In this document: positions 1-32,248 of the stretch, piece after piece
How the letters are laid out: every line of letters begins with the position of its first letter
How positions within the stretch are numbered: position 1 is the first letter of the stretch
Source: a virus
IMG/VR virus record: IMGVR_UViG_3300017992_000057
Span: 1 to 32,248 of that record
Length of the DNA stretch: 32,248 nt
Direction: 5' to 3' (one strand)
Made by a program: the position numbers and the translations under genes
The notes under the pieces: generated by a model
What the model was told of the DNA's origin: nothing
The model's input: the letters and a program-made list of their open reading frames with translations, nothing else
Databases searched by the model: none

Positions 1-20
1 ACCGTGAGCACTGCGACATC

Positions 21-119
21 GTGGGATACGGCGGGAATCCCTGCCGGCGCGTGCATGGCCGCCGGCCCTGCCGGGCCGCCGGGGTCGGCCGCGGCTGCGC
101 CGCGCCCACCGTATCCCAC
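21..119. repeat. 11-bp perfect inverted repeat with long spacer
   Basis: GTGGGATACGG at 21-31 is the exact reverse complement of CCGTATCCCAC at 109-119. The 77-base spacer is itself rich in complementary CCGGCC/GGCCGG blocks. A related sequence, GTGGGTTACGG, follows at about 129-139. It could form a large cruciform or RNA stem; no function is known. Confidence 0.6.
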
Positions 120-190
120 GGCTACGCCGTGGGTTACGGCAGGACGGCGGGGCGCGGTTCTCACACGGTGCGCGCCTGTGGGGGCTGGGC

Positions 191-228
191 GTGTGTGAAA
201 CGACGAGCATCGGATGTCAAGGGATGTC
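191..228 (+). repeat. composite repeat module, copy 1
   Basis: A GTGTGAAAC variant of the dispersed motif lies at 193-201. After 10 bases come two GGATGTC sites starting at 212 and 222. Copies 2 and 3 have the same architecture, so it looks like a multi-site protein-binding unit. Confidence 0.5.
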
Positions 229-470
229 GTCGACGTCCGCTTGACATCGCTGGGCGCTGTGGGCGGGGCCAGCGGCCGGCGGCTGGGCCGCGGCGTGGGC
301 GGGTGAGCGTCTTCGGTGTCGTCGGGTTGTCGTCGCCTGGGCCGTGGCGGCGGTTCGGGGCCTGCGGCCTGGGCCGCGGGGCGGCTGCACCTGCTGGGGC
401 GGCGTGGCCGTGGCGCCGTGGTCGACGTCGGCGGCGGATGGTCGCCTGTGTGGTCGCCCTGGGCGGCGTT

Positions 471-519
471 GTGTGAGAAACGGGGCCGGGGCCGGATGAG
501 CGTCCGGATGAGCATCCGG
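471..519 (+). repeat. composite repeat module, copy 2
   Basis: GTGAGAAAC at 473-481 is followed 12 bases later by two 12-bp tandem units, CCGGATGAGCGT (492-503) and CCGGATGAGCAT (504-515), and a further CCGG. Spacing from motif to repeats equals that of copy 3. Confidence 0.55.
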
Positions 520-628
520 CCTGTGGGCGGTGGTGCCGGCTGGTGCCGTTTGGCGATTGGCTGCGGTTCCCGCGGCTGAACCGGCGAAAGGGGCCGCGGT
601 GAGCACGCGGGGAGCACGGGGAAGTCTC

Positions 629-647
629 GGATGACATCCCGGATGTC
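629..647 (+). repeat. GGATGAC/GGATGTC pair without full upstream motif
   Basis: GGATGAC at 629 and GGATGTC at 641 are 12 bp apart, like the pairs in the composite modules. Only a degraded GTGAGCAC sequence lies upstream (599-606), so this may be a partial copy. Confidence 0.35.
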
Positions 648-906
648 CTCGCGCCTTTTGGCGCCAGTTGGGCCGTTTGCCTGGGCCTTTTGGCGGCAGG
701 TGGTGGGGCCGCGGGTGAGACATCAGGGGCGTGGAGGAGCGTGGCCGGCCGTTTGGGGCCGTGTCTCGGCGCCTGCTGCAAAGCGGGGGAGGGGCCTGTG
801 GGTTGACCCCTCCCACTGGGGGGACCGCTTTCCTGGGCCGTTCTACGGGCTGGCGGTTGGGCGGCGGTGGCGCCCGTTTTCCCGGTGCAACGGTGGCGGC
901 GTGGGC

Positions 907-953
907 AAGTGTGAGAAACGAACGAGCAGAAGGATGTCACGAAGGATGTCACG
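907..953 (+). repeat. composite repeat module, copy 3
   Basis: A full AAGTGTGAGAAAC motif (907-919) is followed 12 bases after its end by GGATGTC within two perfect 12-bp tandem units, AAGGATGTCACG at 930-941 and 942-953. This is the cleanest copy of the module. Confidence 0.6.
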
Positions 954-1626
954 AGCGGGCCGCCTGGGGCCGAATTGCCGCAAGCCGTTGGCGGCCGTGG
1001 GCCTGCGGTGAAACCGCGTGAAGGAGCAGAGTGAAGACGTCGAGGAAGACAACGAAGGGCGGCGTGGCGGCCCGAAACGCTGCAACCCGTGGGGGCCGTT
1101 CGGGTTCGCTGGAAAACGTCGCGAGTTGACGTCCGATGACATCGTCGGACATCGTCGTTGCACCGGGCCGCCCTGGGCCGGGCCGGCGGTGCCGGCCGGC
1201 GAACTGCGGGGATATCCCTGTAGATGTCTCGATGGTCGTCCGTGGCCGCGGGTTTCCACGGGTTCGCGGCGGTGCACCTGCCGGCCTTTGCCGGCCGGGT
1301 CCGGCCGCCTGCGCCGGCTACGGGATGGCCGCGGGTTCCGGCCATGCGGCAGGCTGAACGTTCGCGGCTCCGCGGCGGCGCCGTGGCCGCGGCTGGGAAA
1401 CGGTGCCGGCCGAAGGCGGCCGCGGAACTTGGCCGCGGGATTCTGCGGGGAGCAAGTGTGCGAAACCGGGGGGGCGGCTGGCGGGTTTCGCGGCGGAAGA
1501 GGGGGAGGCATCTCGCCCTCCCTGCTGTGGACGCCAGCGCCGTAAGTGTAAACGACGCCTTACGTTACGAACGGGTAACGAGGTTGTTACCGACGCGTAA
1601 CGGGACCCGGAGATTTCGACGAAGTC

Positions 1627-1643
1627 GTGTTGCTTCGCAACAC
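1627..1643. other. perfect 7-bp stem-loop
   Basis: GTGTTGC, loop TTC, GCAACAC. It follows a patch with four GTAAC/GTTAC sites (about 1561-1607). A second hairpin with the same TTC loop is at 2519-2537. It has no T-run, so it is not a standard terminator. Confidence 0.5.
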
Positions 1644-2051
1644 CTGCCCCAGCGTTTCGTCCCGCGCGTGTATCGGTTTCCGAGTTTGGCCTGGGGTCGC
1701 GCCTACCGGCGCCGGCCCGTCGCGGTGTGGCGCGGTGTGGTGCGGTTGGCGCGGTGTTGAACGTTCGCGGCGGTGCTGCGGTGTGGTGCGGTTCAGGCGT
1801 TTGGGCGCGGTGTGGGCCTGTGGCCGGTTGTGCGGTGGTGCAGTGTCTTCACGGTGGCGCGGGGTTCGGTGTGGCGGCTGGCGTGGCGTGTGGTGGGCGA
1901 CGTTGGGCGGTGGCGGCGGTTTGGCGGCGGGCGGGAGCGGTCGGTGGGGGCGGGGCCGTGGTGTGGCCGTGTGGGGCGCCTGCGGCGCGGGCGGTGGTAG
2001 GCGGCCGCGCGGTTTGGCGGCGCACCTGCGGGCTGGTCGTCGTTATCCTGC

Positions 2052-2087
2052 GATATCGCTGATATCTTCGATATAGCAGATACAGTC
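2052..2087 (+). repeat. four 9-bp tandem GATATC-type repeats
   Basis: GATATC, GATATC, GATATA and GATACA start at 2052, 2061, 2070 and 2079, exactly 9 bp apart. The array is an AT-rich island in G/C-rich flanks. It resembles an iteron or helix-opening element, but no initiator gene is visible in the window. Confidence 0.55.
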
Positions 2088-2266
2088 CTGGGCCGTTGGC
2101 GTGGTTCTGTGCGAAATGGCGGGGAGTTGCACAAGGTGGGGCGTGGCGTTGTGCAGTGTTCGGGATGTATGTTTTGGCGGCGGCTGTTTGAACGTTCGCC
2201 TCGAGGTCCCCCCTCGGCTGTGCTGTGCGGTGTCTACGGTGTGGGATGGAAGGGGGGGAGTTGCCC

Positions 2267-2317
2267 TGAACGTTCAAAGTTATCGCTTGAACGTTCGGGC
2301 CTTGCGTTGAACGTATC
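2267..2317. repeat. phased TGAACGTTC palindrome cluster
   Basis: TGAACGTTCA (2267-2276), TGAACGTTC (2288-2296) and the variant TGAACGTATC (2308-2317) are spaced 21 and 20 bp, about two DNA turns. Other exact GAACGTTC sites nearby start at 1356, 1759, 2190 and 2568. This fits repeated operators for a dimeric DNA-binding protein; the factor is unknown. Confidence 0.5.
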
Positions 2318-2408
2318 CGCTCAAGTTGGGCGTGGGGTTGTGGTTCCGCGGGAATCGGTGGGGCTTGGCGTTCATTCTGGCGAGGGGGGGAGTGACATCC
2401 GGTGTCGT

Positions 2409-2492
2409 ATAGACGTCGACGGTGCGGTGCCGGTATTATACCGGGGCCATGCGGTGAACGGTAGGAGCCCGGTTCTACGGTAGGACGTCTAT
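2409..2492 (+). other. possible structured RNA or cruciform element
   Basis: An outer 9-bp stem pairs ATAGACGTC (2409-2417) with GACGTCTAT (2484-2492). Inside are the perfect palindrome CCGGTATTATACCGG (2430-2444) and a small GTAG...CTAC hairpin near 2461-2478. It is not a recognisable tRNA: I see no anticodon or T-arm pattern. Confidence 0.4.
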
Positions 2493-2518
2493 CGGTGAAC
2501 GGCTGGGGACTGTTATTT

Positions 2519-2537
2519 CGGTTTCCTTCGGAAACCG
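2519..2537 (+). other. 8-bp stem-loop ahead of a possible ORF
   Basis: CGGTTTCC, loop TTC, GGAAACCG: a perfect stem. It ends 3 bases before a GGAGGG ribosome-site-like sequence (2541-2546) and ATG 2554, so it could shape translation of the doubtful ORF that follows. Confidence 0.45.
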
Positions 2538-2553
2538 AGCGGAGGGTCTCAAA

Positions 2554-2934
2554 ATGAACGGATGGGCGAACGTTCCGGGGCTGGCGTTCACGAAACCGCT
2601 CAAGGGTGCACGGTGCAGGGGCGGGGGAGCGGTGGCCTGGGCGTGCTCTGGAATTTCGGCCTCCGCGGCGCCGGTGAATTCCTACCTCGGGACATGGGGT
2701 TGGCGGCGGGATGTGGCTCGAACGCAATCCGAAAATCGGGGGCGCCTGTATCGTTTTTCCGAGTTGCAGGGTGCCCGCGGGCGGAATAGAATCGGGGGCG
2801 TCAGGTTGTGGAACGTGGCGCGGCGTTGCAGGCTGGTCCGTGCAACACCGGAACTCCTGGGCCTCGCGGGTTGGCGGCCTTCTCCCGCTGGGCCTTCTTC
2901 GCTGCCGTCGCCATGCGGTACTCCTTCCGCCTGA
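2554..2934 (+). CDS. doubtful small ORF between hairpin and terminator
   Basis: This 126-codon frame has a good ribosome site (GGAGGG, 7 bases before ATG). It lies between a perfect hairpin and a strong + strand terminator at 2960-2996, as a real transcription unit would. Against it, the product (MNGWANVPGLAF...) is Arg/Gly/Trp-rich with no recognisable domain, and a minus-strand ORF with an equally good ribosome site overlaps its 3' end. It may be a short gene, the body of a non-coding transcript, or chance. Confidence 0.25.
   Translation: MNGWANVPGLAFTKPLKGARCRGGGAVAWACSGISASAAPVNSYLGTWGWRRDVARTQSENRGRLYRFSELQGARGRNRIGGVRLWNVARRCRLVRATPELLGLAGWRPSPAGPSSLPSPCGTPSA
2801..2914 (-). CDS. doubtful 37-residue minus-strand peptide
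   Basis: On the reverse strand, GGAAGGAG lies 6 bases before ATG 2914, as good a ribosome site as any in the window. The first dozen residues (MATAAKKAQREKAA) look like a genuine basic helical protein start. The rest (NPRGPGVPVLHGPACN...) looks non-coding. It could be a small leftward gene or the 5' stub of a truncated one. Every other gene here points right, so a leftward gene would be notable. Confidence 0.25.
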   Translation of the reverse strand: MATAAKKAQREKAANPRGPGVPVLHGPACNAAPRSTT

Positions 2935-2959
2935 TCCGCGCCGTGGCGTTCCACGCCGG

Positions 2960-2996
2960 CCGCCGGCCTCCACCGTGGGGCCGGCGGTTTTCTTTT
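2960..2996 (+). terminator. strong rho-independent terminator
   Basis: CCGCCGGCC (2960-2968) pairs perfectly with GGCCGGCGG (2979-2987). The loop holds a further CCAC/GTGG pairing, and TTTTCTTTT follows. It implies that something upstream in this control region is transcribed rightward. Confidence 0.8.
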
Positions 2997-3001
2997 GCCC
3001 T

Positions 3002-3081
3002 GTGCTCCACCGTGCTCGCCGGCGCTCCACCGTGCTCGTCCGTGCTCACCGGTGCTCCACCGTGTTCACCGGTGCTCGCTG
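3002..3081 (+). repeat. eight 10-bp tandem repeats, consensus GTGCTCNCCG
   Basis: Units begin at 3002, 3012, 3022, 3032, 3042, 3052, 3062 and 3072 without slippage. GTGCTC is kept or one base off in each unit. A 10-bp period places every unit on nearly the same helix face. The array lies between the terminator and promoter P1, suggesting cooperative protein binding or DNA bending (inference). Confidence 0.65.
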
Positions 3082-3172
3082 CTGCCGTGCGGCGTTTGCG
3101 GTGTTCCGGCCCGGCCGCGGCCCGGTTTCGGGGCGGCGCTACCTGTTGGGGCGGTTGGGGTTGGAGGGGCCT

Positions 3173-3205
3173 CTGTATTTCGGCTGTATTTTCGCTGTAT
3201 CGGGA
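3173..3205 (+). repeat. three 11-bp CTGTATTTCGG-like repeats
   Basis: CTGTATTTCGG, CTGTATTTTCG and CTGTATCGGGA begin at 3173, 3184 and 3195, exactly 11 bp apart. A GCTAC/GTAGC stem follows (about 3207-3223). The array lies about 120 bp upstream of the P1 -35 box and may be regulatory. Confidence 0.5.
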
Positions 3206-3306
3206 GGCTACGCGAAAAGTAGCGTAATCTTCAAGGTGTTATCACGCAACAGGTTAGGGCATGGTAAGACTGTGCAGTTTCCCACATTTTGCGTTTTTAG
3301 TAGTAA

Positions 3307-3350
3307 AACCCCAAAAAAGGGGTTGACTTTCCTTCGGCGTCGGGTACAAT
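3307..3350 (+). promoter_or_regulatory. promoter P1 with palindrome over the -35 box
   Basis: -35 TTGACT (3323-3328), 16-bp spacer, -10 TACAAT (3345-3350). The inverted repeat AACCCC-A6-GGGGTT (3307-3324) overlaps the -35 box, a natural operator position. A GTTTT...AAAAC dyad precedes it. P2 and P3 share the CGGG-TACAAT core and the A-tract palindrome. It would drive the genes from 3381. Confidence 0.85.
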
Positions 3351-3380
3351 AGGGGCAGAATGAGAACGAAAGGGGAAACG

Positions 3381-3635
3381 ATGGCCAGCGAATACCCGAA
3401 CCTCGAACAGCAGGAACGGCAGGCACGGGGCGAGTTCGTGGCGATGGTGCACGGGCTGCTCAAGGGCGTGGGCTCCATGCCGGCGGCGGAACGTGCGGCC
3501 CTGTGCAAACGCCTGGGCGTGGAGGTTCCGCGGCTGTACGTGCACGCGGCGGCCCGGCCGGGCGACAGCGACATCAGCGTGCAGGTGAAGGGCGGTTGGG
3601 TTTTCAACGTGGACATCGAACTGGCCGGCTGCTAA
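3381..3635 (+). CDS. hypothetical early protein
   Basis: First gene after promoter P1; 84 residues, no family recognised. I chose ATG 3381 because AAAGGGG lies just upstream. The in-frame ATG at 3360 sits about where the transcript should begin, too close for a ribosome site. The N-terminal half is predicted helical and charged (EQQERQARGEFVAMVHGLLK). The C-terminal half looks like short strands (VQVKGGWVFNVDIELAGC). A 20-base gap with the shared GGCAAGGAAGGAG leader separates it from the next gene. Confidence 0.75.
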   Translation: MASEYPNLEQQERQARGEFVAMVHGLLKGVGSMPAAERAALCKRLGVEVPRLYVHAAARPGDSDISVQVKGGWVFNVDIELAGC

Positions 3636-3655
3636 CGGCAAGGAAGGAGCACACG

Positions 3656-3889
3656 ATGGCGACGAAAACGAAATCGGCCAAGGCGACCCGCGAGGAAAAA
3701 CTGGCGGCCCTGCGGTTCCTGTGGGAACGCGGGAACGCGGCCACGCTGGCGGAACTGTGGTCGATGCAGGACGGGTATGGGGTACCCGGTTTCATGCCGG
3801 AGCAGGGTTACGACTGGAGCGGCGTTCGGGATTCCAGCGATGCCGCGGTGGACGCCATGTTCGCGCACTTCTTCCCGTGGCGCGCGTAG
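3656..3889 (+). CDS. hypothetical early protein, basic N-terminus
   Basis: 77 residues from ATG 3656, preceded by GGCAAGGAAGGAG, the leader shared by many genes of this block. It begins with a basic tail (MATKTKSAKATREEK), then an amphipathic helix (KLAALRFLWERGN) and an aromatic C-terminus ending FFPWRA. No known domain is recognisable. The stop codon lies inside the ribosome site of the next gene (TAGGAGG), so the two are probably translationally coupled. Confidence 0.8.
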   Translation: MATKTKSAKATREEKLAALRFLWERGNAATLAELWSMQDGYGVPGFMPEQGYDWSGVRDSSDAAVDAMFAHFFPWRA

Positions 3890-3899
3890 GAGGTGAACC

Positions 3900-4379
3900 A
3901 TGCGGGGCACGCTTTCCGAAATCCTGAATCACCTCGAGGAATGGTTCGGAAACGAACCGGCCATCCTGCACACGAGCCGGTCCTGGGGCGACCGCCGGTT
4001 GGCCTTCCCGGACAACTTGCACCTGTACGCGGCGGGCGGGCAAACCGTTGAGGTTCGCGTGGTGCAGGACCCGGCGACGGAAATGCTGCACCTCGAGGCA
4101 ACCGGCCGGCGCGACGGTTCGTGTTTGGCGCGGCGCACGGTGGAGCCCATGCGGTACGCGGGCGCCGGCGTGTACCACGTGCCGGGCCTCATTTCCTTCA
4201 AGGTGCGCGCCCTGGAACTGCTGGGCAACCTGAACCGGGCGGTCGCCGACGCGGAACGCACGCGCGGCGAGGCATCGGTGGCGCGGGCGCTGGCGGCGCC
4301 GGCGGGTAAGGACGGGAACTGCGGCGCGTTCGGGCGCGCCGTTCTGGACGGAATCCGTGAACACCGGCGGGGCCGGTAG
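3900..4379 (+). CDS. hypothetical protein, paralogue of the next gene
   Basis: 159 residues. GGAGGTG sits 6 bases before ATG and overlaps the upstream stop. The protein starts MRGTLSEILNHLEEW and ends with a FGRAVLDGIREHR-type helix. The next gene has the same pattern: FGTLGEVMGRVEAW at the start and FRAALLAGISESR near the end. Both have a beta-rich middle (here VEVRVVQ...LHLEATG). They are probably an old tandem duplication. No named family is recognised; a small DNA- or host-factor-binding protein is only a guess. Confidence 0.8.
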   Translation: MRGTLSEILNHLEEWFGNEPAILHTSRSWGDRRLAFPDNLHLYAAGGQTVEVRVVQDPATEMLHLEATGRRDGSCLARRTVEPMRYAGAGVYHVPGLISFKVRALELLGNLNRAVADAERTRGEASVARALAAPAGKDGNCGAFGRAVLDGIREHRRGR

Positions 4380-4389
4380 GAGGTGCGGT

Positions 4390-4875
4390 GTGTTCGGCAC
4401 GCTGGGCGAAGTGATGGGGCGGGTTGAAGCCTGGGCGCGTTCGCGTTCGAGCATCCGAACGGTGGAACGCGGGCGGGTTCGCGGCGTGGTTTCCGTTCGC
4501 GTGCCGGTGTTCTTTCGCACGGTGGGCGGCGTGCGGTTCGTGGTGGGCATCACGCGCAACGACAGCGAGTACACGCTGGTCGCGTCGGGGCCTGACGGTG
4601 ACCCGTGCGCGCGGGCCGTGTTCACGCCTGCGCTTGGGAGCGGCAGATTCTCGATTCCTGTGGGTTCGTTCCTGAACCTGCTCCAAGTGTGCATCGAAAA
4701 TGAGGACCCCGAGGCCGGGCGCCCACGGCGCCGGCAGCGGGAACGGCGGCAGCCGGCGCGTGCCGTGCGGCGGTGCACGGTGCAGCCCGAGGAGGGCGAT
4801 GCGAAGTTTCGCGCGGCGCTGCTGGCCGGGATAAGCGAAAGCCGGGAAACGCGAGCGGCAAGGAGGAGACGATGA
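4390..4875 (+). CDS. hypothetical protein, GTG start, paralogue of preceding gene
   Basis: 161 residues. I chose GTG 4390 because it follows GGAGGTG and puts VFGTLGEVMGRVEAW in register with MRGTLSEILNHLEEW of the upstream gene. Starting earlier at 4357 would add 11 residues read from the end of that gene. The middle is strand-rich (VRFVVGITRNDSEYTLVASG), and the tail is very basic (RRRQRERRQPARAVRR and a final ARRRR), suggesting nucleic-acid contact (inference). Its stop overlaps the next start (ATGA at 4872). Confidence 0.75.
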   Translation: MFGTLGEVMGRVEAWARSRSSIRTVERGRVRGVVSVRVPVFFRTVGGVRFVVGITRNDSEYTLVASGPDGDPCARAVFTPALGSGRFSIPVGSFLNLLQVCIENEDPEAGRPRRRQRERRQPARAVRRCTVQPEEGDAKFRAALLAGISESRETRAARRRR

Positions 4876-5399
4876 CGGCAACCTTTCAAAGCGTGCACGT
4901 GGTGAGTGAGAACGGCGAGGGCGGCTACGCGCCGGGCGTGGTGCTCGTGAACGGGCGCGCCCTGGGCAGCGACGAGGCCTGCCCGCGGCACCGGGTACAG
5001 CCGGAGGACGGTTGCATCCTGTGCGCCACGGTGGCGGCGGCGCGGGCGCGGTACGAGGCCAAGGTGCGGCCGGTGGCGCCGGCGCCGGAACCGGCGCCCC
5101 ATCATCCGGCCTGCAACTGCGGGCCGTGCTGGACGCGGCGTAACGCGAACCCGTGGCGCCGGCAGGAGGAACGCCGTGCGCGGCAGTTCTTCACGGTGCG
5201 CGCCCCCGTAACGGGCGAACTGCGGGAACCCGTGGAGGTGGACTGCGCGTACGACCAGCCGGAATATCAGCAGCCGCGGACCTGTTCGTGCGGCGGCGTG
5301 GCCTGGAAAAAGGCCACGGTGGGCGCGTACGTGTGCACGGAGTGCGGGGCCATGCCCTGCGCCGATGGAACGTGGCGGCGGCCGGGCGAGCGCGCGTAA
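4872..5399 (+). CDS. multi-zinc-ribbon hypothetical protein
   Basis: 175 residues from ATG 4872, which overlaps the previous stop; ribosome site AAGGAGGAG. Cysteine clusters give at least two likely zinc sites: CPRH...CILC near residues 37-56, CNCGPC near 83, and CSCGG...CTECG in the last third. An Ala/Pro linker (VAPAPEPAPHH) separates the first two. Such small phage zinc-ribbon proteins often bind host RNA polymerase or nucleic acid; here that is inference. It is the last gene of the P1 unit, and promoter P2 follows. Confidence 0.8.
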   Translation: MTATFQSVHVVSENGEGGYAPGVVLVNGRALGSDEACPRHRVQPEDGCILCATVAAARARYEAKVRPVAPAPEPAPHHPACNCGPCWTRRNANPWRRQEERRARQFFTVRAPVTGELREPVEVDCAYDQPEYQQPRTCSCGGVAWKKATVGAYVCTECGAMPCADGTWRRPGERA

Positions 5400-5446
5400 C
5401 CTGGGGCCGTGGGCCGGGTTCCGTTTTTTGCGTTTTTATATGCAAA

Positions 5447-5490
5447 AACCCAAAAAAAGGGCTTGCCTTTTCCCTTGTTTCGGGTACAAT
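5447..5490 (+). promoter_or_regulatory. promoter P2
   Basis: -35 TTGCCT (5463-5468), 16-bp spacer ending TTTCGGG, -10 TACAAT (5485-5490). AACCC-A7-GGG (5447-5461) abuts the -35 box. The dyad GTTTTT-N6-AAAAAC lies just upstream. It is near-identical in layout to P1 and P3. Confidence 0.85.
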
Positions 5491-5536
5491 TCTATCAGTG
5501 CGGCAAGGAAACGACGGCAAGGAAAAGGAGGACACG

Positions 5537-5890
5537 ATGAACGCGAACGAAACCCCGAAAGCCATCGCCCCGGTGGTGCGGAACGACTGCCCGTTCAAGG
5601 ACGAGAACATGGGCCTCCCGGAGCGGTGCGAGGGCACCTGCGGCGCGAACTGCCCGCTCGTGCAGCGGCACAGGGACCTCATTCCCCTGAAGCACATCGA
5701 GGTCAACGACAGCGAGTACCGGTTTTCCCACGGCCACGCGCCCCGCGTGATCGGCGGCGGCCGGGCGCCCTGGGCCTTCGAGATCAAGGGCGTGACCTAC
5801 TGGCTCACGGGCGGGATCGCGGAGTGCCGGAACACGGCCAAGCGCATCGCCCAGTTCAAGGGCGCCTTCGAGGTGAAGGTTCTTTCGTAG
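5537..5890 (+). CDS. cysteine-rich hypothetical protein
   Basis: 117 residues, first gene after P2, with AAAAGGAGG before ATG 5537. The leader carries the GGCAAGGA element twice. Five cysteines cluster early (CPFKDENMG...CEGTCGANCPLV), a likely metal site. The rest looks like a compact alpha/beta fold (FEIKGVTYWLTGGIAECRNT) ending with a lysine-rich strand (FKGAFEVKVLS). No family is recognised. A long GC hairpin follows the stop. Confidence 0.8.
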   Translation: MNANETPKAIAPVVRNDCPFKDENMGLPERCEGTCGANCPLVQRHRDLIPLKHIEVNDSEYRFSHGHAPRVIGGGRAPWAFEIKGVTYWLTGGIAECRNTAKRIAQFKGAFEVKVLS

Positions 5891-5903
5891 CACTGCGAAC
5901 ACG

Positions 5904-5930
5904 GGCGGCCGGTGAACGGCCGGCCGCCCT
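5904..5930 (+). other. 10-bp perfect GC hairpin after the gene
   Basis: GGGCGGCCGG pairs with CCGGCCGCCC across a 7-base loop. No T-run follows, so it may stabilise the mRNA 3' end or pause polymerase rather than terminate. The next gene's GAGGTG site starts 7 bases later. Confidence 0.5.
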
Positions 5931-5945
5931 GCTGTGAGGTGGAAC

Positions 5946-6236
5946 ATGGCGCACGCTGTGAAACTTTCGGACTGGGCAAGGCCGGGAACCCTGCGGCGGT
6001 TCCGGCGTGAGGAACATGAGGCGTTGGCGCAGTACGCGGAGGAGCGGAGCGCCATGCTGCGGCATCCGGAACGGCGCAAGCGGAACTCCTACGGTGTGGG
6101 GACGCCGGCGTTCGAGCGGGCGATGCGTGAGGCGCTGGATGCGCGCGACGAATGGTTGCGTGCGTGGGGCAAGGTGCAGCGGTGCCTCATGGCGCAGGCC
6201 AAGGTCAAGGCCGGGGAAATCCCGGCGCCCGTGTGA
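5946..6236 (+). CDS. basic helical hypothetical protein
   Basis: 96 residues. I chose ATG 5946 (GAGGTG 5 bases upstream) over the in-frame GTG at 5934, which lacks a site. The protein is Arg/Glu-rich and almost wholly helical (RRFRREEHEALAQYAEERSAML, split here by description only as one long helix), followed by a second helix ending KAGEIPAPV. No domain is recognised. A nucleic-acid-associated or structural role is possible but unsupported. The gene below starts 14 bases on. Confidence 0.75.
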   Translation: MAHAVKLSDWARPGTLRRFRREEHEALAQYAEERSAMLRHPERRKRNSYGVGTPAFERAMREALDARDEWLRAWGKVQRCLMAQAKVKAGEIPAPV

Positions 6237-6249
6237 AAGGCGGCAAACG

Positions 6250-6432
6250 ATGGAAAAACGCTACTACCTTCACCGAGAAGAGCGATACGGGATTATCGGG
6301 GATGTTCGGGCGGCGTTGGCGCACGATAACGCTCCTGATCACAGGGTTGACGAATATGTGGCTGTTACGCAAGGGGAGTATGACGACTGCGTGTTGGATC
6401 TCCGATACGAGGACGGCGAGTGGACCCAGTAG
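6250..6432 (+). CDS. small acidic hypothetical protein
   Basis: 60 residues from ATG 6250. The leader GAAAGGCGGCAAACG is a weaker form of the usual GGCAAGGAGG. The sequence (MEKRYYLHREERYGI, then DDCVLDLRYEDGEWTQ) is acidic at its end. Its codons hold more A and T at third positions (ATT, GAT, TAT, GTT) than its neighbours, so it may be a more recent arrival. No family is recognised. Confidence 0.7.
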   Translation: MEKRYYLHREERYGIIGDVRAALAHDNAPDHRVDEYVAVTQGEYDDCVLDLRYEDGEWTQ

Positions 6433-6448
6433 GCGGCAAGGAGGAAAC

Positions 6449-6652
6449 GTGGGCGCGAGGATCGAATTCAAGGAACGACCGGGCGGCCCGAAGGAACTGT
6501 GGGCCGTGCACGGCGGCAAGCGGCGCGAGGTGCGCGCTTCCGCGGTGGCGCTGCTGCGCGAACTGCGCGAGGACCTGGGGCACCGGCGCGCGCAGGTTTT
6601 CATCAACGGCCGGCGGGTGCAACTGCCGGGCAAGGAGGTGGCGCGTGGATAG
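6449..6652 (+). CDS. small basic hypothetical protein, GTG start
   Basis: 67 residues from GTG 6449, set by the full leader GGCGGCAAGGAGGAAAC. It begins VGARIEFKERPGG with a strand-like segment, then a helix (ALLRELREDLGHRR) and a final strand pair (AQVFINGRRVQLPG). The overall pattern is a small beta-alpha-beta protein. No family is recognised. Its stop lies inside the start of the next gene, indicating translational coupling. Confidence 0.75.
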   Translation: MGARIEFKERPGGPKELWAVHGGKRREVRASAVALLRELREDLGHRRAQVFINGRRVQLPGKEVARG

Positions 6653-6959
6653 GGCGGCCGTGATGGAAATGCTGAACGGCGCCATCAAGGGCGCGCTGAC
6701 CATCGCGATGATTCCGCGTGAAAGCCTGCGGCCGGCAACGGGTACCACGGCCGGCAGCGTGCACACGCGCGGGATGGCGTGCGCGGTGGCGTTCGTGTAC
6801 CGGCAGAACGCGGAGGGCGCGGCGGTGCGCGTAGGCGCCGGCGAGGGCTGTTCGGCGCGGTTCCCGGTTCCGCCCATGCCGGACACGCTGTGGGCGGATC
6901 ACGTGGCGCGCAAGGTGGTGGAGTACGTGCGCACGGAACAGCGGAGGCGCGTGCGATGA
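6645..6959 (+). CDS. hypothetical protein, GTG start, overlaps both neighbours
   Basis: 104 residues from GTG 6645, with AAGGAGGTG upstream inside the preceding gene and an 8-base overlap. The protein begins VDRAAVMEMLNGAIKGAL (helix). It has a central beta segment (ACAVAFVYRQN, AAVRVGAG) and a C-terminal helix ending RTEQRRRVR. No known domain. The stop overlaps the next ATG (ATGA at 6956). An upstream start would clash with the preceding gene's frame. Confidence 0.7.
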   Translation: MDRAAVMEMLNGAIKGALTIAMIPRESLRPATGTTAGSVHTRGMACAVAFVYRQNAEGAAVRVGAGEGCSARFPVPPMPDTLWADHVARKVVEYVRTEQRRRVR

Positions 6960-7489
6960 CGACGCCGGGCGACAGCGCAAAGGGGTCGCGGGCCTGGGCG
7001 GAATACCTGGGCGGCACGCGCTACCGGCTGACGTGGCCGTGCGGCCATTCCCGCACGTACGACCAGAAGAACGAACCCTTCCCGCGGAACACCATCGGCG
7101 CGGAAGGCGTGGCGCGGATGGCGCGCTACTGGCGCAAGGAAAACGGCGGCGTGTCGGCCGGCCTGTGTCCGACCTGCTCGCGGGTGCGGAACGTGGAGCC
7201 AACCTGGGCCGAGTTCGTGGCGTGGCTGAAACGCTGCACGGCGCCCGTGCGGTTGAAACTGGAAACCCGCGGGGATGGTGGCCGGCTGGCGCCGCTGGAC
7301 CTGCTGGCCTATTCGGACAACTGCCCGCGCGAGGATTCGCAGGGGCGGCCGCTGGGCGCGGCCGGCCGTAGCAGCGCGATCCTCGTCAGGCGGTTCCGCG
7401 GTGCGGAACGGCGCAAGGCGGAACTCGAACTCGAACGATTCACACACTTGGTCGAGAAACACGGGCCGCGGGAGGTGGCCGGGGAGTGA
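6956..7489 (+). CDS. zinc-ribbon-like hypothetical protein
   Basis: 177 residues from ATG 6956. Early on, CGH (WPCGHSRTY) and later CPTC (GLCPTCSRV) form a split CxH/CxxC pair that could bind one zinc, a common layout in small phage proteins of unknown role. The C-terminal 50 residues are a charged helix (FRGAERRKAELELERFTHLV). Stop and next possible start overlap as GTGA. Function unknown; DNA or RNA polymerase binding would be a guess. Confidence 0.8.
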   Translation: MTTPGDSAKGSRAWAEYLGGTRYRLTWPCGHSRTYDQKNEPFPRNTIGAEGVARMARYWRKENGGVSAGLCPTCSRVRNVEPTWAEFVAWLKRCTAPVRLKLETRGDGGRLAPLDLLAYSDNCPREDSQGRPLGAAGRSSAILVRRFRGAERRKAELELERFTHLVEKHGPREVAGE

Positions 7490-7501
7490 GCCTCGAGGTT
7501 C

Positions 7502-7514
7502 GTTTCTCACACTT
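7502..7514 (-). repeat. dispersed motif copy (reverse orientation)
   Basis: GTTTCTCACACTT is the exact reverse complement of AAGTGTGAGAAAC. It lies just before ATG 7531. It would be coding only if the next gene starts at GTG 7486. Confidence 0.6.
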
Positions 7515-7530
7515 GGAAAGGCGGCAAGGC

Positions 7531-7782
7531 ATGGACGCGAAAGTAGGCGACAAGGTGGTGACGGTGGTGAACGGCTTCAGCGGCGACGTGCGCGTGTGCG
7601 AGGTGGAAACCGTGGACAACGGTTTCGGGTTCGCGCGGTTCGAGCCCGGCTTCAGCGGGCGCGTGTACGTGTGCTTCGCGGACTGCGAACCGGCGCCGGC
7701 CGAGGCCAAGGTGGGCGACAAGGGAACGATGCAGGGCGGCAACGCGGCCGCCGTGCGGCGCGCGTTCCGGCGCACGTACTGA
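7531..7782 (+). CDS. small SH3-like hypothetical protein
   Basis: 83 residues from ATG 7531 (GGCGGCAAGG upstream). An in-frame GTG 7486 that overlaps the previous stop would add 15 residues, read across the dispersed GTTTCTCACACTT motif. KVGDKVVTV...FSGDVRVCEVETV...RVYVCF reads as a small barrel of short strands. The gene at 8222 shows the same KVGD...YVCF pattern, so the two are probably distant paralogues. KVGDKG recurs near the C-terminus. Function unknown. Confidence 0.7.
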   Translation: MDAKVGDKVVTVVNGFSGDVRVCEVETVDNGFGFARFEPGFSGRVYVCFADCEPAPAEAKVGDKGTMQGGNAAAVRRAFRRTY

Positions 7783-7804
7783 CCGGCCTTGTAACAGTGG
7801 CGCA

Positions 7805-7856
7805 GCCGGCCGGTTCCGGGTTGGGCGACCTGGGCCGGCCGGCGGCCCTGTTTTTT
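7805..7856 (+). terminator. probable terminator
   Basis: GCCGGCCGG (7805-7813) pairs with CCGGCCGGC (7835-7843). T6 follows after seven bases (7851-7856). The gap between stem and T-run makes it less than ideal, but it sits 22 bases after a stop codon and before promoter P3. Confidence 0.6.
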
Positions 7857-7897
7857 GCGCTTACATACCTGAAAACGCGAAAAAACTTCCTGCCGTA

Positions 7898-7938
7898 AAC
7901 CCAAAGCGGGCAAACACGTTGCGCCCGTTTCTTGGGTT
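7898..7938. repeat. two-part inverted repeat upstream of P3
   Basis: AACCCAA (7898-7904) pairs with TTGGGTT (7932-7938), and inside it CGGGC (7907-7911) pairs with GCCCG (7923-7927). Just upstream, TGAAAACGCGAAAAAAC (about 7870-7886) resembles the element directly before P3 (GCGAAAACCGAAAAAAC). This may be an operator or a decayed duplicate promoter. Confidence 0.45.
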
Positions 7939-7965
7939 ATCGTATGCGAAAACCGAAAAAACGGG

Positions 7966-7993
7966 TTGCCTTTCGGCCGTTATCGGGTACAAT
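7966..7993 (+). promoter_or_regulatory. promoter P3
   Basis: -35 TTGCCT (7966-7971), 16-bp spacer ending ATCGGG, -10 TACAAT (7988-7993). AACCG-A6-CGGGTT lies on the -35 side, as in P1. Transcription would start about 25 bases before ATG 8025. Confidence 0.85.
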
Positions 7994-8024
7994 ACCATCA
8001 GAACGGCAAGGAAAGGAGCACCTG

Positions 8025-8177
8025 ATGGACACGACCTTCGAAACCCTGGCGGATCAGCGGCGGGAACGGAACCTTCGGGAACTGGCCAGCGACCTCGCGG
8101 ACCTCGTTCGGGCCGGCGAGATCACGGACGCGCAGGCGAACGAATGGCTCGCGGCCAAGGCTGACCAGTGGAAATGA
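8025..8177 (+). CDS. 50-residue hypothetical protein with its own promoter and terminator
   Basis: ATG 8025 follows GGCAAGGAAAGGAG. The peptide is acidic and helical: MDTTFETLADQRRERN, then LRELASDLADLVRAGEITD, then DAQANEWLAAKADQWK. The last part resembles the EWL(A/E)..A helix of small phage modulators, but no family is certain. It has a dedicated promoter (P3) 32 bases upstream and a terminator 6 bases after its stop. That is unusual investment for so small a gene and suggests strong, independent expression. Confidence 0.8.
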   Translation: MDTTFETLADQRRERNLRELASDLADLVRAGEITDAQANEWLAAKADQWK

Positions 8178-8183
8178 CGGCAC

Positions 8184-8209
8184 GGGCGCCCTACGGGGCG
8201 CCCTTTTTT
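8184..8209 (+). terminator. strong rho-independent terminator
   Basis: GGGCGCC (8184-8190), 6-base loop, GGCGCCC (8197-8203), then T6 (8204-8209). It ends the P3 transcript, so the gene at 8222 depends on read-through or an unseen promoter. Confidence 0.85.
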
Positions 8210-8221
8210 CTGGAGGCTACC

Positions 8222-8518
8222 ATGCGCACGGCGACGACGACGCGGACCGGGGAAACCTGCTACGTTCCTGAGCGCGAGGACGTGGACGGGCTCAAGGTGG
8301 GCGACCGCGCCCTCAACCCGTTCGGCAAGTTCGGCACGGTTTCCGAAATCACGGCACGGGGCACCGACATCAACGGGCGCCGGTACGTGTGCTTCTACGT
8401 TTCCTTCGGTTCGCACGACGGCAAGATCAGCGCCAGCATGAAAGAGGGCGAGCGCATCGCCTACGCTTGCAAGGCGCACGCGCGGGAAATGGACGAGGCA
8501 GCGGCGCGCGCCGAGTAG
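8222..8518 (+). CDS. SH3-like hypothetical protein
   Basis: 98 residues from ATG 8222; ribosome site GGAGG 6-7 bases upstream, right after the terminator T-run. LKVGDRALNPFGKFGTVSEI, then NGRRYVCFYVSFG, gives a strand-rich pattern like the gene at 7531 (shared KVGD and R-YVCF). The C-terminal 30 residues are helical and end EMDEAAARAE. Such one-barrel proteins often bind nucleic acid or modulate host proteins, but no specific family is recognised. Confidence 0.75.
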   Translation: MRTATTTRTGETCYVPEREDVDGLKVGDRALNPFGKFGTVSEITARGTDINGRRYVCFYVSFGSHDGKISASMKEGERIAYACKAHAREMDEAAARAE

Positions 8519-8579
8519 CCCAGGGCGCCCGCGGCCGGCCGGCACGTGCCGGCGGTTCAAGGCGGCAAGGAGGTGAGCG

Positions 8580-8900
8580 ATGGTGAACGCGGAAACGAAA
8601 AGGCGCGCGGGCAGGGTGCCCGGCGGCAACGGCGCAGGGTACAATCGGGCTGAGCCCACCTGGGGCTCGCTTTCGTGCGCTGTGGGGGAGCGCCCGCGCG
8701 GCCGGCAAACGGTGCCGGCCGTTCGCGGTCCTGGGCCTTCCCTGGCGCCCTGTCGCTGCGCCTGCGGCGTTCTGCTGTGGCGCCCGCTGCCCTTGCCCAT
8801 CCTGGGCCGGAAACGTGTCGCTGCGGTGCCCTGGGGCCGCCCCGAAGTTTTTCCGTTTTTTCTGTTTTTGGGGTTGAAAACGCAAGAAAAGGGAATATAA
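8580..8900 (+). CDS. doubtful ORF running into promoter P4
   Basis: 106 codons from ATG 8580, with the full leader GGCGGCAAGGAGGTGAGCG, the best sign that something is translated here. After about 30 residues (MVNAETKRRAGRVPGGNGAG...) the sequence becomes Pro/Arg/Cys-rich like the non-coding region at the left end. The last residues (FPFFLFLGLKTQEKGI) are read from P4 itself. I suspect a real start with a decayed or frame-disrupted body. If it is not a gene, 8519-8950 holds only this leader and P4. Confidence 0.35.
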   Translation: MVNAETKRRAGRVPGGNGAGYNRAEPTWGSLSCAVGERPRGRQTVPAVRGPGPSLAPCRCACGVLLWRPLPLPILGRKRVAAVPWGRPEVFPFFLFLGLKTQEKGI

Positions 8901-8901
8901 T
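8874..8901 (+). promoter_or_regulatory. promoter P4
   Basis: -35 TTGAAA (8874-8879), 16-bp spacer, perfect -10 TATAAT (8896-8901). T-rich upstream tract (CGTTTTTTCTGTTTTTGGGG). It lacks the CGGG before the -10 seen in P1-P3, so it may be controlled differently. It drives the 310-residue protein at 8951. Confidence 0.85.
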
Positions 8902-8950
8902 ACAGAATAGAAAGGCAAGGGAAACAAGGCGGCAGCGAAAGGAGGACACG

Positions 8951-9883
8951 ATGGAAACGATCAGACGCGGGAGCAAACGGTACAAGGAGGCCATCCTCGG
9001 CGCGACTGGCCTCGTGCACTACTGCCTCGACAACGGGTTCCAGGGGCAGCAGGTGCCGGCGGGCGAGGGCGCCCTGGAAGCGTTCCTGAACACGGCGAAC
9101 ACCCTCAAGGCGAAACTGCGGCGGCTGGACGACGGCCGCTACCGGCTGACGTTCAACTCGAACTCCTGGCTCGAGTTCCGGCTGCCCGGCGAGAACACGC
9201 CGGCGCCGGCGCCCGAACCGGGCAAGGCCGCGGCCGCGACGACCGCCGGGTTCGGCGCCGCGGTGCGGGCGCAGATCGCGGACGCCACGGGCCGGGACGC
9301 CGCCACGGTGAACGCCACGCCGGCGATGGTGTGGACGCGGGAGGACGTGGTGGCGCTGATGGCGCGCAGCGACGACGCGGTGTGCGCGGCCCTCGTGGGG
9401 ATGTTCAACCGGCAGACCAGCGAGGAACAGCAGCGCGAGGCCACGGTGGACCTCAACGGCGTGGGGTTCAGCGGGCAGGACGCCGATTTCATGAGCAGCC
9501 TCGCGAAGGGCGTGCTCAAGTGGGGGCACCTGACCGCGCGGCAACTGCCGCACGCGCGCCGGAACCTCAAGAAGTACGCGGGGCAGATCGCGGAGATCGC
9601 CAACGCGGAAGGCTGGACCGAGAACGTGAAACCGCCGCAGCCGGAACAGCGCCCGGCCCGCCGGGACGACGGGAGAGGCCGCGCCGCCGGCAACGGCAAC
9701 GCGAACGGCAACGGGAACGGCAACGGCCGGAACCGCTGCCGGCGCTGCAACGGGACGGGAACGTTCACCGGGCGCAACGGCCGCGCCCTGGGACCCTGTT
9801 TCACCTGCAACGGCAGGGGCTACCTCACCGCGGCGGATTTCGCGCGGATGCGGGAGCGCCGGCCCGCGCAGGCGAACGGGTAG
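8951..9883 (+). CDS. early protein with C-terminal DnaJ-type zinc finger
   Basis: 310 residues, the largest early gene, from ATG 8951 (AAAGGAGG upstream). Three parts are visible. Residues 1-85 have a helix plus strands. Residues about 100-235 are helical, including SSLAKGVLKWGHLTARQL and RNLKKYAGQIAEIA; the 'LT-x-x-Q...A...L-KY' pattern is common in phage replication- or recombination-associated proteins. After a Gly/Asn repeat linker come two CxxCxGxG knuckles (CRRCNGTG, CFTCNGRG), the zinc-binding pattern of the DnaJ central domain. A nucleic-acid-binding replication accessory is a reasonable inference, not shown. Confidence 0.8.
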   Translation: METIRRGSKRYKEAILGATGLVHYCLDNGFQGQQVPAGEGALEAFLNTANTLKAKLRRLDDGRYRLTFNSNSWLEFRLPGENTPAPAPEPGKAAAATTAGFGAAVRAQIADATGRDAATVNATPAMVWTREDVVALMARSDDAVCAALVGMFNRQTSEEQQREATVDLNGVGFSGQDADFMSSLAKGVLKWGHLTARQLPHARRNLKKYAGQIAEIANAEGWTENVKPPQPEQRPARRDDGRGRAAGNGNANGNGNGNGRNRCRRCNGTGTFTGRNGRALGPCFTCNGRGYLTAADFARMRERRPAQANG

Positions 9884-9889
9884 GACGGA

Positions 9890-9925
9890 GCGGGCGGCGG
9901 GCGCTACGGCGCCCGCCTCGCCCGC
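9890..9925 (+). other. 15-bp hairpin after the 310-residue gene
   Basis: GCGGGCG + GCGGGCGC, loop TACG, then GCGCCCGC and CGCCCGC with a 2-base bulge. No T-run. Likely an mRNA 3'-end stem or a pause site. Confidence 0.5.
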
Positions 9926-10022
9926 GAGCGTGCCCGCTGGGGCGCGTTCACGGGCCGCCCCGTGGTTCGGTTCGCGGGGCGCTGCGGAAACGCGACACAG
10001 GCGCGACGGCAAGGAGGAAACG

Positions 10023-10592
10023 ATGGGCGCGAAATTCAAAGCGGACGACGTGGTGCAGTTCAAGGGACGCGGCGGTCGAACGGTGCTCGCGGTGGTGGTG
10101 AAAAGCCGCCTCGTGCGGGCGCGGAAGCGGCCGTGGTTCTACCGGTACACGCTGGCGCCGTTGAACGATTCCAAGGAGGGCCGGTGGTGGGAGGCCGAGG
10201 AGGCCATTCTGCGGCCAGCGCCGGAAAAGGCGGCCACGGTTTCGGGGGAGCGCAGGGAGGCCGTGGTGAACGAACAGCGGCAGAACGAGCGCAACAGGAA
10301 CCTCAACCGGCTGGGCCGCGCGGAGGATGGCCGGTGCACGCTGCGCGACCTGGGCATCAAGGAGGGCGTGCGGGTTCTCATCCGCGGCCGGAACTGCCCG
10401 AACTGGGAGGCCACGGTTGCGCAGGTGAACTATCGGACCGGCAAGTTCGCCATCAACCGCAGCGCCGAAGCCGTGCAGGAAGCGAAGGCGCGCGCGGCCG
10501 TGATGCAGATGATGGGCCGGCAGGGAACGGTCCGGCGGTTCCGTTGGGTGAGCCCCGACTGTGTGGTCAAGGTTCTGAACGGGAACGGATAA
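10023..10592 (+). CDS. hypothetical protein with two SH3/KOW-like segments
   Basis: 189 residues from ATG 10023, with the full leader CGGCAAGGAGGAAACG. The N-terminal 65 residues (FKADDVVQFKGRGGRTVLAV...WFYRYTLAPL) and a second segment near 115-150 (IKEGVRVLIRGRNCPNWEATV) both read as small beta barrels of the KOW/Tudor type. A helical basic linker (NEQRQNERNRNLNRLGRA) lies between. The end is again strand-rich (RRFRWVSPDCVVKVLNGNG). It may bind RNA, ribosome or polymerase; no exact family is recognised. Confidence 0.75.
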   Translation: MGAKFKADDVVQFKGRGGRTVLAVVVKSRLVRARKRPWFYRYTLAPLNDSKEGRWWEAEEAILRPAPEKAATVSGERREAVVNEQRQNERNRNLNRLGRAEDGRCTLRDLGIKEGVRVLIRGRNCPNWEATVAQVNYRTGKFAINRSAEAVQEAKARAAVMQMMGRQGTVRRFRWVSPDCVVKVLNGNG

Positions 10593-10675
10593 CTCCTTTC
10601 CCTTTGCCGCAGGGTGCGCCGCTCGTTGCGGCGCCCCGCTCCTGGCGCCTGGGAAACCCGGCGCCGCGAGCGGGG
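10591..10675 (+). other. 3'-UTR module A: pyrimidine repeat plus two hairpins
   Basis: AACTCCTTTCCCTTTGCCGC then AGGG (10591-10614) recurs with one change at 11154-11177, both times directly at a stop codon. It is followed by GCGCCGC-TCGTT-GCGGCGC (10616-10634) and CCCCGCTC...GAGCGGGG (10634-10675, with inner GGCGCC pairing). No T-run. CTCCTTTCC is complementary to GGAAAGGAG ribosome sites used in this phage. Confidence 0.55.
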
Positions 10676-10679
10676 CCTT

Positions 10680-10688
10680 GTGAGAAAC
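10680..10688 (+). repeat. dispersed GTGAGAAAC motif, intergenic copy
   Basis: Exact 9-bp core, 27 bases ahead of ATG 10715 in the leader between the hairpin and the ribosome site. Confidence 0.6.
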
Positions 10689-10714
10689 GCGAACCTGCGA
10701 ACGTGGAGGAAACG

Positions 10715-11152
10715 ATGGACGACCCTGGCGACGTGCGCGTACCGGTGGAAACCGATGACATGGTGCGAACATGGAGGCACCGAGTGCTTTCCTATCGGCC
10801 AACCCTGGGAGGCGTGCCGTTGGCGCGCGAAGGCTGCGGAGGTTGGAAAGCATCCGACGGAAACCTTGCGGCCGTGTGCGAACGGTTCGGGAACCCGACG
10901 CGAGTGGAAATGCGAATCAACGGCGCGACGTTCTGGACGTTCGACAACGGCGCCGCCGCGCTTGTGTGCAGCGGTTACGGCGCAGGGTACCGGGGGCCGG
11001 CTGTGCGCGCGCTGGCGCGCAACCTCGCGCCGCTCGTGGGCGTTCCCGCGGCCATCGTGTACCGACGCCTCTGCCGGCTCGAGTACGGGTTCTTCGGCCT
11101 GCTGTGGGAAGCGGGCTGGGGCCTCGCGGAGATGCCGGGGCCGCGCTACTGA
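10715..11152 (+). CDS. hypothetical protein
   Basis: 145 residues from ATG 10715, with GTGGAGGAAACG upstream. Acidic start (MDDPGDVRVPVETDDMVRTW). The centre has strands (RVEMRINGATFWTFDNGAAALVC, here described in two halves: RVEMRINGATF and WTFDNGAAALVC). A Gly/Tyr-rich turn (SGYGAGYRG) and an amphipathic C-terminal helix pair follow. No family recognised. Its stop begins 3'-UTR module B. It is the last gene of the early block. Confidence 0.75.
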   Translation: MDDPGDVRVPVETDDMVRTWRHRVLSYRPTLGGVPLAREGCGGWKASDGNLAAVCERFGNPTRVEMRINGATFWTFDNGAAALVCSGYGAGYRGPAVRALARNLAPLVGVPAAIVYRRLCRLEYGFFGLLWEAGWGLAEMPGPRY

Positions 11153-11153
11153 A

Positions 11154-11211
11154 AACTCCTTTCCTTTTGCCGCAGGGCGGTCGCTGGAAACGGCGGCCGC
11201 CCTATTTTCTT
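11154..11211 (+). terminator. terminator closing the early block (3'-UTR module B)
   Basis: After the repeated AACTCCTTTCC..TTTGCCGCAGGG sequence, GGGCGGTCGC (11175-11184) pairs with GCGGCCGCCC (11193-11202) with one T-G wobble. TATTTTCTT follows. It separates the early from the late genes. Confidence 0.8.
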
Positions 11212-11215
11212 CCGC

Positions 11216-11244
11216 TTGTTTTCCCTCCTGGGCGTGAATAGAAT
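11216..11244 (+). promoter_or_regulatory. candidate late promoter P5
   Basis: TTGTTT (11216-11221), 17-bp spacer, TAGAAT (11239-11244). It matches the consensus less well than P1-P4 and lacks their upstream palindrome, so it may need an activator. It is the only candidate I see ahead of the structural genes. The GTGAGAAAC motif follows at +18. Confidence 0.45.
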
Positions 11245-11261
11245 GAGGGTGTCTTTACGCT

Positions 11262-11270
11262 GTGAGAAAC
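11262..11270 (+). repeat. dispersed GTGAGAAAC motif, leader of late operon
   Basis: Exact 9-bp core between P5 and the first late gene, immediately before GCGGAAGGAG. A protein bound here could block early elongation from P5. Confidence 0.6.
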
Positions 11271-11292
11271 GCGGAAGGAGTTCGGCGGTGAA

Positions 11293-11490
11293 GTGACCGG
11301 AACCGTGAAGCGGATTCGGTTTCGCACACAAGGCGCGGAACCTGTGGACGTCGTGCCGCGGTGCGGACCGGTGGCCGGTGAGGACTTGTGCGCCTACGCG
11401 CGAAGGATCGCCGGCCTTGCGGGCGTCACCTGGGAACGTGCGACCGTGGAATTCAGCAGCGGGGAACGACGCGAAATTTCACGCGAATAG
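11293..11490 (+). CDS. small hypothetical protein, GTG start
   Basis: 65 residues. GTG 11293 is the best start: GGAAGGAG lies 13 bases upstream, a little far. The other nearby GTG (11288) runs into TGA at once. The protein (VTGTVKRIRFRTQGAEPVDVVP..., ending SSGERREISRE) appears beta-rich and basic at both ends. No family recognised. It is first in the late operon. Confidence 0.6.
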   Translation: MTGTVKRIRFRTQGAEPVDVVPRCGPVAGEDLCAYARRIAGLAGVTWERATVEFSSGERREISRE

Positions 11491-11505
11491 TTCAAGGAGC
11501 GCGCC

Positions 11506-11703
11506 ATGCCGGAAGAAGGAATTGGCCTCAACGATTTCAACATCACGACGAAGCAGTATTGCGCCACCTGTTTGTCAGGTGGCGTTTTCGTCGAGATGGA
11601 GAACCTCGACAGCGTCGAGGCCGGGCAGTTTCGGAAATGCCCGACCTGCGCGGGAACGGTCGGCGTTACCTGCGGGACGTGGGAACGCAAGGTCGAAGAA
11701 TAA
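11506..11703 (+). CDS. small zinc-ribbon protein
   Basis: 65 residues from ATG 11506, AAGGAG upstream. CATC at residues 19-22 and CPTC near residue 45 are about 24 residues apart, with a Gly turn after the first (CLSGG) and strand-like spacing: a typical single zinc ribbon. The acidic C-terminus is TWERKVEE. It lies just before tail-fibre-like genes. Role unknown; a virion-assembly or regulatory zinc protein are both possible. Confidence 0.75.
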   Translation: MPEEGIGLNDFNITTKQYCATCLSGGVFVEMENLDSVEAGQFRKCPTCAGTVGVTCGTWERKVEE

Positions 11704-11736
11704 CAACGCGGCCACCGGGCGCGGCGCGAGGTTCAG

Positions 11737-12264
11737 ATGGCCGACATAGAGTTCCCCTACGAACCGATTATCGTCAACGACGATATCTACGTTCTGCCGG
11801 AACACCACAACCGGCAGGGGCGCCAGTTGGCCGGGCTGACGGAACGCGTCAATCGCTTTTGGCCTGATGACGGTGGGCGCCCTGTTCCCGATGAAACCAC
11901 GGACCGATATCCGATGGGTTTCAACGAGGACCGGGGCACGGTTGAGTTTTGGGACGGCGCGCAGTGGGTGGAATTGCCGTCCGCTTTGGCGAACACCTTC
12001 CTCGGGCTGAACGATACGCCGGCCTCGTATTCGGGACAGGCTGGAAAAACGCTTCGCGTGAACGCCGGCGAAACCGGGCTCGAGTTCGTCGCGCCCAGTG
12101 GCGCCAGCGCGTACGCGGGAAGTTTCGAGCAACTAACGCCGCCAACGGTGGCGCAAATCCCTGACGGGATGTGGGGTTTCTGGTATAAGTCTGACGAAGC
12201 CCGAATGATTCAGATTCGCAATCGGGGCGGAACGATGTACGGGGTCGAACTCAACCCCGTTTGA
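11737..12264 (+). CDS. tail-fibre/adhesin-like structural protein
   Basis: 175 residues from ATG 11737. The centre has the widespread phage fibre segment FLGLNDTPASYSGQAGKTL followed by RVNAGETGLEFV (about residues 88-119). This segment precedes the shaft or receptor-binding part in many tail fibres. The end is Gly/aromatic-rich (GMWGFWYKSDEARMIQIRN). The preceding part has FWDGAQWVELP, a common short carbohydrate-binding-like turn. Expected in the virion tail tip or head fibre. The gene lies upstream of the terminase, an unusual place for tail genes. Confidence 0.75.
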   Translation: MADIEFPYEPIIVNDDIYVLPEHHNRQGRQLAGLTERVNRFWPDDGGRPVPDETTDRYPMGFNEDRGTVEFWDGAQWVELPSALANTFLGLNDTPASYSGQAGKTLRVNAGETGLEFVAPSGASAYAGSFEQLTPPTVAQIPDGMWGFWYKSDEARMIQIRNRGGTMYGVELNPV

Positions 12265-12277
12265 TAGGAGGACACCG

Positions 12278-13663
12278 ATGGGCGTTCACGCAAAGAATCA
12301 CGCAAGCGAACACGCTCCGGGGGCGGACGATCAGTTCCTACACGCGGCGCAGCACGGCACGGGACAGCCCGATCAGATCACGCCGAGCGCCATCGGCGCG
12401 GAGGCAGCGTTCTCGAAGAACACGGCCTTCAACAAAAACTTCGGCTCGCTCGCCGGCGACGTGTGTCAGGGCAACGACGCGCGCCTTTCGGACGCGCGCA
12501 CGCCAACGGCGCACGCGGCAAGCCATCAGAACGGCGGCGGCGACGAGATCAGTGTCAGCGGCCTTTCGGGACTGCTGGCCGATCCGCAGACGCCGGACAT
12601 TCACGCGGCTTCGCACGCGACCGTCGGTGGTGATCCCATCTCGCCCGGTTCCATCGGCGCGGCGCCAACGCCGCACACGCTGGAGGGCGCGCATCACAGC
12701 CTCGCCCTCCTGCTGGCCTCAACCCTGTTCGGGAAGAACGGCGCGGGCGTGGCTTCGGCCATCGCGTACACGCCGGAGGCCACGGGCAACGCGGTCCTGT
12801 CGCGCGACGTCAACGGCCGCGCGAAGGTTTCGGAGGCCGCCCTGGGAACCGAGATCCCCACGCTGGCGCAGGTGCAGGCTCTCATCACGGCCGGCGTGCA
12901 CTGGCTGGCGCCCGTCCTCGTCTGGAAACTGGTCACGGACGCGGACGGCGGTGGCGCACCGCCCGCGCTGAACGAGGGCGAAGCGGCCATCGTGAATAAC
13001 TGGGGGGTCGGCGTGTACGAAAACTCGCCGGACTCCTTCGAGGACGGCGACGTTGCCGCGCGGGTTGGCGCCGGCGGCTGGAACCTCGTCAAGAAGAACG
13101 TGGCCGGTGAGGTGGCGGCCGGGACCATGCTTCTCGTCATCGGCCCCACCGGTGGCGGCGTGGCCGCGGGAAGTTTCGCGGGCCTCGAGACGCGCGCCTT
13201 GCAGGCCGACGGCGTGGGCGGCTACACGGACAAGACCGGCGCGCGCAGCGCCGACGACGAAGGCGAAACCCGGATGATCTACGGTGAGGACGCGCCGCAG
13301 GAAAACGGCGCCGTGACGTACGACTGGAACGGCGGCGTCGACGCCGATTTCAATCAGACCCAGTCCGAGGTCACCGCGCACAACAACACCACGGGCCTCC
13401 AGGGCGGGAACGGGGTCGACGAGTTCTACCACTTCACGGCGGCGGAACACCTGTCCCTCCAGAATCAACTTCCCGTCATCAACACGCTGCGCCCCGAGGT
13501 CCTCGCGGCCGGCCCGATGCCGGTTCGCGCCGATCTGCTGGCCGCCGGATACAGCCCTGGCGACCGTGGCCTCGTGTACGGCGCGGACGGTTCGCTGTGG
13601 TGGTGTTCGGACGACGGCGTGCAGGGCTGGGCGGTCGGGTTCGGAATCATGGCGCCGATCTAA
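12278..13663 (+). CDS. phage tail fibre protein with HAxxH repeats
   Basis: 461 residues from ATG 12278 (AGGAGGA upstream). The first 140 residues carry four related units: HASEHAPGADD, HAAQHGTGQPDQI, HAASHQNGGGDEI and HAASHATVGGDPI. Two units end in an IGA turn. H-x-x-x-H-x-x-GG-x-D repeats are typical of phage fibre shafts. The middle has FAGLETRALQADG and DAPQENGAVTYDWNGG (strand-rich). The tail (GDRGLVYGADGSLWWCSDDG...) is probably the receptor-binding tip. A virion adsorption role is well supported by pattern; receptor unknown. Confidence 0.8.
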   Translation: MGVHAKNHASEHAPGADDQFLHAAQHGTGQPDQITPSAIGAEAAFSKNTAFNKNFGSLAGDVCQGNDARLSDARTPTAHAASHQNGGGDEISVSGLSGLLADPQTPDIHAASHATVGGDPISPGSIGAAPTPHTLEGAHHSLALLLASTLFGKNGAGVASAIAYTPEATGNAVLSRDVNGRAKVSEAALGTEIPTLAQVQALITAGVHWLAPVLVWKLVTDADGGGAPPALNEGEAAIVNNWGVGVYENSPDSFEDGDVAARVGAGGWNLVKKNVAGEVAAGTMLLVIGPTGGGVAAGSFAGLETRALQADGVGGYTDKTGARSADDEGETRMIYGEDAPQENGAVTYDWNGGVDADFNQTQSEVTAHNNTTGLQGGNGVDEFYHFTAAEHLSLQNQLPVINTLRPEVLAAGPMPVRADLLAAGYSPGDRGLVYGADGSLWWCSDDGVQGWAVGFGIMAPI

Positions 13664-13688
13664 TCGCGGCGCGTGCGGAAGGAGTTGA

Positions 13689-14123
13689 ATGGCGATAGAC
13701 GCTTTGCGCGAATTGACCGAGTACCGGGTGAAAGCCGAGGAGGACGGTTGGCTGCCGGAATTCGAGGCTATCATCAAGGTTCTCATCGCAGCGCAGGAAC
13801 GCGCGGAACAGCGCCTCGCAGTGCTGGGCGCCATCGGACGTCTTGTGGGTTGGGAAACCCCGACGCCCGAGCAACTGTCGCACCTGCCGCAAGCGGTGGC
13901 GTCCCTGAAGGCGCGTGCGGATCGCGCGGGGTCGCCTGGGACGGAATTCCTGCACGGTTGGGTCGCAGGCTACCTCGAAGCCATCGGCGCCGCAACGGGT
14001 GCCGAATTCTCTTCCGCGGAAGGAGCCGTACGGCACCTCGCCGGCCTGTACCGCGAGGCGCTGAAGTGTGAGAAACGAAACGCGGAGGCCAAGGGCGAGG
14101 AAGGCGCAACGGAAGACGCATGA
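13689..14123 (+). CDS. helical protein before terminase; candidate small terminase
   Basis: 144 residues from ATG 13689 (GGAAGGAG upstream). It is entirely helical (TEYRVKAEEDGWLPEFEAII, VLIAAQERAEQRLAVLG) with a highly charged C-terminus. Its stop overlaps the TerL start (ATGA at 14120). Position and size fit a small terminase subunit, which would recognise the packaging site. I see no clear helix-turn-helix, so the call rests on context. A copy of AAGTGTGAGAAAC (14064-14076) encodes part of KCEKR near its end. Confidence 0.6.
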   Translation: MAIDALRELTEYRVKAEEDGWLPEFEAIIKVLIAAQERAEQRLAVLGAIGRLVGWETPTPEQLSHLPQAVASLKARADRAGSPGTEFLHGWVAGYLEAIGAATGAEFSSAEGAVRHLAGLYREALKCEKRNAEAKGEEGATEDA

Positions 14124-15463
14124 ATTGGCTCGAACTCGTAAAACACGAGCGCATTTTGGAAGGGGGCAAGCCGTACGGCGACCTCGCTGAATCCTGGCAA
14201 CTTGAACTCGACCGCGCGCTGTTCAATGAACCGCGCGTCTACATCGAACTTCCCCGCGGGCACGACAAGACGGGGCGTCTTGCGGCGCACGCCTTGTGCT
14301 GGCTCCTCGAGGGCGAGGGGAAGTTGGGTTACGCTGCCGGCGTTGACAAGGACAATGCGCGGCTGTTTCGCACAGAAATCAAGGGGCAGGTGGACCGGAA
14401 CCCGCGGGCGTTCGGCGACATCGAGATTCAAAACTATGTCGTGCAGAACACGCGCAACGGGAACCGCATCGAAATCCTTTCCTCCGATGCGCCCTCAAGT
14501 ATCGGCCTGAAGTTCAACCTGCTGCTCATCAATGATTTCGTTGATTGGAAAAGCCGTGACTTTTTCGAGGTGCTCATGTCTGCTACGGGCAAACTGCCCG
14601 GCGTGCAGATATGGGTCGAATCAAACGCGGGCAGGACGAAAAACGATTACAAGTGGAACTTCCGCGAATACGCGCGCAAATCCTCCAGGTGGTTTTTCAA
14701 CACGAGCCTGAAGTGGCTGGCCGGCTGGACTGACGATGAATGGTTCGAGGAACAGAAGGCGATCCTTTCCCCGTCGCAATACAGGCGCCTCATCGGAAAC
14801 GAATGGATCGGGGACGAGGACGTGTTTCTCACTCCCGATCAGGTGCGCTCCATCACGAACCCGTACCTCAAACCGTGCCCGAACCGTCCGGAAGATGTCG
14901 ACCTCGTTGCGGTGGCGACCGACCTCGGAATTTCAAAAGCGGCCGCTGCCGTTGCGGCGGTGGGCCGCGTGAAAGGGTACGAACCTGCGCGGCTGCTCGA
15001 CCTGCGCGTGTTTCCGGGGTCCAAGATCGCGCCGGTACAGATCAGCGACGTGGAAGAGGCCATCGAGGACATGCGCGCGAATTACGAAGCGCACGGCGTG
15101 GTTTTGGACCCGTGGAACATGAGGAAAACGATTCAGGACCGCGAGGCCGTGTGGCCGATTGAAGAATTCAACTTCTCGCCGGCAAACATCATGCGCCTGA
15201 CTTCCGACGTGTTTCGTCGCGTGGTGAGCCGGCAGTTGGAAATATATCCCGACGCCGGGCCTGCAATTCAGAACCGCGAACAGTGGTCGCTTCAAAAGGA
15301 ATTGCAGACCGCGGTCATTCGTCAGATGTCCTACGGCGAACGAATTGACCATCGGGCTTCCGGATATACGGACCGCATAATAGCGGTCGGGATGGCGCTG
15401 TGGTGGCTGGGAAAGGAACGGCTGCCCAAGGCGCCGAGGACGTTCAAGGTTCGCGTCGTGTGA
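14120..15463 (+). CDS. terL: terminase large subunit
   Basis: 447 residues. The DNA packaging motor: an N-terminal ATPase and a C-terminal RNase H-like nuclease that cuts the genome. Walker A-like PRGHDKT is at residues 45-51 (P45, G47, K50, T51), a deviant loop like that of other terminases. Walker B is LLLIND at 134-139. Nuclease acidic residues are seen as TDLG (D268), VLDPW (D330) and YTDR (D418), each after a hydrophobic strand. Start ATG 14120 overlaps the upstream stop. The portal gene starts 7 bases after its stop. Confident family call; length is on the short side but complete. Confidence 0.92.
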   Translation: MNWLELVKHERILEGGKPYGDLAESWQLELDRALFNEPRVYIELPRGHDKTGRLAAHALCWLLEGEGKLGYAAGVDKDNARLFRTEIKGQVDRNPRAFGDIEIQNYVVQNTRNGNRIEILSSDAPSSIGLKFNLLLINDFVDWKSRDFFEVLMSATGKLPGVQIWVESNAGRTKNDYKWNFREYARKSSRWFFNTSLKWLAGWTDDEWFEEQKAILSPSQYRRLIGNEWIGDEDVFLTPDQVRSITNPYLKPCPNRPEDVDLVAVATDLGISKAAAAVAAVGRVKGYEPARLLDLRVFPGSKIAPVQISDVEEAIEDMRANYEAHGVVLDPWNMRKTIQDREAVWPIEEFNFSPANIMRLTSDVFRRVVSRQLEIYPDAGPAIQNREQWSLQKELQTAVIRQMSYGERIDHRASGYTDRIIAVGMALWWLGKERLPKAPRTFKVRVV

Positions 15464-15470
15464 GGTTACG

Positions 15471-17378
15471 ATGGCGGAAAGTGTGAGAAACGCCGCGCAT
15501 CCGTTCGCGGAGGCAGCGACGTCGATGATCAAAGATGCGGCCCGCGGCCGATGCGTTCTCATCGAAACCGCGCCGGGCGCACGCGGCCGGATGCCGTTGG
15601 ACAAGGCAAAGGCCGCGTCCAAGGAACAGGCCGGCGAAACCTGGGAAGACGCGATGGAACGCGGGCGTCGCGGTATCACAAAGTTTCAGGAGGAATCACA
15701 GGCGCTCGAGGACAAGCGCGCCGGGTATAGCGGCGGCGACGTAATCGAGCCGCCCTTGCCGTTGGCCGCACTCGTCGAAACGTTCGAGCAGTCCAACTCG
15801 CTGCGGCAGAACGTGGACGCGATGGGAACGAACATCGACGGCTTCGGGTTCACGATTGCCTTCTCCCTTGACCTGGACGACAAGGAGGCCATCGAATTCG
15901 TCACCGACCTGCTGGCCGAGGAAGGCAAGGGCGAACCGGCCGAGGAAGCGGTGGCGGAACGCATCAAGGAACTGCGCAAGGAGGCCGCGCGCGAACGACG
16001 GAAGGCGCGAAACTTCTTCAACTATTGCGCGGACCCAAGTTTCATCGAACACCGCAGAATGTCCCGCGAAGACCTCGAGGTGATGGGAAATTGGACATGG
16101 GAAGTGCTGCGGGACAAGGCGGGCAACCTCGCGCGGTTCGTGCTGCTGCCGTTCTACACGATGCGTCTGACGAAACTGGGCGACCCCGTGGAAGTGGAAG
16201 TCAAGCGCAAGGTGGACCCCATCACCTTCAAAACGTTCAAGGAATCCCGGCGCTTCCGGCGGTTCGTGCAGATCGTGGGACAGAAGAAGGTGTGGTTCAA
16301 GGAATACGGCGACCCGCGCGTCATGAGCCGCAAGACGGGAACCTACTACAAAACGCTCGAGGAACTGCAAGCGAAAGCAAAGGAGGATCCGGAAGACGGT
16401 GAAGCCTCCGAAGTGATGCACTACCGCATCCGTGCCCTGCGCGGCCCGTACGGGCTGCCGCGGTACGTGGGCAACCTGCTATCCGTTCGCGGTTCGAGGC
16501 TTTCGGAGGAGGTGAATTACTTTTACTTCCAGAACAAAGCCATCCCGCCGATGATCATTTTCGTCGAGAACGGAACGCTCGCCGAGGCGGCGGTGGACCG
16601 GCTGACGGATTTCATGCAAGAGGTGAAGGGCGATACTCAAAAGTTCTGGAAAATCGCGATCCTTGAGGGCGAGTCGCAGGAGGACGCGCGTAAGCGTGGC
16701 GTGTCATGGACCGGGCAACCGCGCTTCAAGGTGGAACGCCTCACGGCGGAACAGTTGAAGGACGCGCTTTTCCAAGAATACGACGAACGGAACCGCGACA
16801 AGGTGGGCGAGAGTTTTCGCCTGCCGCGGCTGCTGCGGGGAGACACGCGCGATTTCAACCGGGCCACCGCGGAGGTGGCGAAGGCGTTGGCCGAGGAGCA
16901 GGTGTTCCAGCCGGAACGCGACAGGTTCGACGCCATGATCAATCGGACCGTGATGCCCGACCTTGGGTTCAGGTTCGTCGAATTCCGAAGCCGTGCGCCG
17001 GTTACGCGCGACCCGCTTTCGCTGATGGAACTCGTGCGCGAACTCGTGAAGGTTGGCGTTCTGACTCCGGGTGAGGGGCGTGAATTGGCGGGCGATATTT
17101 TCAACCGCGATTTCCCGCGCCTTGACGAAGACTGGACGAAGAAGCCGCTGCGCGTTGTGCTGGGCGAGCAGAAGATCGCAGCGCAGAACGGGCAAACGCT
17201 CGAGCAGTCAAAGGTCGCGGAACTGCGCGGAACCCTGGGGCTGGGCGAACCTGGGACGCCCGTCGACGTTCCGAAAGTCGCCAAGCGTTTGCTCGAGGTG
17301 CGGGGTGTGCTCTCCGAACTCATCAAGGGCGGGCCTGCCGGACACGTGTACGGTGCCCTCCTTGATCGAAACGATTGA
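15471..17378 (+). CDS. portal protein (PBSX-like)
   Basis: 635 residues from ATG 15471. Portal proteins form the dodecameric ring through which DNA enters and leaves the head. The diagnostic segment GPYGLPRYVGNLLSVRGSRL, then YFYFQNKAIPPMIIFVENG, matches PBSX/HK97-type portals. QSNSLRQNVDAMGTNIDGFG near residue 105 is the usual N-terminal portal signature. It is longer than many portals because of a charged N-terminus and a helical C-terminus (crown/barrel region). A copy of AAGTGTGAGAAAC at 15479-15491 encodes ESVRNA right after the start. Its 3' end overlaps the next gene. Confidence 0.9.
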   Translation: MAESVRNAAHPFAEAATSMIKDAARGRCVLIETAPGARGRMPLDKAKAASKEQAGETWEDAMERGRRGITKFQEESQALEDKRAGYSGGDVIEPPLPLAALVETFEQSNSLRQNVDAMGTNIDGFGFTIAFSLDLDDKEAIEFVTDLLAEEGKGEPAEEAVAERIKELRKEAARERRKARNFFNYCADPSFIEHRRMSREDLEVMGNWTWEVLRDKAGNLARFVLLPFYTMRLTKLGDPVEVEVKRKVDPITFKTFKESRRFRRFVQIVGQKKVWFKEYGDPRVMSRKTGTYYKTLEELQAKAKEDPEDGEASEVMHYRIRALRGPYGLPRYVGNLLSVRGSRLSEEVNYFYFQNKAIPPMIIFVENGTLAEAAVDRLTDFMQEVKGDTQKFWKIAILEGESQEDARKRGVSWTGQPRFKVERLTAEQLKDALFQEYDERNRDKVGESFRLPRLLRGDTRDFNRATAEVAKALAEEQVFQPERDRFDAMINRTVMPDLGFRFVEFRSRAPVTRDPLSLMELVRELVKVGVLTPGEGRELAGDIFNRDFPRLDEDWTKKPLRVVLGEQKIAAQNGQTLEQSKVAELRGTLGLGEPGTPVDVPKVAKRLLEVRGVLSELIKGGPAGHVYGALLDRND

Positions 17379-19479
17379 CGCCGTCACCGCAGCGGCCTAT
17401 GACAACTTCGACCCGCTGCCCGCCTGGGCGGCGCTGGAGGAGTTTCTCACACTTCCAAGCCGTTCGACGGCCAAGGCGAAGAGTCGGTGGGATCTCACAA
17501 CGGAGGAGGGGTTCGCGCAGGCCGTCATCGAGGTCGCCCTTTCCATGCGGTCCGCAGAGGCGAAGGAACTGCGCGCCTTTGACGCTCGCTTTCGTCGCGC
17601 CCTGGATAAAAACTGGCCGGGCCTTTCCGCGGCTGAACGCCGCGAGGCGATGGCCGATGTGAGAAACCTGACGCGTACGCTGGGCGGAAAGATCACGGGC
17701 GCCGAGGCCGCGGTTCTCAAATCGTGGGAAGACCCGCTGCTGCAAGCGGGCAAGGTTTCCGCGATAGACCGTTACGGGCTGGGCGTGGCGCCAACGTTCA
17801 CGCGGGCGGATACGGTGGCCTCGGCTGGGCTGCGGCAGAACATGGTCCACTTCATCCGCGACCGCGAGGGGAGAATTGCCGAGGGGTTTTCGGAACAGGC
17901 GCGGGGCATCGTTGCGCGTGGGCTGGAGGATGGCCTGGGGCGCGATGACATTTCCCTTGCCCTGCGCGCAACGTTCGGCGATATGCGGAAGCCGAGTTAC
18001 TGGGACTTCTGCTCCAATCATTTCGTCGCACGGGAGCGCGCGGTTTCCGCGCTTACCTCATACCAGACGGCGAAGATTGTGAAGTACATGATCGTCGCCA
18101 TGCTGGACGAGAAAACAACGGACACGTGTCGGTTTCTCGACGGCAAGATCTTCGACGTGCAGCAGTCAATCGAAATGCTGGGCAAGGCGCAGGCGGAAAG
18201 CGCAGAGGATCCCAACCTCATCAAAGAGTTCAACCCCTTCATCAACACGTACCAAACCGAACGCGGTCCGGAACTGCGAATGATGCAGCCGGGAGGCGGA
18301 TCGGTGCGCGTGGCTTCGATTGAACGTTCGGGCGTTGGCCGCGTTGATGCGAAGGGCACGTACACGAACGCGATGAAGGATGGCGACTTGCAGAAGCAGG
18401 GCGTGGGGCCGCCGCCTTATCATCAGTTTTGCCGCACGAACATCGTCCCCGAAACCGAGGAGCGCGTTGAACCCGTGACGGTTGCGCCGCCGGTTACGGC
18501 GCCCATCGCTGCGCCGGCCAAGGTCCCGCGGCGTCCGAAGGATTTCGAGGGGTTGGCCGCGTTCGCTGAATCAATGGAGTTCCGGCCGGGCTGGATGGAC
18601 GCCGCGAGCAAGGTGAAAGGCGCCCCGCGTGGCGCCTTGCAGAAGGCGGCCGCGATGCAGGAAGGCTTCCGTGCGCGTGGCGAAAAAGTCATCGGCGACC
18701 TGACCGTGCGGTGGAAGGAACTGGCCGCGAGCGGAATGGAACCGGCGGCAAGACGTGCGGCCGAGCGCGAAGTGATGTCCGAGATGGCCTCGCGGTTTCA
18801 GGCTACCTCGCGGCGCGTCACAGGGCGCACCGCTGCGCAGCACGAGGGCTTCAGGGAAACGTTCCTTCGGCGAATGGATGACAAACTGTTCCAGGGGAAC
18901 CTTCTTGATTCCACAACGCGGCCCAGCGTTGCGGACCGAGCCGCGCTTGGGCGTATCTATAACGCATGGGGGCCGCTGGCCGACAAGGTGGAGGGACACC
19001 TTCAGCGCGTGGAAAAGATCGCAGCGCGCGCGCACTACAAACACGCGAACGGATATATCCGCTATTTCGGAACGAACGCGCTGACGCATGAATTCGGGCA
19101 CGGCGCAGAGACGCTCGCGTCAACGCGTAGCGGCGCAACGCTACCGGAGAAGGACGGGTTCTGGACGCGGTTTCGTGATTCGCGCAAGGCCAAGGGCGAG
19201 CGGATCCGTTCCCTTGGGCGAGACACGGGCGTCAACTATGACGCACACGAAAAGTATGTCCGCGACAAGTTCGAGGGGCTCGACCCCTATACGAGCAAGG
19301 TGTACTCGAAAAACGGAAATTCCGAGTTCGTTTCCATGCTGAGCGAACGTCTCCTTCAGGACCCGGCGGCGCTGGCCGCGGGTTACGATTGGGACCTTGC
19401 GAAGATCATCGACCTGCAACCTGATATCCTTTCATCGTTTTTCGGCTGGGCCGAATCTGCTGTCCTGGGGGCGTGGTGA
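17353..19479 (+). CDS. minor head protein (Mu F/SPP1 gp7-like) fused to a zincin-like metallopeptidase
   Basis: 708 residues from GTG 17353 (TTG 17362 is the alternative; neither has a clear ribosome site, and both overlap the portal gene). Residues about 180-365 match the head-morphogenesis family: SYQTAKIVKYM, then TTDTCRFLDGKIF near 255-267, and PPPYHQFCRTNIVP near 350. The C-terminal half is different: HEFGH at 579-583 within a helix, followed about 75 residues later by NSEFVSMLSERL. HExxH plus a downstream helix glutamate is the gluzincin pattern. So the virion-head domain carries a likely zinc protease. It could cut head proteins, peptidoglycan or host targets; which is unknown. Confidence 0.85.
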   Translation: MPSLIETIDAVTAAAYDNFDPLPAWAALEEFLTLPSRSTAKAKSRWDLTTEEGFAQAVIEVALSMRSAEAKELRAFDARFRRALDKNWPGLSAAERREAMADVRNLTRTLGGKITGAEAAVLKSWEDPLLQAGKVSAIDRYGLGVAPTFTRADTVASAGLRQNMVHFIRDREGRIAEGFSEQARGIVARGLEDGLGRDDISLALRATFGDMRKPSYWDFCSNHFVARERAVSALTSYQTAKIVKYMIVAMLDEKTTDTCRFLDGKIFDVQQSIEMLGKAQAESAEDPNLIKEFNPFINTYQTERGPELRMMQPGGGSVRVASIERSGVGRVDAKGTYTNAMKDGDLQKQGVGPPPYHQFCRTNIVPETEERVEPVTVAPPVTAPIAAPAKVPRRPKDFEGLAAFAESMEFRPGWMDAASKVKGAPRGALQKAAAMQEGFRARGEKVIGDLTVRWKELAASGMEPAARRAAEREVMSEMASRFQATSRRVTGRTAAQHEGFRETFLRRMDDKLFQGNLLDSTTRPSVADRAALGRIYNAWGPLADKVEGHLQRVEKIAARAHYKHANGYIRYFGTNALTHEFGHGAETLASTRSGATLPEKDGFWTRFRDSRKAKGERIRSLGRDTGVNYDAHEKYVRDKFEGLDPYTSKVYSKNGNSEFVSMLSERLLQDPAALAAGYDWDLAKIIDLQPDILSSFFGWAESAVLGAW

Positions 19480-19817
19480 GCGAAGCGCGTTTCATTCTGC
19501 GAAAAGAAAACAGGCGAGCGGAGTTTTCGTTCACGTGGCCGGACGATGCGAAGCCTTGGGACGGCAGTGGAACCTTGAAACTGCGCGAAGGCGCGCGTAG
19601 CGCGTTGACGGAAATGGAGGAAATCGCGAAAGAACTCGAAAAGGAAGATCGGGCGATTTCAGTTGGGCCGTTCCCACCGATCCCGCCGCCATTCATGGGA
19701 AAGATCGACGCCATCTCTCGCCTTTCATCGTGGGCGGGTTGGGAGTGGAGTTGGGTTGGCGAACCGCCGGCCGTCATGGAAGAACGGTACGAACTGGACC
19801 CCGATACGGTATCCTGA
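19476..19817 (+). CDS. small hypothetical protein in the head module
   Basis: 113 residues from GTG 19476, which overlaps the preceding stop (GTGA); GTG 19473 is also in frame. The protein begins VSEARFILRKENRRAEFSF and has a strand pair (FTWPDDAKPWDG). A charged helix follows (SALTEMEEIAKELEKEDRAI), then a Pro-rich loop (FPPIPPPFMG) and Trp-rich end (WAGWEWSWVGEP). No family is recognised. Only 7 bases separate its stop from the start of the giant polyprotein, so they are probably co-translated. Confidence 0.75.
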   Translation: MSEARFILRKENRRAEFSFTWPDDAKPWDGSGTLKLREGARSALTEMEEIAKELEKEDRAISVGPFPPIPPPFMGKIDAISRLSSWAGWEWSWVGEPPAVMEERYELDPDTVS

Positions 19818-19824
19818 GGAAGAT

Positions 19825-22800
19825 ATGCCTGATCTCACAACGCAAGACCTCGAGACCCAGGGCGGCGCGAAACCGTTGTCGGTTGGCGTCGACCCGAAAC
19901 TGCCCAAGGACGGCATCGTGTTGACGCCGTCGTTCGCGGCCAAGGTCGCGCGGGGCGAAAAGACAATCGTCATCAAGACGCGCCCGTTCAAGATCGGCGG
20001 CCGGCCGCTGTTCCTCATCGCCGGCGACAAGGCGCTGGGGATTCTCACACTTTCAACGCCGCGGAAAATCACCCTCAAGGAGTTCGCAGCCCTCGAGACC
20101 GAACACGGCATCAGCGCCGCGCAGCGGAAGAAGTTTTGGGCCGGGAAGCGGGAGTTCTTCGCGTACAAGGTGGTCAAGGTTTCACTGTTCGCGAAGCCGT
20201 TGGAAATCGAACAGCCGGCCGGGCAGCAGATGCTCGTCCGGGACGTGAAACTGGCCGGCGACGTTGTGCTGCTGTTTGACATCGCGAAAGCGGAGGGCGC
20301 GGCGGTGGAGGAAATGCGCGCAGCCCTGCGCAACCTCGCGCCGGTGATGGACCGCTGGGCGAAGAGTACGCTGCGGTTTCTCACAAAACCGGCCGAACTC
20401 GTCAGCATGGTTCGGGGCGCGCCGGCCGTGGTGCGGCGGCTGTTGCGGCTCGTGGGCGGCGGTTCGCCAGCGGCAACGGGCGAGGGCACGGTTTCGGAGG
20501 GCATCAAGGCGGTGGTGCGCCTTGGACGGCGCGTTGTGGGCGCCCTGGAGGCCGCTGACGGCAAGATGGCGGCACAGCAGGTATCAGACGCCCTCGCTGA
20601 ACTGGAAAGCGTTGACGACGCGATTCCGCGGCTGACCGGGCTGGACGAGGAGGCGAAGGGGTTCGTGCAGGAATTCGGCATCCCGAACCCGGCAGCGCAT
20701 GGCCTCGAGAAGAAAAAGTATCCCGGCCTCAAGATGCCCTCCCCAGGGTTCAACGTTGCACGCCTCAAGGCCGGCGGTTCCTCCGGCCTGTTCTCCCGCA
20801 TCGCGCGGGCCGGCCGTGTGGGCGTGGAGCAGGTGCTCGTCAATGAACTGAACAAACCCGGCGACGAACCTTTCGCCTACGGAATCGTCACGCTGCAAGA
20901 GGGGCGCAGGTTCGACGGGATCGGCACGGTTCCGAAAGCCGTACTCGCCGGCGTCGACGAGTTCACGCGGCGCGAATTCCAGCGCGAGAAGGTCATCTGG
21001 TACCATCCCTTCACGCTAATCACCGCCTTCGACAAACCCATCCGCATGTCGGCGCCCGTGCCTGGGCGCCGTTACGCTTCCGACGTTGATGTGAGCGGCG
21101 GCAAGGTGGAACCCGCGACCAAGGACGAGAACCGGCCGCCGAGCCCGTTCGCTGTGACCGCTGACGGGTACGTTCGGGAGGTGGTGGAATTCGACAAACT
21201 CGCCGACGACGCCCGGCAGATTTTCGCCGTCGTGCTGCCGGCCGAGCGTGCGCCGTGGCGCATCATCGAACTGCGCGCGGATTCCGCTGACGCAGCGTAC
21301 GAGGAAGCCGGCGCGCACGTGGCGGAACGGCAGGCGCAGGCCGCCGCGTTGGCGCTGCGCGTGGGTCTTTCGCATGGCGGGGAGCCCGTGTTCGAGGTGG
21401 TGGGCCTCCTGAACGCGCTCGATCCGGTGCAGATGGCACAGCAGGCCATCGCCATCGCCACGTCGCCGGCCCTTGCCGAAATGGACGACGATGAACTGGC
21501 GCGCCTGCTGGAACTGCTCCGCGGGTTCCATGAGATCGCCTTCGCCGGTAAGGAGGCCACGACGTACGAGGGCGTTTCCCGCGAGGACGTGGTGAACGCC
21601 TACCTCTTTGTCGTGCGCGCGCTTCGCGATGGCGGCGCGGTGGTGGAACCCAAGGCGGAAATCGACAGCGAGGCGAAGGACCTGGACGCCGATGCGTTCA
21701 AGGCGTGCCGGCCTGGGCAGGGGAGGAAACCGCGGCGCAAGGCGCGCGGGGAGGGGATGGGCGTGGGCGGTGAGGCCCAGCAGGACGGCGGCGTTTCCGA
21801 GTGCGTTTGCACGGCGTGCGGCGTGCGCATCGAACACGAACGCGGCAAGCCGTGCGCCGACGTCGCGTGCCCTGAGTGTGGCGCGGCGATGGCGCCTGTG
21901 ACGGAGAAGGGCGTCGCCTGTCTGTGCCCGTGGTGCGGCTACGAGGGCGAGTCCGAGGAAGGGCGTTGTCCAGAGTGCGGCCGTTCCGTTTTGATCGAGG
22001 GCAAGGCCGCGTCCGAACAGGCGGGGAAACTTGCGCCGACGCATCCCTCGGGCGAACAGGGAGGCCGTCGGATTTGCCTTTACGAAGTGCTCGAAAAGGT
22101 CAAGCCGTTCCGGTGGCGGCAGGACGCCATCTCCATCGTTGGCGGCATCGCGAACCGTGGCTTCACGGACAACGATATCGACATTCTCATCAAGGGGCCG
22201 CTGGACGAGAACACGCGGCACGTTCTGAAGTTCCGCCTTGGCCGGATGCTGGGGCCGGAACTCTCGCAGCGGGTGCAGTTCCTCGACGACGAATACGGCG
22301 GCCCGTTCACGAATAACGTCAACCTCGGGCACCTGTGCTTCGAGACACTTCCCGAATTCGCCATCAAGGAAATGCGGGAAGAGTGTGAGAAACAAGATGA
22401 CCCGATGCAGGATATGCCGGCCAAGCCTGGGCCGCGCGAAGCGGTCGTGCAGTTGCACTTCCGCGGCCGTTCCGTCCATCTCGATTTCCGGATTTCCATG
22501 AACGGCCACCTCGTCGGCTGGACCATCGCCGTGCAGAAACCGGGCGCCATCAAGGAACCCGTGACCACGGTCGCGCAGGCGAGGAAGATCGCTGCGGGTT
22601 ACAAGGCCGACGAGGGCAACAGATACCTCAAGGGGTTCGTGGCGCCCGGCGGGCTGTTCGCAACGCCGAAGATGCGACAGCCGAAAGTGTGGCTCAACGT
22701 TTCCGACGAAACGTTCGAGCCGGGCAGCGTTGGCGCCACGCGAAACTTCCCGGCCGTGTGGCTCGAAATAGACCGGCCGAAGGTGGAATTCGGGCAGCAG

Positions 22801-25218
22801 TCCCCGCGGTTCCACGAATACTTCATCACGGATTCCAAACTGCGGGACGGCATCTGGTTTTTCCGGCAACTGGTCGGCGAGACGCCTCCCGGTACGGTTC
22901 GCGAGGAAGAGGAAGGAAAAGTGACGCCGGCCGGGGAAACGTTCTGGAAGTTCGCGGCCGCGAAGTCCATGTTGCCTTCCGTGCTGAAACCTCGCACCGC
23001 CGAACGCGGCACGATGCCGCCTGCCGGTTGGTCATGGATTCCGCAAAGCCTCGAGCGTGACGTGCCGCAGGAGTTCCGGTACTGGGAAAAGCGGAGCCAC
23101 GCGAAGCAAACGCGCGACGCGCTGGAGGAAGCGGACATTTTCACGGACTCGACCGTGCGCATTGTGGACGGCAAGTTCCGCCTCGTGCGGACGAAGATGT
23201 TCATCGCCGGCGAACAGGGCGAACCCGTGGAGGTCCATCGCGTGCGCTCGAAGGCGTGCGTTGCGAAGCGCGTTGTGGAGTACGCGCTTTCCCGGCAGTC
23301 ATTCCGCGGGCCTGTTCAGGTGCGCGAGGGGTTCTCCCGCGTCTTCTGGTGGCTGGCGTTCGACGAACCTGGGGCCGCAGGCGTTCGCGCCTGGAAACTG
23401 CTGACCGATCCTGCGTCGGGCGAGAAGCGGATTTCCGCGGTGAAGGCGCCTTCCGCGTTCACGCGCGACAAGGCGCTGCTGAGCCTCAAGGGCGATCAGG
23501 CGCCGGGTTCCCGTTTCAACGACACGAAAGATACGCCGAGCAGCGTGTACGCGGTGGGAACCGGCAAGGCCGATGTCGAAGAGGAGGCGGCGGGTTTCGT
23601 GCGGGTTCGTTTCACGAGCGGCCCGCTGAAGGGGACGCGCGTGCTGGCCGCCGAGGAACGTGGCTCGAACCTTTGGGAATTCTCACACGAGGACGAGGCG
23701 GTGCCGCCAAAGAGTGAGAAACTTGGCGCGGTTCCCACGCGAGGCGGCGTTCAAGTTTGGGACCCCGATAAAAAGAGCGCCGACGTGGACCGTTCGCAAC
23801 TGCGTCCGCTTGCGCTGTTCGCGCCCATGAAACCGCGCAAGGGATACTTCGATCCCGAGGAATTCCTGCGCGATTGGCCGACGCCCGAATACGTGAAAAG
23901 CGGGCTCGATGTGGAGCCCAAGTGGAACGGGTTGAGGGCCATTCTGGAATCCGACGGCGACAAGGTTCTCATCTACTTCGAGGATTCGCAGGATGACCGT
24001 TCGCACGTGCTGCCCGGCGTGGCGCGCGAATTGGCGGCCCTGGGAAAGAAGGTCGGCCCGTTTATTCTCGACGCAGAGTTGCTCGATTTTGACGGAGATG
24101 AGGCGCTGCCGCGGCGCACGCTTTCGCGGTTCACGGGGCCGGTTGATCCTCAAGAGGATTCGGGCGTGCGGTTCAAGGCGCACCGCCTCATCTACGGCAA
24201 CGGAAAGAACTGGACCGACGTGCCGCGCAAGGAGGCGCGCCCGGCACTGGAAGCGTTCGTCAAGAAGGCTGCGGCGAAGCACATCGAACTCACGCCGGCG
24301 CGAACCGCGCGAAGCGTGGAACAGTTGCCGGAACTCATCAAGTGGGCCGCGGGGTTTTCCGGTAGCGAAGGAGCGATGTTCAAACTGGGCGAATCGACCT
24401 ACTCGCTGGGCCGGTTTACGAGTTCGTGGTCGAAGTTGAAACTGCCGCGCACCGTGTACGCGCGCGTTTACGAAGTCATAAAGAAAAAGCCGTCGCCCCA
24501 GCAAAAGGCGCCGTCGCGAACGTTCGTCTATCAAGCGGCTGTCGGACCCGTGGACGAAAAAGACGTTGACAGGTACCGGGCCACCGTTAGAATCGGAAAT
24601 CGAAATTACGTACCTATCGGCAAAACGTTTGCGACGAACGTTCAAGCGAATGTCGGCGACGTTTTGCAGGTGGAGGTCACGGAGTTGCTCATAGACCTCG
24701 CAGGCGAAAAACAGACGGTGCACTGGTTCACGCCGGTCGTAGAGGCGCGCGTTCAACGCCGCCCGAATACCGTCCCCGAGGTGATTCGCCTTGCGTTCGA
24801 GCACGAAGTGAAACGTTCGGTCGAAAAGATCCTTTCCCGCGAAATTCCCATCTTCAAGGCTGCCGAGGAGCGCATCGTTTACGGCATCGTGCTCGAGCCG
24901 GAAACGAAAGACGCGCAGAATGACATTTACTCCGCGGAGGAAATCCGGCAGGCTGCACATCGGTACATGGAAGAATTCCGGCACCTGGGGCTCATGCACC
25001 GGTACCGGATGGACGGGCGAATTCGGATCCTCGAATCCTACATCGCACCTTGTGACATGGAGGTCGAGGGTCAGCCCGTGAAAGCGGGAACGTGGCTGAT
25101 GGTTGCGCGGGTGATTGACGATGGCCTGTGGGCCGCTGTAAAATCAGGAAAGTTGACCGGGTTCTCAATCGGCGGCAGCGCCATCAGGGAGAAGGAAAAG
25201 AAACCGGAGGCCGCGTAA
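19825..25218 (+). CDS. giant polyprotein: ASCH-like x2, Zn ribbons, nucleotidyltransferase, phosphoesterase-like, DNA ligase, XkdF prohead protease
   Basis: 1797 residues from ATG 19825 (GAGGAAG upstream). Domains in order: ASCH-like (31-125, with RGEKTI); a related copy (about 350-410, GIVTL...FDKPI); zinc ribbons (about 659-740, four to five CxxC knuckles). Pol-beta-type nucleotidyltransferase has GG 773-774 and D784/D786. The LigD 3'-phosphoesterase-like part has H878, H885, D887, R889 and GWTI. The ATP-dependent DNA ligase has EPKWNGLR with K1366, DAE at 1416-1418, SEGAMFK 1514-1520 and SWSKLK 1534-1539, then an OB-like domain. The C-terminal XkdF (S78-type) protease starts at 1683, with candidate His1725 and Ser1781 (GFSIGG). 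The frame has no internal stop. XkdF position fits head assembly; self-cleavage and packaging of the repair enzymes are inference. Confidence 0.88.
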   Translation: MPDLTTQDLETQGGAKPLSVGVDPKLPKDGIVLTPSFAAKVARGEKTIVIKTRPFKIGGRPLFLIAGDKALGILTLSTPRKITLKEFAALETEHGISAAQRKKFWAGKREFFAYKVVKVSLFAKPLEIEQPAGQQMLVRDVKLAGDVVLLFDIAKAEGAAVEEMRAALRNLAPVMDRWAKSTLRFLTKPAELVSMVRGAPAVVRRLLRLVGGGSPAATGEGTVSEGIKAVVRLGRRVVGALEAADGKMAAQQVSDALAELESVDDAIPRLTGLDEEAKGFVQEFGIPNPAAHGLEKKKYPGLKMPSPGFNVARLKAGGSSGLFSRIARAGRVGVEQVLVNELNKPGDEPFAYGIVTLQEGRRFDGIGTVPKAVLAGVDEFTRREFQREKVIWYHPFTLITAFDKPIRMSAPVPGRRYASDVDVSGGKVEPATKDENRPPSPFAVTADGYVREVVEFDKLADDARQIFAVVLPAERAPWRIIELRADSADAAYEEAGAHVAERQAQAAALALRVGLSHGGEPVFEVVGLLNALDPVQMAQQAIAIATSPALAEMDDDELARLLELLRGFHEIAFAGKEATTYEGVSREDVVNAYLFVVRALRDGGAVVEPKAEIDSEAKDLDADAFKACRPGQGRKPRRKARGEGMGVGGEAQQDGGVSECVCTACGVRIEHERGKPCADVACPECGAAMAPVTEKGVACLCPWCGYEGESEEGRCPECGRSVLIEGKAASEQAGKLAPTHPSGEQGGRRICLYEVLEKVKPFRWRQDAISIVGGIANRGFTDNDIDILIKGPLDENTRHVLKFRLGRMLGPELSQRVQFLDDEYGGPFTNNVNLGHLCFETLPEFAIKEMREECEKQDDPMQDMPAKPGPREAVVQLHFRGRSVHLDFRISMNGHLVGWTIAVQKPGAIKEPVTTVAQARKIAAGYKADEGNRYLKGFVAPGGLFATPKMRQPKVWLNVSDETFEPGSVGATRNFPAVWLEIDRPKVEFGQQSPRFHEYFITDSKLRDGIWFFRQLVGETPPGTVREEEEGKVTPAGETFWKFAAAKSMLPSVLKPRTAERGTMPPAGWSWIPQSLERDVPQEFRYWEKRSHAKQTRDALEEADIFTDSTVRIVDGKFRLVRTKMFIAGEQGEPVEVHRVRSKACVAKRVVEYALSRQSFRGPVQVREGFSRVFWWLAFDEPGAAGVRAWKLLTDPASGEKRISAVKAPSAFTRDKALLSLKGDQAPGSRFNDTKDTPSSVYAVGTGKADVEEEAAGFVRVRFTSGPLKGTRVLAAEERGSNLWEFSHEDEAVPPKSEKLGAVPTRGGVQVWDPDKKSADVDRSQLRPLALFAPMKPRKGYFDPEEFLRDWPTPEYVKSGLDVEPKWNGLRAILESDGDKVLIYFEDSQDDRSHVLPGVARELAALGKKVGPFILDAELLDFDGDEALPRRTLSRFTGPVDPQEDSGVRFKAHRLIYGNGKNWTDVPRKEARPALEAFVKKAAAKHIELTPARTARSVEQLPELIKWAAGFSGSEGAMFKLGESTYSLGRFTSSWSKLKLPRTVYARVYEVIKKKPSPQQKAPSRTFVYQAAVGPVDEKDVDRYRATVRIGNRNYVPIGKTFATNVQANVGDVLQVEVTELLIDLAGEKQTVHWFTPVVEARVQRRPNTVPEVIRLAFEHEVKRSVEKILSREIPIFKAAEERIVYGIVLEPETKDAQNDIYSAEEIRQAAHRYMEEFRHLGLMHRYRMDGRIRILESYIAPCDMEVEGQPVKAGTWLMVARVIDDGLWAAVKSGKLTGFSIGGSAIREKEKKPEAA

Positions 25219-25250
25219 CGTTCGCGGTGAACGTTCAAGGAGGGCGGGCG
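25217..25250. promoter_or_regulatory. double AACGTTC site in gene junction
   Basis: AACGTTC (25217-25223) and the palindrome TGAACGTTCA (25228-25237) lie 11 bp apart in the 36-base gap between the polyprotein and scaffold genes, next to the AAGGAGGG ribosome site. The same palindrome is repeated in the left control region. Confidence 0.45.
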
Positions 25251-25254
25251 GTTC

Positions 25255-26703
25255 ATGGCTGACGGAAAGAAGGAGCAGAAGTTCCGGTTGCGGGACATGA
25301 TCGTCGAGTCGGTGGATCTCGTCGACCGGCCCGCGAATCAAAAGCGGTTTCTGTTATTCAAGAGGGAGGAAGATATGGGAGCGAACGTACAGGGAGAAGG
25401 CCTCACGACCGCGCCGCCCGAGGACAGCGCGACCGTGCAGGTGCCGGAAGCGGACGTGGAATCCGGCGCAACCCCAACGGCCAAGGACGAAGGGGGCGCG
25501 CCCGCGGAACCGGACACCGCCGCCGGCGATCCCGGCAACGAAGGCTCCGATGCTTCCGCCACGGCAGGGGACAACGCGGACGATGCGGCCGGCGACGCGG
25601 GCGCGGAAACCGTGGGCAAGATGGCCGAAGCCCACGCGGCCCTTCTGAGCGAAAAGATGGAAGCCATCGGGAAACTGGCTTCCGACATCGCGCAGAACGC
25701 GCCCAGCATGGACCTCAAGGACCTGCGCGCGAAACTTTCCCAACTGGAAAGCATGGGCTGGAAGGTGGGCGAGGTCGCGGAGGTGGTGAACGTGATGAAA
25801 CGCGACGCCACCGAAAAGGCCGGCGAGATTCCCCAGGGTGTGAAGGACGCCGTCAAGAAGGTTCTGCGCGAGGCGGTGGAACGCCTGATGTCGGTGAACA
25901 ACGCGCTTCGCGTGGCCACCGTGACGCAGGACAAGATGTCGGCGCCCCTGCCGGACCCCGTGTACCGGGAGATGCGCTCGATCCTGACCATGGTCAAGGG
26001 CGTGCTCCAGAAGTACCCGGCGCCCAAGGCGGCCGGGGAAGCGGGGGAGGGCGAAGCGGAGGAAACCGACAAGGCCGCGGACGCCGCGCCCGAGGTCGAG
26101 GCCGTGGGGAACGAAACGGCGCTCGAACTGGCGAAGCAGACGGCGGCGCTCACCCTGCCCGCGCCGGTGCGCGACGCGGTGGCGGAACGGGTGCGCGAGG
26201 CGACCGAGGTGCTCATGAGCGCGATGGGCGCGGTGGAAAAGGCACCGGTGACGGAGGCGCAGACGGCATCGCCCATGCCGGCCGAGATCGCCGACGCCAT
26301 CGGCAAGGCCGCGGCGGCGATGGAGGAAACCCTCCAGAAGTACCCGGCGCCCAGCGCGAAATCCGAGGGGATCCTGGCCGCGCTGCACGAGCACTTCAAC
26401 GCCATCGAGAACATCGTGAAGCAGGTCGTGGGAGACGAGCCCGTGGTGGTGAAAGCCGAACCGCCCGCGCAGGACAACGCGAACGCGGAACTCCTCAAGC
26501 GGCTGGACGGCATCGCCGAATCCGTGAAGAAAAACGCCGACGCCATCGCCCAGGTGATCGGCACGCCGAAGCCCTCGAACGCGCTCGAGGACGCCGGCGG
26601 AACCGGCGAGACCGAACCCGGCAAGGTGCAGAAAAACGCCGGCGTGGAGTGGGGCAACGACCTCGCGGCCGAGATCGAACCCGAACCCGCGGACGCGGAG
26701 TAG
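25255..26703 (+). CDS. scaffold-like head protein with XkdF-type leader
   Basis: 482 residues from ATG 25255. It starts with RLRDMIVESVDLVDRPANQK then RFLLFK, the 'VDRPAN..FLL.K' segment that normally belongs to XkdF-type proteins. Here it stands in a separate gene. The remainder is acidic, Ala-rich and helical, as expected of a scaffold that fills the prohead and is later cut away. An internal duplication is clear: VKDAVKKVLREAVERLMS...LQKYPAPKA is echoed by VRDAVAERVREATEVLMS...LQKYPAPSA. It lies between the protease and the capsid gene, the usual scaffold position. Substrate of the upstream protease by inference. Confidence 0.8.
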   Translation: MADGKKEQKFRLRDMIVESVDLVDRPANQKRFLLFKREEDMGANVQGEGLTTAPPEDSATVQVPEADVESGATPTAKDEGGAPAEPDTAAGDPGNEGSDASATAGDNADDAAGDAGAETVGKMAEAHAALLSEKMEAIGKLASDIAQNAPSMDLKDLRAKLSQLESMGWKVGEVAEVVNVMKRDATEKAGEIPQGVKDAVKKVLREAVERLMSVNNALRVATVTQDKMSAPLPDPVYREMRSILTMVKGVLQKYPAPKAAGEAGEGEAEETDKAADAAPEVEAVGNETALELAKQTAALTLPAPVRDAVAERVREATEVLMSAMGAVEKAPVTEAQTASPMPAEIADAIGKAAAAMEETLQKYPAPSAKSEGILAALHEHFNAIENIVKQVVGDEPVVVKAEPPAQDNANAELLKRLDGIAESVKKNADAIAQVIGTPKPSNALEDAGGTGETEPGKVQKNAGVEWGNDLAAEIEPEPADAE

Positions 26704-26761
26704 GGTGCCGTTTCGTTCGTGTGAACCGGCGCTTCTGCGCCACTGTTACAAGGAGTGAGAC

Positions 26762-27700
26762 ATGGGAGTTTCCAACCGTTCCATCCTGGCGAAGGCCGAT
26801 CTCAAGATCAACGACCTTCTGACCGACGGCGGCATCCTCCCCGAAGCGGCCGCGAAGCGGTTCCTTCAGGTGGCCGTGAAGAACGCCGTCATCCTGCCCG
26901 TGGCGACGGTGGTTCCGATGAAGAGCCGCGAACAGCGCATCGACCTGTTCCGGTTCCAGAACCGGATCCTCCGGCCGGGGCAGGAGGCCACCGCGCTGCC
27001 GGAGGCCGACCGTTCCAAGCCGAACCTCTACAAGGCGACGCTCAGCGTCAAATTGTTCAAGGGGGAAATTCGGCTGAACAAGGAAGTGCTCGAGGACAAC
27101 ATCGAGAGCGAGAACTTCCAGGACTCCATCATGGACGCCGCCGGCAAGGCCGTGGCGCGGGACATCGACGAACTCGTGGCCAACGGGGACACCGCGAGCG
27201 CCGACCCGTTTCTGGCGCAACTGGACGGCATCCGGAAGCAGGCCACGTCCAACCTCGTGAACGCCGCCGGCAGCACCACGACCAAGACGATCCTCAAGGC
27301 GAGCGTGAAGGCCATGCCCACGGAGCACCTGCGGGATCGCCGGGCCATGCGGTTCCTCACCTCGTTCGACAGCGAAACCGACTATCGGGATTCGCTGGCC
27401 GACCGGGCGACGGCCGTGGGCGACCGGTTCCTGCTGGAGGGCGTGCCCGCCACGTACTCCGGCATCCCGATGCTGGGCGTGCCGGTGTTCCCCGAAAACC
27501 TGGGGCCGTTCACGAACTACACCGAGATGCTCCTGCTCGATCCCAAGAACATCAACGTCGGCTTCTGGCGACAGATCGAGTGGGAAACCGACAAGGACAT
27601 CGTGGCCGGCGAACTGATCATCGTGGTCTCGCTGCGCATGGACGTCAAGTTCGCGTTCGAGCCCGCGGTGGTCAAGGTGCAGAACCTCAAGGTCGGCTAA
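26762..27700 (+). CDS. major capsid protein (HK97 fold)
   Basis: 312 residues from ATG 26762 (AAGGAGTGAG upstream). The sequence reads as an HK97-fold capsid subunit: an N-terminal arm, then VAVKNAVILPVATVVPMKSR, the E-loop region (RFQNRILRPGQEATALPEAD), a spine helix (DSIMDAAGKAVARDIDELVA) and a C-terminal strand block (FWRQIEWETDKDIVAGELII). Codons are almost wholly G/C-ending, consistent with high expression. There is no obvious long pro-segment, in line with a separate scaffold gene just upstream. A 12-G tract and a terminator-like hairpin follow. Confidence 0.88.
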   Translation: MGVSNRSILAKADLKINDLLTDGGILPEAAAKRFLQVAVKNAVILPVATVVPMKSREQRIDLFRFQNRILRPGQEATALPEADRSKPNLYKATLSVKLFKGEIRLNKEVLEDNIESENFQDSIMDAAGKAVARDIDELVANGDTASADPFLAQLDGIRKQATSNLVNAAGSTTTKTILKASVKAMPTEHLRDRRAMRFLTSFDSETDYRDSLADRATAVGDRFLLEGVPATYSGIPMLGVPVFPENLGPFTNYTEMLLLDPKNINVGFWRQIEWETDKDIVAGELIIVVSLRMDVKFAFEPAVVKVQNLKVG

Positions 27701-27711
27701 CAACCGGCCAC

Positions 27712-27723
27712 GGGGGGGGGGGG
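27712..27723 (+). repeat. 12-base G homopolymer
   Basis: An uninterrupted G12 lies between the capsid stop and the next gene. Such tracts are prone to slippage and sequencing error. It is in non-coding DNA, so it does not alter a protein. Confidence 0.9.
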
Positions 27724-27753
27724 CACCGCGTGAAACTGGACGCATGATCCGAA

Positions 27754-27797
27754 AGAGCGGCGCCGGCGTGCGGGCCGTGCGCGCCGGCGCTCTGTTT
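27754..27797 (+). terminator. terminator-like hairpin after the capsid gene
   Basis: AGAGC...CGCCGGCG (27754-27768) pairs with CGCCGGCGC-TCT (27782-27793) with a 3-base bulge. Only TGTTTC follows, so it is probably leaky. It could lower expression of the genes downstream of the capsid gene. Confidence 0.5.
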
Positions 27798-27822
27798 CTA
27801 CGGCTGAACAGGAGGCAAAGAC

Positions 27823-28146
27823 ATGGCCGCAACCGTGACCCTTCAGACTTCCGCGGGGAAGCAGCCCGCGGCGCCCACGTTCGTCGAGCGCGTTCGCCTT
27901 CAGGGCGACACCTCGTACCCGGCCGCGACCGGCGGATACCCGCTGGGCCTCGCGACCGTGCTGGGGCCGGGCGCGAAGGAGGTCCTGGGCGTGATGCCCG
28001 CCGTGCAGGTGGGCAACGACTGGGGCATCCAGTACGACCGCGCCAACGACAAGGTCAAGGTGTTCCTCGTTTCCACCGGCGCCGAGGTGGCCAACGGCAC
28101 GAACCTCGCGGCGCTGGACGTGGAACTCCTCGTCTTCTCGAAGTAG
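27823..28146 (+). CDS. small virion protein, possibly head decoration
   Basis: 107 residues from ATG 27823, with CAGGAGG upstream. The protein is Gly/Val/Ala-rich and beta-type: TSAGKQPAAPTFVERVRLQG, GYPLGLATVLGPGAKEV, VKVFLVSTGAEVANG, LDVELLVFSK. Small beta proteins directly after the major capsid gene are often decoration or fibre-base proteins. Position and composition support that, but no specific family is recognised. Its codon use matches the capsid gene. Confidence 0.75.
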   Translation: MAATVTLQTSAGKQPAAPTFVERVRLQGDTSYPAATGGYPLGLATVLGPGAKEVLGVMPAVQVGNDWGIQYDRANDKVKVFLVSTGAEVANGTNLAALDVELLVFSK

Positions 28147-28227
28147 GCGGGGGCAGCAGCGGCCCGCCCTGGCGTGGAACCATGAACCGCCGGCCGTGGC
28201 GTGGTGCCGCGCCGTGAGGCCGCTCTC

Positions 28228-28239
28228 GTTTCTCACACT
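28228..28239 (-). repeat. dispersed motif copy (reverse), intergenic
   Basis: GTTTCTCACACT lies in the 168-base gap between 28146 and 28315. The rest of the gap has only GC-rich short dyads and the GAGGTG ribosome site. Confidence 0.6.
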
Positions 28240-28314
28240 CTGGCCACGGCCGACCGGTGCGGGTGCGGTGCCCGCGCCGCTGCAACTGGGACCGCAATTT
28301 GACGAGGTGTGCGA

Positions 28315-28809
28315 ATGAGCACCATCAAGACCGATTTCGGCGCGGGCGGCGCGAACCTGACGCCGCAGGACTCCGGCGGCGTGCCCGCCTTGGTCGACGT
28401 GCTGCGCGACATCGCGGAGGACCTGCGGGCCGCCGCAATCGCGGCCGCCATTTCGACCCCGGCCACGCGCAAGAGCGCGAACGGACCCTTCAACCTCGCC
28501 GGCGGCGGCACGCTGGAGGTCACCGTGGGCGGGCTGGCGCAGGTCGTGACGTTCGAGGACGCGGATTTCGCCAACCCGGCGGCGGCAACGCCTGCCGAGG
28601 TGGCGGCCGTGCTGAGCCATCCCACGCGGGGGCTGAAGCACGCGCGCGCCGCGACCGTGGCCGGTCCCGCCGTGGAGATCTACTCCGAGACGGTGGGCGC
28701 CTCCGCAGTGCTGAACGTGACGGGCGGAACGCTGAACGCGGTCCTCACCTTCACGACCGGCACCGTGAACGGCACCGGGGTCGACATCCTGACCATCAAG
28801 GGCCTGTAA
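28315..28809 (+). CDS. structural protein of unknown role
   Basis: 164 residues. I chose ATG 28315 (GAGGTG 6-7 bases upstream) over GTG 28309, which overlaps that site. The N-terminus has an Ala-rich helix (VDVLRDIAEDLRAAAIAAAI). The rest repeats a beta motif: GGGTLEVTVGGLAQVVTFED, EIYSETVGASAVLNVTGG and LTFTTGTVNGTGVDILTI. Together they look like a small adhesin or fibre-base fold found in phage virions. No named family is recognised. Confidence 0.75.
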   Translation: MSTIKTDFGAGGANLTPQDSGGVPALVDVLRDIAEDLRAAAIAAAISTPATRKSANGPFNLAGGGTLEVTVGGLAQVVTFEDADFANPAAATPAEVAAVLSHPTRGLKHARAATVAGPAVEIYSETVGASAVLNVTGGTLNAVLTFTTGTVNGTGVDILTIKGL

Positions 28810-28843
28810 CGGCCGGGCGTTGCCTGGGCGTTGGGCAGTTCGT

Positions 28844-28877
28844 GAACGTTCAAGTCTGAAACTTGTGGAGGCTGGAC
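28844..28877. promoter_or_regulatory. GAACGTTC site with small hairpin
   Basis: GAACGTTC (28844-28851) followed by CAAGT-CTGAA-ACTTG, all in the leader of the gene at 28879. It is one of only a few intergenic GAACGTTC sites outside the left control region. Confidence 0.4.
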
Positions 28878-28878
28878 G

Positions 28879-29340
28879 ATGAAATTCGTCAGAATCCGCC
28901 CCTATGACAAGCGGCGGGGCCAGTTGGTGCGCCGGTACGTGTACCGGGGCTTCCGGTTCGAGGTGGAGCGCGGGTGGTACGAGGTCGAGGACCACATCGC
29001 GGAGGCGCTGGAAGGCGTTCTCACGTTCCCCGACAATCCGGATTCGAAGCCCGTGTTCGACGTTTCCACGCGGGAGGACGCCGAGGCGCTCGCCCGTGCG
29101 GAATACGAGGCGCAGAACCCCGAGCGGAAGATCTCCGAGGCCATCGCCGGCGCGCAGACCGTCACCGAGGACAAGATGACGCCGGCGCCCGACGGCGCGC
29201 CCAAGCCGAAAGGCAAGCGCGGCCGCAAGGCGAAGGACGAAACGCCGGCCGACGACGAATCCGAACCCGAGGCCGAGGAACCGGCCGCGGGCAAGGGCGG
29301 GGGCAAGGCCGAAAGCGGCGGAAAGAAGTCGCCCTTCTAA
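28879..29340 (+). CDS. hypothetical head/connector-region protein with charged tail
   Basis: 153 residues from ATG 28879 (GGAGG upstream). The N-terminal half is a compact basic/aromatic domain (KFVRIRPYDKRRGQLVRRYV, VERGWYEVEDHIAEALEGVL) of unknown family. The C-terminal 60 residues are low-complexity Lys/Glu/Pro/Gly (KPKGKRGRKAKDETPADDES), likely disordered and possibly nucleic-acid- or lattice-binding. It sits in the row of small virion genes after the capsid gene. Confidence 0.75.
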   Translation: MKFVRIRPYDKRRGQLVRRYVYRGFRFEVERGWYEVEDHIAEALEGVLTFPDNPDSKPVFDVSTREDAEALARAEYEAQNPERKISEAIAGAQTVTEDKMTPAPDGAPKPKGKRGRKAKDETPADDESEPEAEEPAAGKGGGKAESGGKKSPF

Positions 29341-29354
29341 CAACGGAGGGCAGC

Positions 29355-29600
29355 ATGGCCGCGGCCTGGGAAACGAAGGACATCGCGCTGGCCGCCTGGG
29401 TTTCGCTCAAGGGCGAGGAACACGGGATCAGGCTGCTGAAGGTCGTTCGCAACGGAAAGAACTCCTTCGGCGTGTTCACGTTCACCGACCCTGACGGCAA
29501 GGTGGACGAACTGATCGCCCGGTTCCCGAACAGCGAGGCGCAGCGGTTCGATTCCGTTATGCGTTCGCTGAAGGCCCTGGGGCACTCGAAGGACAAGTGA
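29355..29600 (+). CDS. small hypothetical virion-region protein
   Basis: 81 residues from ATG 29355, with GGAGGG upstream and a 14-base gap from the previous stop. The pattern is alpha-beta-beta-alpha (TKDIALAAWVSLKGEEHGIR, LKVVRNGKNSFGVFTFTD, then a helix ending RSLKALGHSKDK). LLKVVRNGKNSFGVFTFTD-type sequence resembles small phage proteins with a DUF5659-like strand pattern, but that is a weak match from memory. Role unknown. Confidence 0.75.
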   Translation: MAAAWETKDIALAAWVSLKGEEHGIRLLKVVRNGKNSFGVFTFTDPDGKVDELIARFPNSEAQRFDSVMRSLKALGHSKDK

Positions 29601-29619
29601 ACAGGGAAGCAGGTGTGTG

Positions 29620-30084
29620 ATGCCCGAAGCATGGGAAGAATACGAGCAGGGGTTGCAGGAACTCCAACGGTTGCACGCGCGGGACGCCCTGCGCGTGATC
29701 CTTGCGCGCGCGGAGAGCGGGGAGTTCGGAACTCCCGGCGTCCCGTTGCCTGTCGGCGTCTGGAAGGAAGTGGCGCTGCCCTGGGAACGCGGCGACGAGA
29801 CCACGGTGGTCGCCCTGCTGAAGCACATCACGCTGATTCAGGACGGCGGCACCGCTGCGAATTTCGACCTCGAAATCCGCACGAAAGCCGGCGGCACCGG
29901 CCTCGAGGTGGTGCTCAGCAAAACGGCGCAGGCGGCGCCCTACGACGAGAAGTTCCCGCTGGGCATCGAGTACCTTTCGGAGGAGGCGGCCGCCGCGGAT
30001 CGGCGCAAGGTGGTGGTGGCCATCAAGCCGAATGGCGGCACCGGCTCGTATCAGTTGCGGATTTACGGGCGCCCGTTGCGGTAA
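29620..30084 (+). CDS. structural-region protein
   Basis: 154 residues from ATG 29620 (GCAGGTGTG upstream; GTG 29617 directly before it is also possible). It starts with a helical segment (MPEAWEEYEQGLQELQRLHA). A beta-rich domain follows (TTVVALLKHITLIQDGG, FDLEIRTKAGGTGLEVVLSK) and ends GSYQLRIYGRPLR. Its shape (helix, then jelly-roll-like strands with many Gly turns) suggests a virion protein or fibre head. No family recognised. Confidence 0.75.
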   Translation: MPEAWEEYEQGLQELQRLHARDALRVILARAESGEFGTPGVPLPVGVWKEVALPWERGDETTVVALLKHITLIQDGGTAANFDLEIRTKAGGTGLEVVLSKTAQAAPYDEKFPLGIEYLSEEAAAADRRKVVVAIKPNGGTGSYQLRIYGRPLR

Positions 30085-30109
30085 CAGTTGACGGGCAGCG
30101 GAGGCGCTC

Positions 30110-30358
30110 ATGCTGACCGTCGACTTTACGGTACAGAAACCCGTCATCGAGTACCTGACGGCACAGGTGAACGGGACGCGGACGGTATTCACCACGGCGA
30201 ACCCCTTTGATGAGGTGGTTCGCCTTTTTTGTAACGGCGTGCTTCTCGAGGAGAGCAACGACTACACGTACACGGCGCCCAACACGATAACCTTCGCGTA
30301 TCCGCCCAAGGTTCATCCGCGGGATGGGGCGTGGGTTATTCGGGCCGAATTGCTTTGA
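30110..30358 (+). CDS. small beta-sandwich virion protein
   Basis: 82 residues from ATG 30110 (GGAGG upstream). TVFTTANPFDEVVRLFCNGV and LLEESNDYTYTAPNTITFAY form a single beta sandwich, a motif ('NG..L....DYT') common in phage tail and fibre proteins. The C-terminal region of the next, larger gene has a similar strand pattern (VDTVIFLNGRLLYGG...), so this gene may be a stand-alone copy of that module. Confidence 0.78.
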   Translation: MLTVDFTVQKPVIEYLTAQVNGTRTVFTTANPFDEVVRLFCNGVLLEESNDYTYTAPNTITFAYPPKVHPRDGAWVIRAELL

Positions 30359-30366
30359 GGTGAGGA

Positions 30367-31851
30367 ATGGTAACGCGAATCGATCAAGATCAGTTGAAGG
30401 TCCCGCCGTTCGATGACACGAAAGGCACCGGCCCAACCCTGGAAACGGGCGCCGTTGACGGTTCGGATTCATTCAACAGCGTCATGTCGATGCTGAAGAA
30501 TATGCTGGGGAAGACGAACTGGTACGACACGCCGGACGAGGACATGGCCACGCTCGCGGCCCGTGCGAAACTGGAAAACAAACTCATCCTCAAGCGTGCG
30601 CAGAAAATCGTCGACGTCAGCGTGGTGGGAACGGGAACCGCGCAGGCGTTCGTCGTGCTGGGCGCTGGCGAATACCCGAGCGAGAACATCGCAATCAACG
30701 CCACGACGAAGGGCGCGGTTTCCGCGCAGTTGGCCGGCGCGGTCGGCGTGGGCGCGATGACCGAGGTGGCCGGGGCGAACGCGCTCAACCCGAAGAACCT
30801 TTGCGCCATCATCGACGGCACAACGGGCGCGCCGATTCTCGACGGCGCCGACCGCGTGTGGGGACTGTTGCAGGTGGGAAACCTTGCAACGGATGGGAAC
30901 CCCTTCCAAGCGGCAGGAAATGACCGGGGGCAAATCTCGTTCGTGAAACCGAACTCGACGCACGACGACCTCGTGCTGGTCGATTTCAATCTCATGGGCG
31001 GGAAAACCATCAATTACTCGTACATTTTCCGCGACGACCTGAACAGCATGAGCGAGCAGGCGTTCCTCCCCGAAACCCTCTTCGCCGACCCTACCGCGGG
31101 CGTGGTTTCCCTCGATTCCGCATACGACGGCGGAAGCGTGGTGAACGTGGACAATACCGACGTGGACTGGCGCCTTACGGATACGAAGGAGTTCATCGTT
31201 TCCGATCAGGCGGGCACGACGAAAATCCTGCGCGTGCGCGCCCTGGCCACGGGCGACATCGTGGAACTGAACGTCGCCGGCGGCCTGGATATCAACGGCG
31301 ACACGGATGGCGGAACGTTCAAGGCGACCTTCAACGGCGTGGAAATCGGCGGCGCCCTGGGGCAAGTGTTGCGCACCGGCGGGAACCTGATCCTCAAGAC
31401 GGCCACGAGCGGGGACATCCTTCTGGAAAGCGTGGCGGAAATTCGCTTCACCACGAGCCGCGAAACCGCGCTCCCGCTGGACGACGCGACGGCCGGCGCC
31501 ATCTCTGCGCTACCGGGCGGCCCGCACGCGAGCATCTCCGCGGCCATCCTGCACGCCATCAACAGCGGCAACGTCAGCGTCGGCGTTTCTGTGCTGGGGT
31601 CGAATTACGGGCGGGACGTGAACGTGCCCGGCGGCGCCGGCCAGAGTATCGCCAGCCCGCACAGCATCGACATGAACACGCCTTCCGGCGTGGACACGGT
31701 GATCTTCCTCAACGGCCGCCTGCTCTACGGCGGCAACGCGAGTACGAATAACGACGTATATGCGGGCGACACGCCTGCAAACGGCGACCTGAAGTTCGAT
31801 TTCCCTGGAGGTGTGAAAACCGGCGACGTGATCGTTTCCCTCCAGTGGTAG
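30367..31851 (+). CDS. large beta-rich virion protein, probable fibre or spike
   Basis: 494 residues from ATG 30367 (GAGGTGAGG upstream, 8 bases after the previous stop). A short helical start (SFNSVMSMLKNMLGKTNWYD) leads into long beta-rich stretches (TKILRVRALATGDIVELNVA, GGNLILKTATSGDILLESVA). They include repeats of the 'G..L.I.T..SG.I.L.S' type seen in phage baseplate and head-fibre proteins. The C-terminal 50 residues (VDTVIFLNGRLLYGGN...) resemble the gene just upstream. A virion surface role is likely; exact place (head fibre, tail spike) is unknown. Confidence 0.78.
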   Translation: MVTRIDQDQLKVPPFDDTKGTGPTLETGAVDGSDSFNSVMSMLKNMLGKTNWYDTPDEDMATLAARAKLENKLILKRAQKIVDVSVVGTGTAQAFVVLGAGEYPSENIAINATTKGAVSAQLAGAVGVGAMTEVAGANALNPKNLCAIIDGTTGAPILDGADRVWGLLQVGNLATDGNPFQAAGNDRGQISFVKPNSTHDDLVLVDFNLMGGKTINYSYIFRDDLNSMSEQAFLPETLFADPTAGVVSLDSAYDGGSVVNVDNTDVDWRLTDTKEFIVSDQAGTTKILRVRALATGDIVELNVAGGLDINGDTDGGTFKATFNGVEIGGALGQVLRTGGNLILKTATSGDILLESVAEIRFTTSRETALPLDDATAGAISALPGGPHASISAAILHAINSGNVSVGVSVLGSNYGRDVNVPGGAGQSIASPHSIDMNTPSGVDTVIFLNGRLLYGGNASTNNDVYAGDTPANGDLKFDFPGGVKTGDVIVSLQW

Positions 31852-31907
31852 CACGGCAACGCCGTGACGTTCATGCGGTACGTTCATGACGGAAGCAGAG
31901 GTGAGGA

Positions 31908-32248
31908 ATGGACGCGAAAACGGAACACATCGCCCAAGGCATCGCGTCGGTGGGCGAGGGCATCAAGGTGGCGATGGCCGACGCGCGGCGCGCCCTGGAA
32001 CAGCGCCGCGGCGCCACCGCGTGCGTCAAACGTTTCGAGGAACGCCTGCTCGCTGAGGTGAAGAAACTGGGCGATGACGTGCGGGCGCGCCTTGAGGCCG
32101 GCGAACTGGAAGGGGAGGAACTGGCGCACTACAAAGGCCGCATCAAAGGGCTGGAACTGGCGAACGCTTCCCTCCTTGAATTCAAGGCCGAGGTCCTGCG
32201 CGAGCAGCAGGAACAGGCCGGCCGCGTGGACGCCCTTGCGCAGATGGC
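31908..32248 (+). CDS. coiled-coil protein, truncated by the window end
   Basis: Starts at ATG 31908 (GAGGTGAGGA upstream) and stays open for 113 codons to the edge. MDAKTEHIAQGIASVGEGIK leads into an almost continuous charged helix (RRALEQRRGATACVKRFEER, KKLGDDVRARLEAGELEGEE, ASLLEFKAEVLREQQEQAGR). This reads as a coiled coil. A scaffold, tape-measure-associated or fibre-stalk protein is possible. The 3' end is outside the window. Confidence 0.8.
   Translation, partial: MDAKTEHIAQGIASVGEGIKVAMADARRALEQRRGATACVKRFEERLLAEVKKLGDDVRARLEAGELEGEELAHYKGRIKGLELANASLLEFKAEVLREQQEQAGRVDALAQM

Follow-up and report, generated by a model that had tools for sequence, protein, structure and literature searches.

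Enzymes carried on phage head proteins have published precedents, and a model for their delivery has been put forward with them (PMC5576092, PMC5512222). Fusions of MuF proteins to metallopeptidases were reported in 2017, 20% of 191 putative MuF toxins bearing a metallopeptidase domain (PMC5576092), and the zincin-like MPTase domains of polyvalent proteins have been divided into 12 published clades (PMC5512222). Here we compare these systems with a gene found in a 32,248-nt stretch of viral DNA (IMG/VR record IMGVR_UViG_3300017992_000057, positions 1 to 32,248; the whole stretch is referred to below as the window), the predicted product of which joins a MuF-like minor head domain to a C-terminal zincin module.

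The fusion gene (17353..19479, + strand) is an open frame of 708 aa with a GTG start, the choice of start codon being uncertain: the frame stays open upstream to 17071, the GTG at 17353 gives a 26-base overlap with the portal gene, and no strong ribosome-binding site was seen. Genes for the terminase large subunit (14120..15463, +; PHROG match) and the portal protein (15471..17378, +; Pfam and PHROG matches) precede it on the same strand, the fusion gene following directly after portal. An ORF of 114 aa (19473..19817, +), which possibly encodes an immunity or head protein, runs over the end of the fusion gene; no relatives of this ORF were detectable among the fetched loci. Further downstream lie an XkdF protease domain (PF14550; 24859..25185, +; E = 1.1e-29), located at the C-terminus of a large ORF, and the gene of a probable major head protein (26762..27700, +; phrog_1623 and phrog_10). 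The preliminary description had anticipated proteases of two different classes in this head module, and the presence of XkdF beside the predicted metalloprotease agrees with that view.

The ORF ending in XkdF is itself very large (19663–25218, +; approximately 1,800–1,850 aa, with an ATG at about 19822 as the likely start). Besides the C-terminal XkdF domain (PF14550), it contains an ATP-dependent DNA ligase domain (PF01068, E = 1.4e-13) and a stretch resembling a zinc ribbon, and possibly represents a polyvalent head-module protein. Upstream of the head genes, a 402-aa ORF (8675–9883, +) matches phrogs 21015 and 4046, which are of unknown function.

Profile comparisons identified the N-terminal half of the fusion protein computationally as a MuF/SPP1 gp7-like minor head protein, as had been proposed from inspection of the sequence. 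The domain spans approximately aa 46–373 (17488..18471, +). In the PHROG profile comparison the strongest evidence came from phrog_13868, matched at aa 46–364 with E = 2.4e-42, followed by phrog_115 (E = 8.3e-12), while several minor-head and head-morphogenesis PHROGs also matched this half. TIGR01641 (SPP1 gp7) scored 39.6 bits, 0.05 short of its cut-off of 39.65, and PF04233 scored 26.1 bits, under the gathering score of 29.6. A Pro-rich linker (approximately aa 367–400; 18451..18552, +) was recognised in the sequence at the end of this domain, with proline accounting for 20% of the 40 residues behind the MuF match.

Whole-protein searches of the viral_contigs, phages, plasmids and genome_contigs collections returned no relatives, and neither did searches of viral_contigs and phages with the C-terminal part alone. 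Relatives were reached only via XkdF, an HExxH-motif DNA scan and family alignments. A first motif scan (HEFGHGxE) brought up few true zincins, most of its hits being chance reading frames. Scanning the DNA of viral contigs for HEFGHAxE led to proteins whose similarity to the C-terminal part covers HExxH as well as the later Glu, with BLASTP E values of 9.9e-9 for L095, 0.002 for L118 and 0.03 for L122; in the last two, MuF precedes the zincin-like domain. An alignment of these three proteins yielded further members and, in one scan, 214 viral loci, of which 80 were kept.

The zincin module occupies approximately aa 444–708 (18682..19476, +), as delimited by the family profile, the alignment and an AlphaFold2 model. 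Taken by itself, HExxH is weak evidence, arising in 0.92% of shuffles of the window protein, but the evidence from the family lifts the predicted domain far above chance. A profile built from 67 relatives, with the window protein excluded, gave that protein a score of 55.0 bits (E = 5.9e-13 at Z = 1e6); among 2,000 shuffles of the same protein the highest score was 7.2 bits, and no real match was obtained among the other reading frames of the window.

Conservation within the family followed the gluzincin layout that the preliminary description had read from HEFGH and a downstream NSEF. The latter corresponds to aa 656–659, so that the downstream glutamate is E658, and H579, E580, H583 and E658 were identical in 68 out of 68 aligned sequences. 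The only other invariant columns were Y646 and Y651, with R559, E586, E633, D638, K649 and S661 being near-invariant. HEFGH (aa 579–583; 19087..19101, +) would contain two predicted zinc ligands, H579 and H583, and a predicted base, E580; E658 (19324..19326, +) is the putative third ligand, and Y651 (19303..19305, +), located 7 residues ahead of it, is the putative catalytic Tyr. In both lethal factor and PPEP-1, the catalytic Tyr sits seven residues before the Glu ligand, the same spacing as from Y651 to E658. More than half of the aligned sequences (38/68) fitted no HExxH-type search pattern and were found only with a second, HExxH-free one; because all of them nevertheless carry HExxH, conservation of this motif is not an artefact of the search.

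In most members HExxH lies approximately 100–120 residues from the end of the protein, the domain forming the extreme C-terminus. The window protein departs from the consensus at S648 and L663 (Gly in nearly all others) and at Q689 (Asp in nearly all others). Pfam was empty for its C-terminal domain, including for ATLF (PF07737), no NCBIfam model matched, and phrog_33618 was approached only at E = 0.24–0.45. Judged by sequence comparison, the C-terminal half is a member of a real, unnamed zincin family; given the lack of a Pfam ATLF match, the domain of the window protein would not be filed as M34/ATLF on the same grounds.

Structure prediction, which had been suggested as a check on zinc geometry, points to a zincin-like fold with an HExxH helix and a Glu helix, the nearest solved folds apparently being those of lethal factor and PPEP. 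The 68-sequence alignment served as AlphaFold2 input, an earlier 8-sequence model (pLDDT 52.5) having been dropped. The resulting model of the module had a pLDDT of 74, rising to near 90 in the core around HExxH, and a pTM of 0.68. Its elements are ordered as helix, three strands, HExxH helix and Glu helix, which is also the order described for the zincin core (PMC5512222). A Foldseek search against PDB gave no significant match (best E = 0.59), and comparison of a sequence profile with PDB produced nine weak matches, with a zincin in none of them. In a structural second look at the Foldseek-ranked PDB chains, rows 1–32 were all lethal factor or PPEP/Zmp1 with Z scores of 7.8–5.3, the next being 4.5, although Z scores below 8 can be unspecific and the quality of the AlphaFold2 model was only moderate. 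As Foldseek itself gave no significant match, the likeness to M34 rests on this second look together with the residue pattern. We regard the evidence for lethal factor/PPEP (MEROPS M34) as the nearest predicted fold as good, though short of conclusive.

The nearest MuF relatives found (L002, L004 and L005, reached via XkdF) range in length from 362 to about 430 aa. Two of the three stop where the MuF part of the window protein stops and the third continues for approximately 60 residues further; HExxH is absent from their MuF proteins, and their loci showed no separate gene with this motif. Loss of HExxH in homologues, named in the preliminary description as a finding that would count against its reading, was not seen in homologues of the domain, these relatives lacking the whole domain and not just the motif. 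Since their short MuF proteins lack the module, head assembly in these three viruses does not depend on it, and XkdF is present in them as it is in the window. A general assembly protease is therefore an unlikely role for a module that can be absent while the head genes remain, and XkdF can do this job.

Absent from the nearest MuF relatives, the C-terminal module is yet carried by other MuF proteins. A MuF profile built here matched 48 of the 77 sampled family members, and Pfam, applied to 62 members, found PF04233 in 30, minor capsid 2 in two and portal in one. Isolated phages with the module on a MuF or minor-head protein included Lactococcus phage 62503, Flavobacterium phage vB_FspM_pippi8-1, Bacillus phage vB_BpsS-36 and Geobacillus phage GBK1, and the module-bearing genes of isolated phages adjoin portal and terminase. 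These computational comparisons mark the predicted fusion as accessory and modular, with the module riding on many different head proteins.

Variant arrangements were also observed. In another viral contig, a head protein with MuF and HExxH (L097:2300-4867) contains an intein-like segment (PF14890, aa 292–548) directly after MuF. Two neighbouring genes of Planktothrix phage PaV-LD (L134:2190-4435), ORF080R and ORF081R, both match the zincin module and form an apparent tandem pair, ORF081R being annotated as a virion structural protein. MuF/minor-capsid proteins with HEFGH domains apparently belonging to different subfamilies were present in viral contigs L100, L093, L116, L105 and L048, and some of these domains are nearer to Pfam ATLF (E = 5.6e-5 for L093). 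Metallopeptidase tails may have been acquired several times by head proteins.

We propose that a MuF (SPP1 gp7-type) minor head protein would here anchor a C-terminal zinc metalloprotease of lethal-factor/PPEP-like fold. Zinc would be held by H579, H583 and E658, while E580 would activate water and Y651 would support the transition state. Inside the capsid, a few copies would be placed at the portal by the MuF part; the protease would leave with the DNA at ejection, and early in infection it may cleave a host protein or one from a rival element; packaging, ejection and target are modelled here on published MuF proteins (PMC5576092, PMC5512222). From sequence conservation and the predicted model, the C-terminal domain is very probably a protease. 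The role of ejected effector, argued by analogy, stands at about even chances, and the explanation as a whole, in which a MuF-anchored zinc protease is carried in the virion and ejected with the DNA, appears somewhat more probable than its negation. A broader proposal is more tentative, and we give it rather less than even weight: a widespread, unnamed lethal-factor/PPEP-like family, situated on portal-adjacent head proteins of phages of many hosts, would be ejected and, as infection begins, would cleave a specific protein belonging to the host or to an anti-phage defence.

The main rival, which we consider unlikely, is self-processing: the domain would cut its own chain, for instance at the Pro-rich linker, or would act on other head proteins, either while the head is being assembled or once ejection has taken place, leaving the host untouched. 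Autoproteolysis has been proposed for the zincin domains of phage polyvalent proteins, and DdrB of P1 is processed before packaging (PMC5512222). The linker of the window protein is Pro-rich and the PPEP fold relatives are Pro-Pro endopeptidases; however, such a linker is not general across the zincin-module family. Moreover, the protease forms the C-terminal end of the window protein, leaving no further cargo domain to release, and a head protease is already supplied by XkdF, with relatives in existence that have XkdF and lack the module.

Improbable to a further degree is a MuF polymorphic toxin with dedicated immunity, in which the protease would kill or inhibit infected competitors and the 114-aa ORF would protect the lysogen. 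Small downstream ORFs have been tied to MuF toxins (PMC5576092), and the gene is followed by a small ORF in the window, as it is in each of the six isolated phages inspected. However, only one pair of these small ORFs is related (those of Bacillus vB_BpsS-36 and Geobacillus GBK1), the short MuF genes in L002 and L004 likewise have a small ORF behind them, and no recognisable immunity gene was detected.

We assign a very low probability to an inactive zincin fold kept for structure only, as a head-assembly or DNA-binding part: the window member is divergent, with Gly to Ser at 648 and Gly to Leu at 663, but the catalytic-type residues are invariant in 68/68 sequences, its own included, and the short MuF relatives manage without the module. 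Action on the cell wall during entry, a target raised in the preliminary description, gained no support and is the least probable reading by far, as nothing speaks for it beyond the occurrence of a peptidase in a virion module, whereas the fold neighbours are protein endopeptidases and not peptidoglycan hydrolases, and a MuF-anchored domain would sit inside the head.

Returning to the preferred reading of a MuF-anchored protease ejected with the DNA, enzymatic tails on MuF proteins may constitute a little-tested route for the delivery of protein together with phage DNA. The family is found again in isolated phages whose hosts are harmless (Lactococcus, Flavobacterium and Geobacillus), so that the ejection and the targets of head-linked metalloproteases are experimentally approachable.

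The window protein resembles the MuF polymorphic toxins of temperate phages in that MuF is followed by a C-terminal enzymatic extension, and differs from them in that its extension fits no Pfam or NCBIfam model (PMC5576092). With the zincin-like MPTase domains of polyvalent proteins it shares the order of core elements and a location on phage virion proteins, but polyvalent proteins are giant and multidomain, whereas in the window protein MuF carries just one enzymatic domain (PMC5512222). Anthrax lethal factor and PPEP (MEROPS M34) provided the best structural matches and likewise combine HExxH with a later Glu. Unlike in these proteins, the HExxH-to-Glu stretch in the window protein is longer (79 residues) and a secretion signal is absent, with MuF in its place; identity in the structural alignments was only 7–14%, and there was no sequence match in PDB. 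Other counterparts are phrog_33618, 20397, 8561 and 19443 (minor head protein), matched within the module by seven of the eight family members tested; phrog_19443 corresponds to the minor head protein of Lactococcus phage 62503, which carries the module. Metallopeptidase tails on MuF proteins were known already; what the window adds is a divergent member of a predicted subfamily that Pfam does not model, though it is represented in several PHROGs.

Follow-up and report, generated by a model that had tools for sequence, protein, structure and literature searches.

A LigD-like phosphoesterase and DNA ligase cassette fused to an XkdF-type prohead protease: a putative DNA-end-healing polyvalent protein of uncultured tailed viruses

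Phages and conjugative elements encode polyvalent proteins, large multidomain proteins whose genes lie among those of the virion; assemblin-like peptidases in them are always C-terminal, and the proteins are predicted to be delivered together with the phage DNA (PMC5512222, Iyer et al. 2017). A search of the text of that paper for a DNA ligase or a LigD domain found none. In the LigD proteins of bacterial and archaeal non-homologous end joining (NHEJ), a phosphoesterase (PE) fold with a His-His-Asp metal site is found together with an ATP-dependent ligase, and in Pseudomonas aeruginosa LigD both His84 and Tyr88 are required (PMC8656161). The mycobacteriophages Omega and Corndog use a phage Ku together with the host LigD, according to the accounts of Pitcher et al. 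(2006) given in PMC7719229 and PMC4351075.

We here analyzed a stretch of viral DNA of 32,248 nucleotides with 65% G+C (the window; positions 1 to 32,248 of IMG/VR virus record IMGVR_UViG_3300017992_000057), encoding a polyprotein that combines features of these systems. Like the polyvalent proteins (PMC5512222), it carries several disparate enzyme domains in one large polypeptide encoded among virion genes, with an assemblin-type protease at the C terminus, and its relatives include 2H, pol-beta nucleotidyltransferase and DNA methyltransferase companion domains; it differs from them in its core, which is a pair of LigD-type phosphoesterase domains together with an ATP-dependent DNA ligase. 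With LigD it shares the PE fold and metal site and a ligase of the same superfamily, but it has no primase-type POL domain, no Ku and no counterparts of His84 and Tyr88, and its PE domains form a pair of one active-type and one degenerate copy, fused to a prohead protease. Membership in a Ku–LigD NHEJ system was rejected, as Ku was found in 0 of 24 viral records, many of them incomplete; the search covered viral records, and a Ku of the host is possible. Omega and Corndog, as described in the papers citing that work, likewise apply NHEJ-type chemistry to their own genome ends, but they bring Ku and borrow the LigD of the host, whereas the viruses studied here bring a LigD-like set and no Ku. 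The cassette is most readily understood as a polyvalent protein of a new type, with a LigD-like core, and, if active, would be expected to work like a LigD-type end-healing ligase. The open-access literature that we searched, with limited coverage, contained nothing on an XkdF–ligase fusion or on the ligase of the ANMV-1 virus discussed below.

The polyprotein is encoded by a single uninterrupted frame of 1797 codons (19825–25218; plus strand, as for all features of the window given here), in agreement with an earlier sequence-only reading that had proposed one unbroken polyprotein of 1797 residues. A Shine-Dalgarno-like GAGGA is located a few bases 5' of the ATG at 19825, and the GC contents by codon position (0.67/0.46/0.78) have the pattern of a coding sequence. 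An artefactual or chimeric frame could be ruled out, because the same architecture is present in the relative L003, with 57–60% identity over the nucleotidyltransferase and both PE domains, and because further relatives come from many independent contigs. Upstream in the head module lie the genes for the large terminase subunit (14120–15463; PHROG_9, E=2e-21), the portal protein (15471–17378; Phage_portal, E=6e-13) and a Mu-F-like minor head protein with an uncertain start (17371–19479; PHROG_115, E=8e-12), followed by an ORF of 114 residues. Downstream of the polyprotein are an Ala/Glu-rich probable scaffold (25255–26703), its role suggested by composition and by its position between the protease and the major capsid protein (MCP), and then the MCP itself (26762–27700; Phage_capsid, PHROG_1623 at E=4e-86, and tblastn matches to annotated MCPs). 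The residues K1366, H878, H885, D887, R889, H1725, S1781, D784 and D786 were checked in the polyprotein.

The sequence-only reading had listed ASCH-like domains, zinc ribbons, a nucleotidyltransferase, a phosphoesterase-like motif, ligase motifs and a C-terminal XkdF-like protease, and had proposed profile searches and structure prediction; with Pfam, AlphaFold and Foldseek, these now support the ASCH, PE and ligase assignments. The N-terminal 640 residues consist of two ASCH-like barrels and a helical module. Barrel 1 (residues 24–145, 19894–20259) was modeled by AlphaFold with a pLDDT of about 90 and matched ASCH structures in Foldseek, and barrel 2 (residues 297–425, 20713–21099), with a pLDDT above 90, is similar to it in sequence; the Foldseek match of these folds to 2DP9/ZmASCH had an E of about 1e-5. 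The third module (about residues 545–634, 21457–21726) is helical in the model and recurs beside the enzyme domains in relatives, with profile matches in most of them. Zinc ribbons are putatively assigned at residues 658–725 (21796–21999) from CxxC pairs and weak Zn_Ribbon_1/DZR matches. A pol-beta-type nucleotidyltransferase (NT) domain at residues 736–845 (22030–22359) is likewise a tentative call from its GG...DIDI motif, of which the G and the DxD are invariant across 31 members, and from weak NTP_transf_2 and DNA_pol_B_palm matches. For these last two domains the motifs reported earlier are present, and the profile matches are weak.

The phosphoesterase assignment was considerably strengthened by its family. 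The window protein alone matched LigD_N below the cut-off (E=0.055–0.2), and the profile of 37 PE family members matched the PDB four times, all four being LigD PE structures (best 3P43, E=1e-3). AlphaFold modeled residues 736–1292 with a mean pLDDT of 81, and the top seven Foldseek matches of this model were all LigD PE structures (best E=1e-5). The first domain, PE1 (22375–22884), has H878, H885, D887 and R889, and retains the equivalents of the LigD residues His42 (36/37 members), His48 (37/37), Asp50 (37/37) and Arg52 (36/37). The equivalents of His84 and Tyr88 are not conserved in the profile alignment, where Glu or Gln and Trp are found in their place; a conserved, family-specific HEY motif may, speculatively, stand in for them. 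A second domain overlooked in the sequence-only reading, PE2 (residues 1037–1288, 22933–23688), extends its domain list; PE2 is LigD-PE-like, its family profile matching 3P43 at E=7.6e-7, and is degenerate, having no metal-binding triad.

The ATP-dependent DNA ligase core (23872–24480) was identified by Pfam DNA_ligase_A_M (PF01068) at residues 1361–1539 (E=1.4e-13; 51.5 bits against a cut-off of 26.2), by a family profile that matched PDB DNA ligases at E down to 2.8e-28, with RNA ligases among 0 of 43 matches, and by motifs. Of motifs I, III, IV and V, which had been described as complete, the Lys, Glu, EG..K and KxK were found to be conserved in the family; motif I of the window, however, is KWNG with the lysine at residue 1366 (23920–23931) and not KxDG, and the motif-IIIa Asp, present in 27 of 30 ligases, is absent from it. 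All ten ligases of the clade to which the window belongs have KxNG, and KxDG is seen with the other domain orders. An OB-like region follows the core (24520–24771), conserved in relatives and named from its position; no clear match to motif VI (RxDK) was found in the OB region of the window, where RVQR at 1642 may correspond to it. Of 30 aligned ligases, 29 have the adenylation lysine, and in the thirtieth it lies upstream of an intein: in L034:6641-11848 a LAGLIDADG intein interrupts the ligase directly after motif I (KYDG). Insertion at an active site is typical of inteins. In three further relatives (L046:7392-11323, L013:4622-8602 and L014:1897-6069) a break between motifs IIIa and IV divides the ligase into two ORFs, possibly giving a natural two-chain ligase; the two reading frames of L046 share four bases, and the first of its ORFs also has a D12 methyltransferase.

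Loss of ligase motifs in relatives, which the sequence-only reading had regarded as counting against its proposal, was found in part. L051:7457-12046 lacks ligase motifs I–IV and keeps motif V, the OB-like region and the protease domain, and L023 has methyltransferase-like segments and no ligase; most relatives keep the modules. The segment replacing the ligase in L051 resembles, by eye, the C-terminal part of the methyltransferase-like region of L023.

The C-terminal domain (24859–25185, with H1725 and S1781) is the XkdF-like prohead protease named earlier, Pfam Peptidase_S78_2 (S78) matching at residues 1679–1787 with E=1e-29 and 103.5 bits against a cut-off of 24; its His and Ser are invariant in 36 members. 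Among 40 non-redundant loci, S78 is fused in 25, and a further 9 encode it in the gene that follows; in the remaining 6, of which L017 and L033 are cut by the end of a contig, it was not seen. As the protease is a separate next gene in 9 of 40 loci, the fusion is not obligatory. Also the placement of the ligase in the head module rather than in the replication block, as previously remarked, was upheld: scaffold and/or MCP genes lie directly downstream of the S78 end in each of the 25 non-redundant loci with a fusion, the window among them. Where enough flanking sequence was available, a portal or Mu-F match was found upstream in 15 of 25 loci and a scaffold or MCP match downstream in 22 of 33; in the other loci, head genes may have diverged too far to be matched by profiles derived from the window. 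The PF01068 search of 24 viral records found the cassette ligase as the sole such ligase in each of 21 records, counting the two pieces in L046 as one split ligase and with G023 having one scored match, and it is therefore no spare copy of a replication-block ligase. A misplaced replication gene was consequently ruled out by the conserved head synteny and the lack of a second ATP ligase.

Used alone as a query against IMG/VR, the window protein found nothing, and relatives were reached through an alignment with the ANMV-1 virus. Of 50,697 GenBank phage records, only that of this virus, which comes from uncultured archaea of a methane seep, had homologous NT, PE and ligase domains. Its protein AJP62006 (KP703175), annotated as an ATP-dependent DNA ligase, has homologous NT, ligase, OB, PE1 and PE2 domains and adjoins a portal gene; it differs in its order, NT-Lig-OB-PE1-PE2, and in that no XkdF protease was found in record KP703175. 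The neighboring AJP62005 (L001:1913-3193), annotated as a 'MutT-like phage hydrolase', matches Phage_portal_3 at E=3e-22. Seeding with the window and ANMV-1 gave 18 and then 45 IMG/VR loci, in overlapping sets, together with four MAG contigs, assigned to Planctomycetota, Archaeoglobales, Thermoprotei and Candidatus Hatepunaea (Electryoneota); the Thermoprotei contig looks viral because of a capsid gene downstream. After removal of near-duplicates, 40 PE1-bearing loci remained, window included.

These relatives have three domain orders: NT-PE1-PE2-Lig-OB-S78 in the clade of the window, NT-Lig-OB-PE1-PE2-(S78), and Lig-OB-NT-PE1-PE2 with S78 in a gene of its own just downstream. In a PE tree, for which no root was inferred, members with the first order and those with the third are each confined to a single supported clade, with the second order spread over the rest. 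The enzyme modules are under purifying selection, with close pairs giving dN/dS of roughly 0.01–0.13 in the enzyme domains and the more distant pair L038/L040 reaching 0.19, as determined by a counting method with some dS values near saturation. Further enzyme domains occur in several relatives: 2H phosphoesterases in L010, L015 and L021, D12 adenine methyltransferases in L010, L037, L046, L062 and L063, and a PNK 3'-phosphatase (PNK3P) in L015 (24.0 bits against a cut-off of 22), where it is found with the 2H domain, NT, ligase and PE1/PE2 in one polypeptide (L015:6392-11290). L026 has a weak RNA_ligase match.

The combination of modules suggests cleaning of 3' ends and sealing of DNA, a theme strengthened by the relatives that add the PNK 3'-phosphatase or 2H phosphoesterases. 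We consider it probable that the polyprotein is a late, head-module polyvalent protein, in which an end-healing and sealing kit is built onto the prohead maturation protease, and that it mends the genome at or soon after entry. The S78 domain would join the prohead together with the scaffold, thereby bringing its N-terminal cargo inside, and would then cleave the scaffold and the linkers; the enzyme domains would remain in the head beside the DNA and, as the phage genome enters or shortly afterwards, would clean its 3' ends and seal its nicks, gaps or ends. We infer the packaging, cleavage, delivery and substrate of the enzymes, delivery in particular from the protease fusion, the gene position and the published description of polyvalent proteins; a protease that carries enzymes into the prohead and then frees them is plausible and agrees with the role proposed for the C-terminal assemblin-like peptidases of polyvalent proteins (PMC5512222). 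In favor of this delivered repair kit are the domain assignments, the adenylation lysine, the PE ligands, the low dN/dS, the S78 fusion or adjacency and the retention of modules through three orders, as well as the sole ATP ligase in 21 records and the PNK3P, 2H and D12 methyltransferase domains of relatives. Against it are the separate protease in 9 of 40 loci, the lack of one seen in ANMV-1, the loss of ligase in L051 and L023, and, in the window, the KxNG motif, the missing motif-IIIa Asp, the lack of a clear RxDK and a PE1 having no equivalents of His84 and Tyr88.

The same position in the head module and the same protease fusion would fit equally well with enzymes acting late in the producing cell, where nicks and gaps of the DNA to be packaged would be mended at the proheads and the cargo then lost or degraded instead of delivered. 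A precedent is found in Corndog, of which enzymes encoded between portal and protease were not detected in purified virions (PMC4351075), which is also a caution against delivery. A cytosolic ligase, however, would need no tie to a protease, and 2H, ASCH and D12 methyltransferase companions are typical of delivered polyvalent proteins (PMC5512222), so that we regard this alternative as unlikely. Still less probable, in our view, is a delivered polyvalent effector acting mainly on RNA or host defence, for example in mending of cleaved tRNA or removal of nucleotide signals, and not on the phage genome. The co-occurring ASCH and 2H domains, the weak RNA_ligase match in L026 and the KxNG variant of motif I would agree with such a role, but none of the 43 PDB matches of the ligase profile is an RNA ligase, and DNA ligases are matched at E down to 3e-28, which disfavors an RNA ligase; the LigD-type PE and PNK3P suggest 3' ends of DNA as targets. 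That the enzyme domains have decayed and only provide the protease with structural filler or a spacer could be argued from the degenerate PE2, the truncated ligase of L051 and the KxNG and weak motif VI of the window clade; with the adenylation Lys, EG..K, KxK, DxD and PE triad near-invariant over very divergent members, and with low dN/dS across the enzyme domains, we find this highly improbable.

The occurrence of relatives with shuffled orders in dozens of uncultured viruses suggests, without proving it, that these phages bring along a kit to repair their own genomes. A more far-reaching proposal, which we put forward only tentatively and would not presently favor, is that a widespread group of uncultured tailed viruses of bacteria and archaea packages a Ku-independent, LigD-like end-healing and ligation machine on the prohead protease, with the incoming genome mended or circularized before viral gene expression. 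If true, these viruses would have enzymes for DNA-end repair among their virion cargo, with maturation by the capsid protease, and could mend or close their genomes without relying on the host. LigD-type chemistry would then be added to the phage polyvalent proteins, loading of cargo via prohead proteases would become directly testable, and compact fusions of end-healing with ligase domains would be available from nature.

Fusions of other enzymes to XkdF proteases in cultured phages were considered as precedents and rejected. The protein of Lactococcus phage 28201 (L069) is a protease without a methyltransferase domain, and the 'methyltransferase' proteins of phiMK (L067) and Rhizobium RHph_Y1_11 (L072) are too short for a methyltransferase–XkdF fusion; with a protease-only match in the first and too little length in the others to hold both domains, the 'DNA methyltransferase' names or profiles of these three XkdF proteases look like carried-over annotation. 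As to the gene following the protease in the window, the probable scaffold (N terminus SVDLVDRPANQKRF) weakly matches at its N terminus that of the XkdF-protease family PHROG_3017 (E=0.02), a likeness that may be a trace of a protease–scaffold gene split in the lineage of the window.
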